Positions 1 through 41,947 of a stretch of 41,947 bases of DNA are shown piece after piece. Positions within the stretch are counted from its first letter, which is position 1. The number at the start of each line of letters is the position of its first letter. The notes under the pieces were generated by a model. That model worked only from the letters and a program-made list of their open reading frames with translations, did not search any database and was not told where the DNA came from. Made by a program: the position numbers and the translations under genes. Origin of the DNA: Bacteroidales bacterium (GTDB lineage Bacteria; Bacteroidota; Bacteroidia; Bacteroidales; JAAUTT01); contig JANYAP010000016.1 in the NCBI GenBank assembly GCA_025361285.1, forward strand, positions 1 to 41,947, written 5' to 3'.

Positions 1-126
1 GAATTAATCATTTTTGTATTTTCGGGAAAAATGGGCAACTGCATTTGCATGACTTTTTTTGCCGAAATATAGGATATTTTTATTTACGATAGTAGTTGGA
101 TATTTAATTGATAATCAGATATAGGG

Positions 127-219
127 TCAGGAGGTCTGAAACTTCTCGTTTTGTCCGTAAACTGTCGAAATAAGGACAAGTCCTAATAAACATAACATCA
201 CTTTTTTCATTCGCTTCAT
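127..219 (-). pseudogene. Orphan signal-peptide ORF (MKRMKKVMLCLLGLVLISTVYGQNEKFQTS*), probable remnant of a secreted-protein gene
   Basis: Manual minus-strand translation gives a typical Sec signal peptide followed by a stop after 30 codons; no longer ORF continues. Confidence 0.45.
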
Positions 220-392
220 TGTATTAAGTGGTTTAGGGTAATATAAATAGTTAATAATAAATAATTTACACATTTGCATAACACTCGAAACATATTGCAT
301 TTATCAAATACGTACGCTAAGTTAGAAATATATTAAACAAAAAGCTACTTCCGCAAGAATTTTTTTTAGCCAAAATAATATTTTCATTTTAT

Positions 393-400
393 TATCTTTG
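393..400 (+). promoter_or_regulatory. Bacteroidetes-type -7 box (TATCTTTG) upstream of metH
   Basis: Match to TAnnTTTG about 22 bp before the metH ATG at 422; -33 element not clear. Confidence 0.5.
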
Positions 401-421
401 CCAATTCCTTTAAAAATAACA

Positions 422-3400
422 ATGACAAACCAAAAATATAAGATACAAGAAGAGCTCGAAAAGCGAGTGCTGGTACTCGATGGAGCTATGGGCACAATGG
501 TTCAACGATACAAACTTTCCGAAGCCGACTTTCGTGGTAGCCGTTTTGCAAGCCATCCATGCGATTTAAAGGGTAATAACGATATTTTATCGATTACACG
601 CCCCGATATTATTGAGAAAATTCACGAGGAATACCTCGAAGCTGGTGCCGACATTATCGAAACTAACACATTCAGTGCCAACAGTATATCGCAAGCCGAT
701 TATCAACTGGAGCATTTGGTTTACGAAATTAATTTCGAAAGCGCAAAATTAGCAAGGCAAGCTGCCGATAAATATAATGCCCTTAACCCATTAAAGCCAA
801 GGTTTGTAGCTGGTTCGTTCGGACCAACCAACAAAACCGCGTCAATGTCACCAGATGTTAACGACCCAGGATACAGAGCCGTAACCTTCGACCAAATGGC
901 CGAAGTGTTTGCCGAACAAGCCAAAGGACTAATTGATGGTGGCGTAGATTTTCTGCTTCTCGAAACTATTATCGATACCCTAAATGTAAAGGCTGCTTTA
1001 ATGGCTATCAATAAGTTAATGGAAAGTCGTGGCCAACGCATTCCTGTATCGGTTTCGGCAACCATTACCGATGCCAGCGGACGAATTCTTTCGGGGCAAA
1101 CTATCGAAGCATTTTTGCACTCAGTATCTCATATCGAGCTACTTAGCATTGGTATTAACTGCGCTCTTGGTGCTAAGGAAATGCGCCCTTATATCGAAGA
1201 ACTTTCGAAAAAATCGCCCTTTTTTGTAAGTGCTTATCCCAATGCGGGTTTGCCTAACCAATTTGGCGAGTACGACGAAACACCGCACCAAATGGGCGAT
1301 CACGTGCACGATTTTCTCGATCATAAGTTCCTAAATATAATTGGTGGTTGCTGTGGAACCACACCCGACCATATTCGCGAGTTTGCGCGCATTGCCGCAA
1401 CCATGCCAGTTCGCAAAAAAGCTCTAAAATCGCTCGATACACATTTAGCAGGTTTAGAACCACTTACAATTAGTAAAGGTGTTAATTTTGTAAACATTGG
1501 CGAACGAACAAATGTAGCAGGCTCGAAAAAATTTGCACGACTTATTCGCGACGAAAAATACGACGAAGCCCTTGCCATTGCCCGCGATCAGGTGGAAGGT
1601 GGCGCTCAAATTATCGATATAAATATGGACGATGCCATGCTCGATGCCGAAAAATGCATGGTAAAATTTCTAAACCTTGTGGCCTCCGAGCCTGAAATTT
1701 CGCGCCTTCCAATAATGATCGACTCATCGAAATGGTCGGTTATCGAGGCAGGTTTGAAATGCGTTCAAGGTAAGGCTATTGTAAACTCCATTAGCTTAAA
1801 AGAAGGCGAAGAAGTATTTCGCACTTATGCTCAAAAGCTTCGCGAATACGGTGCTGCAGCAGTAGTTATGGCTTTCGACGAACGTGGACAAGCCGATTCG
1901 TTCGAACGACGTATCGAAATTTGCTCGCGAGCATATCGCATTTTAACCGAGGAAATTCATTTTCCTGCACAAGATATTATATTCGACACCAATGTGTTAG
2001 CAATTGCTACTGGTATCGAGGAACACAATAATTACGCGGTGGATTTTATCCGTACTGCCCGATGGATTAAGGAAAACCTGCCTCACGCAAAGTTAAGCGG
2101 TGGAATTAGCAACCTGTCGTTCTCGTTTCGTGGCAACGACACCGTTCGCGAAGCCATCCACTCGGTGTTTCTTTATCATGCAATACAGGCTGGTTTAGAT
2201 ATGGGTATTGTAAACCCCGCAATGTTACAGGTTTACGACGAAATTCCCAAAGATTTACTCGAACTAGTTGAGGATGTTGTTCTTAACAAACGAGCTGATG
2301 CAACTGAACGACTGATAGATTTTGCCGAAAAAATTAAAGCACAAGGCGAAAAAACCATAGTTGTAGCCGAAGAGGAATGGCGAAAAGGGTCGCTTCAGGA
2401 TAGAATTTCGCACTCGCTGGTTCGCGGTATCGACAGTTTTATTGATGTGGATATGGAAGAGGCTCGCCAAAACTACAAATTCTCGCTCGACATTATTGAA
2501 GGACCGCTAATGGTAGGACTAAATGTAGTTGGCGATTTATTTGGAGCTGGCAAAATGTTTCTGCCACAGGTAGTTAAGAGCGCACGTGTTATGAAAAAAG
2601 CGGTAGCCTACCTCCTACCCTACATCGAAGCCGAAAAAGCACTAAGCGGTCGCCGATCGAGCGCTGGTAAAGTATTGATGGCCACCGTAAAAGGCGATGT
2701 TCACGACATAGGTAAAAACATTGTGAACGTAGTACTTAGCTGTAACAACTACGAGGTTATCGATTTAGGCGTGATGGTTTCGTGCGAAAAAATACTTCAA
2801 GCAGCACGCGACGAAAACGTTGATATTATTGGACTTAGCGGACTAATAACTCCCTCTCTCGAAGAAATGGTGCACGTTGCCGAAGAAATGGAGCGCACCG
2901 GAATGAAACAGCCTTTGCTTATTGGCGGTGCAACTACATCGAAAATTCATACAGCAGTAAAAGTGTCGCCAAATTACAGTAATACAGTAGTTTACGTTAA
3001 AGATGCTTCGAAAAGTGTTCAGGTAATTAGCAGTCTATTGTCGCCCGAACATAGTCATCTGTATACAAAGAAGTTACATGAAGAATATAAGGAATTGCGC
3101 GAAAACTATGCAAGCAAAACCTTTCAAGTTAAATACCTTACATTGCAAGATGCTCGTGCAAACTCCCTAAAAATAGATTGGAAGTCAAGCCCGCCTGTTA
3201 AGCCAAAATTCGTTGGCACAAAGGTTTATAGCGATTTCCCGATTTCGGAAATACGTCCATACATCAGTTGGATTTTCTTCTTCATTGTTTGGCAATTGAA
3301 AGGCAAATACCCCGATATTCTGAGCGATCCGCAACAAGGTGAGGAAGCACGCAAACTGCTCGTTGATGCCGAAAAACTACTCGACGATATTATTTCACGA

Positions 3401-4111
3401 AAGCGCATTACCGCAAATGGCGTAGTTGGTATTTTACCCGCAAACTCGGTAGGCGATGATATTGAAGTATATACCGACAAAACTCGTACGAAAGTGCTAA
3501 CTGTATTTACCAACTTGCGCAACCAAACCGTTAAGGACAATGGAGTTCCAAACCTTTGCCTATCGGATTTTATTGCTCCTAAACATACTGGCATGCCCGA
3601 TTATATTGGCGCATTTACAGTTACCGCAGGCATTGGCGTTAGCGAAATTGTTAAAGAATTTGAGAAAAATCTCGACGATTATAACTCCATAATGGTGAAA
3701 GCGTTAGCCGACCGACTAGCCGAAGCACTTACCGAGTTAATACACCTTAAAGTACGTAAAGAGCTTTGGGGATCCGACGAGTCGGAAAACCTATCGCTCA
3801 ACGAGTTACTGCTCGAAAAATATAAAGGTATTCGTCCGGCACATGGTTACCCTGCTTGCCCCGATCATTCCGAAAAACCAGTACTTTTTAACCTGCTAAA
3901 TGCCGAAAAGCATACTGGCGTTAGCCTAACCGAAAGTTTTTCGATGATGCCGGCTGCCTCGGTAAGTGGATTAATATTTTCGCATCCGCAAAGCCGTTAT
4001 TTCTTCGTCGATAAAATATCGCGCGATCAAGTGGAGGATTATGCTAAGCGCAAAATTGTTACACCAGAACAAGTTGAAAAATGGTTAGCCTCGAACTTAA
4101 ATTATAAATAA
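422..4111 (+). CDS. metH: Cobalamin-dependent methionine synthase
   Basis: Full-length protein with Hcy-methyltransferase ([19 protein letters not shown]), pterin-binding ([14 protein letters not shown]), B12-binding ([10 protein letters not shown]) and activation domains. The ORF call at 398 uses TTG; ATG at 422 is preferred. Confidence 0.97.
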
Positions 4112-4113
4112 CG

Positions 4114-4146
4114 CTAAGTACTCAGTACTTGGTACTTAGTACTAAG
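4114..4146. repeat. Heptad array (TAAGTAC TCAGTAC TTGGTAC TTAGTAC TAAG)
   Basis: 7-bp period read directly; lies between metH and metF. Confidence 0.75.
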
Positions 4147-4150
4147 AAAC

Positions 4151-5014
4151 ATGAAAATAATCGACCTCTTTAAAACCCAACCTCGCACATATTCGTTCGA
4201 GTTTTTTCCACCTAAGGACGAAATTGCAGCTGTGGACTTTGGCATAAATACCGGACAACTTCTTAAACTCACACCGTCTTTTGTATCAGTTACTTATGGT
4301 GCTGGTGGATCCACGCAGGAACGCACGTTTGCACTTGTCGATTTTCTACAAAACAAAATTGGCTTAAACACAATGGCGCACTATACTTGCGTGAATGCAG
4401 ACCGCGAAAAAGTTACTGCCGACATTGCTAATCTTACCAAAATAGGCATCGAAAACCTTATGCTTATGCGTGGCGATCCACCGAAAGGCGAAGGTGCTTT
4501 CGTTCCTCATCCCAATGGATTCGGTAATGCTAGCGAATTAATTGCTTTCGCAAAACAAAATTTCGATATTTGTGCCGGAGGTGCTGCCTACCCCGAAAAA
4601 CACCCCGAAGCAGTCAGCCTCGATGCTGATTTGAGCAATTTAAAAAAGAAGGTGGATGCTGGCGTCGATTTTCTTCTAACACAACTATTTTTTGTTAACA
4701 ACCACTATTTCAATTTTGTACGTGCAGCGCAATTGAAAGGTATTTCGTGCCGTATTATTCCTGGAATTATCCCTATTACATCGTTCTCACAAATAAAACG
4801 CTTTGGAGCAATGAGTGGCGCCGAAGTACCCGAAGAACTTGTAAATCAGATGAAACCATACGAGTACGACAATGCAAAAATATACCAAATCGGCATGGAT
4901 TACGCCATACGTCAATGCCGCGACTTGCTAATTATGGGCGCACCAGGCATTCATTTCTACACACTTAACAAATCGCGCGCAACGGTAGAGATTTTCGAAA
5001 CACTTTTGAAATAG
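4151..5014 (+). CDS. metF: 5,10-methylenetetrahydrofolate reductase
   Basis: SFEFFPPK, SVTYGAGGST and LMLRGDPP-type motifs; adjacent to metH. Confidence 0.96.
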   Translation: MKIIDLFKTQPRTYSFEFFPPKDEIAAVDFGINTGQLLKLTPSFVSVTYGAGGSTQERTFALVDFLQNKIGLNTMAHYTCVNADREKVTADIANLTKIGIENLMLMRGDPPKGEGAFVPHPNGFGNASELIAFAKQNFDICAGGAAYPEKHPEAVSLDADLSNLKKKVDAGVDFLLTQLFFVNNHYFNFVRAAQLKGISCRIIPGIIPITSFSQIKRFGAMSGAEVPEELVNQMKPYEYDNAKIYQIGMDYAIRQCRDLLIMGAPGIHFYTLNKSRATVEIFETLLK

Positions 5015-5190
5015 TACTAAATAATAATGCGAATTAAGGGTAAAATAATATTTTATCGACAGTTTTCTCGCTTTGCTAAGGGGCGAAAAATGGGCTTTAG
5101 CCCAAATAATATATTGATATTTAAGCTAAAGCCGAATTTGTTTGTTTTATTTTAACGAGCTAAAGCACGTTGCTAAATAAAAAACAGACT

Positions 5191-5212
5191 TTACGGATGC
5201 ACACTAATTACT
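5191..5212. repeat. Solo copy of the TTACGGATGCACACTAATTA terminal-repeat motif
   Basis: Same motif as the ends of elements at 22177-22197, 30071-30091 and 38691-38710. Confidence 0.6.
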
Positions 5213-5215
5213 TTG

Positions 5216-5425
5216 TCATTCCTCATTTGTCATTTCCTCATTAGTCATTTCTCATTTGCACATTTGTCATTTCTCATTTGTTATTCCCTCATTTTCATAT
5301 TCCCTCATTTTCTCATTTGTCATTTCCTCATTTGTCATTTCCTCATTTTCATATTCCCTCATTTTCATATTCCCTCATTTCCTCATTAGTCATTTGCACA
5401 TTTGTTGTTTCCTCATTTTTTAAAC
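5216..5425. repeat. Heptad array of TCATTTS-type units (about 200 bp)
   Basis: Reiterated TCATTTG/TCATTTC/TCATATT/CCTCATT units. Confidence 0.85.
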
Positions 5426-5470
5426 CTTTCTCCATCCAATTGGTTATCTACAAAACAAAAATGATATTCA

Positions 5471-5833
5471 ATGGACGATTTTGAAAGCTCACGACGAGGA
5501 TTCATGCGAAAACTTGGACTTACCCTAGGTGCATCGCTAGTTGTAGGATCGGCAGAGGTTAATGCCACGGTAATCGACAAGAAGGAAAAATTCCCACTGT
5601 CGGCCGAACAGCATAAGTTTATGGAGCAATACGAAACCTGGATGGACGAATTTATAGTAGTTATTCGTCGTCAACGAACACATCCTGAGGATATAGCTAA
5701 TAATAAAAAAATAATAGATTTATCGGAACAATCTAAGGCATGGCAGCAACAATTGGTAAACTATATGAAAGATGAGAATTTTGCCCGATATTATATGGCT
5801 GCATCGGAGCGAATGACCAAAGAAATCGCCTGA
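5471..5833 (+). CDS. Small protein with Tat-like signal (SRRGFMRKLGL), function unknown
   Basis: 120 aa ORF with twin-arginine motif and hydrophobic stretch. Confidence 0.7.
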   Translation: MDDFESSRRGFMRKLGLTLGASLVVGSAEVNATVIDKKEKFPLSAEQHKFMEQYETWMDEFIVVIRRQRTHPEDIANNKKIIDLSEQSKAWQQQLVNYMKDENFARYYMAASERMTKEIA

Positions 5834-5945
5834 TAATACATTGTATTTTTGGCAACTACATTTGGAATAAGTATATACGCTAAGCAAGGTGTGAGCAGCG
5901 GTTGAGAACCCTTAACTTTGCTGAAGTAGTAAAAAAAGGTATCAA

Positions 5946-6332
5946 CTAACCCAAATCGATAACAGTTTCGGGTTTAACTAGTTTGCCATTATGCAAACAA
6001 ACACCAATAACTTTGGCGTTTACAACTACTTTTTCGTCGGGTAATCTAAGTATTAGCTGGTCGAATACAATTCGCAAGTTTCCTTCCTTATGTACCGAAC
6101 TAATTACCTTAAACTTATCGCGACTTTTTAACGGATGTTTGTAATCAATCTCTATTCGCGACACTATCAAATCTTTACCTTCATCGTGGAGTTTTGCAAA
6201 ATCGATATTCATCGAGCATAAAAAATCGTGCCGTGCGTGCTCCAGATAGTGCTGATAATTAGCATTATTTACAATTCCCTGCAAATCGATTTCGTAATCG
6301 CGCACATCAAACTCCATAACATGTTCATTCAT
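5946..6332 (-). CDS. Acyl-CoA thioesterase, 4HBT/YbgC hotdog family
   Basis: VRDYEIDLQGIVNNANYQHYLEHARHDFL signature. Confidence 0.88.
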   Translation of the reverse strand: MNEHVMEFDVRDYEIDLQGIVNNANYQHYLEHARHDFLCSMNIDFAKLHDEGKDLIVSRIEIDYKHPLKSRDKFKVISSVHKEGNLRIVFDQLILRLPDEKVVVNAKVIGVCLHNGKLVKPETVIDLG

Positions 6333-6397
6333 TGTGTAAAATTCAATATTAAAGTATTAAACTAAGGCTTTGTAATAAAATAAGTCATTCGATTTGC

Positions 6398-6521
6398 TGT
6401 CATTCCGACGCAGGTCGGAACGACGAAGTCCTCACCGAAGGTAATCCCTAGTACTTTTTTATTTTTATGGATTGCCTTCGGCGAGCTCGTAAACTCGGTT
6501 CCGACCTACGTCGGAATGACA
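6398..6521. repeat. REPIN-like inverted pair of REP hairpins (TGTCATTCCGACGCAGGTCGGAAC ... GTTCCGACCTACGTCGGAATGACA)
   Basis: Arms are reverse complements with one mismatch; each arm is itself a hairpin (TTCCGAC/GTCGGAA). Confidence 0.85.
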
Positions 6522-6607
6522 ACATACTTTTAAGAATCGCCAATGTAGAGGGTTTTTTCGTTCATGTGTTTGTATAACTTATTAACTTACAAGTTATTAG
6601 TTAAATT

Positions 6608-7531
6608 TTACAACACCCCCTTCACTTTAAGCCATTTTTTTAGTGTTTTAGGCCAAGCTTCTTCGGTACCTTCGGTTTTGTTCATGCTAAACCCATGCCC
6701 TCCCTTTTCGTAAATATGAAGCTCGCCCGATACATTGTTTTTTTTCAATGCTAGAAGATAGTTTATACTGTTTTGAACAGGTACGACATCATCGTTAGCG
6801 GAATGTGCCAAAAATGCGGTAGGAGTATTTTTTGTAACCTGTAAATCGTTAGAATAGAAATCGATAATATCCTGAGTGGGATTTTCGCCCAACAAATTGG
6901 TTCGCGAGTCACCATGCGTAAACTCGTTGCTCATCGAAATTACAGGATATATTAATATCGAAAAATCGGGGCGTGCACTAACGCTGTCCTTCAATTCGTA
7001 AACCCTTTGATTGTAATGTGTTGATAATGTAGATGCTAAATGTCCTCCAGCCGAAAAACCCATGATACCAATTTTATCAGGATTAATTTTCCACACTTTT
7101 GCATTCCTGCGCACCGTTCGTATGGCTTCTTGTGCATCTTGCAAAGGACCAATAGATTTATCCGTCATAATCGAATCGCTTGGTAACCTGTACTTTAATA
7201 CTATGCCCGTAACTCCTATTGTGTTTAACCACTTGGCAATTTTAGTTCCTTCGTATTCGTAAGCAAGAATCCCATAGGCGCCACCCGGACAAATAATTAC
7301 AGCCGTTTCGGTTACGTTTTTGCCAGTTGGTGCATATATGGCAATTGTTGGGTCAATAACATTTCTAATTCTCAGAATATCAGTATTTTCGTGAATTTCT
7401 GTATAAGATGGGACAGCTATAGCTCCTGGCGCACCTGTCGGCCATAGTTTAAGTGTTTGGGTTTGCGCACTCATGCTTGTAATTGACAGTATAAAAAAGT
7501 TGAATGAAATGTAAATTATACGAAGTTTCAT
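6608..7531 (-). CDS. Secreted alpha/beta hydrolase, BD-FAE/acetyl-esterase-like
   Basis: Signal peptide, VIICPGGAYG oxyanion region, GFSAGGHLAS nucleophile elbow, GGHGFS His. Confidence 0.9.
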   Translation of the reverse strand: MKLRIIYISFNFFILSITSMSAQTQTLKLWPTGAPGAIAVPSYTEIHENTDILRIRNVIDPTIAIYAPTGKNVTETAVIICPGGAYGILAYEYEGTKIAKWLNTIGVTGIVLKYRLPSDSIMTDKSIGPLQDAQEAIRTVRRNAKVWKINPDKIGIMGFSAGGHLASTLSTHYNQRVYELKDSVSARPDFSILIYPVISMSNEFTHGDSRTNLLGENPTQDIIDFYSNDLQVTKNTPTAFLAHSANDDVVPVQNSINYLLALKKNNVSGELHIYEKGGHGFSMNKTEGTEEAWPKTLKKWLKVKGVL

Positions 7532-7562
7532 GGTGTTTTGGTAAGTTATTAGTTATCAGCCT

Positions 7563-9215
7563 CTAACTATTCTTTGCCTTTTGCTGTAAATCCTCAAGGG
7601 CAAGTTGCAAATCGTGCTCTTTGCGCTCCGATTGCTCCTGAGTGGCACGCAGTTCCTCCATATTTTGTCGCATTTCCTCCTCCTGAGCGGCAAGTTCCTC
7701 GGTTTGTATGCGACTCTGCTCTAGTAATTTGGTAGTTTGCATATTAACTTTTACTGCCGACAGTGTAGAGGCAATACTTTCGGCTATTTTCTCAACAAAT
7801 TCAATTTGGTAATTTTGTATTTCCTCGAACGATGCAACTTCAATTGCCCCAAACACTTCGTTATTCATTTCCAGAGGAATAAGCAGTAAACTTCGTGGAT
7901 TCGAATCGCCCATCCCAGAGGTAATTTTTACATAGTTATTAGGAATATCGGTTAAATATATGGTTTCCTTTTCCTGAATACATCTGCCAACAAGCCCTTC
8001 GCCAATTTCGATGCGCTTTTCGAGAAACTTTTGCCGATTAAAGGCGTAGCAAGCAACTAGTTCAATAAATATATCGGAGGTATCGTTATTATTAACAATA
8101 AAAATTCCGCCCTGATTGGTATTGAGGTATTTAACCAAATTACTTACAATGTTAAACGATAGCGATTCCAACTTATCGTTGTTTTGCCTAAGAATTTCGC
8201 TAAAACGGGCAATGCCAGTGGTGGCCCAATTGCGTTGCTCGTCCTCTAATTTGCGCTTTGCATCCTCTATCGAAGCACTTTTTAAATCGTCGCGCATGCG
8301 TAACAGCGAATTACCAAGTACATCCTTATCGGAAAGAGGTTTAAACTTATTATCGTAATTACCTGTTCCTATTTCCAGAGCAAAACTTGAGGTAGCCTTT
8401 AGTCCAGTAACTAACTGATTAAGAGCTTTCGACATTTCACCAATTTCATCTCCACGTTCTTTAATTGTTTCGTTAGGGAGAATTCCTTTACTCATCGATA
8501 ATAAAATTCCTTTAATATATTCTATTGGAACAACTAGCGAACGTGCTGTAAAAAAGGCTAATAAAAGAGATGATACAACCAAAAAGATGCAAGTAATTAT
8601 AATAAAGTTTTTAAGACTTTTTAACGAGTTATCCATATCTAGGCGAGCTGCCAACACTTTTTCCTGCTGATGCGCAATAATTTGCTTAAGCCCTTGAAGC
8701 ACTGTGGTGGTACGAACAATAATTTCGCCTTTATCGGAAATAAGTGGAATAATATTGAACATCACGCTTGGATCATTATACTGTTCAATGCTAGTTAATT
8801 GATGCATTACACTATAGTGCAACTTAAAAAGAGTGTCGGTTATTTGTAAGCTAATGTTTTCATAGCCTATGCGGTCATTTTCGTCCCACTGATCGGTAAT
8901 TTTTGCGAGGTCGCGCTTTAGCGCTGGAAAAACTGTATTATGAAGTTCGGTTAGCTTAACTTTATCGGGCGTATTAGCAATTTTATCGATAAATACCCAA
9001 CTTTTAACAAGCATCTGCGATGTGCTAATAAGGTCGTGCATTTTAATTAGCATAGCCTCCGACGGCTGAAAAACAGTGCTTATTTGCTCATTCAGCTGTC
9101 TGCTTTTATTCAAAACATTGTTTATAAGCACCGCATTTATAATAAGAGCCAAGGTTAGCAAACCAAATCCTACTCCTATTTTTGTTGCAATTTTCATCGA
9201 AATTTTTCTGCTCAT
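7563..9215 (-). CDS. Membrane sensor with HAMP and GAF domains and C-terminal coiled coil, no kinase or MCP domain
   Basis: N-terminal TM, second TM near residue 205, HAMP, GAF, EEEMRQNMEELRATQEQ tail. Confidence 0.8.
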   Translation of the reverse strand: MSRKISMKIATKIGVGFGLLTLALIINAVLINNVLNKSRQLNEQISTVFQPSEAMLIKMHDLISTSQMLVKSWVFIDKIANTPDKVKLTELHNTVFPALKRDLAKITDQWDENDRIGYENISLQITDTLFKLHYSVMHQLTSIEQYNDPSVMFNIIPLISDKGEIIVRTTTVLQGLKQIIAHQQEKVLAARLDMDNSLKSLKNFIIITCIFLVVSSLLLAFFTARSLVVPIEYIKGILLSMSKGILPNETIKERGDEIGEMSKALNQLVTGLKATSSFALEIGTGNYDNKFKPLSDKDVLGNSLLRMRDDLKSASIEDAKRKLEDEQRNWATTGIARFSEILRQNNDKLESLSFNIVSNLVKYLNTNQGGIFIVNNNDTSDIFIELVACYAFNRQKFLEKRIEIGEGLVGRCIQEKETIYLTDIPNNYVKITSGMGDSNPRSLLLIPLEMNNEVFGAIEVASFEEIQNYQIEFVEKIAESIASTLSAVKVNMQTTKLLEQSRIQTEELAAQEEEMRQNMEELRATQEQSERKEHDLQLALEDLQQKAKNS

Positions 9216-9328
9216 TTCGTTATATGTGTTTCAAATTGTGAATATACCAATTATAAAGATATAATGCATTAACCTAATATACCAAAATTACATTTTTTAG
9301 TGAAATGAACAATCAAATGCTTACATAA

Positions 9329-10495
9329 TTATTGCAAAGCCCTTTGAATTCGGGTTAAACCTTCGTCTAAAACTGATGTAGGGCATCCGAAGTTAATTCT
9401 CATAAAACCTTGTCCACCAGGCCCGAAATCGGTGCCAGAGTTTAGTCCAACTTTTGCTCTGGTAATAAAAAACTCCCTCAAATCTTTATCATTCATGCCC
9501 AAACGCCTACAATCGAGCCATGCTAGGTAAGTGCCTTCGGGACTTATAACTTTCATTGGAGAAAGGTTGGCACTGACAAACTGTTCAATAAATGTAAGGT
9601 TTTTATCGAGATAATTAAGCAATTCATTTAACCAGCTATCTCCATGTGTATAAGCAGCTTCGAAAGCAGCTATTCCAAATAGGTTACCACTGCTTATATG
9701 CATGCTGTTTGGAATTTTGTCGAACTGTCGCTTTAAATTGGGGTTGGACGTTATTGCTGCCGAACTAGCCAAACCCGCTATGTTAAACGTTTTGCTGGGA
9801 GCCATAAGTGTAACGGTAATGGCAGCTATTTCGGGCGATAAGCTGGCCAATGGTGTATGCTTATTACCACTTAAAATAAGGTCGGAATGAATTTCATCGG
9901 AAATAATTGTAATATTATTTTCCAAACAAATGTCGGCAAGTGCTTTTAGTTCGTCGTTGCGCCAAACTCGGCCTGCTGGATTGTGTGGGTTGCACAAAAT
10001 GAACAGCTTAGTTTTTTTGTCGATAAGCGCTCGTAAACCATCGAAATCCATCGAATAATCGCCATTGTTATTAATAAGCTCATTTACTGCTATTTCCCTG
10101 TTATGATCGGTAATGGCTGTAAAAAATGGAAAGTAAACAGGCGTTTGTATAATTACCTTGTCGCTAGGGTTTGTAAACGATAACACGCTAAAATTCAGCG
10201 CCGAAACAACACCTGGCGTAAAACTTATCCATTCTTTCTCTATTTGCCAGTCGAAACGACGTTTAGTCCAGTTAACCAACGAGTTGAAAAAGCTATCGGG
10301 CTTTAGCGAATAGCCAAGTATTTCGTGATTAAGCCTGGTTTTTATGGCATTAACAATAAAGTCGGGGGTTCGAAAATCCATATCGGCAACCCAAAGTGGT
10401 AGTAAATCGTTGGTGCCAAAGTACCGTGCCTTTCCATCGTATTTAAGGCAGTTGGTGCCGTTACGATCAATTATTTCATCAAAGTTGTAGGCCAT
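9329..10495 (-). CDS. MalY/PatB-family PLP aminotransferase (putative C-S lyase)
   Basis: PLWVADMDF, NPHNPAGRVW, SDEIHSDL, SKTFNIAGL motifs. Confidence 0.92.
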   Translation of the reverse strand: MAYNFDEIIDRNGTNCLKYDGKARYFGTNDLLPLWVADMDFRTPDFIVNAIKTRLNHEILGYSLKPDSFFNSLVNWTKRRFDWQIEKEWISFTPGVVSALNFSVLSFTNPSDKVIIQTPVYFPFFTAITDHNREIAVNELINNNGDYSMDFDGLRALIDKKTKLFILCNPHNPAGRVWRNDELKALADICLENNITIISDEIHSDLILSGNKHTPLASLSPEIAAITVTLMAPSKTFNIAGLASSAAITSNPNLKRQFDKIPNSMHISSGNLFGIAAFEAAYTHGDSWLNELLNYLDKNLTFIEQFVSANLSPMKVISPEGTYLAWLDCRRLGMNDKDLREFFITRAKVGLNSGTDFGPGGQGFMRINFGCPTSVLDEGLTRIQRALQ

Positions 10496-10496
10496 A

Positions 10497-10797
10497 GTAG
10501 GGTTGTAAAGGTTATAGAGGTTGTAGGGATTGTAGGGTTGTAGGGTTGTAGGGTTGTAGAAGTTGTAAAGGTTGTAAAGGTTGTAAAGGTTGTAGGGGTT
10601 GTAAAGGTTGTAAAGGTTGTAAAGGTTGTAGGGGTTGTAGGGTTGTAAAGGTTGTAGGGGTAGTAAAGGTTGTTATAGGAGTTGTAAAAGTTATAGAGGT
10701 TGTACAACATTTACAACCAATTTTTACAACCTTTACAACCTTTTTCTACAACCTTTACAACCTTCTTCTACAACCTTTACAACCTTTACAACCTTTT
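10497..10797. repeat. GGTTGTAAA-type 9-bp tandem array that switches orientation at palindrome GTTGTACAAC (10699-10708)
   Basis: Many GGTTGTAAA/GGTTGTAGG units followed by TTTACAACC units on the same strand. Confidence 0.93.
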
Positions 10798-10891
10798 CCC
10801 TGCCACCTTTTTTAATAATCAACAAAACTAATACAGATATCGGTAAAATATTGAAGTTTTCTGCCTAATTTGCGCCATTTAAACCAAATGA

Positions 10892-11668
10892 ATGACATAC
10901 GTAAAGCCAAAGAAGAGTCTGGGACAGCATTTTTTAAAGGATCATAACATTGCTCGTAAGATAGTTACAAGCCTTAAAGCCGATGGAGTGAGCCAAGTTC
11001 TTGAAATTGGACCTGGCATGGGCGTTCTTACCAAAATTTTAGTTGAGCAACCATCGTATGTAACTTATGCTATCGATATTGATAAGGAATCTATCGCTTA
11101 TCTAGAGGCACATCTACCTACTATGGCTGGGCGCATTATTGCTGGCGACTTCCTGAATATGGACTTTACCACCCTGTTTACATCACCTTTCGCTATTATT
11201 GGCAATTTTCCGTACAACATTTCATCGCAAATATTTTTTAAAGTTCTCGAAAACCGAAACCAAATACCCGAATTGGTTGGAATGATACAAAAAGAAGTGG
11301 CCGAGCGAATTGCTGCCCCGCCTGGAAGTAAAACGTATGGCATACTAAGTGTTTTATTACAAGCGTTTTATAAAATAGAGTGTCTTTTTACCGTACACGA
11401 ACACGTTTTTGCACCTCCTCCAAAAGTTAAATCGGCAGTTGTGCGTTTTACTCGTAACCAAACACTTGCGCTGGATTGCGACGAACGACTATTTTTTATT
11501 GTGGTAAAAACAGCCTTCAACCAAAGGCGAAAAACGTTACATAATTCGCTTAAAAGCATAAATCAGAACCAAGCCGATCATCCAATTTTCGCAAAGCGTC
11601 CCGAACAATTGTCGGTTGACGAATTTGTACTGATTACCAACTTAATAGGTACTAAAATAAGCATTTAG
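10892..11668 (+). CDS. rsmA: 16S rRNA dimethyladenosine transferase
   Basis: KKSLGQHFLKD, VLEIGPGMGVLT, GNFPYNISSQI motifs. Confidence 0.96.
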   Translation: MTYVKPKKSLGQHFLKDHNIARKIVTSLKADGVSQVLEIGPGMGVLTKILVEQPSYVTYAIDIDKESIAYLEAHLPTMAGRIIAGDFLNMDFTTLFTSPFAIIGNFPYNISSQIFFKVLENRNQIPELVGMIQKEVAERIAAPPGSKTYGILSVLLQAFYKIECLFTVHEHVFAPPPKVKSAVVRFTRNQTLALDCDERLFFIVVKTAFNQRRKTLHNSLKSINQNQADHPIFAKRPEQLSVDEFVLITNLIGTKISI

Positions 11669-11745
11669 TAAACACGAAGATGTTAACACATTTATAGTAA
11701 AGCCCATACGGCAAATGCAGATTATTAGGCTATTGACTAATAACA

Positions 11746-11753
11746 TAATTTTG
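11746..11753 (+). promoter_or_regulatory. Possible -7 box TAATTTTG upstream of the Uma2-like gene
   Basis: TAnnTTTG match 28 bp before the ATG; no convincing -33. Confidence 0.35.
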
Positions 11754-11780
11754 CATACCTTTACTCAGAAATAATACATT

Positions 11781-12359
11781 ATGGTACTACCTCAAATTAA
11801 GAACGAAAAATATAGCTACGCCGACTACCTTACTTGGAACGACAACGAACGATGGGAAATTATTGATGGCTTTGCTTACAATATGAGCCCTGCCCCAAAT
11901 ACTAAACATCAAACAATTGCGGTTAATATTGCAAGCGCTTTTCATAGTTATTTAAAAGGAAAACCATGCAAAGTTTTTCCCGCTCCTTTCGATGTGAGGC
12001 TAGCCAAGATAGGAGCCCCCGACGAAGAAATTGAGACTGTGGTTCAGCCCGACATTTCTATTTTTTGCAACCCTATGAAACTTGACGAAAAGGGAGCCAA
12101 AGGAGCTCCCGATCTGGTTGTGGAAATATTATCGCCATCAACGTCGAAAAAGGATATGGGCGTAAAAACACTTCTGTATCAACGTTATGGGGTGCGAGAG
12201 TATTGGATAGTCGACCCCGTTTCCGACACTATAATGGTTTATTTATTAGACAATTCCGAAAAATTTAACTTAATAAACGAATACAAAACAACCGATAAAA
12301 TAACGGTTTCTATATTTCCCGATTTAGATATTGAACTTTCGGATGTGTTTGAAAATTAA
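11781..12359 (+). CDS. Uma2/DUF820-family putative endonuclease
   Basis: YADYLTWNDNERWEIIDG...VVQPDISIFC...DLVVEILSPSTSKKD...REYWIVDP. Confidence 0.9.
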   Translation: MVLPQIKNEKYSYADYLTWNDNERWEIIDGFAYNMSPAPNTKHQTIAVNIASAFHSYLKGKPCKVFPAPFDVRLAKIGAPDEEIETVVQPDISIFCNPMKLDEKGAKGAPDLVVEILSPSTSKKDMGVKTLLYQRYGVREYWIVDPVSDTIMVYLLDNSEKFNLINEYKTTDKITVSIFPDLDIELSDVFEN

Positions 12360-12376
12360 ACATATAGCCTAACTAG

Positions 12377-13516
12377 CTACTGCCGCATACCTTCCATTAA
12401 TAAATTGAGATAATTATCGCGATTAATAAGCTGAAATTCACCATTATACTCGCTTTGCCACAATTTAGGACACACAGCCTTCGCTTTCGACATCTTTATT
12501 TCGAAGCCGTTTAATGCACCATCGCCTTCCTCAACATAATCTATTTCGGCACCAGTGTAAGTGCGCCAAAAATAACATTGTACATTCTTTTGAAGGTAAA
12601 ACAGTTGTTTACGCCGTTCGGCAACAATAAAATTTTCCCATAAATTTCCGCTATCAATGCGTTCTCTAAGTGGCTTTAGATTGTCAATTAAGTAATTACG
12701 AATACCTGTATCGTAAAAGTAAATTTTATCCATCTTGGCAACTTCTTTGCGCAAATTTCGGCTATATGCTGGTAATCGGAATATTACAAAAGCCTTTTCG
12801 AGTAAATCGATATAACGATTCACTGTATCGCGGTTTATTAATAACTTTTGCGAAAGCTCGTGCACCGAAACCTGTTGACCCACCTGAAAAGCAAGCAAAC
12901 GAAGTAAATCGCGAATCTTTGCAGTATATTTTACGCTAGTAAGTTGCAATACATCTTTAAAAAGATACGATTCGCAAATATCGCCCAAAATATTGCGTTT
13001 CTGATTAACGCTACTTGTATAAACTTCAGGATATAGGCCATATAAAAGTATATTTTCCAGTTTCTGGTCGAGTTCGTAGTTGTTTAAATCCTTTGCAATT
13101 TCGCCCAAAGCAAATGGAAGAAGATGAAACACCATTTTCCGACCTGTTAAAGGTTCGGCAGTTTTGTTTGCCAAATCGAACGACGATGAGCCCGTGGCTA
13201 TTACCTTTAAATGAGGCATTTCGTCGTACAACACTTTTAATACCTATCCAATATCGTGTACTCGTTGTGCTTCGTCAATTATAAGTAATTGGTAGCCTTC
13301 GGTTAAAGCCGAAAGTGTGTTAATATCGCGCTGCATCAGCAGAGTTTCGTTTTTGGTAAGGTCGGCCGAAATGTATAGCCATTTTAAACCCGAATTTTTA
13401 CCTATCTGCTTGGCCAATGTAGTTTTTCCAGCTTGACGCGGACCATAAATAAGCATAATTTTTCTGCTCGACGAAAGATGATAAAGGCCTGCCTTTTCTA
13501 TGTGTCTAGAAATCAT
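12377..13516 (-). pseudogene. AAA+ ATPase with C-terminal DUF4143, interrupted by one in-frame TAG (13244-13246)
   Basis: ORFs 13244-13516 (Walker A GPRQAGKTTLAKQ, LLIIDEAQ) and 12377-13234 (VIATGSSSFDLANK, DUF4143) share one frame: ...RVHDIG-TAG-VLKVLYDEMPHLKVIATGSS... Confidence 0.88.
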
Positions 13517-13533
13517 AGTACTTTATTTTATCG

Positions 13534-13541
13534 CAAATGTA
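13534..13541 (-). promoter_or_regulatory. Bacteroidetes-type -7 box TACATTTG of the ATPase/DUF4143 gene
   Basis: TTG (13563-13565)-N21-TACATTTG on the minus strand, 18 bp upstream of the start codon. Confidence 0.55.
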
Positions 13542-13556
13542 CTAAAACTTCAGAGT

Positions 13557-13716
13557 AACCACCAATTTTAACGCAAATTTTTATGATTAACCATAAATTT
13601 TAACGCGAATTTAGATATGTAACCATAAAAATTGGTGCGAATTTTGATGGCTAACCATAAATTTTAACGCGAATTTTGGTGGTTGGCCATAAAAATTAAC
13701 GCGAATTTTGGTGGTA
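13557..13716. repeat. Five exact-length 32-bp tandem palindromic repeats (AACCATAAATTTTAACGCGAATTTTGGTGGTT-like)
   Basis: Units at 13557, 13589, 13621, 13653 and 13685, each 32 bp, with AACCA...TGGTT-type ends. Confidence 0.93.
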
Positions 13717-13775
13717 AAATGTAAATTAATAATCGATAAACAATTCAATATGAAATAGTTGACTATCAAAATATA

Positions 13776-14624
13776 TTAAATCTTTTTTGCTAACTTTTTA
13801 AAGTCTTTTGCAAGAAACCCATCGGCATCATCGGAGCTTACCATGTGATAATCGAAATAATAAAATTTTGCGTCAGCAGCACCAATAAGTATTTTATAAC
13901 AACGAGCCTTAAACTTTGTGGCTTCGGGGCCAACTTTATGCAAAAACACAATATCTAATTTGTCGGAAATAGCTTGCTGAATTTCATCTGTTGTTACTAG
14001 CTTTACTGGCCCCGGGTATACTTTTTTAATTTTCGAAAGCGTATTTACATCCTTAGCCATTTCTTCGGCTACAAGGTACAGGGTTTTACCAGCAAGCAGT
14101 TCGATATTGTCGTTATAATGTTTAAGTATATTTTCGCTAGCAATATTTGGGTCGTTTTGTAAAATTTTTACGTGGTTTTGCATAAACCGAAGCATAATAC
14201 CAAGTTTGTAGCTGTAAACATCGTCGCCAATACCTGCATACGAAAGTGGCACGGAACACATGTCGGGCATTGTGTTTATTGTAAGGGCCGCACCACCCAT
14301 TAACAAACTAATAAAGTTATACTTGGCATTAGTTTTATCTTTTTCGAATTTTACCTGACTTAAAACAATAAACGAATATTTCGATTCCATTCGCTTGGTT
14401 TCGAAGTCCTTCCATGTAATAAAGTCGAACGGTGTAATTAACCATTCCTCAGGCATGCGCTGCTTTAAGGTTAAGTTAAATTCCGAAAGTAAATTATCCT
14501 CAAGCACCACAAGCGTTTTGGTTTTTGTAAAACGTGCAATTGCTTCTTTTGTAGGAACATAATCCTGAGCTAACAAACTTACCGACATTGCAATAAGTGC
14601 CGAAATAATCTTCATCTTTCTCAT
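13776..14624 (-). CDS. Secreted protein of unknown function
   Basis: 282 aa ORF with N-terminal signal (MRKMKIISALIAMSVSLLAQ). Confidence 0.75.
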   Translation of the reverse strand: MRKMKIISALIAMSVSLLAQDYVPTKEAIARFTKTKTLVVLEDNLLSEFNLTLKQRMPEEWLITPFDFITWKDFETKRMESKYSFIVLSQVKFEKDKTNAKYNFISLLMGGAALTINTMPDMCSVPLSYAGIGDDVYSYKLGIMLRFMQNHVKILQNDPNIASENILKHYNDNIELLAGKTLYLVAEEMAKDVNTLSKIKKVYPGPVKLVTTDEIQQAISDKLDIVFLHKVGPEATKFKARCYKILIGAADAKFYYFDYHMVSSDDADGFLAKDFKKLAKKI

Positions 14625-14630
14625 AATAAA

Positions 14631-15323
14631 CTAGTTTAAAGGAATCATTAATGGGTTACGTTCATTAAATTTACGGATATAAACAAATTTAAGCTGCGAT
14701 TTCTTTTTCTTACTCAAAGCCAAATACTCATCGTGCAATTGAGGGTCTTTCATTAATAGAACTTCAAGGCTATCTTCGTCGTAATCCATAATTTTGCCCG
14801 AGTCGAAATCGAATATAAACTGCCGCATTTCGTTTGAAGAATAAGAGGGCGACATACCTCCTCCACGCGAATAATAGTAGGGGTTATAGTAATACGGGTC
14901 GTAATTTCGCGAATTGTACGCTACAATAGTTGCAATAAAATGACTTATGCTTCCTATATACGATATACGATTGAATATCTTGTATATACGCACAAAAATT
15001 AACCCGTTTTTCGAATAGCCCCAAACAGCGTTTACGGCAATATCGCGTTTAAGCCCCAACTGGTCGTAAAACGAAAAAGTTTGATTATCAAGTATATTAT
15101 CGAAAAATTGAGGGTCGTTAATGTCTATATTAGTAATAATCCGCGATTTAACCACGGGGCTATTGTTCTTAACCTGCTCGAAATTAAGATAGATACCCTC
15201 TTTAAATTGAAAATCCTGATTGTAGGGCACCTTTATTATTGAATCGGATTGACTGTAAAGAAGATAAAGACTGCCTTCCAACATAAAAAAAATATACAGA
15301 AAAATTGATACCTTTATTTTCAT
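14631..15323 (-). CDS. Secreted protein of unknown function, Tyr-rich insert (YDPYYYNPYYYSRGGG)
   Basis: 230 aa ORF with signal-like N-terminus, 6 bp upstream of the preceding minus-strand gene. Confidence 0.72.
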   Translation of the reverse strand: MKIKVSIFLYIFFMLEGSLYLLYSQSDSIIKVPYNQDFQFKEGIYLNFEQVKNNSPVVKSRIITNIDINDPQFFDNILDNQTFSFYDQLGLKRDIAVNAVWGYSKNGLIFVRIYKIFNRISYIGSISHFIATIVAYNSRNYDPYYYNPYYYSRGGGMSPSYSSNEMRQFIFDFDSGKIMDYDEDSLEVLLMKDPQLHDEYLALSKKKKSQLKFVYIRKFNERNPLMIPLN

Positions 15324-15545
15324 TGCATGTGTTAATTTTACTCAAAAACAAAGTTAAAGAAATTACAATCAATCCTATTCAAAAAAGCGAAAGATGCGAT
15401 CAACTTATAAACATTTGTTTTTTTTACAGTATTTGGCTTTTTGTATCGATACTATGGTATATTTTCCCTATTTTTAACATTAACTATAGAAGTTCGGCAA
15501 AAAGTTAATTTGGCTTTATTTTTTTTCAGATAATAGTAATACAAG

Positions 15546-17291
15546 ATGGCAATTTCAGAGTTTATAGAGGACATTGTAAAAATCGAATTTCCCGATTCGC
15601 AGGATTCAGACAACAATAAAACGAATTTTGTTTACCTTATTAGCTGGTTTGGGGTAGTTTTATTTCCATTTTTTTTTCTAATAGATCTAATAGCCGAAAG
15701 CTATACGATTGCCTTTGTGGAGGCATCATTGTTTTTGCTCTTTTCAGTTAACATTCTAATTATTAAAGCTAATAAATGGCTATTTAAATATGGCTATTTT
15801 AATGTGGCTATTTTGGGAATATATCTTTTTGTTTTGTTTGTTTCCAAAGGCGACACAACCCATAATAGAATGTGGATAGTGCTATACCCAATTATTTGTA
15901 CTTTTTTCTTCGGAATTAAGCTTGGTAGCCGCATTTCTCTAGCATTTATTGTGCTGTGTGGAATCGTAACTTTTATTCCGTTCGAATTGAATGGAAGTTA
16001 TAGTGATTCAGCATCATACAATATTAAGTTGCTTATATCCTACCTCGGAATTTTGCTTATGTGCAATGCATATATTAACTACATAAAAAAACATTTGTCG
16101 GAAACAAAACAAAGAGCATATAGTCTTGGTATTGAGTTAAAAGCAAAAGAAGACTTCATTTCAAAACTCTCCCACCAAATTCGCACTCCATTAAATAACA
16201 TAATGGTAACGAGTAATTTGCTTACTTCAACCCATTTAGACGAGTCGCAGCAGGACTTTCTGGAGACAATACAAGCTTCGACCAACAATTTGGTGAACGT
16301 GGTTAATAACATTTCGAAAGTTTCGGCAATTGATTTTAGCAGTTCGGGAGCTTTAATAGGCTTTAACCTGCAAAGCACACTCAATAGCACAATAAAATTA
16401 TTTCAAACCCTTAATTACAACAAAGTTAACATCATTTTAAAGCCAATAACCGACCTTCAATACAATTTAATTGGCGACACTGTTAAAGTGAAACAGATAT
16501 TTCTGAATATTATTGAAAACATTATCCGAAACAGTTCGGAGAAAAATATTATCATAACTATCTCATATTCCGCCTTAAAAGAAACCGACAAATTATGCGA
16601 ATTGTCCTTTAAAATAGAAGCTAATGTGCCTTTAGTGCTTAATAATGAGCAGTTTGACACTTTAGGACAGCCAGACGAAACTACATCAAATGGACGTGAT
16701 CCTTATATTTTCGATTTCACCATTGCAAAAAAGTTAATAGAGCACTCGGGAAGCCAATTGTTAGTGAACTCAACAAAAGATTCGACAATATTTTCGTTTT
16801 TCCTTCTCTTCAATATATCAAGCACTTCCTTCATAGACGAAATTAAAAACACTGCTATTGGTGTTGATTATCAAGAACCTAATTCTTCGCGTATAACTCC
16901 AATTGTCGATCTGAAAGACTCTACAGTATTGTTGGTTGAAGATAATTTAATAAATCAGAAGATTGTTGTTCTGAGTATTCAAAAACTTGTGAAAAATATC
17001 GACATCGCCAATAACGGCAAGGAAGCACTCGACAAGTTTGGGAATACCAAGTACGACCTTATTTTAATGGACATTCAAATGCCAGTTATGGACGGCATTC
17101 TAGCAACCAAGAAAATAAGAGAATTAGAAGCCAACTCAAACAACCACACACCAATTATTGCAATAACTGCCAATGCATTGGCCGGCGATAAAGAAAACTG
17201 CCTCGCTGCTGGCATGAACGACTACTTAAGCAAGCCATTTCAGCCAGAAATGTTAATACAAAAAATGAAATATCTGTTGGCCAGAAAATAA
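15546..17291 (+). CDS. Membrane hybrid histidine kinase (HisKA-HATPase-REC)
   Basis: Multi-TM N-terminus, FISKLSHQIRTPLNNIM H-box, REC domain VLLVEDNLINQKI...LILMDIQMPVMDG. Confidence 0.92.
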   Translation: MAISEFIEDIVKIEFPDSQDSDNNKTNFVYLISWFGVVLFPFFFLIDLIAESYTIAFVEASLFLLFSVNILIIKANKWLFKYGYFNVAILGIYLFVLFVSKGDTTHNRMWIVLYPIICTFFFGIKLGSRISLAFIVLCGIVTFIPFELNGSYSDSASYNIKLLISYLGILLMCNAYINYIKKHLSETKQRAYSLGIELKAKEDFISKLSHQIRTPLNNIMVTSNLLTSTHLDESQQDFLETIQASTNNLVNVVNNISKVSAIDFSSSGALIGFNLQSTLNSTIKLFQTLNYNKVNIILKPITDLQYNLIGDTVKVKQIFLNIIENIIRNSSEKNIIITISYSALKETDKLCELSFKIEANVPLVLNNEQFDTLGQPDETTSNGRDPYIFDFTIAKKLIEHSGSQLLVNSTKDSTIFSFFLLFNISSTSFIDEIKNTAIGVDYQEPNSSRITPIVDLKDSTVLLVEDNLINQKIVVLSIQKLVKNIDIANNGKEALDKFGNTKYDLILMDIQMPVMDGILATKKIRELEANSNNHTPIIAITANALAGDKENCLAAGMNDYLSKPFQPEMLIQKMKYLLARK

Positions 17292-17314
17292 GCCATAATG
17301 TGGTAAGTTATAAT

Positions 17315-17534
17315 AAAACAGACGGTAACAACTCAAATAGTCTATTAGTAATGTGAAGAAAATAAGTTCCTACAAGGCGTGATAAAATTTTAAACCGCAG
17401 CTTACTGAAGTATGTGAGAACTTAGCGAAGCGTTCACGAACACCATTAAAAACAAATGGATTTGTGAGTAATTTAAAATTTTCTCAACAACGCGGTAGGA
17501 GATTATCTAATACATATTACTTACCGTCTGTTTT
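17315..17534. repeat. About 220-bp element with perfect 14-bp inverted termini (AAAACAGACGGTAA / TTACCGTCTGTTTT)
   Basis: Termini read directly; nested second IR (TCCTAC...AAAATTTTAAA); fills the gap between convergent genes. Confidence 0.8.
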
Positions 17535-17538
17535 CGAT

Positions 17539-18609
17539 CTATAAAGCTTTAATAAGGTCTTCCTTTAACTCGTTAACAAGTGTATTCACCGAAACTATCT
17601 CGGTACACCGGTATGCGTTAGCCCCTGCAAAAACAAACGAGTTATCGAGCAAACCTTTCGACGAATCGCCCAGAACGCGAGCTATACAATAAGGTGCTGT
17701 GCGTGGGTTGCACGACCTTAAGCAATGATGCGGGCATTTAAATGGTATTGTTTCTCCTTTAAATACACGTCGTGTAAAATCGTTTTGCACAACTCGTCCT
17801 GGCAAGCCTACTGGGCTGTTTATAATAACTATATCTTCCTGTTTTGCAGTAATATATGCCCTTTTAAAATCGGGATGTACATCGCATTCGGTAGTACAAA
17901 CAAAGCGAGTTGCCATTTGAACCCCCGAAGCTCCTATCTTAAGAAACTTAGCTATATCGTTCCCATCAAAAATACCGCCTGCAGCAATTACCGGAATAGT
18001 TTCCTCGAGTGTGTTTACAAAATCAACCAAATCTTTAACCAAATCCTCAAGCAGAGGGGTTTTACCATTGAGTATATCGTCGTGCGGAAACCCTAAATGT
18101 CCGCCAGCCATAGGCCCTTCAAGAATTACAGCATCGGGTACTTTGTTGTAATTTTGTTTCCACTTACGATAAATAATGTTTAACGCCCTTGCCGACGAAA
18201 CTATTGGAATAAGCTTAATGTTAGAACCTTCGGTTAATTTTGGTAAATCTAACGGAAGCCCCGAACCGCAAATAATCATGTCCACCTTTTCCTCAACGCA
18301 AACTTTAACTAAATCTTCGTAGTTGGACAATACAACCATCACATTAACACCAATTACGCCTTTTGATAGCGACCGTGCTTTACGTATTTCGGCCCGCAAG
18401 GCATCGTTATTAACTTCAACGAACTTTGACGACTTGGAGTTTTCGTAATCGCCTAATCCAACGCTAGCAATAATGCCCGCACAGCCTTCATTTGCAACTG
18501 CCGAGGCTAATCCCGATCGAGATACTCTAACTCCCATGCCACCCTGAATGATTGGAGGGTTAATTACCAAATCCCCAATCATAAGCGATGGTATTGTTTT
18601 CGATGCCAT
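17539..18609 (-). CDS. Nitronate monooxygenase / FabK-like flavin enzyme
   Basis: PPIIQGGMGVRVS..., GPMAGGHLG, VIAAGGI, GASGVQMATRF motifs. Confidence 0.9.
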   Translation of the reverse strand: MASKTIPSLMIGDLVINPPIIQGGMGVRVSRSGLASAVANEGCAGIIASVGLGDYENSKSSKFVEVNNDALRAEIRKARSLSKGVIGVNVMVVLSNYEDLVKVCVEEKVDMIICGSGLPLDLPKLTEGSNIKLIPIVSSARALNIIYRKWKQNYNKVPDAVILEGPMAGGHLGFPHDDILNGKTPLLEDLVKDLVDFVNTLEETIPVIAAGGIFDGNDIAKFLKIGASGVQMATRFVCTTECDVHPDFKRAYITAKQEDIVIINSPVGLPGRVVQNDFTRRVFKGETIPFKCPHHCLRSCNPRTAPYCIARVLGDSSKGLLDNSFVFAGANAYRCTEIVSVNTLVNELKEDLIKAL

Positions 18610-18858
18610 AATTTTTGGTTTTTTGAATATGTATATTTTGTGTAATTGCTAATTAAACAACTAATAAAAGATATTTTTGAAACACAAAAAATGCATTTTG
18701 CGCTTTTTTTTCAGGCTATAAAAGTAAAAAAAAGCATCAACTTTGCAAACCTCCAACATCATATTCATCAAATAAGTATGTTTTATCATTTTATCATCTC
18801 AGCATTTTTCTTTATAATTTCTTATTACTTTTGAACCCTAATTTAAACTTCACTGGCA

Positions 18859-19275
18859 TTGAGTAGAATTATTGCGTTGGATTATGGATTAAAACGTGTT
18901 GGAATAGCTGTTACCGACCCATCGAAAATTATTGCTAACAGCCTTACAACCATCGAAACACCAAAAGTTCTCGATTTTTTAGCCGATTATTTTGCTAAAG
19001 AAAAGGTTGAACTTATGGTTATTGGGTTACCTAAACAGATGAACAACACGCTATCGGAATCGGCACCTGCTATTACGGAATTTGTGGCTAAGTTTCGGCA
19101 ACGATTTCCGGAAATGCCCGTGGAATATGCCGATGAACGGTTTACTTCGAAGCTGGCAGTTCAGGCAATGGTTTTAGGCGGAGTAAAAAAAATGGATCGT
19201 AGAAATAAGTCGTTAATCGATACAATTAGTGCCACCATTATTCTGCAATCGTATCTCGAAAGTATGCAAAGATGA
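18859..19275 (+). CDS. ruvX: YqgF/RuvX Holliday-junction resolvase-like nuclease
   Basis: IALDYGLKRVGIAVTDP, VIGLPKQMN, DERFTSK; TTG start. Confidence 0.92.
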   Translation: MSRIIALDYGLKRVGIAVTDPSKIIANSLTTIETPKVLDFLADYFAKEKVELMVIGLPKQMNNTLSESAPAITEFVAKFRQRFPEMPVEYADERFTSKLAVQAMVLGGVKKMDRRNKSLIDTISATIILQSYLESMQR

Positions 19276-19276
19276 C

Positions 19277-19395
19277 AAATGTGCAAATGACAAATGTGAA
19301 GATGTGGAAATGAGGAAATTACAAATGACAAATGACAATCTATTAAGTACTAATTACTATTTACTTAGTACTAAGTACTTTTTACAATTATTCAA
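19277..19395. repeat. Composite heptad array: CAAATGA-type followed by TACTAAG/TACTTTT-type units
   Basis: 7-bp period; ends in AAGTACTTTTTACAATTA, shared with 21888-21908. Confidence 0.8.
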
Positions 19396-19448
19396 ACATC
19401 CTATTTAAATGATTGTTACATTACCTAAAGAAACATTTTAGAAAGAAT

Positions 19449-20003
19449 ATGATTTTACCAGTATTTTTATATGGATCGCCTGTATTACGCCGAGTGTCGG
19501 TAGATATAGATAAGAAATACGAAGGATTGCAAAAATTTATGGACGACCTGTGGGAAACCATGTATAAATCGGACGGGCTTGGATTGGCTGCACCTCAAGT
19601 AGGAAAATCGATACGTATGTTTGTAATTGATGCTGCCCCACTGGTAGAGGACGATGCAGCACTAAAAGATTTCAAAAAAATATTTATTAATGCCCATATT
19701 ACCGAACGCACAGGCGACGAATGGGCCTTTACCGAAGGATGCCTTAGCATTCCCGCAATTAGAGAGGAAGTTTACCGCCCATCGAAAATTCGAATTGAAT
19801 ATTATAATGAAAACTGGGAGTTTTGCGACCAGTATTTCGAAGGTATTCCCGCCCGCATTATCCAGCACGAGTACGACCACCTCGAAGGTTTAATGTTTAT
19901 CGATAAAATATCGCCTATTCGACGCCGATTGATAATGGGTAAGCTTACCGCTATAACTAAAGGCAAAGTTGATGTAAGTTACAAAGTGAAAAATGCCAGA
20001 TAG
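19449..20003 (+). CDS. def: Peptide deformylase
   Basis: GLGLAAPQVG, EGCLSIP, QHEYDHLEG motifs; ATG at 19449 preferred over the ORF start at 19413. Confidence 0.95.
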   Translation: MILPVFLYGSPVLRRVSVDIDKKYEGLQKFMDDLWETMYKSDGLGLAAPQVGKSIRMFVIDAAPLVEDDAALKDFKKIFINAHITERTGDEWAFTEGCLSIPAIREEVYRPSKIRIEYYNENWEFCDQYFEGIPARIIQHEYDHLEGLMFIDKISPIRRRLIMGKLTAITKGKVDVSYKVKNAR

Positions 20004-20006
20004 TTA

Positions 20007-21791
20007 CTAATCGTCGGTTTTAACCATGTAAATTTCGTCGATAATGGTTTGATATTTATCGTGCAGGTGTTTTCGCTTAAGCTTTAATGTAGGCGACAGT
20101 TCGCCAGTAAGTTGGCTCCACTCCTCGGCTACCAATCTAAATCGTTTAATGTGTTCGGTTTGTCCTAAATGCGAATTAGTGTTGTTTACTTCTTTTTGAA
20201 ATCGCTCTATAACCAATGGGTTACGAATTAATTCCATATTATCGCGGAAATTAACGTGATGACGGAAGCACCAGTTGTGCAGAAATGTAAAGTTAGGCGA
20301 TATTAGTGCGCTGGCAAACTTTTCGTTTTCGCCAATTACCATTATCTGTTCAATAAAAATAGATTCTTTAAATTTGTTTTCGCAACCTTGTGGGGCAATA
20401 TATTTCCCGCTCGACAGCTTAAATATTTCTTTTTTTCGGTCGGTTATTTTCAGGTACTTGCCATCTTCCATTAGCCCAACATCGCCTGTATGAAGCCATC
20501 CATCAGCATCGATAACTTCGGCTGTTAAGTCGGGAGCTTTGTAATAACCCATCATAACATTTGGGCCTTTGCACAGTATTTCGCCATCGGCTGCAATTTT
20601 AACATGCACTCCATTAAGAATAGGGCCTACGGTTTCGAATCGTATTTCGCCCGATGTAGGATTATTAACCGAAACTACTGGACTCGCTTCGGTAAGTCCA
20701 TACCCCTCAATTATTTCAATACCAGCACTGGTAAAAACACGCGCAAGCCTCGGCTGTAGGGCGGCTCCACCGCAAAGTATCATTTTTATATTCCCGCCTA
20801 ATGCCTCGCGCCATTTCGAGAATATAAGCTTATCGGCAATCGATAGCTTTTTATGATACAGCCACCCATTTTCACGATTTCGTTTGTATAGTAATCCTAG
20901 GTTAACAGCCCAAAAAAATATTATCTTTTTAAAGTACGGCAAATCCTTTCCTTTACCAATTATACCATCGTAAACTCGCTCTAGCAAACGAGGTACAGTA
21001 TTGAATATGTGCGGCTTAATTTCTTTCAAATTTTCGAGTATCGTTCCCATATTTTCGGCATAATAAATACTTATCCCCTTATATTGATAATGGTAATTAA
21101 CTACTCGTTCGAAAACATGGCATAATGGAAGAAAACTCAATGCTTTATGCTGGTAATTGAGAGGCTGAATGTTGGCAGTGGCAATAAAATTAGAGACAAT
21201 GTTTTGATGTGATATCATAACTCCTTTCGGCACGCCTGTGGTTCCAGATGTGTATATAAGAGTTGCCATATCAGTGGGTTGAACTGAACATTTAATTTTT
21301 TCTAAATCGGTAAACCATATTTCGGCCTTTTCCTTGCCATCGTCAATAATTTCGGCCCAATTTTTAGCGCCACCAACTTGATTAAAGGTATAAATGGCTT
21401 CCACCGATGCAACCTTCTCTGCAATAGGCTTGAGCTTTTCGTAAAGAATTTTGTCGGAAACAATTAGTATTTTTGGCTCGGAATGACGAAATATGTATAA
21501 AAAATCGTCGTAACTAATTGTAGGATAAACAGGCACATGTACAATTCCTGCCTGCGACATGCCTAGGTCGGCAATGTTCCATTCGGGACGATTATTGGAT
21601 ACTGTAGCAATTTTATCGCCAGGTTTAAAACCCATTGACAGTAACCCATATCCGAAAAAATTAGCCTTTTCGATATAATCTTGCGTAGAATAATGAATCC
21701 AGCTTCCGTTGTGCTTTCCAGCAAGAGCATCGGTTTTTGAAGGGAAGTTAGTTCGGTATCGTTCAAGCAAATCGAAGGTGCGGCGTACCAT
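20007..21791 (-). CDS. Long-chain fatty-acid-CoA ligase (AMP-forming)
   Basis: TLIYTSGTTGVPKGVMISH, YGLTEASPVV, GWLHTGDVG, ITDRKKEIFKLSSGKYIAPQ. Confidence 0.95.
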   Translation of the reverse strand: MVRRTFDLLERYRTNFPSKTDALAGKHNGSWIHYSTQDYIEKANFFGYGLLSMGFKPGDKIATVSNNRPEWNIADLGMSQAGIVHVPVYPTISYDDFLYIFRHSEPKILIVSDKILYEKLKPIAEKVASVEAIYTFNQVGGAKNWAEIIDDGKEKAEIWFTDLEKIKCSVQPTDMATLIYTSGTTGVPKGVMISHQNIVSNFIATANIQPLNYQHKALSFLPLCHVFERVVNYHYQYKGISIYYAENMGTILENLKEIKPHIFNTVPRLLERVYDGIIGKGKDLPYFKKIIFFWAVNLGLLYKRNRENGWLYHKKLSIADKLIFSKWREALGGNIKMILCGGAALQPRLARVFTSAGIEIIEGYGLTEASPVVSVNNPTSGEIRFETVGPILNGVHVKIAADGEILCKGPNVMMGYYKAPDLTAEVIDADGWLHTGDVGLMEDGKYLKITDRKKEIFKLSSGKYIAPQGCENKFKESIFIEQIMVIGENEKFASALISPNFTFLHNWCFRHHVNFRDNMELIRNPLVIERFQKEVNNTNSHLGQTEHIKRFRLVAEEWSQLTGELSPTLKLKRKHLHDKYQTIIDEIYMVKTDD

Positions 21792-21799
21792 GGGAATAG

Positions 21800-21908
21800 T
21801 GTGAAGATGTGAAAATTACAAATGGGCAAATGGCAAATGACAGATGACAGATGACAATTGACAATTGACAAATTACAGGTACTATGTAAGTACTTTTTAC
21901 AATTAATA
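21800..21908. repeat. Heptad array (GACAAAT/GACAGAT/GACAATT) plus TACTATG-TAAGTACTTTTTACAATTA tail
   Basis: 7-bp period, same composite organisation as 19277-19395. Confidence 0.8.
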
Positions 21909-21914
21909 TAAACA

Positions 21915-21965
21915 GAATCTAGCGAAGCGATTTTGCTGCGCAGAGAATAGTTCACCAAAGGTAAT
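21915..21965 (+). repeat. 51-bp dispersed repeat, copy 1
   Basis: GAATCTAGCGAAGCGATTTTGCTGCGCAGAGAATAGTTCACCAAAGGTAAT; near-identical inverted copy at 32491-32541. Confidence 0.88.
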
Positions 21966-22043
21966 TTGTCCTTTAGGTACAATATCGGATATTCATAAAA
22001 ATTAAATATTAATATTAGTTAGTGTCGTTTAGTTAGTGGAATA

Positions 22044-22064
22044 ACACTTCGACAGGCTCAGTGT
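22044..22064. repeat. REP-like hairpin ACACTTCGACAGGCTCAGTGT
   Basis: Imperfect palindrome read directly. Confidence 0.6.
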
Positions 22065-22084
22065 TCAGTGGTAGTTGCGTAATT

Positions 22085-22197
22085 AATCCTGACAGGTTTT
22101 CGGTAATAAGTAGTCTTTCTGATAATTATTAATTGCTGAGGTTATATAAAACACAAAACCTGTCAGGATTTTCGACATTACGGATGGACACTAATTA
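22085..22197. mobile_element. MITE-like element with core IR AATCCTGACAGGTTTT...AAAACCTGTCAGGATT and right end ATTACGGATGGACACTAATTA; left end uncertain
   Basis: Perfect 16-bp IR; end motif shared with other loci in the window. Confidence 0.6.
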
Positions 22198-22245
22198 ATA
22201 TGATTAACTAAGCCCAGCCGAAGCGGGGTTTTGTTTTTAAAGGTT

Positions 22246-24276
22246 TTATGAAAGATGTTTGTTTAATAACGAAAGAAGCATTTTAGATTTTAATGGTTTG
22301 CTGATATAATTTATGCACCCCGCTTCTAAAGCTTTTTGTTTATCATCGGAAGCGGCATAGGCGGTTTGTGCAATAATTTTTAATTGAGGCTTATGCTGTT
22401 TAATTAGACGTATTGCTTCGTAGCCTGTTATATCGGGCAAGCCAATATCCATTAGTACTAAATCGACTGGATGAGTTGAGGCTATTTGCACCGCTTGGTT
22501 GCCGTATTGTGCATAAAGTATATTTAAACCCGTTTCGGAAAGGATTTCCTTAATAAATGCTGCATTATATGAATCGTCTTCGACTACAAGTATTGTTTTG
22601 TTTTGCAAAAAGTTTTTAATTTTTTCTTCAATTATAACTGGCTCATGCCCCAATGTAAGAGATGATTTATGTGGAATAGAAAAATAGAACGTTGAACCTT
22701 TGCCAATTTCGGATTCGAGCCAAATACGACCGCCTAACAATTCGACTAAGCCCTTAACTATTGACAAACCCAAGCCTGTACCGCCATATAAGCGGTTAGG
22801 GGATTGTTTAACTTGAGCAAAACGTTCAAAAACAAATTGTTGTTTATCGGAAGGGATACCAATACCAGTATCGGCGACAAAGAATATTACGTTATTATTA
22901 TCATCGAATTTGCAGCCTCCTTCAATTGAGCCAATATCGGTAAATTTAAAAGCATTTCCGATAAGGTTTATGAATATTTGTTTGAGCTTAACTTTATCTG
23001 TTAATATGATTGAAATATTAGGGTCGGAATGTGCCTCTAAACTCAATTTTATATGTTGTTTTTGAAGTTTTAATTGCTGTTCGGCAAAGAACAACTGCAA
23101 TTCGCTAAAAAGGGTATTCAAATTACAATTTTCAATAGTAACAGACAATTGACCTGATTCAATTTTTGCAATATCCAGAATGTCTTCAATAATTACTAAA
23201 AGGTCGTTGCATCGTTGGTTTATGATGTGAGAAAAGTTTTCGAGTTTTGGTTTATTGTTGTAGTTATGGACAAGTAGTTCGGAGAAGCCCATTATTGCAT
23301 TCATGGGGGTGCGTATTTCGTGGCTCATGTTTTGAAGGAAGGCGGTTTTGAGGCGGTCGCTTTCTTGGGCGCGTTCTTTGGCTATGCTTAATTCTTGATT
23401 TGTTTGATAAAGCTCGTCATTAATTTGTTGGTATTCCTCGTTTTGAGCCTCAATCTCTTCGGTTTTTTGTTTTAGTTGGTATTCGGAGAGCTTTCGGTCG
23501 GTAATATTTTCGCCAATGCTTGCAGTACCAATAATTTTTTTATTAGCATCAAATAAAATAGTGTTATTCCATGAAACAATAAGTGACTGACCGGCTTTTG
23601 TTAATATTTCGTTTTCGTAATTATAAGTAAAATCATCCCCGTTCATGACTCCTTGGAAAACTTTTTTTACCTGCTCAGCTATTTGTTTTGGCAAGAACAA
23701 ATCGAACCAGTTTTTGCCCATAATTTCATCAATGGAATACAGTGTAAGGCTTAATAAATGTGGATTGCAAAAGATAATATTGCCATTGACATCAAGCATT
23801 ACGGATAAGAGTTTTACATTAAGCATTAGGTCAGAAAAACGACGCTGCGACTCTGCAAGATTTTCCTTTTCGAGATAAAGTTCTTGGGTTCGCTCAACAA
23901 TGCGTTGCTCCAATAACTGCTTGTGCTGCTCATTTAGTTGGCGTTGATTTCGTTCTTCTAAAATAACACCAATCATAAATACAAAATTTTTCAGATAATC
24001 ATCGTAGGGTTTAAAAAGATTGTAGTCGGAAATGCTTACAAATAATTCGCCAAAAGTTGAATTGCCAAGATATATTGGATAGCTAAACGACAATGGTAAA
24101 CTATCATCAATGGGAGTGACGATTTCGTTATAAATAACTCTTTCAATTCCCGGAATATCTATAAGTCCCTTGCAAATAAAGCTAAATATAGATTTATTGT
24201 CGGGCAAATTATTTAGAATACTTTGCATAAGCAATAACTGTCCTAAAACTTTGGGATTTAGCTTTTCATCTGTCAT
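22246..24276 (-). CDS. PAS hybrid histidine kinase (PAS-HisKA-HATPase-REC)
   Basis: FLQNMSHEIRTPMNAIMGFSELL, DTGIGIP, GTGLGLSIVKGLVELLGG, REC VVEDDSYNAAFIKE...LVLMDIGLPDITG. Confidence 0.94.
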   Translation of the reverse strand: MTDEKLNPKVLGQLLLMQSILNNLPDNKSIFSFICKGLIDIPGIERVIYNEIVTPIDDSLPLSFSYPIYLGNSTFGELFVSISDYNLFKPYDDYLKNFVFMIGVILEERNQRQLNEQHKQLLEQRIVERTQELYLEKENLAESQRRFSDLMLNVKLLSVMLDVNGNIIFCNPHLLSLTLYSIDEIMGKNWFDLFLPKQIAEQVKKVFQGVMNGDDFTYNYENEILTKAGQSLIVSWNNTILFDANKKIIGTASIGENITDRKLSEYQLKQKTEEIEAQNEEYQQINDELYQTNQELSIAKERAQESDRLKTAFLQNMSHEIRTPMNAIMGFSELLVHNYNNKPKLENFSHIINQRCNDLLVIIEDILDIAKIESGQLSVTIENCNLNTLFSELQLFFAEQQLKLQKQHIKLSLEAHSDPNISIILTDKVKLKQIFINLIGNAFKFTDIGSIEGGCKFDDNNNVIFFVADTGIGIPSDKQQFVFERFAQVKQSPNRLYGGTGLGLSIVKGLVELLGGRIWLESEIGKGSTFYFSIPHKSSLTLGHEPVIIEEKIKNFLQNKTILVVEDDSYNAAFIKEILSETGLNILYAQYGNQAVQIASTHPVDLVLMDIGLPDITGYEAIRLIKQHKPQLKIIAQTAYAASDDKQKALEAGCINYISKPLKSKMLLSLLNKHLS

Positions 24277-24285
24277 AATTGAAAT

Positions 24286-24912
24286 TTATTTACAATTATT
24301 CTTTGCAAGATATTCCTCGGGCTGCATGAAAAAAGGATTATGTACAACTGAGCCGCGAACAATCATATATGGATGAACTTTCAAAATATCTAAAATTGCA
24401 GAGCCGTCGAACAAACGGGCGTCGTACTGGCAAACTGCATTAATGGGATATTGCCTCAATAACAGGCTTACTTTTGCTTCGTATTCCATTAAGCGAGAAC
24501 CACCGGGAATATTGACAATTTCCGGCAGCATTTCGCCAATAACCCTTGCGCCTGAACGGTTCTCTTTGATGCTGTTTTCATAAAATTCTTTTAATAAATT
24601 CAGCATTCTTTCGGGGTCGAATGTGCCTCCATCAAAATATACTTCTGCTGTTTTTGATAGTGTAAATTCGCCCGATTTTTCAACCTGCTTGTAGGTAATT
24701 CCATTTTTAAAAAACCCCTCAGAAAGTGTTGTTTCGGTTTCCTTTTCCGAAAAACAAGCGGCATTCTCTCCTGTTTGTAATCCGCTAACAATATAATTTA
24801 CTAAAGCTCCGTGCCTCTCATCATCGTCGTTAAATATTTGGCAAATATGAACTCCTGGTTCAAATTGCTGATTGGTGAAGCCAAGGGATATTTTTTGATT
24901 GTTATTTTCCAT
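24286..24912 (-). CDS. MEDS-domain sensory protein
   Basis: FEPGVHICQIFNDDDERHGALVNYIVSGLQTGENAACFSE and CQYDARLFDGSAILDILKVHP motifs; 9 bp upstream of the kinase. Confidence 0.85.
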   Translation of the reverse strand: MENNNQKISLGFTNQQFEPGVHICQIFNDDDERHGALVNYIVSGLQTGENAACFSEKETETTLSEGFFKNGITYKQVEKSGEFTLSKTAEVYFDGGTFDPERMLNLLKEFYENSIKENRSGARVIGEMLPEIVNIPGGSRLMEYEAKVSLLLRQYPINAVCQYDARLFDGSAILDILKVHPYMIVRGSVVHNPFFMQPEEYLAKNNCK

Positions 24913-25082
24913 AATTAATCCTCCTTGTTAAGTGAATTATGTTAAAGTTAAATTTTTTTTTAAAAATCCTTTATCAATTTGCGTAAACTTGTAAAACGAA
25001 GCAGGTGCGGTTTGAGAAAAGCAATTGTTTGGCAGCGACGGGAGGCATGCAGGAAAAGTAAAGGATCGGTTTTTTGGGCTTG

Positions 25083-25217
25083 TTGCTAACGTTCGAGGCT
25101 ATATTTGAGTACTGGTTGTACGAAGCGATTTCTTTTCAACATGCAAGGCTTGTGAGGCATTAGCCGAAACGCGCAACCTGCGATGAAACCCGCATTAAAT
25201 ATGAGCTGATGTTAGGT
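25083..25217 (-). repeat. attC-like long imperfect palindrome 1 (minus strand ACCTAAC...CGTTAGCA)
   Basis: Outer arms CTAAC...CATATTTAATG / CTATATTTGAG...CTAAC pair as inverted repeats; ACCTAAC fits RYYYAAC. Confidence 0.5.
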
Positions 25218-25227
25218 GCCGCCGTTT

Positions 25228-25350
25228 TTATTTTATTGATTCTATTTCGTCACTCCACGAATCATCCAAATCCTTAACATAAACATAATCAGGATTGTTT
25301 CATAATCCAAAATAGTTTGGCAAATTTGCATCAATCAGATATTTTGCCAT
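25228..25350 (-). pseudogene. Truncated DUF5615 PIN-like toxin (MAKYLIDANLPNYFGL*NNPDYVYVKDLDDSWSDEIESIK*)
   Basis: Manual translation; ATG overlaps the DUF433 stop (TAATG), in-frame TGA at 25300-25302, C-terminus lost at the palindrome. Confidence 0.72.
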
Positions 25351-25571
25351 TATGCAATCGATCGAATTGAATAATGATGACCCATTAAATCAGCTGCAAA
25401 TCTTAAACACGCATCAATATCCTCATTTACAAGTGTGGGATATTGCTTTAGAATTTCATCCTTAGAATCACCTGCACTTAAAAACTCCAATATTGACTGA
25501 ACAGAAATTCTTTTACCTCGAATGGTTGGCTTTCCATTGCAAATATTATTGTCAACTGTAATCCTATCCAT
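25350..25571 (-). CDS. DUF433 antitoxin-like protein
   Basis: MDRITVDNNICNGKPTIRGKRISVQSILEFLSAGDSKDEILKQYP signature; internal ATG at 25571 preferred. Confidence 0.85.
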   Translation of the reverse strand: MDRITVDNNICNGKPTIRGKRISVQSILEFLSAGDSKDEILKQYPTLVNEDIDACLRFAADLMGHHYSIRSIA

Positions 25572-25667
25572 TAAAAAAATCCATATTACTATTTTTTTAC
25601 CAAAATTAATCAATTAAAACATATTTGGCAATTTTATCAAACACTGTCGAATGGAGCGTAACCAGTT

Positions 25668-25803
25668 GTCCCTAACGATGGGCGGTATGAAAATGTTACC
25701 GATTGCGTGCGATTTCCTAACAAGTTACACAAAAGTTGAAGCGGGCTACAACCCTTGAATAACCCACTGAACCGGCAATTTTTTATACCGTGTGTTGTGC
25801 ACT
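25668..25803 (-). repeat. attC-like long imperfect palindrome 2 (minus strand GCACAAC...CGTTAGGG)
   Basis: CTAACGATGGGCGGTATGAAAATG... pairs with ...AATTTTTTATACCGTGTGTTGTGC. Confidence 0.5.
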
Positions 25804-25946
25804 GGTGTTCTATTTTTCTGTCATTTTTTCTTTCAATTTGCCATTTCGTTTCTGTCTGCCGTGCGATGGTTTGGTGGCTCTTTTGGATTTTTTAGCGTTG
25901 GTCTGTGCGATTGCAAAAAATACAAATGTGCCACCAAAAGCGTTGG

Positions 25947-27333
25947 CTATTTGAAATAAATTTCATCTCTTACACAAGTGTTGTTAAGCCAAAAACAATG
26001 TTTCGCGTATTCTTTTGCTTTCGTCAATTTGTCTTTGGTCGGCAAAGGATAAGTGTCTGCTGCGTTTGTGGCGTGTGGTCTAACGTGAGATACTGAATTG
26101 AAAGATTTGTTTGGAAAGTTTGAGTAACGAGTTGTTCCGACAACTTCCTTTACAATTTTGCCTTTTGAAACAATGTATTTTGTTTTTGCCCAAACTTTCT
26201 CAGCTTCAATAATGTCTTTGTAAGGCATATTCCAAAACTTCACTTTTCTTAAAACCAATTTCTCATTTTCAAATTGGAAAAACAAAAACAAAAATTTATG
26301 CTCTAAAATGTCTTTGAAATTAGAGTCGTCCCATTCTTCATTTACGATTTCTTCGTATTTGAAATTTGGAAAAGAAATATCTTCTTTGGGTAAATTGTTT
26401 TCCTTTAGTCTTACTGTCTTTACTATAATTTCAGCTTTTTCAAACTCCTCGATTTCCTTATCTAATTCAATTCCTAAGATTGCCTTTGTAAGGTTAGCAT
26501 AGAAACTTTTTGCCGTGGTGTTTATTTAAACTCCTGTTATAGTCAATATTTCTTCAACTGTCTTTCCGTAATATGGTTTGAATTTGGAAATTACGATTTC
26601 CTCAATTGTAAGCTTTTTTGCAACTGCAACTGATGGAATAAGTTTACCATAAATTCCTGTTGCTTCATTGGCAATTGAAGCAATAATATGATTTACATAA
26701 CCTTGTTTAAGTGAGTATGCTCTTTGTTTGGCTTGAATGACGCTAAAAGGTTGTTTTCTGACTGATGAAGCATTTGCACCTTTTGTGCAAGCACCTAAAT
26801 AAAATGTATCACCTTCCGAAAGTTCGTGTGCTTTTCCGTCAGCAATCTTTTGTTTGATTAACTCCCAATCCTTTTTTATTATTTCTAAGTCTGTATTTGA
26901 AAAAACTCCATTCGTCAACAAGTTTTATTAGGTAATCCAAAGTATCATAACCTGCTTGATGCAAATAGAAAATCAAAAGAATGTTTGCATTTTTTTTCCA
27001 AAAATCGCTATCTTCAAATTGTTGATTTACAACTTCAATGTAATTAATGATATTTAAAACCAATCGCTCTTTTGAACGATATTCATTATTCTTCAACTTT
27101 TTTAAAGGAGAAGATTTGAGTTCCATTCCAATTTCAAAAAAGTCTGCTTCCGATTTGGAGTTTGGGTCGTAACCAAAATAAAATTTCTCAAGTATTTGCC
27201 CGAAGTTTCCTTTACCTGTATAATTATGTTCTAAAACAAGAGGGTCGCAAGCCTGTCTTAAAGTCCTACCTTTAAGTAGCTTAGCGTAATCAATAACTGA
27301 TTTTTTATCTTTCGGTTTGTAAGGCAACTTCAT
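25947..27333 (-). pseudogene. Sau3AI-like type II restriction endonuclease, disrupted
   Basis: GNFGQILEKFYFGYDPNSKSEADFFEIGMELK (MutH/Sau3AI-type D-ExK). Frame breaks at a T6 run near 26900; in-frame TAA at 26526-26528 before the 3' part, which is in the same frame. Confidence 0.8.
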
Positions 27334-28603
27334 TAGTGATTTTTTGATTTAAAGATATTCCAATTTTTTCAATTACTCCGACGACTAATGCATTACCCAT
27401 AAAAAAAGCTCTTTTTGTATCCGAAACTTCTTCAAGTTTTGTATGGTCATCTGGAAACATATTTAAGCGTTCAAGTTCAACAGGTGAAAGCCTCCTATAA
27501 CCTTTTGTAGTTAGAATAACGTGTTTAAATCTTGATGGGGATTTTCCTCCCTCACCAGTTATTATTGTTCTTGAAGGTTTATCTAAAGGGTCTGGAAATA
27601 TCATACCACCTTCACTATAACTATACTCAAAACCTTGTGAGTTCATACGCATTTCTTTTTTTGGCCCTTTTAAATACATCCATTTATCAAGTTCGCTGTT
27701 GTCAATGTAGAATTCTGATGTGACCTCACCATTTTGAATAAGGTCTCTCAAAATCGTAAATTCTCCATCATAGTTTGGTTGTGTTTTTATTGTTGTAACC
27801 AAACTATTTATCATTACTCCTGAATTTTCAAACAGTCCTGTAGTTTCGCCTTTGTTGAAATTTTCAGAAATTAAAACAATATCTCCTTTAAGTGTAAATT
27901 CCGTTGGAAATAATGTTTTTTCTGATATTACGGGTAATGCTTCAGCTAATGTTCCTTCTTCTAAAATCCATTCTGTTGGTGTGACTTCCTTTAAACTTTC
28001 ATAAATGCAAGTTCCTTGGAGATATGCTAAAATGAAAATTCTTCTTCGTCTTTGTGGCATACCAAAATCGGCTGCATTTATTACTCGCCATTCAACTGCA
28101 TATCCCAAATGATCTAAACTTTGTAAAATGATTGCAAAGTCTCGTCCTCTTTGCCCTGATGGAGAAATTAGAAGTCTATCGACATTTTCGAGGAACAAAT
28201 ACTTTGGTTTATTTTGTTTTTCTGAAATTATTTTGTGGATACTCCACCACAAAACTCCTTTTTTCCCTATAAGTCCTTTTGAATTTTTTAAGGTTGTTGC
28301 AACAGAATAGTCTTGACAAGGAAAACCACCAACCAATAAATCGTGGTCTGGAATTACAGAAACATCAACTTGAGAAATATCATCATTTGAATGACCATTA
28401 TTTCCAAAACGATTTTCATAAACCAAAGAGGCGTGTTGCATTTTTGTAGATGGTTCCTATTGGTTGCTCCAAACTATTTTGTATGGTGATTTAAGCCCTT
28501 TTTTATAACCTGATGATGCAGATTTTCCATTCCATCCTTCAAGTCCAAGACGAAAGCCTCCTACACCTGCAAATAATTCTACGACTTTAATTTCATTTTC
28601 CAT
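27305..28603 (-). pseudogene. C5-cytosine DNA methyltransferase with in-frame TAG (28457-28459)
   Basis: Upstream of ORF 27305-28441 the same frame encodes MENEIKVVELFAGVGGFRLGLEG...KIVWSNQ-TAG-EPSTKMQHASLVYENRFG; motif IV GGFPCQDYS downstream. Confidence 0.88.
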
Positions 28604-28928
28604 TGTGAACAGTTTTTAGATATTTCACCTTTTCCTCAGCAACTTTCAAAATACTTAAATCTGCTTCCTCGTCAAGAATTTTGTAAGCGATTTGATCACT
28701 TAAAAAATCGTTCTGCAATTCCTTTTCGTCAACTTTAAAAAAGGCAGCAACTTGCTTAATATTTAGCTTGGTTGGCTGTCTTTCGTTGCGTTCAATCTTA
28801 GCCAATAGTGAAGTGTCAATACAAATTTGTTCTGAAACAAATTTTAAAGTCAAGCCCGCTGCTTCTCTGAGATTTCTAAGATGTTCTCCAAATGTTTTTG
28901 TATTCTTAATTGCTACCATATTAGTCAA
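28593..28928 (-). CDS. XRE-family HTH protein, probable RM controller
   Basis: FGEHLRNLREAAGLTLKFVSEQICIDTSLLAKIERNERQP; overlaps the start of the methyltransferase gene. Confidence 0.87.
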   Translation of the reverse strand: MTNMVAIKNTKTFGEHLRNLREAAGLTLKFVSEQICIDTSLLAKIERNERQPTKLNIKQVAAFFKVDEKELQNDFLSDQIAYKILDEEADLSILKVAEEKVKYLKTVHNGK

Positions 28929-29040
28929 ATATTGTCCAAAAATAAGGACAATAAATTTATGGACAAAAAAAGTCCATAAAAGTTTTCAACAATGTTTGGG
29001 TGGTCGGAGGGCTTGGGTGCGTCGGCAAGAAAATTGCTCT

Positions 29041-29082
29041 TTTGCAAGCCGAAGTGTCGGCTAGTGTGTCGGGGCTTGCAAA
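29041..29082. repeat. Inverted repeat TTTGCAAGCC...GGCTTGCAAA upstream of the RM module
   Basis: 10-bp perfect arms, 22-nt loop. Confidence 0.55.
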
Positions 29083-29183
29083 TGTGCAGTTTTGAGCAGT
29101 GGCAGTCATTTTTTTGTTTATTGTTTTCTGTCTTTAAGTAGCAAATTGTCTGCTGTGTCGTTGTCTTTTTACACTTGTACAGA

Positions 29184-29222
29184 ACTATATACTATATACC
29201 ATGTACTATGTACTAATTACTT
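29184..29222. repeat. Heptad array CTATATA CTATATA CCATGTA CTATGTA CTAATTA
   Basis: 7-bp period read directly. Confidence 0.65.
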
Positions 29223-29226
29223 TCCA

Positions 29227-29598
29227 TTAAAAATTATTCCAAGGAAAGGAATGAAATAGTGGTCCTAAAACGGCACCTGCAATTGAAAGATATATTGCAT
29301 ATATTAATACGTATAAGCCCGAAATGGAAGTTCCTATTATTGCGCAAACCTTTCCGGCTCGTAAGTTTTTAACCGAGCCTTCGGTGTACCAAGTAGGGTT
29401 TTCGCGAAACAGCTTCTCGTCCTTACCCGATAAAACAAGGGCTATAATACCTAAAATTAAGCCCACAAAACCAAAGCACCAGCAACAAACAATCGATAAT
29501 ATACCCAATACTAACACGGCGGTAGCGTTTGGTAGCGATTGTAACATGTAATTTGGTGTTCCACTTTGTGGTGCTTGATAATTTGTTGTTGGTTCCAT
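29227..29598 (-). CDS. Small membrane protein, DUF4190-like
   Basis: ATAVLVLGILSIVCCWCFGFVGLILGIIALVLS. Confidence 0.75.
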   Translation of the reverse strand: MEPTTNYQAPQSGTPNYMLQSLPNATAVLVLGILSIVCCWCFGFVGLILGIIALVLSGKDEKLFRENPTWYTEGSVKNLRAGKVCAIIGTSISGLYVLIYAIYLSIAGAVLGPLFHSFPWNNF

Positions 29599-29609
29599 AC
29601 GATTGTAAT

Positions 29610-29903
29610 TTAGTTGATTAGTTTATAAATGTAATTAAAAAGAACTACGATTGTGTTAAATATAAAAAGCCATTTTAAATTTCTTGCTCCGTTTTCGAAG
29701 CTATATATCAAATGCAAAGGCAGATATAATAACATTGCAATTGTAGGAATTAATGACGGATAAATTGTAATACTATCGAGCATATTTCCTTTAACTAACT
29801 CAATAAACGACCGTTGCATTCCGCACCCAGGGCAGTCGATTCCTAAATACTTTTTATATAGGCATGGCAACGAATTAGTTTCGAGCCAGTGTGCTATGGG
29901 CAT
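29610..29903 (-). CDS. DUF2752 membrane protein
   Basis: YKKYLGIDCPGCGMQRSFIELVKGN. Confidence 0.85.
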   Translation of the reverse strand: MPIAHWLETNSLPCLYKKYLGIDCPGCGMQRSFIELVKGNMLDSITIYPSLIPTIAMLLYLPLHLIYSFENGARNLKWLFIFNTIVVLFNYIYKLIN

Positions 29904-29942
29904 ACGTTGCAGTATGAGGTTAGAAGTGAAAAGCTTGCATAG

Positions 29943-30091
29943 TTAGTTTCTGTCCGTAAAGTAAACAATAAATGGAATAACAGGCGAAACCTTTTCTAAA
30001 ATAACAGATTGTAAGCTTATTGCAGCGTATAATCGATTACTCAAGGGAGAGGTTTCGCCTGTTGCATTACATTACGGAAGAACACTAATTA
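29943..30091. mobile_element. MITE-like element (about 149 bp), core IR AACAGGCGAAACCTTTT...AGGTTTCGCCTGTT
   Basis: Ends TTAGTTTCTGTCCGTAA / TTACGGAAGAACACTAATTA; related copy at 38546-38696. Confidence 0.7.
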
Positions 30092-32349
30092 TTACTTTTA
30101 CTTATTAAATTAAGTGCCGACCCAGCCTTAAACCAATCGAATTGGTTTTGATTGTATGTATGGTTGGCCTGAATGCTTTCCTGTACGCCATTGCTGTGAT
30201 GTAAAATAACAGTAAATGGCTTGCCTTCTGCAAAATTGGTAAGTCCAATTACGTCTATTGAATCGTCCTCCAAAATTTTATCATAATCGGCTTTATTGGC
30301 GAACGTTAACGCCAACATTCCTTGCTTTTTGAGGTTGGTTTCGTGAATGCGAGCAAACGATTTTACGAGTACTACTTTAGCGTTTAAGTGCCGGGGTTCC
30401 ATAGCGGCATGCTCGCGCGATGATCCTTCGCCGTAATTTTCGTCGCCAACAATAATTGAGCTTAAGCCCGCCGCTTGATATGCCCTACTGGCCTCGGGAA
30501 CTGCTGCATAAATACCTGTTATCTGATTTTTTACCGAGTTGGTTTTATCGTTAAACGCGTTAATGGCACCTATAAGCAAGTTGTTGGATATATTGTCGAT
30601 ATGCCCACGATATTTAAGCCAAGGGCCAGCCATCGAAATATGATCGGTGGTGCATTTTCCCTTTGCTTTAATTAAAAGTTTTAGACCTTTATAGTCGTTA
30701 CCGTTCCATTGGTCGAAAGGCGCAAGCAGTTGTAAGCGGTCTGATTTTGAATCGACTAAAACCTCAACTTTGCTTCCATCGGCGGCTGGGGCTTTGTAGC
30801 CGTTGTCGTCAACCGAAAAGCCTTTTGCAGGAAGCTCAATTCCTTCGGGTTCGTTGAGTTTAACTTTCTGTCCATTTTCGTTAACCAACTCGTCGGTAAT
30901 TGGGTTGAAGGCAATATCGCCAGCAATGGCAAAGGCTGTAACTATTTCGGGCGATGCTACAAAAGCAAATGTGTTGGGATTGCCATCGGCGCGTTTTGCG
31001 AAATTGCGGTTAAACGATGTTATAATGGAGTTTCGCATTTGCTTTTCGGCATCCTTACGAGCCCACTGCCCAATGCATGGGCCGCATGCGTTGGCAAGTA
31101 CAACACCACCTATGCGGTCGAAAATTTTAATCAGCCCGTCGCGTTCCATGGTAAAGCGAACCAATTCGGAACCAGGGGTTATGGTGAAACTCGATTTTAC
31201 TTTCAGGTTTTTATCCGATGCCTGCTTTGCAATGGAGGCGGCACGGGTAATGTCCTCGTACGACGAGTTTGTACACGAACCTATTAAGCCTACTTCCAAA
31301 TTACGTGGGTAATCGTTTTCGATAACGGCTTGTTTAAATTGCGATAGCGGCCAAGCTTTATCGGGCGAAAACGGGCCATTTATATGTGGTTCTAGTTCCG
31401 AGAGGTTAATTTCAATTACCTGGTCGAAATATTTTTCGGGATTTTCGTAAACTTCTTTATCGCCTGTAAGATACGACTTTATGGTATTGGCAACTTCAAC
31501 AACTTCCGTACGGTTGGTAGCCTTCAAATATGCAGCCATTTTATCGTCGTAACCAAATACCGATGTTGTTGCGCCAATTTCGGCTCCCATATTGCAAATA
31601 GTGCCTTTGCCGGTGCACGATATTGAAGAGGCACCCTCGCCAAAATATTCGACAATGTAACCAGTTCCGCCTTTAACGGTAAGAATACCGGCTACTTTAA
31701 GAATTACATCTTTGGCCGACGTCCATCCGCTTAGTTTTCCGGTAAGCTTAACGCCTATTAACTTCGGGAATTTAAGTTCCCAAGGCATTCCAGCCATTAC
31801 GTCAACTGCATCGGCACCACCAACGCCAATGGCTATCATTCCAAGTCCACCAGCATTTACGGTATGCGAATCGGTGCCAATCATCATGCCTCCGGGAAAA
31901 GCATAGTTTTCGAGAATTACCTGATGGATAATGCCTGCGCCTGGTTTCCAAAAACCAATGCCATATTTATTAGATACCGACGAGAGAAAATCGTAAACCT
32001 CTTTATTGGTAATCTCGGCGGTTTTAAGGTCGTTGGTAGCGCCTTCCTTAGCAATAATTAGATGATCGCAATGCACGGTTGATGGCACAGCCACTTTGCT
32101 TTTGCCGGCGTGCATAAATTGCAATAAAGCCATTTGCGCCGTTGCATCTTGCATTGCTACTCTGTCGGGATTAAAATCGACGTAATCGGCCCCTTTTATG
32201 TATTCTCGGTTTAACACACCTTCGGACAAATGCGTGTAAAGAATTTTTTCGGTTAAGGTTAACGGCTTATTTACAAGCTTTCGGGCACTATCAACTCGTA
32301 ATACCATATTGGCATACAAGGATTTAATCATTTCGATATCAAAAACCAT
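30085..32349 (-). CDS. acn: Aconitate hydratase
   Basis: [55 protein letters not shown]. Confidence 0.96.
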
Positions 32350-32490
32350 AAGTTCTATTTTAAGATATGCAATTTACAAAAAAACAGTAGTGAAATGTTT
32401 GTTGTACATTTTTGGGTTAAATCTTTTTTTAAGCACTATAAAATATATTGCCTTTGTAAAATCGCTTCGCTAGGCTATTATCTGTTTCAG

Positions 32491-32541
32491 ATTACTTTCG
32501 GAGAACTATTCTCTGCGCAACAAAATCGCTGCGCTAGATTC
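32491..32541 (-). repeat. 51-bp dispersed repeat, copy 2 (inverted)
   Basis: Reverse complement GAATCTAGCGCAGCGATTTTGTTGCGCAGAGAATAGTTCTCCGAAAGTAAT. Confidence 0.88.
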
Positions 32542-32642
32542 CTCACTTCGTTATTAATGAATATCAAAAAATTAACCTTGAAGGGTGTGTACTATAGCAT
32601 CGATAAACAACGTGCCTTGTTTAACCTATACTAATGCCTTAA

Positions 32643-33185
32643 TTATTCCTTTATACCTAATGTTTTACACACTTCGGCGTAAGTCATACTTTTATAATCT
32701 ACAGCTTTAGAGCTTTTTAATTTTGCCGATTTTAAATATACATTTGCAGGTATTAAAATGTACCGAAAAAGGCAATCGTTTGTATAAGGAGGGTCAACTC
32801 TTGTTGACATAAATTGTATTGTACCATAATGGGGTATAAAATAATCGAAGTTTCCAATAAAAGTTGATGCTGGTAATTGCCAAACTTCTTGTGGAAATAG
32901 GTATTTGTCGGGTTTTACGTAAGCAAGAATTACTCCATTCTCCACAATATCTTCGGTAAATTCTGCATCATCTAAATTAAAATACCAATCTTCTGAACTG
33001 CCCGACCAAACTGACGTGTAGAGCCAAGGTGAGGATATTACTTCGGTGGTTGAACCGTTTAAGCCATCTCTTCCATCCAATCCATCTCGGCCCGAAGGAC
33101 CAACTGGGCCTGTTTTAACACAACTAGTTAACCCAGTAGCAACCAAGGCTAATACCGTAAAAGCTTTTATTGTAATTGTTTTCAT
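32643..33185 (-). CDS. Putative lipoprotein with a short collagen-like stretch
   Basis: Lipobox-like LTSC; GPVGPSGRDGLDGRDGLNGS. Confidence 0.75.
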   Translation of the reverse strand: MKTITIKAFTVLALVATGLTSCVKTGPVGPSGRDGLDGRDGLNGSTTEVISSPWLYTSVWSGSSEDWYFNLDDAEFTEDIVENGVILAYVKPDKYLFPQEVWQLPASTFIGNFDYFIPHYGTIQFMSTRVDPPYTNDCLFRYILIPANVYLKSAKLKSSKAVDYKSMTYAEVCKTLGIKE

Positions 33186-33337
33186 ACTAAAATAATTAAG
33201 GTTAATGGTTGTTTTGGCTTATTTGCAAAAACCATTCCAAATAAAGTAGCAAGTTGAAGTTACAAAATTATTTATATACAACAAGTTTATTAAACTGACA
33301 TATTAATTTTTAACGCAATAATTTAAATTTTATCATG

Positions 33338-33368
33338 TCTTGGTTCTTAGTTCTTGATTCTTGGTTCT
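33338..33368. repeat. Heptad array TTCTTRG-type
   Basis: TCTTGG TTCTTAG TTCTTGA TTCTTGG TTCT. Confidence 0.7.
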
Positions 33369-33383
33369 ATTTAATAATTTCAT

Positions 33384-34805
33384 TTACACCTTCTTTGTTT
33401 TCCAGTTTCCTTTGCGGAAAATAAAAAATCCAACAACGGCAATTGATGTTTCGGCGACTAAAATGGCAATATATACTCCATTTTCGCCAATGCTCGAATG
33501 TATTGCAAGCAAGTATGCCAGTGGAATTTCGATACACCAAAAGCAAAATAAGTTAATATAAGTAGGCGTGTATGTATCGCCTGCACCGTTTATCGATTGC
33601 ACCATAACCATGCCTAACCCATAGAAAACAAAGCCATAACTTATTGTACGCAAGCATACCGCGCCTTTTTCAATTACCAAAGCATTGTTGGAGAACAACG
33701 ATATAAATTGGTGTGCAAATATTACAAGAAAAATACTAGCAACGCCCATTACAATAATATTAGCAATACTGGTAATCCAAGCTGCGCGTTCGGCGCGATC
33801 GGGCTGGCCTGCACCAAGGTTTTGTCCCACCAACGTTGATGCTGCATTGCTCAACCCCCACGATGGCAGTAGCGAAAAGATAACAATTCGAATTGCTATT
33901 GTATAACCTGCCACCACTTCGCTACCGAACACCGACAAGGTGCGCACCATAAACACCCAGCTGGTAGTGGCTATAAGGTTTTGCATTATTGCGCCCACCG
34001 AAAGCTTAATAATTTGCCGTAACACCTGCCATTCTATAGTTATGTGCGGCAATAAAAGCTTTACGGCTCTTTTTCCCGAAAACAACAAATACATTTGGTA
34101 TATTACCGCTAAGCCTCTGCCAGTAGTAGTTGCAATGGCAGCCCCTTTAATGCCAAGCTCGGGAAATGGCCCTAAACCAAAAATAAGACTTGGGTCGAGA
34201 ATTAAGTTCAATAAATTGGCATACCAAAGCACCCGCATGGCAATGGCTGCATCGCCGGCACTTCGAAATGCAGCGTTTATAATAAAAAGTAGAAGTATAA
34301 CAATGTTGCCCGTAAGCATTATAGCGGTGAAGAGGTAGTTTTCGGAAATCAGCTTTTCCGATGCTCCCATCAAACGTAACAGTTCTTTCGAGAAAAATAA
34401 GCCTGGTATTGCCAGCACCAATGCGATAAAGATGCCAGCAATTATAGCCTGCGCGGCTGCCACCGAAGCTCCTTCAGGGTTTTTTTCGCCAATGCGGCGC
34501 GCAATCATGGCCGTTGTTCCGGCGCTTAAACCAAAGCCAATGGCGTATATAATGGTCATCATCGATTCGGTAAGTCCAACGGTAGCAACTGCGTCGGACC
34601 CTAATCGGGAAACAAAAAATATATCGACAACAGCAAACAGCGATTCCATCATCATTTCGAGCACCATAGGAACGGCAAGCAAAAAGATGGATCTATTAAG
34701 GCTAACTTTGGTGTAATCGTGCTCGCCACCCTTAATAGCGGCAACAACTTCGCCAAATAAAACCGTAATTGTTGCTCGTAATTGTTTTATGTATGTAACT
34801 ATCAA
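33384..34805 (-). CDS. MATE-family efflux transporter
   Basis: Multi-TM; AVPMVLEMMMESLFAVVDIFFVSRLGSDAVATVGLTESM. Confidence 0.93.
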   Translation of the reverse strand: MIVTYIKQLRATITVLFGEVVAAIKGGEHDYTKVSLNRSIFLLAVPMVLEMMMESLFAVVDIFFVSRLGSDAVATVGLTESMMTIIYAIGFGLSAGTTAMIARRIGEKNPEGASVAAAQAIIAGIFIALVLAIPGLFFSKELLRLMGASEKLISENYLFTAIMLTGNIVILLLFIINAAFRSAGDAAIAMRVLWYANLLNLILDPSLIFGLGPFPELGIKGAAIATTTGRGLAVIYQMYLLFSGKRAVKLLLPHITIEWQVLRQIIKLSVGAIMQNLIATTSWVFMVRTLSVFGSEVVAGYTIAIRIVIFSLLPSWGLSNAASTLVGQNLGAGQPDRAERAAWITSIANIIVMGVASIFLVIFAHQFISLFSNNALVIEKGAVCLRTISYGFVFYGLGMVMVQSINGAGDTYTPTYINLFCFWCIEIPLAYLLAIHSSIGENGVYIAILVAETSIAVVGFFIFRKGNWKTKKV

Positions 34806-34925
34806 TTTAATTGATTTAATGCGTATTGTATCGATGCCGCTAAATTTAGGTTGTGAAAGCCCTTCGGGCTTAACTAAACAAAATAAACAACTTCGATGTT
34901 CGGAAAGGCTTTAGTTTTTAGGTAA

Positions 34926-34957
34926 AACTAAAAAAGCGAAGCCTTTCGACTTCGCTT
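34926..34957 (-). terminator. Intrinsic terminator of the PPIase gene
   Basis: Minus strand AAGCGAAG-tcgaaagg-CTTCGCTT followed by a T-rich run. Confidence 0.75.
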
Positions 34958-34980
34958 CTTCTGTTTAAAGAATCAATCGA

Positions 34981-37095
34981 CTAATAAAACTTCGATCTAT
35001 TATCAACAATATCGGCAAGCTTCTTTAATGCGTTATTGCATTCGTAACTAGCACGCGACTGATATGTGTAACCCATACGTTTCTTAGAGTCGGCATAACT
35101 GTTTGGGGCAATAGGAGCATTGGTAATATTTGAAACATACACAACGTAAACGCCATTGTTTCCGATAATAGGCTCCGAAATTTTGCTCTTACCAAAATTA
35201 GTTCCAGCAGCTATAACTTTAGGTTCCACACCCGAACTAGGTAGCGAATAAGCTGAAAATGAAATTCCATTAGCGTTTTCGAATGGGAGTTTCAATTTAA
35301 TTGCCAAATCCTGAAGGTTGGACACTCCTGTTTTTGCTTTATTTATTTGTTCGGCAAGCTTTTCGGCCTTCTTTTCCTTACGAACTTGCAATTCAATTTC
35401 GGTTTTTACTTGTTCGAGCGGTGCAGTACCTTTTTTACGCACAGCTGTAAGTGCTGCAACAATGTAACGATCGGTAATGTCGATAGGCTCCGAAACTGCA
35501 AGTTTGTCGGAAGTATAAATCCAACGCAAAACGGCACGTGGCTGATCCAAACCTGGTATTGCCTTGTCGGATTCACTTAAATTGGTAGCAAGCTTTTTAA
35601 CTAGATTTTGCTTGGTAACAGCCGAATTAAACAGCTCGAGGGTATTGTTTTCGCTGGCGAATTTAATAGCTTTTGCATATATCTGATTATATGTTGCTTG
35701 GCTAGGTTCGATTTTGCGCTCTAAAATAGCAACTTTTACTTTTTTAACATCCTTACCTTTGTCGAGAATATTAAGAATATGATAGCCAAAGTTGGTTTGT
35801 ACCACTTTAATATCGCCCTTTTTACCTTCGAAAGCCGCATCGTTAAATGGTTTTACCATAGCGCCATCTTTAAACCAGCCCAAATCGCCAGCTTTTTCGG
35901 AATTACTTTTATCGTCGGAAAACGCTTTAGCTAGTTCGGCAAAATTACCACCTTTATCGATAAGTATTTTTAAGCTATCGGCAGTTGCTTTAGCTTTATC
36001 GCCAGCTTCTTGAGTTTGTCCTTTGGGTGAAATAAGAATATGACGTGCTTTTACCGAATCGGGCAGGCTAACTATTTTATACAAACGAGCTAATTTATAC
36101 GAGCCGTTGTCCAAATAAGGCCCATAAATATCGCCAGCAGCTGCTTTGAACATAAAGTTATCGAGTGAATCGGGCAATTCTTTTGGCTTATAATTTTTGT
36201 CGGTATATGGCACATCGGAGTTGCCGTTAACAAACGTCTCCACTTCGGTAGTAGAAGCAAAATCGGGCTTTGCCTTAACAATCCATTCTTCGGCAGCTGC
36301 TTGGTCTAAATTTGAAGGAACGACGTCGAACGACACGTATTCTATATCGCGAGAAGCAGTTTGATTGAAAAGGAATTTATGATTATTGTAGTATTTCTTC
36401 AAGTCGGAATCGGTAATTTTAACAGCGGAATCGGCAATACTACTGTATGGGAGAGATATGTAGGTAAAATCGACCTTTTTATTACTCTCAATAAAATCGT
36501 TTTTAGCCAAAAATGTTGGTGCAGTTAACCCTTTACTTATCAGGCTTGTGTACTTGGTATTTATTCTATCGTTTTTGATCTGATCTTCGACATATAACCA
36601 AAAAGTTTTTTGCTTACCCGATGGATCTTGATCCATATTTTTGAGAAATGACAGTAAATTAGTTTTGTTAAACTCGCCAGTTTGCTGGTTGGTAAATATT
36701 TGTCTAACAATCTGATGCGGGTTTGCACCTTGAATAAGGTCGAAAAGCTCGTCGGGAGTAACGGTAAGCCCAAGCTTATTGTATTCCTTAACCATAACTT
36801 TATCGCTTATAATACCTTGCCATGCTTGTTCGCGAATGCCGTCGAGTGTTTTCTCGTCGATATTACCATCGTTCGAGTTAATTTTGTGAATTTCAGTAAG
36901 TTCGTTAATTTTACCTTCAAGCTCTTGTATTTTTATGGATGAGCCCCATATTTCGCCTACATCCATTTTGCCGCCCGAAAACATCGACTTACGTGAATCG
37001 AGGAAATCGCCTAATATAAAGGCTAATAATGACAGGCCTATAACGCTAGCAACTAAAATTCCACCTTTGCTTCTAATCTTCTCTAATGTAGCCAT
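34981..37095 (-). CDS. SurA/PpiD-type periplasmic peptidyl-prolyl isomerase
   Basis: N-terminal TM (SurA_N-like), parvulin domain KARHILISPKGQ...LAKAFSDDKSNSEKAGDLGWFKDGAMVKPF. Confidence 0.93.
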   Translation of the reverse strand: MATLEKIRSKGGILVASVIGLSLLAFILGDFLDSRKSMFSGGKMDVGEIWGSSIKIQELEGKINELTEIHKINSNDGNIDEKTLDGIREQAWQGIISDKVMVKEYNKLGLTVTPDELFDLIQGANPHQIVRQIFTNQQTGEFNKTNLLSFLKNMDQDPSGKQKTFWLYVEDQIKNDRINTKYTSLISKGLTAPTFLAKNDFIESNKKVDFTYISLPYSSIADSAVKITDSDLKKYYNNHKFLFNQTASRDIEYVSFDVVPSNLDQAAAEEWIVKAKPDFASTTEVETFVNGNSDVPYTDKNYKPKELPDSLDNFMFKAAAGDIYGPYLDNGSYKLARLYKIVSLPDSVKARHILISPKGQTQEAGDKAKATADSLKILIDKGGNFAELAKAFSDDKSNSEKAGDLGWFKDGAMVKPFNDAAFEGKKGDIKVVQTNFGYHILNILDKGKDVKKVKVAILERKIEPSQATYNQIYAKAIKFASENNTLELFNSAVTKQNLVKKLATNLSESDKAIPGLDQPRAVLRWIYTSDKLAVSEPIDITDRYIVAALTAVRKKGTAPLEQVKTEIELQVRKEKKAEKLAEQINKAKTGVSNLQDLAIKLKLPFENANGISFSAYSLPSSGVEPKVIAAGTNFGKSKISEPIIGNNGVYVVYVSNITNAPIAPNSYADSKKRMGYTYQSRASYECNNALKKLADIVDNRSKFY

Positions 37096-37191
37096 TGATA
37101 ATGTATTTTACTTTAAAAATTAAGCCACGAATATAAGAATTAAAACTATTTGTTTCTCTAACAGTAAAAAAAATTAAAAGAAATACCTATC

Positions 37192-38451
37192 CTAATTTCT
37201 ATCTACCTTAAAATAAACGAGTTCTAATCGCGTATTCGAAACCTTCAATATTTTAATGTTAAATTTATCGATTTTTATAATTTCGTTGGGTTTAGGCAAA
37301 TTGTGGTGATTGAACAGGATAAAACCAGCAAGAGTGCTATAATCCTCCGATTCGGCTATATTTAGCCCAAACGTTGCATTTAAGTATGCAATTTCCAAAC
37401 GGCTCGAAAGCACATATTCATTGGGCTTTACCTGTTTTTCAATTAAATCGTCGGTATCGTGTTCGTCCTCTATTTCGCCGAAAATTTTCTCCATAATATC
37501 TTCGAGAGTAACCATACCCGAGGTTCCTCCATATTCGTCAACCACTACCGAAATGCTACGGTGATGATGCATAAACTCGTGAAGTAGCTTATTGGCCGGC
37601 ATAGTTTCGGGAACGAATGTTATTGGCGAGAGCTTATCCTTAATTGATAAAGGCTTCTTAAACAGCTCTTTCGAATTCACATACCCCTCAATATTGTCGA
37701 TAGAGTTGCGATAAACAATTATTTTGGAGTATCCGGAAGTGATGAACTTCTTTTTCAGGTCGTCGATATCTCCATTAATATCAATCGATTCAACTTCGGT
37801 ACGAGGAATCATGCAATCGCGAATGCGTACTTTCGAAAAAACCAATGCATTCTGAAAAATTTTAAGTTCTTGTAGCTGTTTATTTTGAAATTCGAACTGA
37901 TGTTGAGAATCCGACGACATTAATTTGCCGATATTTCGAATAAAAGCATTGGTGTTTTGGTCTTTAAGTGTTTCGGAAGGTTTTAGAAGCCTAGGAAATT
38001 CGGCAATAGCAACAAGCGTTTGCGCAAAAGGATAGAAAAGTACGTAAAAACACAATAAAGGAAAGAAGAAAACTTTAAGTTGCTTGTTAGGGTTTACAGT
38101 AAATATAGTATGGGCAGAGAGTTCGGAGACAACAACATCAACAAACAAAACTACACAAAGCACTAATATACAAGAGATAAAGTTGTTATTAATAAAATTG
38201 TGGAGGTATAATTGGTGGAGTTGGTAAAAGCAAACAACGGTGCAAATAAGCGATAGGTAGAAGCCTATCATTAAGGTAGCTACGAATACTCGACTGTTTT
38301 TAAGGAAGATATGAATAATCCGCGCCGAGAAGTTGTTGCTTTTTAATTCCAGTTCAAAACGTAGTTTATTGCTCGATACAAAAGCCATTTCCATTCCCGA
38401 AAAGAAAGTGGCGAACAATAGCGAAAGTATAAACAACCAGAAAGTAATCAT
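37192..38451 (-). CDS. HlyC/CorC (CNNM) family protein: DUF21, CBS pair, CorC_HlyC domain
   Basis: CMIPRTEVESID, VVDEYGGTSGMVTLEDIMEKIFGEIEDEHD. Confidence 0.92.
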   Translation of the reverse strand: MITFWLFILSLLFATFFSGMEMAFVSSNKLRFELELKSNNFSARIIHIFLKNSRVFVATLMIGFYLSLICTVVCFYQLHQLYLHNFINNNFISCILVLCVVLFVDVVVSELSAHTIFTVNPNKQLKVFFFPLLCFYVLFYPFAQTLVAIAEFPRLLKPSETLKDQNTNAFIRNIGKLMSSDSQHQFEFQNKQLQELKIFQNALVFSKVRIRDCMIPRTEVESIDINGDIDDLKKKFITSGYSKIIVYRNSIDNIEGYVNSKELFKKPLSIKDKLSPITFVPETMPANKLLHEFMHHHRSISVVVDEYGGTSGMVTLEDIMEKIFGEIEDEHDTDDLIEKQVKPNEYVLSSRLEIAYLNATFGLNIAESEDYSTLAGFILFNHHNLPKPNEIIKIDKFNIKILKVSNTRLELVYFKVDRN

Positions 38452-38545
38452 AGCTACGAAAGTAACTATTTTTTTTACTATTTGGTTTACATCTGTAATG
38501 ATGTTTAAAATAACTCAAATAATAAGGCTTTAGCCTAAATATCAA

Positions 38546-38696
38546 TAATTAGGGTCCATCTGTAAGTGTAAAATAAATGGAGTAACAGGCGAAGCCTTTT
38601 ATAAAATAACAGATTATAAAATTATTACATCGTATAATCGAATACGTAATGGAAAGGTTTCGCCTGTTGTATTATATTACGAATAGACACTAATTA
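38546..38696. mobile_element. MITE-like element (151 bp), core IR AACAGGCGAAGCCTTTT...AAAGGTTTCGCCTGTT
   Basis: TAATTAGGGTCCATCTGTAA at left, TTACGAATAGACACTAATTA at right. Confidence 0.75.
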
Positions 38697-38813
38697 GTGT
38701 GCATCTGTAAGTGCAAAATCCTGACAGGTTTTGTATTAAAAAAATTCTCCGCAACTTGTAATTGCCAGAAAATCATTTTTTTACCGAAAACCTGTCAGGA
38801 TTTAATTAAGTGC
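38691..38813. mobile_element. MITE-like element abutting the previous one; perfect 17-bp core IR AAATCCTGACAGGTTTT (38716-38732 / 38787-38803)
   Basis: Left end TAATTAGTGTGCATCTGTAA shares TAATTA with the previous element; right end degenerate. Confidence 0.65.
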
Positions 38814-38814
38814 G

Positions 38815-40119
<1,305 letters not shown>

Positions 40120-40268
40120 TTATTTTTTTATGAGAGTTAAATTTAAAATTGTCTTATTAATATTATATGTCAAAGGTCGGTATTTTATACGAAAAGAAAA
40201 TACCACAGAATTGGTATATTGCATACCTGTTTTTAGGTATATTTAAAAACACGTAAGAAGCAATTATT

Positions 40269-41246
40269 ATGTTTTCAATTAGAAAAGCAAACACGACTGA
40301 TATTGAATTACTTACTAATTTAGCGCGCGAAATTTGGACAGAATACTATACCGAAATTATTTCGATGGAACAAATTGAATACATGCTTAATATGATGTAT
40401 TCGCATAAAACAATTGAAAACGAAATTTTGGCAGGTGTTTATTGGAATATACTTGAGGAAAACAATAAACCTGTTGGTTTTGTGGTATTTACCAACGAGA
40501 GCAATAAAACCCTTAAACTAAACAAATTGTATGTTCAGGTAACGCATCACGGCAAGGGATTTGGACAAAAAGCTATTAACTACGTAGTTAACTTTGCCGA
40601 ACAGAACGAATTTACGAGTGTTTATCTGGTAGTGAATAAGAAAAATTTACGAGCCATAAAAACCTACGAAAGGTACGGTTTTGTTTGTACCGAACAGGTT
40701 ATAAAGGACATAGGAAAAGGCTACGTAATGGACGATTTTGTATATACGTATGCAATTGTTAGCGAGCATATTAAAAACAACACTGTTCAGACAAATTTAA
40801 CGTTTAAGAGAAAAAATATGGCAGAAATAAAGACGAAACAAAATAACACAGACGTTCACGAATTTATAAAAACGTTTGCCGACACAGAGCAAAAACAAAA
40901 GGACAGTTTTGAGCTGCTCAAACTTATGCAGGACTTCACAGGCTATGAACCTAAAATGTGGGGGACTTCTATTATCGGTTTTGGTCAGTATCATTACAAA
41001 TCAGATAGAAGCACACAAGAAGGCGATTGGCCGCTGGTCGGATTTTCGCCACGCAAAGCTGCAATATCGCTTTACGTTTACACAGGGAGCAAGGAACACG
41101 AACATTTACTTAATGACTTAGGCAAATTCAAAATGGGCAAAGCCTGTATCTATGTCAAAAAACTTTCCGACATTAATCAGGAATCATTGAAAAAACTAAT
41201 GAAAGCAACTATTAACTTCTTACAATCAAAATATGAAACACCTTAA
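40269..41246 (+). CDS. GNAT N-acetyltransferase fused to a DUF1801 domain
   Basis: GNAT motif VTHHGKGFGQKAINY; from Met at about 40818, DUF1801-like MAEIKTKQNNTDVHEFIKTF...VGFSPRKAAISLYVY. Confidence 0.82.
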   Translation: MFSIRKANTTDIELLTNLAREIWTEYYTEIISMEQIEYMLNMMYSHKTIENEILAGVYWNILEENNKPVGFVVFTNESNKTLKLNKLYVQVTHHGKGFGQKAINYVVNFAEQNEFTSVYLVVNKKNLRAIKTYERYGFVCTEQVIKDIGKGYVMDDFVYTYAIVSEHIKNNTVQTNLTFKRKNMAEIKTKQNNTDVHEFIKTFADTEQKQKDSFELLKLMQDFTGYEPKMWGTSIIGFGQYHYKSDRSTQEGDWPLVGFSPRKAAISLYVYTGSKEHEHLLNDLGKFKMGKACIYVKKLSDINQESLKKLMKATINFLQSKYETP

Positions 41247-41373
41247 AATAGATATAGGAACTTTGATTATGGGAATTGTAACGACCGTAATAGCAATGAT
41301 TTTTACACAGACAAAGAAAAATAATAAAAACCGAACGTACACTAATCATTTGGCACTTAGTAATTGTAAATAA
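41233..41373 (+). CDS. Possible 46-aa single-TM small protein (MKHLKIDIGTLIMGIVTTVIAMIFTQTKKNNKN...)
   Basis: Manual translation; ATG overlaps the end of the preceding CDS. Confidence 0.4.
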   Translation: MKHLKIDIGTLIMGIVTTVIAMIFTQTKKNNKNRTYTNHLALSNCK

Positions 41374-41393
41374 GCAATTTGTAACCTGTATTT

Positions 41394-41756
41394 ATGCTAT
41401 ATAACACTAAATCAGTAAACTATCTGTCACTTATTCCCGTTCGGGCTGTAGAGGAATTTACTGAAACCGAAGAGCGAATAACGCTGCTAATACCTAAATT
41501 TAAACATCGCATTTTTCAGAAGCTTTTTATACCGAGGCATAAATCGCCGCATTTTCGCATTCATTTAGATAGTATTGGAAGCCAAGTATGGAGGCAAATA
41601 GATGGATTACAGAGCGTTGAAATGATTTGCTCGAAACTTCACGAAGGTTTAGCCGATGAAATGTTATCGATTAACCAGCTTGAAGAACGTGTAACTACGT
41701 TTCTTACCGAATTGTATAAGAGTAGATTTGTAACTTTTAAGGGAAAGATTTTATAG
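41394..41756 (+). CDS. PqqD-family small protein
   Basis: [32 protein letters not shown]...[15 protein letters not shown]. Confidence 0.78.
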
Positions 41757-41947
41757 GTTGAAGAGGTTATAAAGGTTATAAAAGGTTGTAGAGGTTGTAG
41801 AGGTTGTAGAGGTTGTAAAGGTTGTAAAGGTTGTAAAGGTTGTAAAGGTTGTAAAGGTTGTAAAGGTTGTAAAGGTTGTATAGGTTGTAAAGGTTGTAAA
41901 GGTTGTAAAGGTTGTAAAGGTTGTAAAGGTTGTAAAGGTTGTAGAGG
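41757..41947 (+). repeat. GGTTGTAAA 9-bp tandem array, runs off the window end
   Basis: About 20 near-perfect units starting at the PqqD-like stop codon. Confidence 0.95.

Follow-up and report, generated by a model that had tools for sequence, protein, structure and literature searches.

In toxin-antitoxin systems, autoregulation depends on the antitoxin, which binds palindromes in its own promoter, often at several cooperative sites. Autoregulation of this kind is also mentioned in a report on RptR, a repressor of a phage-defense island (PMC12255303). RptR, a small all-helical protein, acts as a separate regulator on neighboring restriction genes, and its site is a 6-bp palindrome contained in 9-bp repeats. 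Among AAA+ proteins, a C-terminal winged helix is found in Orc1/Cdc6, RuvB and Sso1545. PDC-S01, a phage-defense candidate in PADLOC made up of single-gene AAA_14-DUF4143 ATPases, is described in PMC12988326 as the fourth most common defense system in prokaryotes, with 29,494 systems in bacteria and 9,986 in archaea; it is an ATPase fused to a member of the PD-(D/E)XK superfamily, experimentally unvalidated like most PDCs. In the passages of PMC12988326 that we covered, we found no mention of promoter repeats or of regulation.

Here, we analyzed a stretch of 41,947 nucleotides from a Bacteroidales genome (the window), in which an array of palindromic repeats directly precedes a gene of this type. 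The encoded protein matches the PADLOC PDC-S01 model PDLC04789 over nearly its whole length (E = 1e-137, residues 1-373), with its role in defense being that of a candidate only. We argue that the array is probably an operator through which the ATPase controls its own gene, and that many related genes across phyla carry probable operators of the same layout and of different sequence.

The array and the gene that it precedes

The 160 bp at window positions 13557-13716 consist exactly of five contiguous 32-bp units, as identified with TRF and a repeat finder (Table 1). The pairwise identity among these units averages 0.75 (0.66-0.84), and their inter-unit matches average 24.0 of 32 positions, compared to 9.0 ± 0.8 in 2,000 dinucleotide shuffles (z = 18.4; shuffle maximum, 12.2). 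The period is sharp: self-identity, 0.77 at lag 32, is only 0.37 when the lag is 31 or 33. Palindromy within the units is imperfect, with 9, 7, 12, 10 and 10 of 16 pairs matching in units 1 to 5, respectively. In a preliminary description of this DNA, the region upstream of the ATPase gene had already been read as five tiling palindromic units, which our calculations bear out; its array start, given as 13531, should be moved to 13557. It had also placed all units on one face of the helix. While the 32-bp period fits this idea, an additional dyad lies between neighboring units, so that a second dyad recurs every 16 bp. The array is therefore better seen as ten 16-bp half-sites of alternating orientation, with a consensus on the gene strand of about G-C/T-G/T-AAATTTTTATGGTT. 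Finally, the TTG proposed as a -33 element does lie inside unit 1, at the proposed 21 bp from the -7 box.

Table 1. Coordinates of the array, the candidate promoter elements and the ATPase gene in the window.
Feature	Position	Strand	Remark
Candidate -7 element TACATTTG (TAnnTTTG)	13534..13541	-	25 bp before ATG; array dyads in 16-bp register with the box
Candidate -33 element TTG	13563..13565	-	Within unit 1; consensus match only
Operator unit 1	13557..13588	-	Inverted pair of 16-bp half-sites; overlap with the -33 element
Operator unit 2	13589..13620	-	32-bp repeat unit
Operator unit 3	13621..13652	-	Strongest palindrome, 12/16
Operator unit 4	13653..13684	-	32-bp repeat unit
Operator unit 5	13685..13716	-	Farthest out
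ATPase gene, 5' part (AAA_14-DUF4143, P-loop)	13244..13516	-	Stops at in-frame TAG
ATPase gene, 3' part (remaining AAA domain, winged helix, DUF4143 (PD-(D/E)XK-like))	12377..13234	-	

Reading on the minus strand from an ATG at position 13516, the ATPase gene runs into an in-frame TAG at its codon 91. In the single read-through frame, AAA_14 (Pfam E-values of 4.9e-13 and 8.6e-8 on the two gene halves) is followed by DUF4143 (3.7e-43). Given the in-frame stop, this copy is probably a recent pseudogene, and its array may now be without a cognate protein. Within this genome, the closest paralogue (contig C93, locus L138), which has a palindrome at its promoter, likewise has a single interrupting TAG, located in the Walker B region; in both genes, the stop falls in the first third. 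We considered whether TAG could be a sense codon, as two paralogues are interrupted by it, and rejected this option since TAG ends 10 of the 23 long open reading frames in the window. In three further homologues (L142, L170 and L203), the frame that begins at the chosen start is also short, at 55, 85 and 21 aa, respectively. Such broken genes may reflect either frequent loss of genes of this type or assembly error.

Other features of the surroundings are recorded here for completeness. Convergent with the ATPase gene lies a gene for a putative endonuclease of the Uma2 family (positions 11781-12359, plus strand; Pfam PF05685). Long simple tandem arrays of 9-bp units (GTAGAGGTT, ACAACCTTT, AAAGGTTGT), which are intergenic and recurrent in the genome, occupy window positions 10497-10787 and 41744-41947 and are also present on contig C93 (L138), while an intergenic 200-bp array at 5212-5419 consists of nested 7-, 15-, 22- and 70-bp repeats of the TTTCTCA type.

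Repeats and promoter register among relatives

The preliminary description had suggested looking for upstream repeats at homologous loci. For this comparison, we used 2 sets: 79 promoters of homologous loci in genomes of the same order as the window (Bacteroidales), called the order set, and 61 loci from many phyla, fetched separately from GTDB species genomes and called the GTDB set. The latter species genomes contain relatives of about 50% identity in Chloroflexota, groups of Patescibacteria, Omnitrophota, an anammox planctomycete, KSB1 and Caldiserica, among others. About half of the family promoters, namely 52% of the order set and 56% of the GTDB set, repeat at a lag of precisely 32 bp, as judged by 17 or more identical bases out of 24 within the 150 bp before the start codon. 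Among 288 promoters of neighboring genes, every lag stayed below 5%; as this comparison predates the removal of DUF4143 paralogues from the controls, their presence can only have weakened the contrast. We then scored direct or inverted repeats against shuffles, after removing 23 DUF4143 paralogues, found with a profile built for this purpose, from the controls and rerunning the comparison. Repeats with z > 3 occurred in 73% and 74% of family promoters versus 16% and 24% of the 2 control sets, leaving about a quarter of family promoters without a repeat at this threshold; promoters of other DUF4143 paralogues had them in 63% of cases. In addition, a 32-bp repeat directly before the gene could be recognized by eye in the printed sequence of a Treponema saccharophilum plasmid and of one IMG/VR contig, both of which came from separate searches.

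The controls themselves pointed to the same association. Six control promoters with a repeat of 31 to 33 bp turned out to belong to DUF4143 ATPases of other subfamilies, with a best spacing of 33 bp in 4 of the 6, which amounts to an unplanned rediscovery of the pattern. At the level of sequence, little is shared: a loose pattern search across 198 genomes of the order returned mostly unrelated single sites, although one of its hits (L018/L052) proved to be the promoter of a 50%-identical homologue. Spacing and layout are conserved among relatives, while the operator sequence is not, and the unit of the window is not widely shared.

The dyads are also placed at fixed positions relative to the promoter. 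Measured from the first base of the TAnnTTTG box in relatives that have one, dyads (at least 11 of 14 pairs) are centered at about 0, -16, -32, -48 and -64, and the window dyads, at -15, -47, -79, -95, -111, -127, -143 and -159, follow the same register. Phase-locking to the -7 box in 16-bp steps had a Rayleigh p of about 1e-12 in the order set (54 dyads) and about 1e-6 in the GTDB set (20 dyads); these values assume that dyads are independent, and taking one dyad per promoter gives 6e-9. Family promoters carry 0.86 (order set) and 1.0 (GTDB set) dyads each versus 0.10 in controls, in which the ten dyads found had a phase p of 0.06. In the TTGACA-like promoters of other phyla, the palindrome often adjoins or overlaps the -35 element (e.g., L187, L173 and L194); phase-locking was not significant in this small, mixed set of sigma-70-like promoters. 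A register fixed to the -7 box favors an operator over a repeat that is simply carried along with the gene.

Private sites, the candidate binder and competing readings

We consider it probable that the array is the autogenous cis-operator of the DUF4143 ATPase (PDC-S01), bound cooperatively by the winged helix of the ATPase itself in such a way that polymerase is blocked. Three findings are those expected of an autogenous operator: the dyads cover the gene's own core promoter in a fixed register, the site is restricted to that promoter, and the product has a predicted DNA-binding domain. In the mechanism that we propose, the alternating 16-bp half-sites offer a dyad axis every 16 bp and identical dyads every 32 bp, or about three helical turns, over an array that spans the -33 element and is held in 16-bp register with the -7 box. 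The winged helix, at about residues 198-250 when the protein is read through the TAG, would bind as dimers. With a dyad every 16 bp, protomers could pair across 2 different axes, so that dimers could spread along the array, and the 32-bp repeat would put equivalent dimers on one face of the helix, at intervals of about three turns. The simplest outcome at a promoter would be cooperative autorepression: RNA polymerase would be blocked by the spreading dimers, and the gene would be kept low until it was released by nucleotide state, by a signal of infection or by titration. The bound array might instead activate the gene, or serve as a resting platform with a second role in sensing infection.

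The restriction of the site to its own promoter is seen in several genomes. When we searched the 3.2-Mb genome of the window with the unit pattern, allowing up to 3 mismatches, all five matches lay within the window array. Exact sites of the generic core GNAATTNGCGCNAATTNC in 12 other genomes all lay just upstream of DUF4143 genes (4 of 4), while sites with one mismatch were partly elsewhere, in a chance-like manner. The preliminary description had proposed that the units are an operator or a nucleoprotein scaffold, possibly bound by the C-terminal domain of the ATPase itself, and had named 2 observations that would speak against this: homologous loci lacking the repeats, or units lying mostly away from DUF4143 genes. 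Neither was made, and its reading is supported, with the ATPase as a candidate binder. Paralogues within a genome have sites of their own. Among the nine DUF4143 genes in the genome of the window, several (L009 and L013) have different repeats directly before the ATG. A metagenome-assembled genome of an anammox planctomycete (G206, the source of L185) has 40 DUF4143 matches, mostly full-length, with a strong palindrome in 15 of the 27 promoters read. One pair excepted, these palindromes are mutually unlike (mean best 22-mer match of 14.9, versus 14.4 when shuffled), and a G206 palindrome is unique in this 7.6-Mb genome; the paralogues of G206, with their differing promoter palindromes, are a natural set of insulated genes. 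At locus L177, extra operator copies lie downstream of the ATPase (5088-5153 and 5696-5754) with no intact DUF4143 gene after them; these look like the remains of decayed neighboring cassettes. Across 147 loci, we found no conserved neighbor family within 1.5 kb, including no small partner; the commonest neighbor was another DUF4143 ATPase (21 loci), and the next family reached 6. With private sites and no conserved neighbors, there is neither a regulon nor a linked regulator.

The presence of a dyad array at a promoter is not enough to tell what binds it, and an unlinked host regulator, whether repressor or activator, could bind the operator in place of the ATPase. We regard this as unlikely, while giving it more weight than the other alternatives below. 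No such regulator is linked to the gene, and the pattern tracks the gene across phyla. Moreover, as sites differ among paralogues in one genome and occur only at their own promoters, a separate dedicated regulator would be needed for each gene. What speaks for an unlinked regulator is that covariation between operator and protein, which the preliminary description had suggested looking for, is weak. Operator similarity does drop as protein distance grows; however, once the rest of the protein is allowed for, the partial correlation with distance in the recognition region is just -0.13 (0 of 300 permutations). One link concerns residue 229, with which the recognition helix begins, and half-site position 13: proteins with R or H tend to have G in the operator, and those with K tend to have A. 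Of 7 independent contrasts, 5 agree with this link, 1 disagrees and 1 is a tie (p = 0.11), for a column picked by eye, making it a suggestive lead only. A phylum-wide search for further close homologues, with which to extend the covariation analysis, yielded only seven genomes. An unbiased scan of residue-base pairs did not clearly single out the winged helix (0.22 of the top 50 pairs, versus 0.14 expected), and an all-pairs coupling scan, dominated by near-invariant columns and phylogeny, was not relied on.

Self-binding by the ATPase is instead what we infer by elimination, given that the sites are private, that no regulator is linked to the gene and that its product has a predicted DNA-binding domain. 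This domain appears in a structure predicted from 51 aligned relatives (mean pLDDT of 91), which consists of an AAA+ domain, a winged helix and a C-terminal sheet. The predicted winged helix-turn-helix comprises helices 198-210, 218-225 and 229-241 and strand 245-250; a match to HTH_11 is weak and below its cut-off. The C-terminal sheet has conserved residues D326, E339 and K341, and may be read as PD-(D/E)XK-like, which agrees with the description in PMC12988326. Among solved folds, Foldseek ranked 2fna (the archaeal AAA+ protein Sso1545) first, followed by RuvB and by Cdc6/Orc1 on origin DNA, at TM-scores of 0.5 or below and about 13-19% identity. For the family, we found no solved structures other than those of generic P-loop relatives.

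Alternatively, the array might be mainly a loading or effector site and only secondarily regulatory. It could be a platform for assembly of the AAA+ protein, in the manner of a centromere or of iterons, or else a DNA sensor in cis or the target of a nuclease. The AAA+ and winged-helix combination with Orc1/Cdc6 and RuvB among its structural neighbors, the PD-(D/E)XK-like C-terminus with its conserved E and K positions, and arrays of up to five or more units, which is beyond the need of a simple repressor, are in line with such a role. Yet many members have just one or two dyads, over the core promoter and in a fixed register, none of which loading would require, and we judge this reading to be rather improbable, slightly more so than an unlinked regulator. 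Considerably less credible is that the repeats are ends of a mobile element, i.e., sites of transposition or integration that move along with the gene. Operator and gene do appear to travel together: in 2 loci of one genome (L067 and L068), a block of 93% identity begins 162 bp ahead of the ATG and ends at the stop codon, with nothing shared beyond, and L141 and L143 have only array and gene in common. However, the window unit occurs upstream only, with no matching 3' end, downstream copies having been seen only at L177 as an exception, and the register of the dyads with the -7 box would be left unexplained. Hardly worth entertaining, finally, are an RNA-level element (an attenuator or processed hairpin), for which the palindromes could form hairpins, although in the window the -7 box, and with it the expected transcript, comes only after the array and Rfam gave no match near the gathering score, and a chance AT-rich tandem repeat, which the shuffles and the neighboring promoters exclude.

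Extending the autogenous-operator reading to the family is much more tentative. PDC-S01/DUF4143 genes, of which there are tens of thousands in bacteria and perhaps archaea, might be self-addressed, with each ATPase polymerizing on a private lattice of alternating 16-bp half-sites at its own promoter. Protein and operator specificities would then co-diversify, dozens of paralogues would be insulated per cell, and the promoter complex would be the resting, and possibly sensing, state of the system.

Comparison with known systems

In the literature that we covered (full text, outside subscription journals and preprints), no published account of DUF4143 promoter operators was found, nor of AAA_14 together with inverted repeats; DUF4143 itself came up in an Argonaute expression study. 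A private DNA address for each gene provides the first concrete ligand to test for the PDC-S01/DUF4143 family. The operators also offer a means to find and group family members and a simple reporter of what switches these genes on, as well as natural protein-DNA pairs for the question of how specificity diverges among paralogues in one cell.

Compared to RptR, the DUF4143 operators come with no separate regulator, and have a half-site of about 16 bp, a period of 32 bp and a sequence that differs from gene to gene. With Orc1/Cdc6, RuvB and Sso1545, the modeled ATPase shares the AAA+ domain with a C-terminal winged helix, whereas it has an extra C-terminal PD-(D/E)XK-like domain, and we saw no sign of a role at origins or junctions. 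Toxin-antitoxin systems have an autogenous promoter operator, as we propose for the ATPase; the DUF4143 ATPase, in contrast, is a single gene with no conserved small partner. Autogenous operators and defense repressors bound to repeats are therefore known already, RptR being the closest case, while what appears to be new is a defense-candidate ATPase that is seemingly its own regulator, acting at a private, periodic operator found across phyla.
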